35,928 bases of DNA. Source: Nostoc sp. 106C. GTDB taxonomy: Bacteria; Cyanobacteriota; Cyanobacteriia; Cyanobacteriales; Nostocaceae. Position 1 is the first letter of the stretch; the number at the start of each line of letters is the position of its first letter. This document shows, in pieces, positions 1-35,928 of the stretch. The translations under genes were made by a program, and so were the position numbers. The notes beneath the pieces were generated by a model that worked only from the letters and a program-made list of their open reading frames with translations, ran no database searches and was not told where the DNA came from. Where the stretch lies: the NCBI RefSeq assembly GCF_002154725.1, contig NZ_MTAW01000130.1, positions 1-35,928 on the forward strand, given 5' to 3'.

Positions 1-40
1 GTTTGAGCCAACTAGGGGAGTTAGTTATCAGGGTGCATCT
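1..40 (-). ncRNA. nsiR1: NsiR1-like sRNA copy A (3' end outside the window)
   Basis: The promoter is on the minus strand, with TCCGGA at 74-79 as the -35 element and TTAAAT at 44-49 as the -10 box, so transcription should start near base 40. The conserved start block and the left arm of the terminator (CTCCCCTAGTTGGCTC) are present. The right arm and T run lie beyond base 1. The start is inferred from promoter spacing, not measured. Confidence 0.75.
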
Positions 41-122
41 ACCATTTAACTGTTCTCTAGATAACTACCATCATCCGGATAAAATTCCTCAAGTATTGAG
101 TTTGTTGTAGTTTACCAAGCAT

Positions 123-179
123 AAAAAAGCCCCCAGTAGGCGTTAGCCCACCAGAGGAGTTAGTTATCAGGGTGCATCT
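123..179 (-). ncRNA. nsiR1: NsiR1-like sRNA copy B
   Basis: The -35 TCCGGA is at 213-218, the -10 TTAAAT at 183-188, and the T run of the terminator at 123-128. Its terminator differs from copies C and D. The short CCCCTAG stem is lost, but the sequence can form a longer 12-pair stem with several G-U pairs and a TAAC loop (GTGGGC pairing with GCCTAC at the core). The predicted RNA is about 57 nt, close to the roughly 60 nt known for NsiR1. Confidence 0.78.
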
Positions 180-258
180 ACCATTTAACTGTTCACGCAG
201 AAATAAGTAAGCTCCGGATGAAATTGTCACATTTATGATTATCAGTTGTGTCAACCGC

Positions 259-316
259 AAAAAAATCCCCTAGCGGGTTTGAGCCAACTAGGGGAGTTAG
301 TTATCAGGGTGCATCT
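259..316 (-). ncRNA. nsiR1: NsiR1-like sRNA copy C
   Basis: The -35 TCCGGA is at 350-355, the -10 TTAAAT at 320-325, and the terminator has a perfect 8-bp stem TCCCCTAG/CTAGGGGA followed by seven T residues (259-265 on the plus strand). This is the consensus copy. The 18-base block reading GGTAGATGCACCCTGATA in the RNA sense is shared with copies A, B and D. Confidence 0.85.
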
Positions 317-395
317 ACCATTTAACTGTTCACGCAGAAATAAGTAAGCTCCGGATGAAATTGTCACATTTATGATTATCAATTGTGTCAACCGC

Positions 396-453
396 AAAAA
401 AATCCCCTAGCGGGTTTAAGCCAACTAAGGGAGTTAGTTATCAGGGTGCATCT
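396..453 (-). ncRNA. nsiR1: NsiR1-like sRNA copy D
   Basis: The -35 TCCGGA is at 487-492, the -10 TTAGAT at 457-462, and the T run at 396-402. The terminator stem has one change relative to copy C (TCCCTTAG against CTAGGGGA) that keeps pairing through a G-U wobble. The region upstream of the -10 has diverged from copies B and C although the RNA body is conserved. Confidence 0.83.
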
Positions 454-636
454 ACCATCTAATTTTTCTCAGGTGAACTCCCATACTCCGGATAAATTTA
501 CTAAAATGTGTATTTTAGTTTAGTGTCAAACAAAATTTGAATGGATTTTAGCTGGACAGGAGACGAAGAGGGGGTGTTGAACCCTATACATCGCTTGAGA
601 ATACCTGTCGTGGAGTTTATTGCCATTTGCCAACAT

Positions 637-695
637 AAAAAAAATCCCCAAGTAGGCATTCGCCAACCAGGGGAGTCGAAGATCAAGGTGCATCT
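637..695 (-). ncRNA. nsiR1: NsiR1-like sRNA copy E, the copy nearest hetF
   Basis: The -35 TCCGGA is at 729-734, the -10 is TTTATT at 699-704, and the terminator T run is at 637-644. The GGTAGATGCACCTTGAT start block is kept with one change, but the following bases (CTTCGACTCCCC) differ from the other copies. The terminator can form a longer imperfect stem of the copy B type. It lies about 185 bases upstream of the hetF start and antisense to any hetF leader that begins upstream of it. Confidence 0.78.
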
Positions 696-728
696 ACCAA
701 TAAAGTGTTCTAGTTCAATGCCAGCCAA

Positions 729-746
729 TCCGGATAAAGTTATAAA
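729..746. promoter_or_regulatory. Divergent promoter region between NsiR1 copy E and hetF
   Basis: TCCGGA at 729-734 serves as the -35 element of copy E on the minus strand. It is a perfect palindrome. A TATAAA hexamer at 741-746 on the plus strand could be a -10 box for hetF, with a start near 753. TCCGGA at -35 is the hallmark of the DIF+ class of differentiation-dependent promoters in Anabaena. The hetF -10 assignment is inference. Confidence 0.45.
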
Positions 747-879
747 AGCTGAAAAGGTAAAATAACGAGAATTCAGAAACATTCAGTGGCAAGATGCATC
801 TAAGGTATCAGAAGAAGCGAAAAATCGACTTGAAACTTTCGCGTTTCAATCCAGATTTAGGAGGCGAATAGGAAAACTT

Positions 880-3372
880 GTGACCCAGGAATTTCACATT
901 TCCGTAACCCCAGTAGGGCAAAATGACTACTTGGTGCGGACGGAACAAGTCGCGCCTGGGGTGCCATTGGCAGAAGAACTGGTGACTTGGCCTGTAGCTG
1001 ATTGGTTAGCGGCTGCTGGGCATCTGATGAATGACCCGTTGAAGTCAGTGTTGCAAGGGGATGCGTTTGCAAGAAACTCTGTAAACCTAGTGGCGTTGGG
1101 TCAGCAACTTTATAATGCACTGTTTCAAGGCACTCTCAGAGATAGTTGGATTACCGCACAGGGTATTGCCCAGAACCACCAACAGGTATTGCGTTTACGC
1201 TTAGGGCTAAAAGACACTAGGTTAGCTCGTCTGCCTTGGGAAGTAATGCACGCAGGGGATCGTCCTTTAGCCACCGGGCCTTATGTCGCTTTTTCTCGCT
1301 ACCAAACTGGAATTTTGCCAGCTTCTCGTTTGCCATCGAAAAACATACCACAACCACTAGAAGAAGGTGGCGTCAAAGTATTGATGGTGATTGCATCTCC
1401 TACAGATCAAGCCCGTCTCGATCTACTCAAACATGAGGCGATCAAACTCCAAGCTGAGCTTAACCGTCATGTACCGCGAGTTGCTGAAAGTGGCAATTAT
1501 GTTCCAGATATAGAACTCACGTTGCTAGACCAACCAGGGCGAGAAGAATTGACGCAAGCCCTCGAGCAAGGACGATACCATGTCCTGCACTATTCCGGTC
1601 ATAGTAACCTAGGTGTCAACGGCGGTGAAATTTATCTGGTCAGTAGCAGAACTGGCTTAACAGAAACCTTAAGTGGGGACGATCTGGCCGGCTTGCTCGT
1701 CAACAATAATATCCAAATGGCTGTGTTTAACTCCTGTTTGGGAGCATACAGAGCTAACTCTGATACTACTGAAGAAACAGGAGAACGTAACCTCACAGAA
1801 AGCCTGGTGAAACGCGGACTGAGGAGCGTGTTAGCCATGTCAGAGCGAATTCCTGATGAAGTAGCGCTAACACTCACACAACTGTTTTACCGCAACCTGA
1901 ATCAGGGCTATCCTGTGGATTTGTGCGTAAGTCGGGTGCGCCAGGGTTTAATTTCTGCCTATGGTTCTCACCAGATGTACTGGGCGTTACCAACTCTTTA
2001 TCTGCAACCAGAATTTGACGGATTTCTCAGCCCAGAAATTCCTGAAAGTGCAGAACTATTGAATGAGTACAATCCAGCCTCAAGGTCAAATCCAACTGTA
2101 ATGTACTCTGCTGTGGCAGATGAAACTGATATGCCTTCAGCGATAGAAGACATGATCCCTTCTGGTTTAGCACGTGAATCTTCGGGGCTGGACTGGCTAG
2201 GAGAAGAGACTTGGGGCGATCTCGTGGATGAAATTGAGTATGATGACCCAACCTACGCAGAAGATTCAGCTCTTGTTTCAGATTTGTTTCGCCAACTAGA
2301 TAATCAAAAAGGAACTTCTGAACAATCTCCTATGAATGCAGAACTTGTGCCACAGGTAAATGAAAGTAACCTGCGGTCAAGACAAGTTTCTCAGGAGATG
2401 GCTGTACCGGATCAGGAAGCCAGCTTTTGGGAAGAAGATCCGATCGCATCAACTGAAACTTCAACAGATATTGCAGGTGATTGGCAGAATTCCTCTTTTG
2501 GAAACTCACAACAAGTCTCTTCAAAACGAAGCCACCGACGCAAAATTTTGCCTATTGTGGGTATGGTGGGAGCCAGTGCGATCGCAGTTGTTGTTGGTCT
2601 GAGTTGGTGGCAAAATCACCAAGTTTCAAGGTTACCTGACATCCCAGCAATTCCTACCCAGTCACTCACAGCCGAAAATCCTTCTCCCATCGATTTAAAG
2701 ACGGCTGCAACTGGAATTATCACCGCTACTGCTACTGAAAAATTGAGCCAAGGTGACTTGCAAGGTGGGCTTGAGGCTGTGGAAGAATTACTTAACCGTG
2801 GCGCACTTCCTTCAGCTCAAACGGCCCTAAATCTTGTGCCGCAAAAGCAAGCTAATAATCCCGCTGTCAACTTTTTTAAAGGAAGATTAGCTTGGCAGTT
2901 CGTCCAAATTAAAGATAAAAAATATAGCATTGATGATGCTCGTCGTTACTGGGAAAGTGCTGTAAAAGCTGACCCAGATTCGTTTTTGTACAATAATGCC
3001 TTGGGATTTGCTTACTATGCCGAAGAAAATTTAAATCGAGCTAATGACTCTTGGTTTAAGGCTTTGAACTTAGCTTTGAAACAACAAAACCTTGCTAGTA
3101 CTACACAAGTAGCAATAAAAGGAACTGCAATACCTAAGGATGCTTTAACTTCCTATGCTGGATTGGCTCTAGGTTTGTATAAATCTGCATATAATCAACC
3201 GAGCGATAAACAATCTCAATATCTAAGTGAAGCGATAAAACTGCGTCAAATGGTGATCGAGGATGATCCTGTAAATTTCCGAATAGATAAATTAAGTAAT
3301 AATTGGTTGTGGACAGAAAAAGCAATTGCTGATTGGCGATCGCTCCTTCAAGAAAAAATTCAGAAGCAGTAA
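880..3372 (+). CDS. hetF: HetF, CHAT-domain (caspase-like) protease for heterocyst differentiation
   Basis: The 830-aa protein has a CHAT (caspase HetF associated with TPRs) domain over about residues 90-390, with a His in the YSGHS motif (His241) and a Cys in the NSCLGA motif (Cys286) as the expected catalytic dyad. An acidic, low-complexity linker follows. One membrane segment lies at about 556-577 after a basic stretch KRSHRRK, and a TPR-like helical tail lies at about 610-830. The start is GTG with AGGAGG about 15 bases upstream. In Anabaena and N. punctiforme HetF is needed for heterocyst differentiation, influences HetR levels and cell division, and acts proteolytically. The name rests on length, CHAT domain and the NsiR1 array directly upstream, which is the known hetF arrangement. 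Confidence 0.92.
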   Translation: MTQEFHISVTPVGQNDYLVRTEQVAPGVPLAEELVTWPVADWLAAAGHLMNDPLKSVLQGDAFARNSVNLVALGQQLYNALFQGTLRDSWITAQGIAQNHQQVLRLRLGLKDTRLARLPWEVMHAGDRPLATGPYVAFSRYQTGILPASRLPSKNIPQPLEEGGVKVLMVIASPTDQARLDLLKHEAIKLQAELNRHVPRVAESGNYVPDIELTLLDQPGREELTQALEQGRYHVLHYSGHSNLGVNGGEIYLVSSRTGLTETLSGDDLAGLLVNNNIQMAVFNSCLGAYRANSDTTEETGERNLTESLVKRGLRSVLAMSERIPDEVALTLTQLFYRNLNQGYPVDLCVSRVRQGLISAYGSHQMYWALPTLYLQPEFDGFLSPEIPESAELLNEYNPASRSNPTVMYSAVADETDMPSAIEDMIPSGLARESSGLDWLGEETWGDLVDEIEYDDPTYAEDSALVSDLFRQLDNQKGTSEQSPMNAELVPQVNESNLRSRQVSQEMAVPDQEASFWEEDPIASTETSTDIAGDWQNSSFGNSQQVSSKRSHRRKILPIVGMVGASAIAVVVGLSWWQNHQVSRLPDIPAIPTQSLTAENPSPIDLKTAATGIITATATEKLSQGDLQGGLEAVEELLNRGALPSAQTALNLVPQKQANNPAVNFFKGRLAWQFVQIKDKKYSIDDARRYWESAVKADPDSFLYNNALGFAYYAEENLNRANDSWFKALNLALKQQNLASTTQVAIKGTAIPKDALTSYAGLALGLYKSAYNQPSDKQSQYLSEAIKLRQMVIEDDPVNFRIDKLSNNWLWTEKAIADWRSLLQEKIQKQ

Positions 3373-3783
3373 ATGATTTAATATTTAAATTTTTTAAGTT
3401 TATTACCCCAGTTAATGAGAAACTTAAATAGTTTAGAGGTGTTGTATGGGAAATTTTGCCCGCTCTGAAAACAGGCGATCGCTCATCTTCAGGAGACACT
3501 TTTAGCACCATATCTGGAGTTTTCCTAAGGATGCTCAGCTAATGCGATTCCCATTTTGAATTAAAAGTCTTTTCTTTAAGCCTGGATTACTTTCTACGCC
3601 CATTGCTGATAAATAGATTAATTACTCACTGATTTGAACTAAAAAGTATCATCAGACACACTTATCTATTAATCATCAGTTATTTTACTGCTACCTATCA
3701 GCACAATTAATCAGGGGATCGCTTGCTGTATTGTTCACATTTTGTTACAAAAGTACAAAGAACTTCTAGAGACCCAAAACCTC
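3373..3783. other. Intergenic region after hetF
   Basis: No convincing gene is present. It contains one HIP1 octamer near 3474 and AT-rich sequence. A 125-codon minus-strand frame at 3134-3511 overlaps the hetF 3' end, resembles no family I know and is taken as a shadow. No clear intrinsic terminator was found for hetF. Confidence 0.5.
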
Positions 3784-4578
3784 ATGTTCGGCGGACTTAC
3801 TGGTTTAACAGATTCTAAAGGCACAGATTGGGGAGAGCGGATGCTCAACACAGTCGCCAGCCAAACGATTCGCCACCTGTTTACCCAAAGCGAGTCAGTA
3901 GAAGTCTTTGTGCGCTGCTATCCCTCCAGCAAACTGTTGCAAGGCAGCATTGATAGTTTCAAGATGAGTGGACGTGGCTTAGTCATCCGTAGAGATTTTG
4001 CGGTAGAGGAAATGTCCTTTGAAACGGATGCAGTTGCCATTGATTTCGGCTCGGTTTTAAGTGGCAAATTAACTCTAAAACAACCCACCCAAGCGATCGC
4101 TCAGGTAATTTTATCAGAAGCAGGGATCAACCAGGCTTTTAATGCCGAACTGGTCAGAAAGCGTCTTGTCAACCTGAATTTGCCAGCCTTAACGGCGCTA
4201 TCGGGTGGAAAACCCGTGTCTTTTCCTGAGATTCAGGTAGAATTATTGCCAGAAAATCGCTTGCGGATTTTGGCAAAAGCTGATTTAGATAATGGCGAAC
4301 TCGTACCCTTGAATATGACTGTCAGTCTAGCTGTAGAACGGCGAAGACGGGTTTCTTTCCAAAATCCTCAAATTGAACTTGACCTTGTACCAGAAGCACA
4401 ACGGGAAATATCGCGAACATTGAGTTTAGCACTGGTAGAAATTTTAGATAATATGGTCGACTTGGATCGCTTTGATCTCGATGGAGTGAAGATGCGACTC
4501 AACCGTTTAGAAACTGAAGGTCAAAAGTTAATTTTCAGTGGATATGCTGAAATCGAGCGTATACCTAGTAGTTCTTGA
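3784..4578 (+). CDS. DUF2993 (LmeA-like) protein
   Basis: The protein has the typical cyanobacterial DUF2993 opening MFGGLTGLTDSKGTDWGERM followed by the beta-rich lipid-binding-like fold of that family. The frame is open from a TTG at 3742, but I choose ATG 3784 (264 aa) because the family begins at this methionine. Proteins of this family in actinobacteria (LmeA) bind phospholipids and act in envelope lipoglycan synthesis. The cyanobacterial role is not known. There is no signal peptide or membrane segment. It sits alone between hetF and a bidirectional terminator, so it could be read from its own promoter or by read-through from hetF. Confidence 0.75.
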   Translation: MFGGLTGLTDSKGTDWGERMLNTVASQTIRHLFTQSESVEVFVRCYPSSKLLQGSIDSFKMSGRGLVIRRDFAVEEMSFETDAVAIDFGSVLSGKLTLKQPTQAIAQVILSEAGINQAFNAELVRKRLVNLNLPALTALSGGKPVSFPEIQVELLPENRLRILAKADLDNGELVPLNMTVSLAVERRRRVSFQNPQIELDLVPEAQREISRTLSLALVEILDNMVDLDRFDLDGVKMRLNRLETEGQKLIFSGYAEIERIPSSS

Positions 4579-4659
4579 TAACTATAAAATAAATTAAAAG
4601 CTGCTTAGGGTCTTCTGAACCACTTCATAATCAGCAAGTAGCGTGGTCTTTCCCAGATG

Positions 4660-4760
4660 CAACTGCCGTTAACGTTAGCGAGTCATCGAGCGTTACGAGC
4701 GTCACCCGAAGGCCAATTGTTTTTGACTCGTTTGATACCCCATGCAGGCTTCGTGGAGAG
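4660..4760. repeat. Interspersed Nostoc-type intergenic repeat fragment
   Basis: The stretch with CGTTAACGTTAGCGAGTC and GAGCGTTACGAGCGTCACCC looks like the short palindromic intergenic repeats scattered through Nostoc genomes. A related fragment (GCGTTAGCCAAGG) lies at 19318-19331. The copy number cannot be judged from this window. Confidence 0.4.
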
Positions 4761-4793
4761 TAGTCTAATTTTTACCACTGACTGACTACTAAT

Positions 4794-4827
4794 AAAAAAT
4801 CCCCCGACTTCAGTCGGGGGATTTTTT
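4794..4827. terminator. Bidirectional intrinsic terminator
   Basis: A perfect inverted repeat with arms AAAAAATCCCCCGACT and AGTCGGGGGATTTTTT is separated by two bases. The GC stem is flanked by A and T runs, so it can stop transcription on both strands. It sits between the DUF2993 gene (plus) and the UDP-glucose dehydrogenase gene (minus), which converge here. Confidence 0.92.
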
Positions 4828-4856
4828 ATTAGGATTTTGAAATTTCAACAATATTT

Positions 4857-6248
4857 TTACCGACCAATACCTACATATTGGAAACCAGCTCTTACTAAGG
4901 TTTCAGGATTCAGGAAGTTACGACCATCAATAATCACTGGGTGATTCATCAGTGTTGCCATCTTCACGTAGTCCAGAGTATTAAACTGCTGCCATTCAGT
5001 TACCAATACCAAAGCATCGCAGCCGTCGGCTAGTCTTTCAGCATCGGTTTCCACCAGCACGCCGGAAAGACCATGACGTAAACCAGTTTGTGAGACAATC
5101 GGGTCGTAGGCTTTAACTTTGGCTCCCAATCGGTTCAGCTGTTCAATCAGGTTAAGTGCTGGAGCATCGCGTAAATCGTCGGTATCTGGCTTAAAGGTCA
5201 GACCAAGTAAACCTACTGTTTTGCCTTTGAGGATTTTTAAGACTTGCTGGAGTTTTTCTAAAGCAATCAGCCGTTGGCGTTCATTGACGCTGACAGCTGA
5301 TTTCAGCAACTGGGCTTCATAGCCATAGTCATCAGCAGTGTGAATGAGAGCTGCCACATCTTTGGGGAAGCAGGAACCACCCCAACCAATACCAGCTTGT
5401 AAGAACTTGTTACCAATCCGAGAGTCTAAACCAATGCCTTTTGCTACTTGGGTGACATCAGCACCAACGCGATCGCAAATGTTAGCAACTTCGTTAATAA
5501 AACTAATTTTGGTTGCTAAAAAGGCATTAGCAGCATATTTAATCATTTCTGCTGAACTAAGATCTGTTACCAGCACTGGCACAGGTGGTAAAGATTTATC
5601 CTCAGCGTACTGGCGTTCCACGATGGGAGTATATAGTTCTTTCATTAAAGCGATCGCTTTTTGGCTATTACCTCCCAAGACAATGCGATCGGGGTTAAAG
5701 GTGTCGTATACTGCTGATCCTTCGCGTAAAAACTCTGGATTGCTGACTACATCAAAGTGAGATGCAATCTCTGGCAATTTATCCTCAATTGCAACTCCAC
5801 CTGCTGGTACTAGTGTTTTTTGGCGTTCAGCAATGCCATCCAAAACAATCATTCTTACCCAGTCACCAGAGCCGATAGGCACTGTAGATTTATTGATGAT
5901 TACCTTATAACCACCGTTGAGATGGTTCCCAATACCACGCGCTACAGCTTCCACATAACGTGTATCACTTTCACCAGTTGGTAAAGGTGGTGTTCCTACA
6001 GCGATAAAGAGAATTTCTCCGTGAGCGACTCCAGCAGCCAGATCTGTGGTGAATTCGATTTTCCCTGCATGAATGGCAGTTTGCATAATTTCCGAGAGTC
6101 CCGGCTCGAAAATTGGTGACTGCCCAGACTTCATTAACTTGACTTTTTCTTCGTTATTATCTACACAAATAACATCGTGTCCGATGTGAGCTAAGCAAGC
6201 GCCTGTAACCAAACCAACGTAGCCAGTACCAATTACGCAAACACGCAT
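4857..6248 (-). CDS. ugd: UDP-glucose 6-dehydrogenase
   Basis: The enzyme oxidises UDP-glucose to UDP-glucuronate with two NAD+. The N-terminal Rossmann fold has GTGYVGLVTG at residues 7-16. The catalytic cysteine is Cys293 in GWGGSCFPKD, and the C-terminal domain has the TFKPDTDDLRDAPAL signature. The 463-aa length is usual. It starts at ATG 6248, 142 bases downstream of the UDP-glucuronate decarboxylase gene on the same strand, so the two probably form one unit giving UDP-glucuronate and UDP-xylose for exopolysaccharide or envelope glycans. A strong terminator follows at 4794-4827. Confidence 0.95.
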   Translation of the reverse strand: MRVCVIGTGYVGLVTGACLAHIGHDVICVDNNEEKVKLMKSGQSPIFEPGLSEIMQTAIHAGKIEFTTDLAAGVAHGEILFIAVGTPPLPTGESDTRYVEAVARGIGNHLNGGYKVIINKSTVPIGSGDWVRMIVLDGIAERQKTLVPAGGVAIEDKLPEIASHFDVVSNPEFLREGSAVYDTFNPDRIVLGGNSQKAIALMKELYTPIVERQYAEDKSLPPVPVLVTDLSSAEMIKYAANAFLATKISFINEVANICDRVGADVTQVAKGIGLDSRIGNKFLQAGIGWGGSCFPKDVAALIHTADDYGYEAQLLKSAVSVNERQRLIALEKLQQVLKILKGKTVGLLGLTFKPDTDDLRDAPALNLIEQLNRLGAKVKAYDPIVSQTGLRHGLSGVLVETDAERLADGCDALVLVTEWQQFNTLDYVKMATLMNHPVIIDGRNFLNPETLVRAGFQYVGIGR

Positions 6249-6390
6249 TCCGTTTAACTCCTCATTTTTTCTGTTTCTTTTTTATATCGGAAGTTTTCAG
6301 CATAATCCTTATATACAGGTAAAATACTACACGTTTAGAACTACGTATAGGTAAGCCTGCACGAAAGTTCCGAGCGATGCTCGACATCGA

Positions 6391-7341
6391 TCAGAAGACT
6401 AGCTGCTTTGTATCAGTTCTAAGCCGATTGCGGAAATCTTCTATTGTCAGTTTTAACCCTTGTTCTAGCGGAACGGTAGGTTCCCAATTTAACAAGGTTT
6501 TGGCCTTTGTGATATCTGGACGACGACGGCGTGGATCGTCAGAAGGTAGTGGCTCAAATTTTATCTTGGCATCTGGGTTAATCTGGTTTTGCACTGCCTG
6601 TGCCAATTCCAAAATTGTGTATTCATCAGGATTTCCCAGATTCACAGGACCAACATAGTCGCTATTCATTAGCCGGATAAATCCTTCCACTAAGTCAGAG
6701 ACGTAGCAAAAACTACGGGTTTGCGAACCATCACCGTAGACTGTTAAAGGTTCACCCCGTAGAGCTTGAACTATAAAGTTGCTGACTACGCGACCATCGT
6801 TTTCCAACATCCGAGGACCATAGGTATTGAAGATACGTACAACTCGAATATCAACTTTATTTTGTCTGTAATAATCAAAAGCTAAAGTCTCAGCAATGCG
6901 TTTGCCTTCGTCGTAGCATGAACGCAGTCCAATTGGATTAACACTACCTCTATACTCTTCAGTTTGGGGATGAACTTCTGGATCGCCGTACACTTCACTA
7001 GTTGAAGCTAAGAAAAATCTGGCTTTCACACGTTTAGCCAGTCCCAACATATTTAGCGTCCCCATCACATTAGTTTTCACAGTTTTGACGGGATTGTACT
7101 GATAATGTACTGGAGATGCAGGACAAGCCAAATGATAAATTTGATCCACTTCTAACCTAATAGGTTCGGTGATGTCGTGGCGGATGAGTTCAAAGTATGG
7201 ATGATCCATCCATTTAAGAATGTTGCGCTTATTACCTGTATAGAAATTATCTAAGCAAATGATTTCATGCCCATCACCTATTAGTCGGTCGATCAGATGG
7301 GAACCAAGAAACCCTGCACCGCCCGTCACTAAAATTCTCAT
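6391..7341 (-). CDS. UDP-glucuronate decarboxylase (UDP-xylose synthase), SDR family
   Basis: The 316-aa extended short-chain dehydrogenase has the NAD-binding motif [10 protein letters not shown] at residues 6-15, Ser/Thr in STSEVYGDP and the YxxxK pair Tyr143/Lys147 in SCYDEGKR. The sequence around [15 protein letters not shown] is typical of UXS enzymes, which convert UDP-glucuronate to UDP-xylose with a tightly held NAD+. A GGGAAAG ribosome site precedes ATG 7341. It is the first gene of a likely two-gene unit with ugd, so the second enzyme of the pathway is encoded first. A dTDP-glucose dehydratase is less likely given this motif set. Confidence 0.9.
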
Positions 7342-7713
7342 ACTTTCCCAGATAATTACAGATTTTGTCAGTAGCTCTCGTGCGTATTTTTTAATTACCT
7401 AATTTAGGTCAAAAATATTCCAGAAGAATATGGTTATCTAAGCAGATGTTGTTAGATTTACCAAATTTCCTACGGGTATAATTTTGTTACAGCTTGTTTC
7501 AATTTTTGAACAATTCCATTAGCAAAATAACAAACATCGTTTGAAGATTGTAGCTTCAGAGCCTAGAATTCATCAAATCTTCAACAATATTAAGTAATTT
7601 TAGAATTCAATCTGTCACTTCTTATGGCCCAGAAGAAAGGTTATTTGGCAATATCTCTAAAGATAGGCAAGGGATACTGATATAATTAATCAACTTTCGC
7701 TATTTAAGTAAGT
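7342..7713. other. Intergenic region upstream of the UDP-sugar genes
   Basis: AT-rich sequence without a supported gene. It must hold the promoter of the decarboxylase/ugd unit and the 3' region of the antiporter gene. I see no strong terminator hairpin, and several weak -10-like hexamers (for example near 7480) cannot be ranked by eye. Confidence 0.4.
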
Positions 7714-9849
7714 TTACATAGTAAATGTGGTACTAGGAACTCCTGTCGGTAGAACTACTGTTTGCGTGCGCTGTGGTTCCCCAAGCATGACAATAGAGCA
7801 GGTGAGTTGACTAGCCAACTGAGTTGTAACATCACTAATAGCTAAACCACCAGGACTGGTACGATTGCGTATAAAAGGTAATACAACTAAATCATATAAT
7901 CGTGCTGCCTGTAAAATCGCTTGAGCTACATTTTCATGGGCGATTATTTGAATTTCTGGTGGATTTGGCAAAGCCAATTTAGACACTACTAGAGCAAGAT
8001 GCGATCGCCTAGCAGCAATTTTACTAGAACTGGTACGTCGCTCGCAGACATTCAAGACAGTCACTTGAGCTTGATTAGTATCTGCCAAGATTTGGGCAAA
8101 ATGCACAGGCTGCAACGTTGGTGCCATTAAGTTTTCTATGGGAACTAAGATCCGTTGGATTTTCTTAGGAGCATCTACTAAACGGGTAACCGCTACAGGA
8201 CAGTGGGATGCCCAAAGAACGTTATCGATTACGTTACCAAATAAACGCGCTCTTAAACCAGTGCGTTTACCCCAACCCATAATAATCAAACTAGCTTTTT
8301 GTTCGCGAGCTGCTCTGCTAATTCCTTGAGCAAAAGCATCATCAATGCGTAGCAAAGGTTCTGCTCCCACGCCCAAGACTCGGCTTTGTGCTGTAGCTTT
8401 TGCCAATAATCGCTCACTCCGCTGCAAAGATGCTTCTAACTGTGGTGCATCCATATGCGCAGCAGCAGTAGCGATCGCTAAAGGTATAATTCTGCCATTT
8501 GCTTGGCGTGCTAATAATGTTGCCAGTTCAATCAGATACTGCTGAGTTTGGGGATTGTAGATGGGTACAACTATAGTGAAAGCGGTGCTAATTTCTTCTA
8601 TTTTTGGCTCCGGTTGGCTTGATGGTGCTGGCTTTGTAGCGGCGGATGAAGCCAACCCAACAGCTACCCGACTAGTAACCAACGGTCCCAAGGTTGATGT
8701 AACGAGCATCACAGCAATAATGCTATTTAATACTTCAGATGACAATAACCCAGTCCGATACCCGACTAATGTTGCTGCTAACGTTGTTCCCACCTGAGGA
8801 ACTGATAGCGACCACATTGTTAGCATTTCCTGCCAATTGTAGCGGTATAACAGTTTCGCTAACAAAGCTGCAATAAATTTGCTGGCAATCAAACCAAACA
8901 CAAACAGGAGCGTCAATTGAAGATTAGTAGTACTTTTGATAAAAGTGGGTACATCGATCAGCAAACCAAAATTAACAAAGAAAATAGGAATGAATAGCAC
9001 ACTGCCAACAAACACCACTTTTTCTTTGACTGGTCCTTCGCCCAAAACTTCATTGACGGCCAAACCTGCTAAAAAGGCTCCAATAATTTTTTCTACCCCA
9101 ATTAATTGAGCGCCTACAGCAGCTAGAAACACAGTCAGCAGCACAAATAAAAATTGGTTGCCCTCTTCACCTCCAGACCGCCGAAAAAATTCTTTGCCTA
9201 CCCAATCAAAGCCGACTAAAACCGCAACAGAGTAAATAGTTAACCAACCCAACAAAGTTAGTAGCTTTGCTAAGCTGAATACTCCACCGTTGGAGGAAGC
9301 TACACACACAGTTAATATCAGCAGAGCGCCAATATCGGTAACAACCTTGGCTCCAATGGTAACGGTAACGGCTTCATTTTTCACAACTCCTAGGCGATTA
9401 ATAATTGGATATGCCAAGAGAGTATGGGAGGCGAACAATGAGCCAATTAATATTGATGTTATCCAACCAAAGCCAAAAATTCGCCCTAACAAGCTTCCCA
9501 TGACTAGGGGAAGGCTAAAAGTGAAGGTGCCAAAACCTAAGGAGCGATTTTTCTGACGATAGAACTGCTCTAAGTCAACTTCTAGTCCTGCTACGAACAT
9601 TAAGTAAACTAGCCCAATATCTGCTAGCAGGTTCATGCTTTCTGATTCAGTTTGGAATAAATTCCAGCCTGAGGGACCAAGTACTACCCCAGATAAAACC
9701 AAACCTACTAATCCTGGTAGTCTGAGTCGCTCGAACAGAATCGGCACTACTAAGATAACCACCAGCAAAATAGCAAAGGGAACAATTGGTTCCTTGCCAA
9801 GAACTTGGGAGGTTGGTTCCAGTGCAAGAACTTGTGAAATGAGTTCCAT
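7714..9849 (-). CDS. CPA2-family cation/proton antiporter fused to two universal stress protein domains
   Basis: The 711-aa membrane protein has about 12 hydrophobic segments over residues 22-400, with the buried Thr171-Asp172 pair in KVVTDIGALL typical of ion-binding sites in this family. The soluble tail holds two tandem USP domains, about 423-555 and 563-690. The first keeps a nucleotide-binding-like MGWGKRTGLRARLFG stretch. The second is more degenerate. Such proteins exchange Na+ or K+ for H+ across the plasma or thylakoid membrane, and the USP tails may sense nucleotides. The substrate cannot be told from sequence alone. It starts at ATG 9849 and stands apart from both flanking genes. 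Confidence 0.88.
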   Translation of the reverse strand: MELISQVLALEPTSQVLGKEPIVPFAILLVVILVVPILFERLRLPGLVGLVLSGVVLGPSGWNLFQTESESMNLLADIGLVYLMFVAGLEVDLEQFYRQKNRSLGFGTFTFSLPLVMGSLLGRIFGFGWITSILIGSLFASHTLLAYPIINRLGVVKNEAVTVTIGAKVVTDIGALLILTVCVASSNGGVFSLAKLLTLLGWLTIYSVAVLVGFDWVGKEFFRRSGGEEGNQFLFVLLTVFLAAVGAQLIGVEKIIGAFLAGLAVNEVLGEGPVKEKVVFVGSVLFIPIFFVNFGLLIDVPTFIKSTTNLQLTLLFVFGLIASKFIAALLAKLLYRYNWQEMLTMWSLSVPQVGTTLAATLVGYRTGLLSSEVLNSIIAVMLVTSTLGPLVTSRVAVGLASSAATKPAPSSQPEPKIEEISTAFTIVVPIYNPQTQQYLIELATLLARQANGRIIPLAIATAAAHMDAPQLEASLQRSERLLAKATAQSRVLGVGAEPLLRIDDAFAQGISRAAREQKASLIIMGWGKRTGLRARLFGNVIDNVLWASHCPVAVTRLVDAPKKIQRILVPIENLMAPTLQPVHFAQILADTNQAQVTVLNVCERRTSSSKIAARRSHLALVVSKLALPNPPEIQIIAHENVAQAILQAARLYDLVVLPFIRNRTSPGGLAISDVTTQLASQLTCSIVMLGEPQRTQTVVLPTGVPSTTFTM

Positions 9850-9988
9850 AGGTAGAACTTGAAAGGGCGATAGTGAAGCTGCGATTACCTTAAGGGCAAT
9901 TGCCCGATCAATATAACTGCAAAAGTTACCTTGAGTAAAATTAAAAAAAACTTAACTTACACTAGCTAGGCAATTGTTGAGAAACTAC

Positions 9989-10645
9989 CTATGGGTGAAC
10001 CTGACTCAAAATAAACCGCAAGCGATCGTAGTCATCTTTCAACAGCAAACTCAGGGTTCGTCCGGCTTTGATTAGCCATTTGCGGTCGGCTTTACGTAAT
10101 TGATAAACCTCTCGAATGGCAGCCGCCGTTAAAGACTCTATCGGTGCTCCTTTAATAGAAAGTAGTGTCTGCAAAAAATCTAATTCTTCAGTAAATTTAA
10201 CAATTGTTTCTGGGTCGCAGCGATAAACGGCTTGATGAATTTGCGGAGGACGGGGTGGTAAATATTGATATACTCTTTGGCTATAACCTTGGGCATAAGA
10301 CGGCTGTTCAAATCCCACGATCGCGGCCCGAAATTCAGTTTTGAGCATGGCAAATATCTGGGGTTGTTCCTCTCGCAAGTCTTGCAAAGATAACCCCAAG
10401 GCCACTGCACGGTGTACGGAATCTATAGGCATTGTTGTGGCATAGTACACCACTGCATAAATTTGGTTGCCCGATTCTTCATCGATAGAACAAACCCAGC
10501 TACCAAAGGGAGGCATGGGGGGAAAACTTAAGTCTTCTGGTTCCAAGCACTGTGCTAGAAACTCCGTAGTAGTAGTTTCAATCACCTCGGCAATATGGTT
10601 AGGGTGGCGATCACCAGTGGCAAATTGTGGTAGAGGCAGGCGCAT
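9989..10645 (-). CDS. Conserved cyanobacterial protein of unknown function
   Basis: This is a soluble 218-aa protein (221 aa if the ATG at 10654 is used). The N-terminal half is beta-rich with a conserved-looking PPFGSWV segment. The C-terminal 80 residues are helical and basic. The N-terminal part faintly resembles a HAS-barrel, but I cannot confirm that. The first possible start codon lies inside a heptanucleotide repeat, so the internal ATG at 10645 is preferred. No ribosome site is evident for either. It lies 76 bases downstream of ndhS on the same strand and may be co-transcribed. Confidence 0.72.
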   Translation of the reverse strand: MRLPLPQFATGDRHPNHIAEVIETTTTEFLAQCLEPEDLSFPPMPPFGSWVCSIDEESGNQIYAVVYYATTMPIDSVHRAVALGLSLQDLREEQPQIFAMLKTEFRAAIVGFEQPSYAQGYSQRVYQYLPPRPPQIHQAVYRCDPETIVKFTEELDFLQTLLSIKGAPIESLTAAAIREVYQLRKADRKWLIKAGRTLSLLLKDDYDRLRFILSQVHP

Positions 10646-10650
10646 AGTAG

Positions 10651-10720
10651 TCATTTGTCATTGGTCATTAGTTATTAGTCATTAGTATTTGCCAAATGAC
10701 AAATGACTAATGACCAGTAA
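10651..10720. repeat. STRR heptanucleotide repeats forming an inverted array
   Basis: Five heptamers run head to tail from 10651 (TCATTTG, TCATTGG, TCATTAG, TTATTAG, TCATTAG). Their reverse complements follow at 10693-10713 (CAAATGA, CAAATGA, CTAATGA). The two halves can fold into a long hairpin. It fills the whole gap between ndhS and the next gene and reaches into the latter's start. Confidence 0.88.
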
Positions 10721-10915
10721 TTATTTACCTTTTTTCTTGGCTGTGGTCTCTACAGTTTCCAATTCGCTCAAGCGAAAGGTAATTAATTTATCCCAGTTAC
10801 CACCTTCAAATAGCACGGCTACCTTGCCATCACTCACCCGCTGTACGAGTCCCTCATAGCGATAATAGATATCTGCGGGATTTGTAACGCGAACAGTTGC
10901 TCCAGGCAGGATCAT
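10721..10915 (-). CDS. ndhS: NAD(P)H dehydrogenase-like complex subunit NdhS
   Basis: The 64-aa protein has an SH3-like fold with the signature [13 protein letters not shown] and [20 protein letters not shown], matching cyanobacterial Ssl0352-type NdhS. NdhS sits at the ferredoxin-binding side of the NDH-1 complex and helps cyclic electron flow around photosystem I. A GAGG ribosome site lies nine bases before ATG 10915. The C-terminus is a short basic tail (KKKGK). Confidence 0.88.
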
Positions 10916-11092
10916 GATTTTTATCCTCGCTTATTTCCTGTTATATAGCTTAATACTTGTCAGGAGTCCAAAGTCAAAAGTCCATAGTTTCTTGTCCATT
11001 GAACGCCACCTGCTCAACTTGGGGAGCGGAGTTCCTGTTGTAGGAAGTGGCTTGAAACCCCAAGGACGCAGTGCCTTCCCTAGACTCTTGAC

Positions 11093-12409
11093 TCATGAAT
11101 AATACTTCTGCCGTTGGCGAAAGTTTGCTACCGATTCTACTATTCCTAAAGAAATGAAGTTAGTCAGCATGGCAGAACGACCGTAACTCATCCAAGGTAG
11201 AGGAATTCCAGCTACAGGTGCTAAACCCACAGTCATGCCAACGTTAATAATTAGTTGAAATACAATCATCGACAAAACACCAATAGCCAACAATGAGCCA
11301 AAGTTATCTTTGGCTGTTTGAGCTACATGCAGTAGGCGGAGGCAAATTAAACAGAAGACAAAAAGTACCACCAAACAACCAACAAAACCAAATTCTTCCC
11401 CAACAGCAGAGAAAATAAAGTCTGTGTGCTGTTCGGGCACAAAATTTAGTTGAGTCATCGGACCTTTGAATAGCCCCCATCCCCAAATTTCACCAGCACC
11501 AATGGCAATCCGAGATTGGATAAGGTGATAACCAGCGCCTAAAGGGTCATGTTCGGGATTGATAAATACGCTGAGCCTGTCTTTTTGATATTCTTTGAGC
11601 ACATGATTCCAGGCAAAAACACCTAATTCACCACCTAGCATATTGAGGCTCCATGCGCCTATGGCTCCTAGACCAAATTTTCGCCAGGGGAGAGTCTGCC
11701 AACCTACAATAGCCATTGCTCCAGCCCAAAATAATCCTAATGGACCGAAGGTTAGTTCTTTAAACAAAACAATAGGTTCTGATAACGGCCAAGAAATACT
11801 AAATAAAATAGCGGCAACTATGGGAGAAATCATTAGAATCAACCAGCCTGGGTTGGCATTTGCCCAGTACAGCATCCCTAAGACGATCGCACCAAATACC
11901 AATGATGTTGCCAAATCTGGTTGCAAAAATACTAATCCCCAGGGAATGGCAGTGATTGCCAAAGCTCTAAAAACGCTTTCGATGGTAGAAGCTGTGCGTT
12001 TATGTAACAAAGCTGCAAGGGTAATAATTATACCCACTTTGGCAAATTCTGAGGGTTGAACGTTAAAACCGGCAATATTAATCCAGCGTTGTGCCCCTTT
12101 AGCGCTGGTACCAGCGATCATCACGGCCATTAGGCTAAAGTTTGTCAGTCCGTATGTTACCCAATGCCATTGAATCAAATGTTCGTAACGGCTGCGAGCT
12201 AGAAACAATGCGATCAACACACCTATACTCGCTACTAGCCAGTGCCACCACCAGTCAGTGACTGGCTGCTTAAGTTCCGTACTTAAGATCATGATGCCGC
12301 CAAAGATACTGACAGCAATAGGCAAACAAAATAGTAACCAATCTACTTGCTGCCAAGGTTTTACCCAATTCTTCCAACGAATTTTGGGGAGCGAACTTTT
12401 TAACAACAT
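11093..12409 (-). CDS. rodA: RodA-type SEDS peptidoglycan glycosyltransferase
   Basis: The 438-aa integral membrane protein has about ten hydrophobic segments. The family core is present: DPLGAGYHLIQSRIAIGAGEIWGWGLFKG region, FVPEQHTDFIFSAVGEEFGF, and PLPWMSYGRSAML near the end. RodA polymerises glycan strands with a class B PBP during cell elongation. The more usual SYGGSS is SYGRSA here. It lies 100 bases downstream of mrp on the same strand. FtsW is the main alternative but the FVPEQHTDFIF segment and C-terminus fit RodA better. Confidence 0.9.
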   Translation of the reverse strand: MLLKSSLPKIRWKNWVKPWQQVDWLLFCLPIAVSIFGGIMILSTELKQPVTDWWWHWLVASIGVLIALFLARSRYEHLIQWHWVTYGLTNFSLMAVMIAGTSAKGAQRWINIAGFNVQPSEFAKVGIIITLAALLHKRTASTIESVFRALAITAIPWGLVFLQPDLATSLVFGAIVLGMLYWANANPGWLILMISPIVAAILFSISWPLSEPIVLFKELTFGPLGLFWAGAMAIVGWQTLPWRKFGLGAIGAWSLNMLGGELGVFAWNHVLKEYQKDRLSVFINPEHDPLGAGYHLIQSRIAIGAGEIWGWGLFKGPMTQLNFVPEQHTDFIFSAVGEEFGFVGCLVVLFVFCLICLRLLHVAQTAKDNFGSLLAIGVLSMIVFQLIINVGMTVGLAPVAGIPLPWMSYGRSAMLTNFISLGIVESVANFRQRQKYYS

Positions 12410-12509
12410 GTGTGAGTTTAGACTTTAACTTGGAGATTTTAAATTTAGTGAGTACTAAAAATCTGTATTCCTAGGCTGTGACCCAGGAACCAGAAAAAAT
12501 TGAAATTTT

Positions 12510-13580
12510 TTATGTCAAGGCTGCAACTGATACCTTACCAGCAATAGCCAAGGCGATCGCAGTTAATGCTTTGGCTGAAGCTGAATCTGGCTCAGCAACG
12601 ACTATCGGTACACCACTATCACCACCAACTCTGGTGGAAATCTCTAGGGGTACACATCCCAACAATGGTACTCCCAGTTCAGCCGCAGTTTTTTCACCAC
12701 CACCAGAACCAAAGATATCGTACTGTTTATCTGGCATATCCGGGGGAATAAAATAGCTCATATTTTCCACTATTCCCAGCACTGGAACGTTCATCTGCTG
12801 GAACATCCGCAGTCCCTTGCGAGAATCTAATAAAGCTACGTTTTGCGGTGTAGTGACAATTACTGCCCCTGCCATTGGTACTGCTTGGGTTAAAGTTAAC
12901 TGGGCATCCCCCGTTCCCGGTGGCATATCTACAATTAAATAGTCCAATTCTCCCCATTCCACTTGATAGAGAAATTGGCGAATTACGCCATTTAACATTG
13001 GTCCCCGCCAAATCACTGGTTGATCTCGGTCGATTAAAAAGCCCATCGAGACTAATTTCACACCGTGATTAAAAGCAGGTTCGAGTATTTCACCTTTTTC
13101 GCCAGGGCGGACTGTAATTTGGGCATCAGACAGTCCTAGCATGGTGGGATCGTTGGGACCGTAGATATCGGCATCAAGTAAACCAACTTTTGCACCTGTC
13201 TGTGCTAGAGCAACTGCTACATTGACTGCTACAGTACTCTTACCAACGCCACCTTTGCCACTGGAAATCGCCAGAATATTTTTCACCCCAGTAACGCCAG
13301 TGCGATCGGGTAAGCTTTTTTGCTTGGGTGTTTCTGCGGTCACTTCTACGCTGACATCTGTTACACCTGGAAGCTTTTTCACTGCCTTTTGACAGTCTTC
13401 AACGATAAACTCCCGTAAAGGACAGGCTGGTGTAGTCAACACTAAAGTGAAACTAACCTTGCCATCATCAATTTTGACGTTGCGAATCATATTCAGTTCT
13501 ACCAGGCTTTTCTGGAGTTCTGGGTCTTGTACTGGTCGCAACACTTCTAGAACCGAGCGGGAATCAAGGACATCGTACAT
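12510..13580 (-). CDS. mrp: Mrp/NBP35-family P-loop ATPase (iron-sulfur carrier type)
   Basis: The 356-aa protein has an N-terminal MIP18/DUF59 domain (about 8-85, with TTPACPLR) and a deviant Walker A motif SGKGGVGKSTVAVNVA (GKGGVGKS at 108-115). Switch regions DADIYGPNDPTMLG and DMPPGTGDAQLTL follow. The family (ApbC, HCF101) holds and passes on 4Fe-4S clusters. The CxxC pair found after ENMS in ApbC-type members is absent: here the text reads ENMSYFIPPDMPDKQYD. The start is ATG 13580. It may be transcribed with rodA, 100 bases downstream. Confidence 0.93.
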   Translation of the reverse strand: MYDVLDSRSVLEVLRPVQDPELQKSLVELNMIRNVKIDDGKVSFTLVLTTPACPLREFIVEDCQKAVKKLPGVTDVSVEVTAETPKQKSLPDRTGVTGVKNILAISSGKGGVGKSTVAVNVAVALAQTGAKVGLLDADIYGPNDPTMLGLSDAQITVRPGEKGEILEPAFNHGVKLVSMGFLIDRDQPVIWRGPMLNGVIRQFLYQVEWGELDYLIVDMPPGTGDAQLTLTQAVPMAGAVIVTTPQNVALLDSRKGLRMFQQMNVPVLGIVENMSYFIPPDMPDKQYDIFGSGGGEKTAAELGVPLLGCVPLEISTRVGGDSGVPIVVAEPDSASAKALTAIALAIAGKVSVAALT

Positions 13581-13740
13581 AAAAATTCAAATTTCAAATT
13601 TCAAAAAGAAAAAATCTATTTGCGGCAAGTATCTTAACTACTAACTGGATACTTTCGTTGCACCGCGATCGCTGTAATAAAACTTAAAAAAAATACATAA
13701 TCTTCATATATAATTTTATCTGGCGTGAGGAATCAGGGAT

Positions 13741-13800
13741 TGGTCATTTTTGATTAGTCAAGAGTCAAAAGTCAAGAGTTATTTGTCATTAGTTATTCTC
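13741..13800. repeat. STRR-like heptanucleotide repeat cluster
   Basis: Degenerate seven-base units of the TCATTAG and AAGAGTC types follow one another (for example AGTCAAGAGTCAAAAGTCAAGAG). Similar units occur at 10651-10720 and 18358-18414. It lies between mrp and the SRPBCC gene and has no coding potential. Confidence 0.7.
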
Positions 13801-13836
13801 TTGTCCTGCCTTAAAGTAATTCCCAATCCCCAATCT

Positions 13837-14361
13837 CTAGAAATCAAAACAACTGTCATTAAGATTTTTTTTCTTGCTAGGTACTGCTTGCAATGCAGCT
13901 TTTTCTACGGCTTCCACTAAAGAACGAGCCACGCGATCAACATAAGGACGAGACAAAGACCAGATTAAAGGCGACAACCAACCCTTGAGAGTTACAGAGT
14001 AAGATAAACACGTACCACACACTGTGGACTCTACTCGGTAAGTTATTCGTTCCTCAATCCCAGGAATCGCCAGCACTCGGATACTCAGCATTTCTTGAGG
14101 ATTAACACGCTCCACAAAAATCCGAATGGGAATGGGTGAAAAGCGCGTAACTGCTTGGAAAATTAATCCGGGTTTGGGTACTAGTCCGTAAGGTACGTTA
14201 GTACTCTTGAGTAGTGGGTGCCAAGAAACGTCTGTGAAGTTTACCACTTGTTGCCAGAGTTCATCTACAGAAGCAGAACTAATTTCTTGATATGTTCGCA
14301 CCAGAGAAGCGCAAAATCGACGACGTTTACGGTGAATGAATTTGGATAAACAACCTCGCAT
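13837..14361 (-). CDS. SRPBCC (START-like) domain protein
   Basis: The 174-aa protein starts at ATG 14361, chosen because AGGAGG lies nine bases upstream. A longer frame from TTG 14436 lacks such a site. From about residue 22 it shows the polyketide cyclase/START-like pattern: VDELWQQVVNFTDVSWHPLL, a run of beta strands, and a final amphipathic helix with DRVARSLVEAVEKAA. Such domains bind hydrophobic ligands. No ligand can be named. It diverges from hemF. Confidence 0.75.
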   Translation of the reverse strand: MRGCLSKFIHRKRRRFCASLVRTYQEISSASVDELWQQVVNFTDVSWHPLLKSTNVPYGLVPKPGLIFQAVTRFSPIPIRIFVERVNPQEMLSIRVLAIPGIEERITYRVESTVCGTCLSYSVTLKGWLSPLIWSLSRPYVDRVARSLVEAVEKAALQAVPSKKKNLNDSCFDF

Positions 14362-14842
14362 TTGCCTAATCCTCCTAGCTAAACACTTTCTGGGAACTCT
14401 GGCATGGTGGGCAATTGTACTCAGCCCTCGAATCAAACTTTCTCAAAATTGCCCTAACTATAGCAAGCCCCATACGGTGCAAACGCTAGTACGATTATTG
14501 GAAGTTTATACCCTCGACTCATGAAACACCATTCTGGGTCAGGTGTCCGATGCTTGAGCAGTTCAGTCAAAACCTTCAGATTTCAAGATTGAGAGTGCTT
14601 TTAACTAATTCGCCAGAGTCTGGTATAAATACCAGACTATTTCCATCAAAAAAATTCAAAAAAAAACTTCATTCAATATACAAGCCTATACGCATTTGAG
14701 GGAAAATAACTCTAGTCTTGCTAATCAATCGTAGAAATGCTTGACAAGTAAGAAAAAAGCAAATTTGCTCTCGTGTTTGGTCAGAAATTTTTAATTGAAA
14801 ATTTTTGATTTTTGGGAAATTGTAATTTAGGTTCGGGAATCT
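14362..14842. promoter_or_regulatory. Divergent intergenic region between the SRPBCC gene and hemF
   Basis: This 481-base region must carry promoters for both genes. Its only striking element is a perfect palindrome at 14618-14637. The hemF side is AT-rich with an A run at 14647-14666. No small gene is supported. Confidence 0.5.
14618..14637. promoter_or_regulatory. Perfect 20-bp palindrome, candidate operator
   Basis: GTCTGGTAT and ATACCAGAC flank a central AA. A dyad with a 9-base half-site and no T run after it fits a dimeric regulator site better than a terminator. It is about 205 bases before hemF and 256 before the SRPBCC start. No regulator can be named. Confidence 0.5.
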
Positions 14843-15892
14843 ATGTTGATCAACTCGCAAACCCCAACTCTGTCCGTAGACCCATCAAAGTTTCTACCAG
14901 CAACTGACGCTAAACAAAGAGTCAGTCAGTTTATGCAACAGTTACAAGACGAAATCACTCAAGCCTTGGTGGATTTGGATGGTGTTGCTAAGTTTCATGA
15001 AGATAGTTGGGAACGGCCAGAAGGAGGTGGAGGGCGATCGCGTGTTCTGCGTGATGGCGCAATATTTGAACAAGCTGGTGTAAACTTTTCTGAAGTTTGG
15101 GGTTCCCATTTACCAGCATCAATTTTAACCCAACGCCCAGAAGCGGCAGGACATAGTTTTTATGCCACGGGTACTTCCTTAGTGTTACACCCGCGCAATC
15201 CCTATGTGCCAACTGTGCATTTGAACTACCGCTATTTTGAAGCAGGCCCGGTATGGTGGTTTGGTGGTGGTGCGGATTTAACACCTTACTATCCCTTTGC
15301 CGAAGATGCTCAGCATTTCCATCAAACACTGAAGCAGGCGTGCGATCAACATCACCCAGAGTATTACCCAGTTTTCAAGCGCTGGTGTGACGAATATTTC
15401 TACCTCAAGCATCGCGGTGAGACAAGAGGAATTGGGGGTCTATTTTTAGATTATCAAGATGGTCAAGGTGCTTTATATCGCGGTCCTGACCCGAATGGGG
15501 AAGCAGCTAAATATAGTAATCAGGTAGAAGCAATACCACAAAGAACTTGGGAAGAATTGTTTGCCTTAGTGCAAGACTGCGGTCGAGCCTTTTTGCCAGC
15601 TTACCTACCGATTGTCGAACGGCGCAATGGCATTGAATATAGCGATCGCGAACGGAATTTCCAACTCTATCGCCGGGGAAGGTACGTAGAATTCAACTTG
15701 GTTTACGACCGCGGGACAATTTTCGGACTTCAAACCAACGGACGCACGGAATCAATTCTGATGTCTCTCCCGCCTTTGGTGCGTTGGGAATACGGGTATC
15801 AACCAGAAGCTAATACCCCAGAAGCCGAATTGTATGAAACTTTCTTGAAACCTCAAGATTGGATAAATTGGACACCCACCAATCAAGCTTAA
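14843..15892 (+). CDS. hemF: Oxygen-dependent coproporphyrinogen III oxidase
   Basis: The enzyme decarboxylates coproporphyrinogen III to protoporphyrinogen IX with O2, feeding haem, chlorophyll and bilin synthesis. Family motifs are all present: [62 protein letters not shown] and [21 protein letters not shown]. The 349-aa length is usual. It stands alone on the plus strand and starts at ATG 14843. Confidence 0.96.
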
Positions 15893-16294
15893 TGAGCGTT
15901 GATGAGTATTGAGTTCGGAGTAAAACATCACAAAACAATCCCAAAAAATAAAGGCAGGAATGTTTGTGTTAGATGCTTTGCATCTCTATATTTCGCTTCT
16001 ATTTTCTCCTGTTCTTAACTCAGCACTTATCAGGTTACACAGCCCTGTTTTGGTGAGTTAAACTACTAAAGAAAAGCACCTAGTAAAAAAAGGTGACATT
16101 TTAAGCTGTAGCTTGTTAATCTCAAGTATTAGCACTAAATTGTTCTGTTAGTGGTGAGTCAATTAATTTACTAACTCACTGGAGTTCCTAGTCGCGGGAA
16201 CATTCAGATTTTCAGAAAAGCAAGTCTTTTGACTCACCAGTAACAGTCTTAAATACAGTAGTTAACTTTGACAGGACTGCCGCAGGGAGGCTCA
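15893..16294. other. Intergenic region between hemF and the STAS gene
   Basis: No gene is supported. A small hairpin AGATGC-TTT-GCATCT at 15970-15984 lies 80 bases after hemF but has no long T run. The rest should hold the promoter of the STAS gene. Confidence 0.4.
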
Positions 16295-16663
16295 GTGATT
16301 CAGATAGAGCAGAAAACCCACATCACACAAGATGGTAATACCGTTATTGTCTTGGCCCCAACAGGGCGCTTGGATATCACCACTGCTTGGCAATTTCGCC
16401 TGAAGTTACAGGAATGTATTTCCAAACTCAGTCGCCATGTAGTTGTGAATCTTAGCCAGGTAAACTTTATTGATAGTTCTGGTCTTACTTCTTTAGTAGC
16501 CGGAATGCGTGACGCCGATAAACTCAAGGGCAGCTTCCGGATTTGTAATGTACATACAGAAGCAAAACTTGTGTTTGAAGTTACAATGATGGATACAGTA
16601 TTTGAAATCTTTGAAACTGAAGAGGAAGCTTTAGAAGGTGTGCCTCGTAGCATCGCTAGCTAA
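16295..16663 (+). CDS. STAS-domain protein, anti-sigma factor antagonist type
   Basis: The 122-aa protein is one STAS domain with the phosphorylation-site motif FIDSSGLTSL (Ser61/Ser62). Such proteins are phosphorylated by a partner kinase and bind anti-sigma factors or similar kinases when unphosphorylated. I choose GTG 16295 because GGGAGG lies just upstream. An in-frame TTG at 16268 would add nine residues. No partner kinase or phosphatase is next to it, so its circuit is unknown. Confidence 0.87.
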   Translation: MIQIEQKTHITQDGNTVIVLAPTGRLDITTAWQFRLKLQECISKLSRHVVVNLSQVNFIDSSGLTSLVAGMRDADKLKGSFRICNVHTEAKLVFEVTMMDTVFEIFETEEEALEGVPRSIAS

Positions 16664-16822
16664 AACTCTGCTGAGTTCTAAGTTTTGAGAAGCCAGCGCT
16701 TTGTTTTGGTTGGCAAAATTGTAGTTACTGGCGTTGCTGAGTTGAAGAATTGAGAAAAGGTACAGAAGAGAAGAGTATAGAAAATGGCTCTTTTCTACAA
16801 CTTCGTACTCAGCACTCATAAC

Positions 16823-17419
16823 TCAGTATTGATTCCGCTTATTGTAGCGATAAGGTCCTAAAATTGCTCCCCAAGTAGCTTTGCCAGTTGCTGTGTCAAT
16901 TCCTTTGTCGTAGCTGTGAAATTCTGTTGCAGAGACTTCAAAGCCTAAAGAAACTTGTACGCTGCTGCCTAAATAAGTAAAGCGACAACTCGTATTGGGT
17001 AGTGGAGTCGCGACAAACTTATAGCAGTTAGGCGCTAGTGTTTGCTGGGTAACGGTGAGGACGCAACCTGGTAATAAATCTAATTGATCGGATGTCAAAG
17101 TATCGAGTAAAGTCGGATTGCGACCCGCACCTTTTAAACTGCCTGGATCTTTAGGCATATAGTATTGCGCTTGTATGTGTGGAGCAAAGTCACCGCTTGG
17201 CTTTAAACGCATAATTCTCTGGCGGTAAGAATTATCTAGGTTGATAATATTGGCTTGTTCAGCAAACAAAGTAATACTGTCTTCTGAAAACAAATTAACT
17301 GGCCTTTGCCATAGGCGCAGGTGAACGTACCAAGCAGGATCGGCTATAGCTTGTTCCTGATTATCAAATTCACCAGCTAGGTATTTACCTAGATCTGTTA
17401 ACTCTGAGGATAAGCTCAT
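16823..17419 (-). CDS. cpcT: CpcT/CpeT-type phycobiliprotein lyase
   Basis: The 198-aa protein matches the CpeT/CpcT lyase family: LAGEFDNQEQAIADPAWYVH at the N-terminus, YRQRIMRL in the middle and the C-terminal TEFHSYDKGIDTATGKATWGA. These beta-barrel lyases attach phycocyanobilin to the beta subunit of phycocyanin or phycoerythrocyanin (Cys153 type site). It starts at ATG 17419 and diverges from thf1 across 229 bases. Paralogues exist in Nostoc, so the cpcT name is likely but not certain. Confidence 0.85.
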   Translation of the reverse strand: MSLSSELTDLGKYLAGEFDNQEQAIADPAWYVHLRLWQRPVNLFSEDSITLFAEQANIINLDNSYRQRIMRLKPSGDFAPHIQAQYYMPKDPGSLKGAGRNPTLLDTLTSDQLDLLPGCVLTVTQQTLAPNCYKFVATPLPNTSCRFTYLGSSVQVSLGFEVSATEFHSYDKGIDTATGKATWGAILGPYRYNKRNQY

Positions 17420-17648
17420 AAATTTAGATGCACAATTGATTTAATTGCTTTTGATATAAAGATTTTTTGGCTGGCAGGTTAAAATTTACAGGAAGCGTTT
17501 CATCGCCTATGCCAAGAGAGCACAGACTTTGGTAGTCAAAAGTTGAGTGAAATTATTGTAAACCGCTCCATCACAAGTTGAAACCCGAACTTGGCAAAGT
17601 AGCCTTTAAGCGAGAGAATAAAAATACGTCGCCCTTAACATTTTCTTT

Positions 17649-18356
17649 GTGAATAACGTCCGTACTGTCTCTGATACAAAGCGAACTTTTTACGCCCTTC
17701 ACACCCGTCCAATCAACACGATTTATCGTCGGGTAGTAGAAGAGTTGATGGTGGAAATGCATCTGCTGTCAGTAAATGTCGATTTTAGCTACAATCCGAT
17801 TTATGGCTTGGGCGTCGTCACCACCTTTGACCGCTTTATGCAAGGCTACCAACCAGAACGGGATAAGGAATCTATTTTTAGCGCCTTATGTCAGGCTGTA
17901 GAGCAAGAAGAGCAACGCTACAAGCAAGATGCTGAAAGATTGCGAGAGTTAGCTAAAAGTTTACCAGTCAATGATTTAATTGCGTGGCTCAGTCAAACCA
18001 CTCACTTAGATCGAGATGCTGACTTGCAAACACAACTGCAAGCGATCGCCAATAATTCTAACTTTAAATACAGCCGCCTGTTTGCAATCGGATTATTTTC
18101 GTTATTGGAACTGTCAGATCCAGAATTAGTAAAGGACGAAAAACAACGTAACGAAGCTCTAAAAAATATTGCTAGCGGCTTGCATCTCTCTGAGGAGAAA
18201 CTGAGTAAGGATTTGGATCTGTATCGCTCTAACCTAGACAAAATAGCGCAAGCACTAGTAGTTATGGCAGATATGCTCTCCGCCGATCGCAAAAAACGCG
18301 AACAGCGGAAACAACAATCAACTACTTCAGTTGCACCTCCCAGCGCCAACGAGTAG
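17649..18356 (+). CDS. thf1: Thf1/Psb29, photosystem biogenesis protein
   Basis: The 235-aa protein is nearly the textbook cyanobacterial Thf1, starting MNNVRTVSDTKRTFYALHTR and containing YNPIYGLGVVTTFDRFMQGY and a helical, charged C-terminal half. Thf1 (Psb29, Psp29) associates with thylakoids, stabilises FtsH protease complexes and is needed for normal photosystem II repair. The start codon is GTG. The C-terminal 20 residues are Ser/Pro-rich and variable in the family. Confidence 0.95.
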   Translation: MNNVRTVSDTKRTFYALHTRPINTIYRRVVEELMVEMHLLSVNVDFSYNPIYGLGVVTTFDRFMQGYQPERDKESIFSALCQAVEQEEQRYKQDAERLRELAKSLPVNDLIAWLSQTTHLDRDADLQTQLQAIANNSNFKYSRLFAIGLFSLLELSDPELVKDEKQRNEALKNIASGLHLSEEKLSKDLDLYRSNLDKIAQALVVMADMLSADRKKREQRKQQSTTSVAPPSANE

Positions 18357-18357
18357 T

Positions 18358-18414
18358 TAATAGTCAATAGTCAATAGTAATAACCTTTTACTATCGACTG
18401 TGGACTATGGACTT
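18358..18414. repeat. STRR inverted repeat between convergent genes
   Basis: TAGTCAA units on the left and GACTATG/GACTGTG units on the right form an imperfect hairpin between thf1 (plus) and the holin-like gene (minus), which converge here. It may take the place of a terminator, as no other one is visible. Confidence 0.65.
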
Positions 18415-18443
18415 TTGCGTTGGGAGTGTTTTTTATTGAAAAT

Positions 18444-18809
18444 TTAGACACCTAATAATCGGTAGATCAAATTGTTGATGATGGTGAGTGCAAACGCCCC
18501 TAAGACAGCACTCCAAATACCGAAACGTAAGCGAAACCCCTCTACTAACCAAGCTGCAATACTAAAACAAACAACGGCAATCATAAATGTGAACAAGCTG
18601 GATAGTAAGTTGAAGGTAAGCAAACTTGGTACTGCAAAAACCAGGCGTAGAATTGGTCTAACTAATGTCGTGACAATGCCAAGAACGGCTGCTGATAAGA
18701 AAGCTTTATTGGGAGTATCAATCTCTACACCTAAAGGCAACTTGCTAATAATTAACAAGCTGACAGACGTTGTTAGCCAAACAATTAAAACTGTCCAAAT
18801 TTCATTCAT
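18444..18809 (-). CDS. Phage holin family 4-like small membrane protein
   Basis: The protein is 121 aa from ATG 18809 (123 aa from GTG 18815, which is too close to the AGGG site). It has four hydrophobic segments, with the opening IWTVLIVWLTTSVSLLIISKLPLG and the LSAAVLGIVTTLVRPIL segment typical of the widespread YvlD/holin-4-superfamily proteins. It is chromosomal and not next to an endolysin, so a lysis role is unlikely. Function unknown. Confidence 0.8.
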   Translation of the reverse strand: MNEIWTVLIVWLTTSVSLLIISKLPLGVEIDTPNKAFLSAAVLGIVTTLVRPILRLVFAVPSLLTFNLLSSLFTFMIAVVCFSIAAWLVEGFRLRFGIWSAVLGAFALTIINNLIYRLLGV

Positions 18810-18815
18810 GGCCAC

Positions 18816-19459
18816 AATCCCTGAAATGTGAATGGCGATCGGCGTTAAAACTCAGGCAGCAGATACAAGGCTTTTAAAAAGGGATTCTGACCTCACCTAA
18901 AAATCAGCTTAAGGAATACCCTAAGACAGATTGCCATTGTTTGAAGGGCGTCTGACAGCGTTTTTCATCTATTTGAATCACATTCTTTCGCAGGAGCAGA
19001 CGGTTGTCTGTCCCTACCTTGTGGTTGATTTATTAGAAAATTGCTGTAAACTCCGATGGCATTAGGTAAGAAATGTAAATATTTCTACCTTATACCTTCT
19101 GCCTTCTGCACCTAGGCAGTTAAATTACTTAGTTGATTGGAAGGAAAATCTGGGAAAATTAATCAATTATTTGTAAATTAGCAGATTTTTTTTATCTAAC
19201 CAAAATTTATTCTGGATATCTTTAGGTTTAAAAGACAGATGTAACGACAATGGGGCAAGGTGAGCACAGCAAGAGAAGTTTCAAGGAGGGCTAGCTTGCC
19301 AAACACGCAGGCGTAGTGCGTTAGCCAAGGAAATAAAGTTTCCCTCCTTGTCTTCCCATCCTTGATTTTGTAGAAACTGATAAGGTGAAAGTTAGTTCGT
19401 TTGTCTTTACCTTCTCCAATCCCATCCCTAAGTTACTTTGCTCTAAAATCGACTCAGTA
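18816..19459. other. Long intergenic region with a palindromic repeat
   Basis: No gene is supported over about 640 bases. It includes a short CAGAC/GTCTG hairpin near 19000, an AT-rich stretch at 19130-19200 and the inverted repeat at 19282-19350. Short open frames on the plus strand at its right end only shadow exbD. Confidence 0.5.
19282..19350. repeat. Palindromic interspersed element
   Basis: Perfect 9-base terminal inverted repeats (CAAGGAGGG and CCCTCCTTG) enclose about 51 bases with GCTAGCTTGCC and GCGTTAGCCAAGG, which look like a common Nostoc intergenic repeat. It could be a small non-autonomous element or an RNA hairpin. Confidence 0.5.
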
Positions 19460-20149
19460 TTACCTTTGAGGCGCAGAGTTAGTTTTTCCTGGTGCTACAG
19501 CCTTGTTGGGCGTAGTTGTCTTGGGAACTATAGGAGCAATCTCTGGATTAACAGGATTTATACCTCGCCCCGTTTGAGGTTGAGTGGGGTTACTGGGAAA
19601 GTAGGGATTAATATTACCTTGGGGATTGATTCCAGGTACTGGTGCATTGTTTGGTACAGGATTAGTACCAGGATTAATTGGGAAAGATGGAACCACAGGC
19701 AGATTTGAATTTGTAGATGTTTGAGACGGTCCCGGTATAATTCCCAAAGATACGCGATCGCCTCCCACCTGCCGAAGTAAATCCAAAGTCTCGATCACAT
19801 CGTTGTATGTTGCTGTCCGCGACGCATTCAACACCAAAACACCATTGGGATTTTCTTGGACATACTTCTTTAAAATACCTGCCAATTGCTCTCGCCTGAC
19901 CATGTTTTTTTCAACATAGGTCTGACCTACAGCATCAATAGTCACAGGTAATATATTGCTATTGCCCTGGAGAGCGGCCGTGGGTGATGTACCAGTGTTG
20001 GCTTTAGGCAAATCAATATTAATTGCTTGTTGCCGAGTAAATTGCAAAGCCGCCAACAGAAAAAATGTCAGGATACAAAAAACGACATCAATTAAGGGAA
20101 TAAGTTGAATTTGGAAATCTTCAACCGGAGTATGCAAATTAACTTTCAT
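19460..20149 (-). CDS. exbD: ExbD/TolR-family protein with a Pro/Asn-rich tail
   Basis: The 229-aa protein has one N-terminal membrane helix (about 16-37) with the conserved Asp21 in QLIPLIDVVFCILTFF and a periplasmic TolR-like domain to about residue 136. Together with ExbB it forms a proton-driven motor for TonB or Tol-type transport. Residues 137-229 form a long extension rich in Pro, Asn and Thr. ExbD/TolR proteins usually end near 140-160 residues, so this tail is unusual. It lies 44 bases downstream of exbB. Confidence 0.9.
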   Translation of the reverse strand: MKVNLHTPVEDFQIQLIPLIDVVFCILTFFLLAALQFTRQQAINIDLPKANTGTSPTAALQGNSNILPVTIDAVGQTYVEKNMVRREQLAGILKKYVQENPNGVLVLNASRTATYNDVIETLDLLRQVGGDRVSLGIIPGPSQTSTNSNLPVVPSFPINPGTNPVPNNAPVPGINPQGNINPYFPSNPTQPQTGRGINPVNPEIAPIVPKTTTPNKAVAPGKTNSAPQR

Positions 20150-20193
20150 TGTCTTACACTCGTGTATGCCTGGTTCAAGGATTAAATTCTTAA

Positions 20194-20952
20194 CTATTGC
20201 TCAGGATCTAAAGAATCAGTCCCTTCTGAAATTTCAGGAGAATCAGAAAATTTGTTTCTGCCTCGTTTTCGGGGTGGAGTAAAATTTTCTCGTGAAGATT
20301 CCCGCATAATTATTGATGGTTGATTGCTAAAGTCAGGTGGTGACTGACGATAGAGCAACTCCAAATCATTCCCAGCTTTACGAAAAACTTTGACTTGGTT
20401 GACTACAAAACTTTGAAATAGACGGTAGAATACCAAACTAACAATGGCAACTATTAGCCCAGTTGCCGTACTAATTAAGGATTCCCCAATACCTGTAGTC
20501 ACCCCTGCTGTAGATTCAGTTCCCAAGTCACCAATACGAATTGCGCGCAGAGATTGAATTAAACCTAAAACCGTACCCAATAAACCCAAGAGTGGAGCCA
20601 GAGCAATCACAGCTTCTAAAAGTTTTTCGCCTCGCCGCATTCCAGCTAACTCGTCTTCAGCTGTCGCCTCCAATGCCAATCGAAAGGTCTCTGTGTCAGG
20701 TTTCAACAAGCGTAAGGGGGCGAAGAGAAATCTACCGATGGGTTGATTAGTTGCTTGTTTGGCAATTTCTGCTGCTGTTTGCCAATTATCGCCAGCAGCA
20801 TCCAAAACACGATCAACTATTTCTTTTTCTTGAGTTAAAATTCGCAGCCAGAACCACAGACGCTCAAAAATCACACTCAAAGCTAAAATCGACAGCGCTA
20901 GCAAAGGCCACATTGCTGGGCCGCCCTTGTGAAATAAATCTAAAATATCCAC
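20194..20952 (-). CDS. exbB: ExbB/TolQ/MotA proton channel family protein
   Basis: The 252-aa protein has three membrane segments. The second and third carry the family core [21 protein letters not shown] and [17 protein letters not shown]. The start is GTG 20952 behind GGAGGAG. The C-terminal 45 residues are charged and low in complexity. It pairs with the exbD gene downstream. No TonB or TonB-dependent receptor gene is adjacent. Confidence 0.92.
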
Positions 20953-21278
20953 TGTTTAAGTCTCCTCCCTCCACTTCTAGAACAACTATTGCAAAGCACT
21001 TTAATTCTAGAGATTAATGCACAATTACCATACTCTTATGCTGAATTACAGGGTAATTACGTTGCACATTAAGTTTAAATAACTTCAGCAGCCAAAATGC
21101 TCACCAAATCTAGGTTGTAGCATTGTGAATATTGTAGATGGTCAAAGTGCTGCTTCCAGTAGGATATTTTAAGATTTTAATTGTTTAGTAGCATCTTCCA
21201 GACTAACTTGGGCGGTTATTCCCACCGGGAGTTTTAAGCATAATTTGTCAAAATTAAAGGTAACTGGAGGTTCAAAAC
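20953..21278. other. Divergent region between exbB and the DUF1232 gene
   Basis: The 326 bases carry the promoters of both genes. A GGAGG ribosome site lies before ATG 21279. No coding sequence or strong hairpin is evident. Confidence 0.4.
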
Positions 21279-21593
21279 ATGAAATTTTCAATCCAATCAG
21301 TTTACACTTGGTATCGCAATTTGCTTCGGAATCCGAAGTACCGTTGGTGGGTAATTTTAGGAACTCTTGTTTATATTGTCAGCCCCATTGATATCGCCCC
21401 AGATTTTCTACCCATTGTGGGAGAAATTGATGATGTTTTACTGCTGACTCTGCTAGTTACTGAGGTGTCTGGACTAGTTATTGAAGGCTGGAAAGCTCAT
21501 AAGGGTAAACTGGACACTGAATATCCTAATCCCTCTGAGGCTTCTACCTCTACTGGAAACACTGTTGATGTTGATGCTGTCTCTGTCAAATAG
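21279..21593 (+). CDS. DUF1232 (YkvA-type) small membrane protein
   Basis: The 104-aa protein has the DUF1232 signature, with YIVSPIDIAPDFLPIVGEIDD preceded by a hydrophobic stretch WWVILGTL. The function of this family is unknown. Membrane association is likely. The C-terminal 30 residues are Ser/Thr-rich and variable. A good Shine-Dalgarno GGAGG stands eight bases before the ATG. Confidence 0.87.
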   Translation: MKFSIQSVYTWYRNLLRNPKYRWWVILGTLVYIVSPIDIAPDFLPIVGEIDDVLLLTLLVTEVSGLVIEGWKAHKGKLDTEYPNPSEASTSTGNTVDVDAVSVK

Positions 21594-21621
21594 TTTTACA
21601 AACGATATAAAATTTAATAAA

Positions 21622-21656
21622 CCCCCTGCCTTTATTATGGTGGGGGATATTTTTTT
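21622..21656. terminator. Intrinsic terminator after the DUF1232 gene
   Basis: CCCCC and GGGGG arms at 21622-21626 and 21642-21646 flank a short loop, followed by ATATTTTTTT. It ends transcription from the plus strand just before the convergent GH15-like gene. Confidence 0.75.
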
Positions 21657-21673
21657 AACGCAGAAAAACCCGT

Positions 21674-24600
21674 TTATAACTCTTTAACAAATTCTGTTAA
21701 GAAACGGACGGCTTTCAATATATAACTAGCGCAATCTCGAGGTGAGGTATTGTAGAACGATCGCCATGCACTGGCCTTATCTTCATCATAGCGATCGCCG
21801 CTTTCGGGATGTGCATCTAACCATGCTAGTCTGACTGCATGACCGATTAAGACATCCAATACGATATATTCCTCAATTTGCAGGTTGGGGTTGTTAGCAG
21901 CGATCGCAGATAATTCAATCAGCGCTTCAATATTAACTTGTCGATATTCGGGAGCCTCAATTTTATTTAATAGATGCTCGACTAATAAAGCAAAATTTCT
22001 TTCGCCTGGTGTCATCTCTGACAACATTAATTCACTATCTAAGCGATTGCGGCGTTCTAGCTTATCGCCAATTACCAAGCCCTTGCAATGTTTCATTAAT
22101 TGCCAAACTTGTTGAAAAAAGTCTTTAGGTACGCGTCCGGTTGCTCCTCCTGCTTGGCGGAACTGTCGCCAACCGCCTACAGGGACTTCGATTTCGGCTT
22201 CAATTGGGGGTGCGACTACCCAATCAATCTCAGTTTCTTTTTGCTTGACATGAAGTGATTCTTGCTGGCGCAACAGGTTACTCATACCTGCATATTCAGT
22301 TAAAACATTTTGCAGGCGTGTTTTGACCTCAAAAGGCGAAAGTTGCATTAAGTATTCGTAGGCTTCATCTTGAGTCACCCGTAATTCTCTTGCTAGTTTA
22401 CTGGTAATTAACAGGATCAGATAGCCGACTTTCAGTGTCAGTAGTCCTTGAAATAGTTCTGGTTCCGATCTGATCAGGACACCCAGATAGATAATAATTT
22501 CTTGAGTGAGGACGCGATCGCGGATATCTTCACGACAAAAATGATTAATTTTCTCGGCAATTTCATTGTGGGACATCGGTACTGCAATTAGTGACTCTTC
22601 ACTGTAAGCTTTGCCCACGGAAATTTGCTTACCTCTAACTACAATACTTGTGACGACATCTGACAAGCTAATATCTACCATCTGTCGCAACCCAGCTGCA
22701 CGTCGTACTATTGCCCAAAGCCCTAAATCCCCGGCTTTGGTATATACTTCATCGAGTAAATAATCTACTGTTACAGCAGATCGAGGCCCACCAAACCCTG
22801 TATCAAACTCTAATCCCTGCAAGCGAGTCAAAGTCTGCAATAACTCAATTTGCTCGTAAATATTTTCTGACGCACGTAAAGACGACAGCAATAGCCCTAA
22901 GTTAGTTTCACATTCCATTTGGAATTCTTGGGTATGCTCTAATAGCCCATTTTTCCCTGGATGATATGCCAAATAATAGCAGTGTAGTGCAGCATTTTTG
23001 ACGGCTGGTAGTGAAAATTCTTTATCTTGCAGAAAATCAATTCTTTGAATTCCAGCTGTCAGCATCAGTTGATTTAATCGTCCCAACTTTACCCGGACAC
23101 CATTACAAACACCATCTTTCAGTTCTTGCATTAATTCTAATAAAGCCTCAGAACCGATTTCTAACATAGTATGGGTCAACATTAAAGTTAGGGTAGGACG
23201 GCCCAAATCACTCCAATACTTTTGAATGTAAGCAAGTTCACTTCTAATTTGATCCAGCAAGAAATGATAATCAAGGGTTAAATAAAATTGCTGGGCATCT
23301 AAAAAAGATGGTAAAAATACAACTGTCTGGTTGTGAATCCGAAAAATGCGAGATGTAGTCAAACTCCGCAACCGCCGCACGGGTCGCCCAGTTAGACCTA
23401 GTTTATCATTGCGTCCAATTTGGGTATAAATAGCCGAGAGATCCCCAGCGTTTCTGACTTGAATCGGTTCTAATTGCTTGGGTGTTTGCGTTTCAATACC
23501 GTGAACTTCTAGTTTTTCTTGTAAGTCTTCATCTTCAGCTAGCAGGGCAATTTGTACTAAAGATTCTCTGTTTTTACCTATACACAGGTGTCTTCCCAAA
23601 GGGTCAATATCGCCAACTGCCAACAGCCCTTCACTTAGCATTTGTCCTAGAAAATATAAACTTTGCGCCCACACTAAGGGTACATTTTCATTAGGTAACC
23701 GAGGCTGACTTTGAGGCGCTAATTTTTCCGCTTCTATATTCTGCTCGGCAACATAATAAAGTTCTGGTAATAAATGCAATGCATCGTTTTCTACGAGTAA
23801 TGATGCTAAAAGTTCTTGGTAATGTTGAGCTTGTGCTTTGTCATTACGGAACAACCCATCTAGTACCAAATAAGTGAAAAATAAAGGCCATTCACACTCA
23901 ATATGCTCAAACTGTCTCAGTTCCCAAGGTTCATAATGTAAGCGTTGAGTATCTTCTAACACAGTTTGGTGTCCGTCCCGGAGGAAGCGTTTGCAGCCGT
24001 ATTTGCCTTGAAGTTTGTTAATAATATCGTTAAAAGTGCGCGATCGCAGTTTCTCATCTTCTACTGAAAAGGCTGGAAAACTAATAATACTCAGTAATGC
24101 TGCATCAATTTCTTTTGAGCCAGATTCTCTCGGTAATAGTGATTCTAATGTGATCCGAGCGCGGGCAATTTCATCGGGTAAAACATGAATCACTGATGCT
24201 TGACTCCCACACACACCAAATAAATCTAGTCCATTGATGGCTTCTAAAGCAGCTTTTGCCATACCTACAGAGCTAGCATTTAACTCGGCATTACCACGAT
24301 TAATTTTGTTACCACGTTCCCAAATGCCATAATCTGGTGTGCGATAAGCTCGTCCAATGTAGTAAACCAGATTTTGAACAAAATTTACTTCATCAATGGT
24401 ATAAATTATTTGCAAGCCGGAGGCGGTCATTTGCGCCAAAATTAACAAGAATATTGATGTAGCATCTAGTTGTAAATGCCCCCATTCATCATCACCTACC
24501 ACAATATCACCAGTAGCAGTGTTGTATTTGGCATGTAACCCATCTAATGGTGACTGTGTATGTTTAAATCGTTCCACTTTATTAGCTTGTCGCATCATTG

Positions 24601-24877
24601 CAAAAAGCAATCCACGCATCAGCTTGATCGCACTATGTTCTAATTCGTAGGTGTATCCTTTGTTTTCATCAATCTTGCGGTATGCAAGTGCTAAACCCCA
24701 AACTGCCAAAATGCTATAAACGTTGTCTCTTACCCAAGCATCTGTATAATCACCGTGGGCCGTTATAGCCGTACTCGCAGGTAACAAACCAGTAATCGGA
24801 TTCTGACGGCTGAGAATAATTGTCTTGATTTGCTGATAGTAATTCTCCAGGCGAGCATACAATTTGGTAGTGTCCAT
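21674..24877 (-). CDS. GH15 / phosphorylase-kinase alpha-beta-like protein
   Basis: The 1067-aa soluble protein opens with the six-hairpin GH15-type segment ITAHGDYTDAWVRDNVYS (about residues 38-55) and continues with repeated helical hairpins resembling glucoamylases and the regulatory alpha/beta subunits of eukaryotic phosphorylase kinase. There is no signal peptide, so it is cytosolic. Cyanobacterial members of this size are annotated GH15. A role in glycogen metabolism is plausible, but I cannot confirm catalytic glutamates by eye. The start is ATG 24877. Confidence 0.8.
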   Translation of the reverse strand: MDTTKLYARLENYYQQIKTIILSRQNPITGLLPASTAITAHGDYTDAWVRDNVYSILAVWGLALAYRKIDENKGYTYELEHSAIKLMRGLLFAMMRQANKVERFKHTQSPLDGLHAKYNTATGDIVVGDDEWGHLQLDATSIFLLILAQMTASGLQIIYTIDEVNFVQNLVYYIGRAYRTPDYGIWERGNKINRGNAELNASSVGMAKAALEAINGLDLFGVCGSQASVIHVLPDEIARARITLESLLPRESGSKEIDAALLSIISFPAFSVEDEKLRSRTFNDIINKLQGKYGCKRFLRDGHQTVLEDTQRLHYEPWELRQFEHIECEWPLFFTYLVLDGLFRNDKAQAQHYQELLASLLVENDALHLLPELYYVAEQNIEAEKLAPQSQPRLPNENVPLVWAQSLYFLGQMLSEGLLAVGDIDPLGRHLCIGKNRESLVQIALLAEDEDLQEKLEVHGIETQTPKQLEPIQVRNAGDLSAIYTQIGRNDKLGLTGRPVRRLRSLTTSRIFRIHNQTVVFLPSFLDAQQFYLTLDYHFLLDQIRSELAYIQKYWSDLGRPTLTLMLTHTMLEIGSEALLELMQELKDGVCNGVRVKLGRLNQLMLTAGIQRIDFLQDKEFSLPAVKNAALHCYYLAYHPGKNGLLEHTQEFQMECETNLGLLLSSLRASENIYEQIELLQTLTRLQGLEFDTGFGGPRSAVTVDYLLDEVYTKAGDLGLWAIVRRAAGLRQMVDISLSDVVTSIVVRGKQISVGKAYSEESLIAVPMSHNEIAEKINHFCREDIRDRVLTQEIIIYLGVLIRSEPELFQGLLTLKVGYLILLITSKLARELRVTQDEAYEYLMQLSPFEVKTRLQNVLTEYAGMSNLLRQQESLHVKQKETEIDWVVAPPIEAEIEVPVGGWRQFRQAGGATGRVPKDFFQQVWQLMKHCKGLVIGDKLERRNRLDSELMLSEMTPGERNFALLVEHLLNKIEAPEYRQVNIEALIELSAIAANNPNLQIEEYIVLDVLIGHAVRLAWLDAHPESGDRYDEDKASAWRSFYNTSPRDCASYILKAVRFLTEFVKEL

Positions 24878-25309
24878 GATTTTATTGGCTGCAACTTGCG
24901 GAATTGACCCTGTAGCTGTGAAATTAAAGATGTAAACCTAACGAGAACTTGTTTAGTGTCGGCAATGGTATTACATCTGAGGGCGGTATAGGTATATTAT
25001 TATCTCCTGTTCCTAGTCTCCTGGTTGCAAAATTGTTAATGAACTAAGTAGATTGGCGTAAATATTTATCGTCAGTATCAAGAAGCTAGGAGAATAAGAC
25101 AGAAGAGAGTTTGAGCCAAGCTCATATGTCTTTACAGAAACTACATTTATTTACGTCTTTCTACTTAATATCCGAGATTAAAATTTGTTGTAATCTTTAT
25201 CTTTAACAAACCTGGGAACATCTAACTTTAAAATATTTTCAATAATTCTAAAGTAGGATAAATAATCATTCAAAAGAAGCAAACCTACTCAAGAAAAATT
25301 GAGTAGATT
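24878..25309. other. Divergent region upstream of the GH15-like gene and the 44-aa gene
   Basis: AT-rich sequence of 430 bases. A hairpin CTACTCAA-GAAAAA-TTGAGTAG lies at 25285-25306, about 55 bases before the 44-aa gene. No other feature is convincing. Confidence 0.45.
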
Positions 25310-25387
25310 ATGGGTATTAAAACGTCTAAACCTCAAAAATTCATAGAGAGGGTAAGTAATTATGTCTGTACGTTACAACCAAAATAA
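25310..25387 (+). CDS. Possible 25-codon leader ORF
   Basis: ATG 25310 opens a 25-residue basic peptide (MGIKTSKPQKFIERVSNYVC...) that ends at TAA 25385-25387 inside the start of the 44-aa gene, in another frame. It follows a hairpin. It could be a translated leader, or chance. No clear ribosome site is seen. Confidence 0.25.
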   Translation: MGIKTSKPQKFIERVSNYVCTLQPK

Positions 25388-25496
25388 TGCTCCCTTAGTG
25401 AAAGTAGTTTACTCTCAAGTTAAAGTTAATGGCAAAGTTCAGTTAGTACCATTAGAGCTATATGCTGATGGTTCGCTGAAGCAAGCTAAAGGATAA
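25362..25496 (+). CDS. Small 44-aa protein, unknown
   Basis: The peptide begins MSVRYNQNNAPLVKVVYSQV and ends LELYADGSLKQAKG. It has alternating hydrophobic residues suggesting beta strands. AGAGAGGG lies about nine bases before ATG 25362, and a strong terminator follows 37 bases after the stop, so it forms its own transcription unit. The reading frame has normal codon use for the window. I do not recognise the family. Confidence 0.68.
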   Translation: MSVRYNQNNAPLVKVVYSQVKVNGKVQLVPLELYADGSLKQAKG

Positions 25497-25532
25497 AATT
25501 GAACATATATTGTGATTAAACATTAACTTTAG

Positions 25533-25583
25533 GAAGCAGAGGATACTTTAAATGCCTTAAGCAAATATATCCTCTGCTTCTTT
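25533..25583 (+). terminator. Intrinsic terminator of the 44-aa gene
   Basis: The arms GAAGCAGAGGATA (25533-25545) and TATCCTCTGCTTC (25568-25580) pair perfectly over 13 bases and are followed by TTT. The loop is 22 bases. It may work on both strands. Confidence 0.75.
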
Positions 25584-26070
25584 ACCTTCTATGTGTAGCA
25601 CTCTAAAAGTTGCATTGTATAAATGTGTATTTAACCTGAGCTCGGGATAAGAAATCCTCAAACCCTTTGATTTTGCGTTGTCCGGTCTGAAGCTTGGTTT
25701 TCATATATTCTCAATAAGGCATGTTGTTGATATTAATCTCATTTGTAAACCTTATTGACGCAACGATTCCACTTTAATCACTTCTTTTACGACTTAGAAT
25801 TTTTCTCAATCTATACACAATAAGCTTTTTAGCTTCTGGCTTAACCCGAACTCAGGTTATTTATCTTTCTAAGCCGAACTAAATTCATTTAGATGTGAAA
25901 TGAATTCGGTTTGATTTGTAAGCAGCAGTTTATGTGTAGACTAGACAATGTTCTACATTTCTTGTTCACTTATCCTTTCTTGAGTAAGTAATTTCAGCAA
26001 TTCAATCAGATTACTATGGGTTTAAACTAGAGAATATGCTTTTATACTTGCTTAACAAGCTTAACTAAAA
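25584..26070. other. Intergenic region with an AT-rich hairpin
   Basis: No gene is supported. AATTCATTT (25882-25890) and AAATGAATT (25898-25906) pair perfectly around a 7-base loop, with weaker outward pairing of AAGCCGA and CGGTTT. A 33-codon minus-strand frame near 25610-25705 has no recognisable features. Confidence 0.4.
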
Positions 26071-26451
26071 ATGAAACTGGTGGAATTATTCCAGGGAGCG
26101 TTAGAGAAAATTAAGTCTGTGCGATGGGATAGAACCATCGAAAAACACGAAGGGCCAGAAGATTGGGCGGCGGTTCTGCGATGCTGTGAGCCAGAGTTTA
26201 TCATGATTGAAGGGCACCCTGTGCTTTTACCAGTAGAAAGGTCTCATCACGCCAATATTACAATTCTACGTGCGATTTTTAGTAATAATGGCAAGTCCTT
26301 AACTCTCTTTCTCAAAGACACAACGTTTGATGATGACCCTTTTTTTGCAGGCTTTGTGGCAGTTTGCGATCGCGTTGTAGGAGAAAATTTCTTTTTGGCG
26401 ATTTTATACCATGAATGGTTTGTGATCGAGCGATCGCCTGTCTTAGAATAA
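26071..26451 (+). CDS. Hypothetical protein, 126 aa
   Basis: This is a soluble protein of mixed alpha and beta character with no membrane segment. The N-terminus is a short amphipathic helix (MKLVELFQGALEKIK), followed by EDWAAVLRCCEPEF with a vicinal Cys pair and later hydrophobic strands (FFLAILYHEWFVIE). I do not recognise the family. It is 53 bases upstream of the SnoaL-like gene on the same strand and may be read with it. Confidence 0.7.
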   Translation: MKLVELFQGALEKIKSVRWDRTIEKHEGPEDWAAVLRCCEPEFIMIEGHPVLLPVERSHHANITILRAIFSNNGKSLTLFLKDTTFDDDPFFAGFVAVCDRVVGENFFLAILYHEWFVIERSPVLE

Positions 26452-26504
26452 ATCTTGGGTTCTCGTTCCGGTCTACTGAACATCAGTTGTGGTTGTAGAA
26501 GATA

Positions 26505-26903
26505 ATGCTCCAAGATTCAGAAAATACTTTAAAAGTTGCCCAGCAGGCATTTGAGCATTTTACACATGGTCTAGCGACAGGTGAATGGCAAGAGTTTCTA
26601 GATATACTTACAGAAGATTTTACCTTTTGGTTTCCAATGGGTAAATTTCACGGTTTGAATGAGGGAAAAGAACGAGCTAAAGAGTTTTTTCAGTACGTCA
26701 ATGCATCTTTTAGTCCTGGGATAAAGTTGACTTCCCTAGACCGTGTTACCAGTAATGAAACGACTGTTGTGTTTGAGTTTCGAGATGAGGGGCTGTTACT
26801 GGGACAACTTTATAAAAATCGGGTAGCAGTTTCTTTTGATGTGCGTGGAGACAAAATTTGCGCCTATCGAGAATACTTTGGTAGCGATGGTAAATCGTAT
26901 TAA
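26505..26903 (+). CDS. SnoaL-like / NTF2-fold protein
   Basis: The 132-aa protein has the NTF2-like pattern. An N-terminal helix leads to GEWQEFLDILTEDFTFWFPMG and GLNEGKERAKEFFQYV, followed by beta strands ending CAYREYFGSDGKSY. Such folds serve as small enzymes or ligand-binding proteins. The reaction cannot be inferred. It is likely co-transcribed with the 126-aa gene upstream. Confidence 0.78.
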   Translation: MLQDSENTLKVAQQAFEHFTHGLATGEWQEFLDILTEDFTFWFPMGKFHGLNEGKERAKEFFQYVNASFSPGIKLTSLDRVTSNETTVVFEFRDEGLLLGQLYKNRVAVSFDVRGDKICAYREYFGSDGKSY

Positions 26904-27019
26904 GCCAGTCTATTCACATATTTAGTAGAAGCACAACAATTTTGTTCTTCAACCGCTTGGTTTATATCAATGAAAATTGCTTTTAAGAACTGTGAAATGA
27001 GTTGGAGCAGAAGGATTAG

Positions 27020-27484
27020 TTAATTATTCTCAAAGTTTGGTTGATTGATTTCTTTAGATTTAGCCTCTGCGGCTTGATATGCATCCAAGTAATTTTGACC
27101 ACCCAACATTACATCACCATAATACTCATAAGGTGGGTCGCCATAGATTGGTAGGGGATCATCTTCGGGATAATCTTCTTGCGATTCTTCGATGATTGCT
27201 TTTAGCTGCTTGACAGTGAAGCTTTCTGCCGCAAAGTAATAAAGCTGCTGGGGATTTTTTTGCAGATACGGTAGGGTGGGATCGACAATAGATTCTCCTA
27301 GTTCAATCCAAGCGTGTTCAATGGGTTGGTATGGCTTCCCAGGAAAAACCAAAAATCCCTGAACATATTTTGCTCCCTCAGTCGCTAATGCTGCTCTATA
27401 AGCATTATCAAAGGTTTTTTTTGCCTTGCTTTTGATACGTTGAGAAATTTCAACCGAAAGCGCTTCATCCAATGGTTTATTCAT
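27020..27484 (-). CDS. Hypothetical protein with an EHAWIE motif
   Basis: The 154-aa soluble acidic protein has YVQGFLVFPGKPYQPIEHAW followed by a VDPTLP segment at residues 42-72. The pattern P-x(2)-HAW-x(n)-VDPT occurs in uncharacterised small bacterial proteins where a His and an Asp might be functional, but no role is established. The C-terminal half is rich in Tyr, Asp and Pro (YPEDDPLPIYGDPPYEYYGD). No ribosome site is visible before ATG 27484. Confidence 0.62.
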   Translation of the reverse strand: MNKPLDEALSVEISQRIKSKAKKTFDNAYRAALATEGAKYVQGFLVFPGKPYQPIEHAWIELGESIVDPTLPYLQKNPQQLYYFAAESFTVKQLKAIIEESQEDYPEDDPLPIYGDPPYEYYGDVMLGGQNYLDAYQAAEAKSKEINQPNFENN

Positions 27485-28230
27485 CGATAAAAAGGAGTCA
27501 AGCAGCTACTCTAATATCCTACCACTCGTAGGGCTTGCATATTTAAGTTACTTAGTTAGACGACAAAGGCAAATATTAATTAACTTTGTAGTCAGCACTT
27601 CAGAGATAAAAAAATATATATGAATATCGAAAACTTCCACCTGAAGAAAAAGTTGCATTGATTTAGTAACGTTTAAGCCATAGCTATCCTGCGCATTCAC
27701 CACCACATTTACTGAGAGATAAATATTTTTACTTGTTGTGAACTGAAAGATTTTACTAGTCTTTGGTAATTCTTTAGGTAGATGCAGAAAGGTTTTCAGA
27801 CCTGTTTTCCCGGTTTCAGAATATCTATGCATTCAAAATCATCGACAATTACCATCAGGCCTTGTTGAACTTGCTGTTTAAGTTTAGCGATCGCGTCTAG
27901 ATTTTTCTTGGATCTAAATTAATCATCAAAAATCTTTCTCAGAAACATCTGTTAACCTCTATAATTTATACCCAAAGATATATTGCCTAGAGAAATTTTA
28001 TTTGTCTTAATTAAAATAAGAGATTTTATATCTGCTTTTCTTAGTTTTCGCTTTTTGGCTCATCCTCTATTAAAAAAGCTCCGAACCTATACATTTAGGT
28101 TAATAAAAGTATTTTTCATCAGATAAATAAGATTTATGCAGACTATGTACGGCAATTAGAACTAAGTTATAAATAGTAAGAGTGTTATCTTAAAAACAAG
28201 GTCATTTACTCAATTTTTGAGGAAAAAACT
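27485..28230. other. Intergenic region of 746 bases with gene remnants
   Basis: The sequence is very AT-rich. Apart from the frameshifted ORF at 27796-27926 nothing is convincing. A 94-codon minus-strand frame at 27548-27832 has no family features and unusual composition. The stretch 28000-28230 should hold the aldolase promoter, and GAGG lies before its ATG. Confidence 0.5.
27796..27926 (-). pseudogene. Frameshifted 43-codon ORF
   Basis: From ATG 27926 the frame reads MINLDPRK and then stops. If one A is restored in the five-base homopolymer at 27902-27906, it continues as NLDAIAKLKQQVQQGLMVIV and on to a TGA at 27796-27798, giving 43 residues. The restored peptide has normal, protein-like composition, a HIP1-type codon pair (GCGATCGCT) and resembles small Nostoc antitoxin-like peptides only in general form. 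It may be a decayed small gene or a homopolymer sequencing error. Confidence 0.45.
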
Positions 28231-29313
28231 ATGACTGCAACGCTCTTAGCAGGTAGTTCTATCGAGTCTTTCTTAGGTAATGAAGCAGAAGATCTGCTGA
28301 CATACAAAGCAAAAGTTTCTCAAGATTTATTACATTTACCAGGGCCAGACTTTGTAGATCGAGTTTGGATAAACAGCGATCGCAATCCTCAAGTATTGCG
28401 TAATCTCCAGCAACTATATTCTACTGGTCGTCTGGCATATACTGGTTATCTCTCCATTCTCCCGGTAGACCAAGGTATTGAGCATTCAGCTGGAGCATCT
28501 TTTGCCCCTAATCCGATTTATTTTGATCCAGAAAATATTGTGAGGTTGGCAATAGCTGGAGGTTGCAATGCTGTGGCTACGACTTTGGGCGTTTTGGGTA
28601 GCGTTTCGCGCAAATATGCTCACAAAATCCCCTTTATAGTCAAAATAAATCATAACGAACTGTTGACTTTCCCCAATCAATTTGACCAAGTATTGTTTGC
28701 CGATGTCGAACAAGCTTGGAATTTGGGTGCAGCAGCAGTAGGTGCGACGATTTATTTTGGTTCAGAACAGTCTACCAGACAAATTCAGGAAATTAGCCAA
28801 GCTTTTAAATATGCTCATGAACTGGGCATGGTAACTATTCTGTGGTGCTATCTGCGGAATAACGCTTTTAAACAAGATAAAGACTATCATGTTGCTGCTG
28901 ACCTCACTGCACAGGCAAATCATTTAGGCGTAACGATTGAAGCCGACATTATTAAACAGAAGTTACCAGAAAATAATAATGGTTACGGCGCTGTAGCCAA
29001 AGCAACTGGTCAATCTTACGGTAAAACCAACGAGCGAATTTACACAGATTTAACAACAGATCACCCAATTGATTTAACTCGTTATCAAGTACTAAATTGC
29101 TACTGTGGACGTGCAGGGTTAATTAATTCTGGTGGGGCTTCTGGTAAAAATGATTTTGCAGAAGCGGTTCGCACTGCTGTGATTAACAAACGTGCTGGTG
29201 GTACAGGATTAATTTCGGGGCGTAAGGCATTCCAACGTCCCTTTGAGGAAGGAGTGAAACTGTTTCATGCTATTCAGGATGTTTATTTATCACCAGATGT
29301 GACTATAGCTTGA
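28231..29313 (+). CDS. Class I fructose-bisphosphate aldolase (DhnA/FbaB type)
   Basis: The 360-aa enzyme cleaves fructose 1,6-bisphosphate to triose phosphates through a Schiff base. Family marks are [20 protein letters not shown] (about 75-94), the strand [13 protein letters not shown] and ADIIKQKLP, where Lys242 is the likely Schiff-base lysine, plus GGASGKNDF and a phosphate-binding end [17 protein letters not shown] ribosome site precedes ATG 28231, and a terminator follows. It is monocistronic. Cyanobacteria also carry a class II enzyme, so this one may serve particular carbon conditions. Confidence 0.92.
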
Positions 29314-29342
29314 GGTTTAGAAAATAGAAAAACTAAATAACC

Positions 29343-29371
29343 AGGTGGGCTATTTGTCCACCTTTATTTTT
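29343..29371 (+). terminator. Intrinsic terminator after the aldolase gene
   Basis: AGGTGGG and TCCACCT pair around a seven-base loop and lead into TTTATTTTT. It stands 30 bases after the stop codon. Confidence 0.8.
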
Positions 29372-29432
29372 CTCGTTACTAAGAACTTTCAAGGTGCGAG
29401 ATCTCCCTTGCTCGATCATCTCATCCGCTTTT

Positions 29433-30896
29433 TTATTTTGTCTTAATAGCCTCATAGGTATTTTTATAACTAGCAAGTTTATCTTGCACTTGTTTAGAGA
29501 CCGATGTCCCTTGGGGAATAGCTTGTAATAAGTTGATTGCCTCTTGCAATTTACCTTTTCCTTGCTGCAAAATTGCTGATTCCTCTGGCGCGTTTTTAAT
29601 TATAAAAGCAGCTTCTACTGCTAATTTCTCCGCAGTATCAAACTTAGAGGCTGCGTTCTTTTCCAAAGCAACTCTTTGACTGATAGTAGTATAGTTGACA
29701 CGATATTTAACTAGTTGCTTTTTTGCTTGCTCAGAAACAGATGTGCCTTTAGGAATATCCTCCAGTAAGCTTACTGCCTTTTGCCATTTACTTTGGGCTT
29801 GCTGCCAACTTGTTATAGTTAATGGTGATTTTTGAACCATAACAGCAGCTTCCATGCCAAGATTTTGAGCAGATTTTAGGTTAGATTTGGCAACTTTTTC
29901 ATGTTTGATATGTTGATTTTTCTGCACAGTAATAATTTTATCTTTAACTATCCAACTACCAAAACTCAATATCACTAAACTTGAGCTAATGAATAAAATT
30001 GAATGTAGTGGCTTTCTTACTAAAAATTTTGTTATTACTTCTAGTTTATGACTTTGAGGAATATTTTCCATTGCTTTTTCAGCTTGTTCTAGTTGATTCT
30101 TAGTAGCGACAACCAAGGTGTCAATTTTTCCTTGAAATAATTCACAATCATAGATAATATCTCCTAAAGCTTGACATTTATCACTACTAGATATAATGAA
30201 GCCATATTCATCATCAAACCATTCTAATTCCAAGCCAGAATTGCCACAGAAAGCTGATAAATTAAGTAATATTAATAAGATATTTTGTGTATTTTTAATA
30301 TTCTCAAATACCTCTGTAGACTTTTTCTGTAGTTGCAACAATTCCTGTTGATAATTAAGAAGTTGCTGAATTTGCTGCTGTAAAACTTTAGACTTACCAT
30401 AAACCAAGTCAAGCTTGAGTTTTTCTTCAAGCTCTTGGAACTTACTTGGTAAACTAGAATAGTTAATATTACAATTCAGTTGGTTAATAAATTGAGCATT
30501 ACTTAAAATATCCTCAGCTATTGCCTGAAGCAGTTCGCCCCATTCAAGCCAACGGGAAATTTTAGATTCTAAATTATTTAAAGATAGTTTAGGTGGTTTA
30601 TTACTAAATTTTTCGGCAATAAATCTTTCTCCAGTAGTCAGCAATGGATTTACTAAATGACTGTGAGAGTTGAATACAGCGCTTTCTGTACCCCCAGAAA
30701 GCACGCCAACTGCCGCATTATTTATTTTGGCAACATCTAATTCTTGAGCGATCGCGGCTTTGAGATTGCGGAGTTGTTCTTGAACAAAATTTAGCCTGAT
30801 GATTTCTTGCTTAATCGCATGAGAATCACCAACAGTCAACTTAAGACTTTCAACAAGTTTTGTCAGTTCATGTAGATGCTTTTCTAGGTTAGCCAT
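29433..30896 (-). CDS. Coiled-coil membrane protein with a duplicated C-terminal module
   Basis: The 487-aa protein is mostly helical. Its cytosolic N-terminal 290 residues contain coiled-coil stretches rich in Gln, Glu and Leu (for example VLQQQIQQLLNYQQELLQLQ at 171-190). One membrane segment lies at about 296-317. The C-terminal part holds two copies of a module of about 65 residues (341-405 and 419-483). Each has the pattern SLLEDIPKGTSVSEQ or NLLQAIPQGTSVSKQ and resembles TPR-like helical repeats. No family is recognised. It diverges from the amidase gene. Confidence 0.75.
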   Translation of the reverse strand: MANLEKHLHELTKLVESLKLTVGDSHAIKQEIIRLNFVQEQLRNLKAAIAQELDVAKINNAAVGVLSGGTESAVFNSHSHLVNPLLTTGERFIAEKFSNKPPKLSLNNLESKISRWLEWGELLQAIAEDILSNAQFINQLNCNINYSSLPSKFQELEEKLKLDLVYGKSKVLQQQIQQLLNYQQELLQLQKKSTEVFENIKNTQNILLILLNLSAFCGNSGLELEWFDDEYGFIISSSDKCQALGDIIYDCELFQGKIDTLVVATKNQLEQAEKAMENIPQSHKLEVITKFLVRKPLHSILFISSSLVILSFGSWIVKDKIITVQKNQHIKHEKVAKSNLKSAQNLGMEAAVMVQKSPLTITSWQQAQSKWQKAVSLLEDIPKGTSVSEQAKKQLVKYRVNYTTISQRVALEKNAASKFDTAEKLAVEAAFIIKNAPEESAILQQGKGKLQEAINLLQAIPQGTSVSKQVQDKLASYKNTYEAIKTK

Positions 30897-31121
30897 AAAT
30901 ATCCCTTGGGGATTGGTCGAAAGTTTATGCCAAACAATTAAAATGGCTATGAAGCGAGGTTAGAGCTTAACTCAGAACATAACCGCGCCTGTTGCAGCCT
31001 AGTATCCTAGTTGATTGAAAAATCTCAGGAGCTATAAAGCTAGAGTTCCCAGAAATCCTGCTAAAGTAACAACTTAAGTTTAAATATTTCAATAAAATAT
31101 CAAACTACCCGTAGCTAAGGC

Positions 31122-32519
31122 ATGAATGAAACTGATTTAGCTTTTACCCCAGCACTGGAGTTGGCGCAATTAATCCGTCGCCGGGAAGTATCGCCGCTAG
31201 AGTTAGTAAATATATATTTAGAACGGATTGAGCGCTTAAATCCCCAATTAGGAAGTTATTTTACGGTGATGGCAGATTTGGCGATCGCAGATGCTCAAGC
31301 CAAAACAGAAATACTCGCCACTACAAGAGAACTACCAGCATTTTTTGGCGTACCAATTTCGATTAAAGACCTCAACGCTGTAGCAGGTGTGCCTTGTACC
31401 TATGGCAATCCAGCATTACTGAACAATATCCTTAACTATGATGATGGGGTCGTAACTCAGATTAAACAAGCTGGATTTGTGCTGCTGGGTAAAACTGCAA
31501 CTTCAGAATTAGGTTCATTTCCTTACAGCGAACCTACGGGATTTCCCCCAGCCAGAAATCCTTGGAATTTAGACTACACACCAGGCGGTTCTAGTGGTGG
31601 TGCAGCCGCATCATTAGCAGCAGGATTGTGTGCGATCGCCCAAGGTTCTGATGGGGGTGGTTCAATTCGGGGGCCTGCGGCTTGTTGTGGTGTAGTAGGA
31701 ATTAAACCATCACGGGGAAGGGTAACTAATGCACCTGTAGGCGATCGCCTTTCTGGGATTGCCACTAATGGCCCGCTTGCCCGTACTGTTGCGGATGCAG
31801 CTGCGCTTTTAGATACAATATCTGGTTATTTTCCAGGCGATCCATACTGGTTACCCGATCCACAGCCATCATTTCTGGCTGCTACTCAAAAACAACTTGG
31901 GGAATTACGCATCGCTTTTAGCACTATCATTCCGCCCTTAGGTGAAGCAGACGCTAACTGTGAGCAAGGGGTTTTGCAAACAGTTAAGTTATTAGAACAA
32001 CTTGGTCATCAAGTTGAAGAGAAATGCCCAGATTTTAGCGGCTTAGTCGAACCATTTCAAATTGTTTGGCAAGCTGGGGTAGGTGCTGCGGGAATTCCGG
32101 CGGAAGTATTGCAACCAGTAAATCGTTTTTTGTTAGCGCGATCGGGTTCTGCGGCTGAATATCTGCAAGCAGTAGCGCAAATGCAGATGGTAGCACGGCA
32201 AATCGTGGCTTTTTTCAATAACGTTGATGTGCTGGTATTACCAGTGTATCTGCATTCACCAATTCGGGTGGGAGAATGGGCTTCTTTAAGTCCAGAAGAG
32301 ACATTCCAAAACATTATTAATTGGGTAGCACCTTGTCCGCCAGCAAATGCAACTGGACAACCTGCGATCGCACTTCCTGTAGGTTTTGATAGTAATGGTT
32401 TACCCATTAGTGTGCAGTTAGTTGGTAAACCTGGTGCGGAGGAAACACTCATTAGCGTAGCTACACAACTAGAAGCCGCTAATCCTTGGCTTCAGCATCG
32501 TCCAGCTTTGGCGACATAA
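31122..32519 (+). CDS. Amidase signature family protein
   Basis: The 465-aa hydrolase shows the Ser-cisSer-Lys triad: Lys82 in PISIKDL, the Ser157/158 pair in TPGGSSGG, and Ser181 in GSDGGGSIRGPA. It resembles GatA-type and free-standing amidases. GatA itself is unlikely because the gene is not with gatC/gatB and is followed by a regulator. The substrate amide is unknown. It ends four bases before the Crp/Fnr gene, so the two are almost certainly one transcript. Confidence 0.9.
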   Translation: MNETDLAFTPALELAQLIRRREVSPLELVNIYLERIERLNPQLGSYFTVMADLAIADAQAKTEILATTRELPAFFGVPISIKDLNAVAGVPCTYGNPALLNNILNYDDGVVTQIKQAGFVLLGKTATSELGSFPYSEPTGFPPARNPWNLDYTPGGSSGGAAASLAAGLCAIAQGSDGGGSIRGPAACCGVVGIKPSRGRVTNAPVGDRLSGIATNGPLARTVADAAALLDTISGYFPGDPYWLPDPQPSFLAATQKQLGELRIAFSTIIPPLGEADANCEQGVLQTVKLLEQLGHQVEEKCPDFSGLVEPFQIVWQAGVGAAGIPAEVLQPVNRFLLARSGSAAEYLQAVAQMQMVARQIVAFFNNVDVLVLPVYLHSPIRVGEWASLSPEETFQNIINWVAPCPPANATGQPAIALPVGFDSNGLPISVQLVGKPGAEETLISVATQLEAANPWLQHRPALAT

Positions 32520-32523
32520 TGCC

Positions 32524-33231
32524 ATGCAGGCCTCTTTAGAACAACTCTCCCAAATTACCGTGTTTGCAGATTTAGAAACAGCAGACAAGGTAAGTTTACA
32601 ACCGCAAACCCAGGTGCAACGCTATAGCAAGGGAGAGATTATTCTGCATGAAGGCGATTCCTTACCAGCCAAGTTATATGCTGTTGTCAGTGGTTCAATT
32701 CAAGTTACCAAAACAGCAACCACAGGTAAAGAAACGATTCTTCGTACCTTAGCTAATGGGGAAATTTTTGCTGCGCCTGCTTTGTTAGGAAACGGAATTT
32801 CCCCTGCAATTGTAACTGCTGAATCTGATTGCAAAATTCTGACTATAGAACGAGAGGCTTTATTAAAAGCTATCCAACAAAATCCTGAGATTGCTTTACG
32901 GATGTTGATGGTTTTTAACAATCGGATTCAGCAATTACATGAAACAGTTCATGGATTAGTTTCTGAAAGAGCAATTGTACGGCTTGCTAGGTTAATTCAG
33001 TATTTTGCTGCCGAATTTGGAACTGAATCAACTCCAAAAGGCGAGTTTTTAAAAGATAAATTATCGTACTATCGTATGGCTCGGAGTATTGGCATTTCTT
33101 ACGAAGAGTGCGTGCGTTTAATTAAAAGCCTGAAGTCGATAATTGCCTACAGTCGCGGCGGTAAGATGACGATAATTGATCTGAAGAAATTAGATGCGAT
33201 CGCCTCTGGTGCAATATCACCGGAAGATTAA
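32524..33231 (+). CDS. Crp/Fnr-family transcription regulator
   Basis: The 235-aa regulator has an N-terminal cyclic-nucleotide-binding-like beta-roll (residues 10-120), a dimer helix (about 121-150) and a C-terminal winged helix-turn-helix (about 178-222, MARSIGISYEECVRLIKSLK). The usual cAMP-contact motif with Arg-Ser is missing (GEIFAAPALLGNG instead), so cAMP is doubtful as effector. There are few Cys residues and no FNR-type N-terminal cluster. It overlaps functionally with the amidase gene as the second gene of that pair and converges on the 163-aa gene. Confidence 0.9.
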   Translation: MQASLEQLSQITVFADLETADKVSLQPQTQVQRYSKGEIILHEGDSLPAKLYAVVSGSIQVTKTATTGKETILRTLANGEIFAAPALLGNGISPAIVTAESDCKILTIEREALLKAIQQNPEIALRMLMVFNNRIQQLHETVHGLVSERAIVRLARLIQYFAAEFGTESTPKGEFLKDKLSYYRMARSIGISYEECVRLIKSLKSIIAYSRGGKMTIIDLKKLDAIASGAISPED

Positions 33232-33248
33232 TTTTAATTTAAACCTAG

Positions 33249-33263
33249 GTGGGCATTGCCCAC
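33249..33263. terminator. Hairpin between convergent genes
   Basis: GTGGGC and GCCCAC pair around ATT, 18 bases after the Crp/Fnr stop. The T run is weak, so terminator function is only probable. Confidence 0.5.
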
Positions 33264-33295
33264 TCTATGGTTATTTGCAAATCTCAATATCGAGA

Positions 33296-33787
33296 TTAAA
33301 CAGCTACAGTCAATTTATCTTGTTCGCGAGCAGCGACTACTAGAACAAGGCACAAAGCTGCGATCGCCTTTTGCCATTCTTGTCTTACCTGGGCATTTTC
33401 CACACCATCAAATAATGCTATCAAACGTGGGATAGAAGCCTCTAAAGCAGCACGTGGTACAGGGCGGTGTAAATCTACTAAGCTAGTCAAACTTTCGCGA
33501 TTATGGACGAAACCAATTACCCAAGTTGTTGTGTGATCGGGGCTATCAGGAACGCGTTTAACTCCTAATTCATTTTTTAGCCAGTTGTAAAAAGGTGGAA
33601 GTTCTTTAGCTAAAACTGTTCCTGCTGTTGGTAATGTTTCCTTCAACAAATTACTATCTAAGCTGCCTAGCTCTTGATTTAATTCAGAAGATTTGAGAAC
33701 TTCAGTAAGCGGTTTTGACAGTATTGCATCTAACTGAGATTGAGAAAGATTTAAGTGGTGCTTGAAAGTTGAAATTAGGGATTGCAT
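33296..33787 (-). CDS. Hypothetical protein, 163 aa
   Basis: The soluble, mostly helical protein starts MQSLISTFKHHLNLSQSQLD at ATG 33787. It has a DHTTTWVIGFVHNRESLTSL segment and a hydrophobic end (ALCLVLVVAAREQD). No family is recognised. It lies 22 bases downstream of the cupin gene on the same strand and is probably the last gene of the methyltransferase-cupin unit. Confidence 0.7.
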   Translation of the reverse strand: MQSLISTFKHHLNLSQSQLDAILSKPLTEVLKSSELNQELGSLDSNLLKETLPTAGTVLAKELPPFYNWLKNELGVKRVPDSPDHTTTWVIGFVHNRESLTSLVDLHRPVPRAALEASIPRLIALFDGVENAQVRQEWQKAIAALCLVLVVAAREQDKLTVAV

Positions 33788-33808
33788 GATTAATTACTTA
33801 ATAAATAA

Positions 33809-34156
33809 CTAATTTATATTTGCTACTTTTTCAGAAAGTGTGAGCAAGAATGTAAGATTTTCATCAGATTGTAAAGCATGAGGTGTATTAGCAGGCATAA
33901 AAACTAAAACCCCAGGTTCAAGAACAATATTTTTGCCTGATAAAATTAGTAACCCCCTGCCTTGAATGACTTTGACTATGGCATTGCGAGTTGAAGTATG
34001 TTCGGAAATTTCAGTATTAGCTGCTAGGCAAAATAGTGTATATTGACAAACTTGATTTTTGAGCAACACTTTGCTGAGAACTCCGCTCTGAGGATATTCA
34101 ATCTGTTCTCGCATCTGGGTAACAAAAGATTGGTTCGTTATGATTGTAGAACTCAT
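33809..34156 (-). CDS. Small cupin-domain protein
   Basis: The protein is 115 aa from ATG 34156 (the longer TTG start at 34165 adds three residues). A single cupin barrel has TEISEHTSTRNAIVKVIQGRG as motif 1 and PGVLVFMPANTPHALQ as motif 2, giving His candidates for metal binding (EH in motif 1 and PH in motif 2). The substrate is unknown. Spacing of 58 bases to the methyltransferase and 21 to the 163-aa gene suggests one operon. Confidence 0.82.
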   Translation of the reverse strand: MSSTIITNQSFVTQMREQIEYPQSGVLSKVLLKNQVCQYTLFCLAANTEISEHTSTRNAIVKVIQGRGLLILSGKNIVLEPGVLVFMPANTPHALQSDENLTFLLTLSEKVANIN

Positions 34157-34214
34157 ATTTTTCAAGGATAACTATTCAGCAATTATCTAATTGTAGATTT
34201 TGCTGTGAATGAAC

Positions 34215-34991
34215 TTATTCAGCAACAGCACACATAATTATGTAGCCTAATTCATTGCGATATTGATGAAAGACATCGTGCATTTCTAAAACACGTTTAC
34301 GGATAGGTTCCTGTGTCACAATATTCCAGAAAATCTGTATTGTGTTCAAAATTCCTTCATCTTGCAACATTTGTCTCAGATTCAATAAATTCATTGGTCC
34401 AGTGAGATGCTGTTGCACTTTTAATCCTGCGGTTGCTAAGTTACTGATCCAATTATTTTCAGAAAGTGGTGTAGAATTAACTCGAATCACCTTTGCTAAA
34501 TCAGCACGAATTTGTTCTTCTTTATTACGTGCTAATAGTTCATGAGAGAGGAATTTTCCTCCTGGTTTGAGCCGATTATGAATTGCAGTCAAAAGTTTAG
34601 CTTTCCCCTGTGGAGATTGCATAGTAAGAATGGCTTCTGCTAAAACATAATCAAACTTACCTGGTATATGATCCAGGTAAAATATATCACCTTCAATAAT
34701 TTCGATTTGATTTTCTAAGCCAGCAACGCGGATATTGGCAAGCGCATAAGCAACACTCTTTGAATCTTTTTCTATTCCTAATACTTTTACATGGTAGCGT
34801 TGAGCCAGAGAGATAGCACTATAACCAAAGCTAGAAGCTAGCTCTAAAACTGTCTCTCCAGGGTTGAAATTTGCCCACTGAAATAATTGTTTTGTAGCTA
34901 TCCGTCCACCGGGACGCAAATATTTTTTGCCTGCTGCTGCTAAAACTTTGTGGCCGGAGGTACTGGGGAAATTAAGGGTAGGGTTGGTCAT
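34215..34991 (-). CDS. SAM-dependent methyltransferase, class I
   Basis: The 258-aa protein has the Rossmann-like methyltransferase fold. Motif I is VLELASSFGYSAISLA (about 44-59), the acidic residue after strand 2 is in GIEKDSKSV, and post-motif segments are IIEGDIFYLDHIPGKFDYVLAEAIL and RLKPGGKFLSHELL. Motif I is unusual, with SSFG in place of the common GxGxG. The substrate cannot be named. It starts at ATG 34991, is first in the likely unit with the cupin and 163-aa genes, and diverges from the 95-aa gene. Confidence 0.85.
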   Translation of the reverse strand: MTNPTLNFPSTSGHKVLAAAGKKYLRPGGRIATKQLFQWANFNPGETVLELASSFGYSAISLAQRYHVKVLGIEKDSKSVAYALANIRVAGLENQIEIIEGDIFYLDHIPGKFDYVLAEAILTMQSPQGKAKLLTAIHNRLKPGGKFLSHELLARNKEEQIRADLAKVIRVNSTPLSENNWISNLATAGLKVQQHLTGPMNLLNLRQMLQDEGILNTIQIFWNIVTQEPIRKRVLEMHDVFHQYRNELGYIIMCAVAE

Positions 34992-35078
34992 CTGTGTGTC
35001 CCACTGAATTCATCTTACCCCCACTCTGCCAAGAATTTTTCGTGCTGTCTTTGAGCTACCTCAAAGAAGAAAAAAGAT

Positions 35079-35366
35079 ATGGCTGTTTCTGAAAAAGGTC
35101 GATTAGACTATGAATCAAATGTTCCTTGGTATAAAAAAATGAATCGGAAGGCAGCTACCACATGGTTAATTTTGTTGTTTTTGATATTTGTAGGTTTTGG
35201 GGATAGCTTTTTACCCAAACCATTAAGTTCTGCTAGCTTACAGACTCGCACAACAATCAATCAATTTTTTGTTGGGTTATTTCCTAGTTGGCAGCCCAAA
35301 ACTCGTCCAAATGCACGTACAGAAAGGGCTGTAGAAGAAATTGAAAATGGCGGTTCCAAGAAATAG
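35079..35366 (+). CDS. Small single-pass membrane protein, 95 aa
   Basis: A hydrophobic segment AATTWLILLFLIFVGFGDSF (about 25-44) follows a charged N-terminus. The C-terminal half is basic then acidic. No family is recognised, though similar small proteins are common in Nostoc. It diverges from the methyltransferase gene across 87 bases. AAAGAAGAAAA serves as a weak ribosome site. Confidence 0.7.
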   Translation: MAVSEKGRLDYESNVPWYKKMNRKAATTWLILLFLIFVGFGDSFLPKPLSSASLQTRTTINQFFVGLFPSWQPKTRPNARTERAVEEIENGGSKK

Positions 35367-35475
35367 AAAAATTATAAAATTTAGAATTAATTGATAAAAC
35401 AGCGAACTTAAAGCATCCAATGATAGCTTGCTTATGCTTTATCCACCATATTTGTCATGTGTATAGTATCGCTCT

Positions 35476-35796
35476 TTAATTACTATCACTAGAGAATAAA
35501 GGTTTTATAGCAGCCCTATTTGACTTCGGAAAAAACTTGGTTGTCAAAAATTCACGAACTTTCTCAGTTAGTCGTTTCGATGACGCGATCGCATCTAGCT
35601 TTGCCCAATCTAACACCAGAATCTTGCTACCCTGACTGTAATTGACGATTATATGAATCTGCTTGAATAGTCGTGCATATTCTTCATAGCTAATCCCGAT
35701 ACTGCTAGCAATCTGGGAATAGGATAGGCGCGATCGCAACCATAACGCTCTTCCGTCACTTTGGGGAGAGAAAATAAATGTAGGTTGGGGAGCCAC
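35476..35796 (-). pseudogene. Orphan C-terminal domain of a Crp-type regulator, probably truncated
   Basis: The 106-residue frame starts at GTG 35796 directly after an in-frame TGA. Residues 24-72 align without gaps to residues 180-228 of the Crp/Fnr protein at 32524-33231, with about 28 of 49 identical by hand count (shared SIGISYEE and KLDAIAS). The cyclic-nucleotide-binding-like domain is missing. Its first residues derive from a palindromic repeat, so the upstream part was probably lost or interrupted. A free-standing DNA-binding protein is the alternative. Confidence 0.6.
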
Positions 35797-35885
35797 TCAC
35801 GTGGGCGGGTTTCCCGACTTGAGTGAAGTGGCGTTTGAACGCAGTGAAACCCAACTAGATCAAGGTTTAAGGATGTTGGGTTTCG
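35791..35885. repeat. Palindromic interspersed repeat at the right edge
   Basis: GAAACCCAAC (35846-35855) and GTTGGGTTTC (35875-35884) pair perfectly, and GGGTTTC at 35807-35813 can pair with the same left arm. GCCACT and AGTGGC near 35792 and 35826 add outer pairing. This composition is typical of repeats spread through Nostoc genomes. The element may continue past the window. Confidence 0.65.
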
Positions 35886-35928
35886 TTCCGAATGGCACTA
35901 AGTTAAGAGATGGCAGTCAATAATAACT

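Follow-up and report, generated by a model that had tools for sequence, protein, structure and literature searches.

Background

In PCC 7120, the small RNA NsiR1 is encoded by an array of 12 copies and its expression is heterocyst-specific (PMC9045159). Excerpts of the same paper cite regulation by NsiR1 of hetF, in the form of inhibition of hetF translation by NsiR1.1, and of the hetP-like gene alr3234. Published work on the effect in cis in PCC 7120 is mixed rather than unanimous. In the excerpted text of PMC8406250, replacement of the nsiR1.1 -10 box, or deletion of nsiR1.1, changed hetF-gfp fluorescence little and thus the effect in cis on hetF may be small. Nodularia spumigena CCY9414, a member of another genus which is likened here by description and not by sequence, has 12 short repeats upstream of hetF (PMC3610870). 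An NsiR1-like sRNA of 57 nt, RNA162, comes from Limnospira indica PCC 8005, a cyanobacterium without heterocysts (PMC8400943); at least one occurrence of NsiR1 outside heterocyst formers has thus already been published. RNA162 is reported as one expressed RNA, and no hetF or lgt-cobM locus is described with it in the excerpts of that source.

The window analysed here is the whole stretch of 35,928 nucleotides from Nostoc sp. 106C. It is contig C19, one of the 240 contigs of genome G000, and it starts within an array of repeats. As in PCC 7120, these are tandem sRNA genes of about 60 nt with individual DIF1 elements, on the strand opposite hetF, and the divergent hetF-proximal copy is antisense to the presumed hetF leader (compare the excerpts of PMC9045159 and PMC8406250). 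With a probability of about 0.88, the repeats are the right-hand half of an NsiR1 array of the type found in heterocyst-forming cyanobacteria, with sRNAs that function in cis and in trans as in PCC 7120. The array itself is of a known kind and adds one more strain for a well-studied regulator. Less expected were a single-copy sibling that shares the seed, located between lgt and cobM, and the presence of both loci in other families of the order.

NsiR1 units and putative promoters in the window

Five units are present on the minus strand and all of them match the Rfam family RF02399 (NsiR1) at 42.7 to 73.4 bits, above the family cut-off of 39, which upholds the identification made in the first-pass annotation. 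The leftmost unit (1-44, 42.7 bits) has lost its 3' part at the contig end but is whole on contig C162 (C162:6873-6934). Full units are located at 122-183 (62 nt, 70.3 bits, fold -20.3 kcal/mol), 259-320 (73.4 bits, fold -19.6), 396-457 (68.6 bits, fold -16.9) and 638-699 (57.7 bits). The last of these is the divergent, NsiR1.1-like copy proximal to hetF and is antisense to the presumed hetF leader. The unit at 122-183 has the 5' seed TGGTAGATGCACC and a terminator-like 3' stem with a T-run; folds of all four full units show a stem and a T-run. A simple terminator scan gave one site in 1-900 against 0.8 in shuffles and so was not above shuffles. RF02399 was over the cut-off in none of 14 control genomes, with sub-cut-off matches in E. 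coli controls and, in most searches, in Thermotoga maritima too.

The DIF1 element TCCGGA is found on the minus strand at 74-79, 213-218, 350-355, 487-492 and 729-734, as the -35 element of units 1-44, 122-183, 259-320, 396-457 and 638-699, respectively. It begins 35 nt ahead of the first NsiR1-match base in all five. The five TCCGGA elements of the first-pass annotation are confirmed, and each is a putative promoter element of one unit. The near-constant period of 137 to 139 nt that it gave holds for the first three spacings (139, 137 and 137) but not for the last, so that the final unit, 242 nt on, is out of period. Nor are the RNA bodies equal, as had been supposed: the four full units are only 76 to 97% identical. 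Bodies 259-320 and 396-457 share 97% identity, 122-183 is 81 to 82% identical to these two, and 638-699 is 76 to 79% identical to the other three. When taken from the first position of the RF02399 model, 5' ends fall at 44, 183, 320, 457 and 699, some 4 nt to the right of those first proposed (near 40, 179, 316, 453 and 695). The count of the TCCGGA hexamer was also considered as evidence and rejected: the window has 6, where 3.66 would be expected, and 19 of 100 shuffles reached that number. The weight of evidence for the array comes instead from the periodic repeat and the covariance-model scores.

Each intact unit is probably a separate small gene, with DIF1 at -35, an RNA of about 60 nt and a terminator-like 3' end. 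The 5' region of this RNA, beginning UGGUAGAUGCACC, is predicted to be largely unpaired. Expression, regulators and targets in this strain would follow those published for PCC 7120: in cells that are turning into heterocysts, the units would be activated by way of HetR and HetZ. The proximal copy (638-699), a perfect antisense of the presumed hetF leader, would then repress hetF translation, and the other copies, having the same seed, may work in trans, with a weaker effect on hetF and with further target mRNAs, alr3234 for example. Multiple copies would provide dosage and their sequence variants would be free to diverge in target.

hetF and the NsiR1.1-like unit in its presumed leader

hetF (880-3372, plus strand, GTG start) encodes a protein with a CHAT domain (Pfam, 98.3 bits) and a weak TPR match, which scores 1527.6 bits against the HetF equivalog of NCBIfam (NF045509, cut-off 1200). 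The open reading frame and these matches confirm that a CHAT-domain hetF adjoins the array, which lies upstream of it on the opposite strand. Downstream of hetF, the minus strand of the window encodes a nucleotide-sugar dehydrogenase (4857-6248) and relatives of an NAD-dependent sugar epimerase or dehydratase (6391-7341) and of a CPA2-type cation:proton antiporter (7714-9849), the latter two with matches below the curated cut-off.

On the strand opposite hetF, the unit at 638-699 occupies the stretch from 181 to 242 nt upstream of the GTG start. As hetF transcription starts at -256 in PCC 7120 (PMC8406250), the NsiR1.1 block would, by analogy, fall inside the hetF mRNA leader. The possibility that the leader encodes an N-terminal extension of HetF was rejected: among 108 leaders translated upward, many reach a stop in less than 90 nt and an in-frame ATG occurs in only three.

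The array and its order beside hetF are conserved. RF02399 is over the cut-off in all 217 genomes of the family, and 214 of these have a hetF match. In 88 of 125 hetF leaders (122 taken from the matches listed plus those of G033, G156 and G176, with places on short contigs among those left out), the seed complement (≤ 1 mismatch) is at -206 to -185. The nearest seed complement is elsewhere within 1.3 kb in a further 25, and there is none in the examined stretch of 12, including G034 and G162 with < 400 nt upstream. A distance of 192 or 193 nt from the nearest seed complement to the hetF start is found in 55 of the 125. TCCGGA follows the seed complement at an offset of 30 to 31 in 87 of the 88 leaders, and their alignment reveals strong conservation of the NsiR1.1 block. 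Among members of the window's genus, G000, G012 and G017 have this distance at 193 nt, but in the five others it is 304 to 371 nt. G177, a 3.8-Mb one-contig genome with HetR and NsiR1 matches, has no hetF match at 1e-100.

Genomes in which hetF is unlinked from NsiR1

In genus g38, hetF starts ATGGAATTT in nine leaders (G156, G157, G158 and G161-G166). Of these, only the leader of G165 has a seed complement in the examined stretch, at -1220 and with one mismatch; the other eight have none. In G159 and G160, also of g38, hetF is linked to NsiR1. G157 has its main array at 4.94 Mb, whereas its hetF lies at 5.55 Mb. Since hetF is away from NsiR1 units in such genomes, the antisense arrangement is dispensable there. 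Genomes whose hetF has departed from its NsiR1 neighbour are natural tests of action in cis versus in trans. In G156 (C1:2196560-2199047) the hetF match is in two pieces in different frames, perhaps from a broken gene.

These genomes bear on a rival reading, in which the array works mainly in trans to provide dosage, stands beside hetF for historical reasons and has a minor cis-antisense effect. In G003, about 2.95 Mb separates hetF from a second array, which has exact TCCGGA elements and adjoins genes of the type found on C162, as would suit such a device. The main array of G157 is likewise apart from hetF, although most promoters in that stretch are TCCGGT, with TCCGGA present once, at the NsiR1.1-like unit. 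The slight effect of nsiR1.1 on hetF-gfp (PMC8406250, in excerpt) points in the same direction. However, in 88 of 125 leaders NsiR1.1 has retained a distinct sequence at an almost constant distance from hetF, and inhibition of hetF translation by NsiR1.1 is cited in the excerpts of PMC9045159. We consider a mainly trans-acting array rather unlikely, although it is the strongest competitor of an array acting in both cis and trans.

Continuation of the array on contig C162

The expectation that the array runs on leftward was borne out. Contig C162 (6945 bases) ends with six further NsiR1 units on the same (minus) strand, three of which are above the RF02399 cut-off and three below. Its last 55 bases are identical to the first 55 of the window, which would fit two contigs meeting at an assembly k-mer. 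When C162 and the window are joined in the simplest way, the copy number, which the first-pass annotation left to be counted by extension to the left, comes to ten, although assembly may have merged identical units into one. Seven of the ten have TCCGGA unchanged at -35 and no more than one mismatch in the seed. The other three (C162:6208, 6481 and 6613) are decayed, with changes in both the seed and the DIF site, and are those below the Rfam cut-off. No two of the ten joined bodies are identical, unlike those of PCC 7120, where seven of the 12 copies are.

It is very unlikely that the C162 and window halves are separate arrays in G000 rather than one broken array. Separated units do exist, in G003 and G157, but the contig ends overlap exactly over the 55 nt, and the C162 genes are followed by NsiR1 units and then hetF, all together, in G018 (of the same genus), G072 and G128. 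Slightly less credible still is that the repeats matter mainly as DNA, either as a TCCGGA cluster titrating a DIF1-binding factor or as a recombination-prone repeat with RNAs as by-products, since, for all that seven intact TCCGGA sites are close together and that G003 and G157 have units at two places, one of them beside C162-type genes as if the array had split, decayed bodies accompany decayed DIF sites, covariance-model scores are high and RNA function is published (PMC9045159, in excerpt).

Siblings at the lgt-cobM and exoD loci

Besides the array of NsiR1 genes, G000 carries related units elsewhere. A single-copy sibling (L119) is located between lgt and cobM (C169:119360-119410, minus strand; RF02399 51.2 bits). 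Its first 13 bases are the same as those of the array units and TCCGGA is at -34. In ten of ten relatives there is an RF02399 match of 51 to 52 nt at ≥ 49 bits, with the neighbours checked by protein in G018 and G128. Matches at the DNA level were obtained in 23 of 23 genomes of the family and in eight of 16 from other families, where some of the matches are to other units. Named genomes contain an exact 24-mer of this sibling at 116 places or more. Of the 80 such loci that were examined, 79 have TCCGGA at -34 or -35 and 79 a terminator-like end, and cobM and lgt matches are found in 76 and 68, respectively. The lgt-cobM sibling was not found in the searched literature naming NsiR1, including word searches of PMC10287535 and PMC4734099, which is no proof of novelty.

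A third sibling (L118) lies beside an exoD gene (C133:2208-2264, minus strand) and, at 35.8 bits, is below the RF02399 cut-off. NsiR1 units near the same exoD gene are also present in G128, G003 and G157. G003 has the -35 element of this sibling unaltered, G157 has it unaltered too but shifted to -38, and in G000 and G128 one base of it differs.

Predicted pairing with the hetF leader

In duplex predictions against the hetF leader, the 26 nt at the 5' end of NsiR1.1 gave -49.2 kcal/mol at the antisense block. The corresponding 26 nt of the three other window units tested gave -29.4 kcal/mol, and the two siblings outside the array -32.6 and -29.4 kcal/mol, all at the same block. For each sRNA, none of 200 shuffles was as good. 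This predicted pairing follows from the shared seed and indicates that action on hetF is possible, not that it takes place. The single-copy siblings, too, may act on hetF in trans, as all of them share the 5' sequence whose complement is in the hetF leader.

An 8-nt seed complement, TGCATCTA, at 794-801 (plus strand) in the hetF leader is a possible second pairing site. Predicted pairing downstream of the antisense block was no better than with shuffled seeds (16 to 115 of 200 as good, depending on the sRNA) and the site is retained as a weak lead. GCATCTA occurs in 74 of the 88 leaders. It is also at -60 in all nine replaced hetF leaders of g38, which is only suggestive since a 7-mer of this kind would turn up in 175 nt by chance with a probability of about 0.07 (calculated by hand) and the leaders share descent.

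A genome-wide scan for the seed complement (≤ 1 mismatch) returned 61 matches, some of them in the NsiR1 units themselves, whereas the reversed pattern gave 13. Inspection by eye of 21 places outside known units led to no claim of a target. Two exact seed complements (L368, C31:18135, and L369, C126:71032) are inside a shared longer repeat, and no DIF-like element was found with them.

NsiR1 and HetR in other families

To our knowledge, heterocyst formers all belong to one GTDB family. Sixteen other families of the order were sampled by a single genome each. Of these 16 genomes, nine had RF02399 over the cut-off and eight had HetR (PF03574). NsiR1 was detected in all eight genomes with HetR and in one of the eight without (Fisher P = 0.0014, kinship ignored). 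It is upstream of hetF on the opposite strand in G220, G221, G224, G227 and G230, and the sibling is between lgt and cobM in G217, G218, G219, G220, G227 and G230.

We would give even odds that NsiR1, rather than a single heterocyst-specific array, is an older family of sRNAs, with several loci and a shared seed, in multicellular cyanobacteria that carry HetR. Two or more loci with DIF1 promoters (hetF-divergent and lgt-cobM) would then predate heterocysts, tandem amplification would have come later and separately at each, and the siblings would act on hetF in trans. If this is true, the lgt-cobM sibling and the NsiR1 of other HetR-bearing families would make NsiR1 part of an older HetR programme, which could be tested in genetically tractable filamentous strains that do not form heterocysts.

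The HetR-less exception is G224, in which NsiR1 units lie beside a hetF relative (L414, G224:C200) and the genome has no HetR match. Only TCCCGA or TCCTGA was seen at the four units read. No rule follows from G224, as mismatched DIF elements occur in HetR-bearing genomes too (three of nine units in G217, two of four in G219, the two that were read in G221, one of four in G225 and one of three in G227). G219 also has four tandem copies of the lgt-cobM sibling (L415, G219:C71, about 4018-4318).
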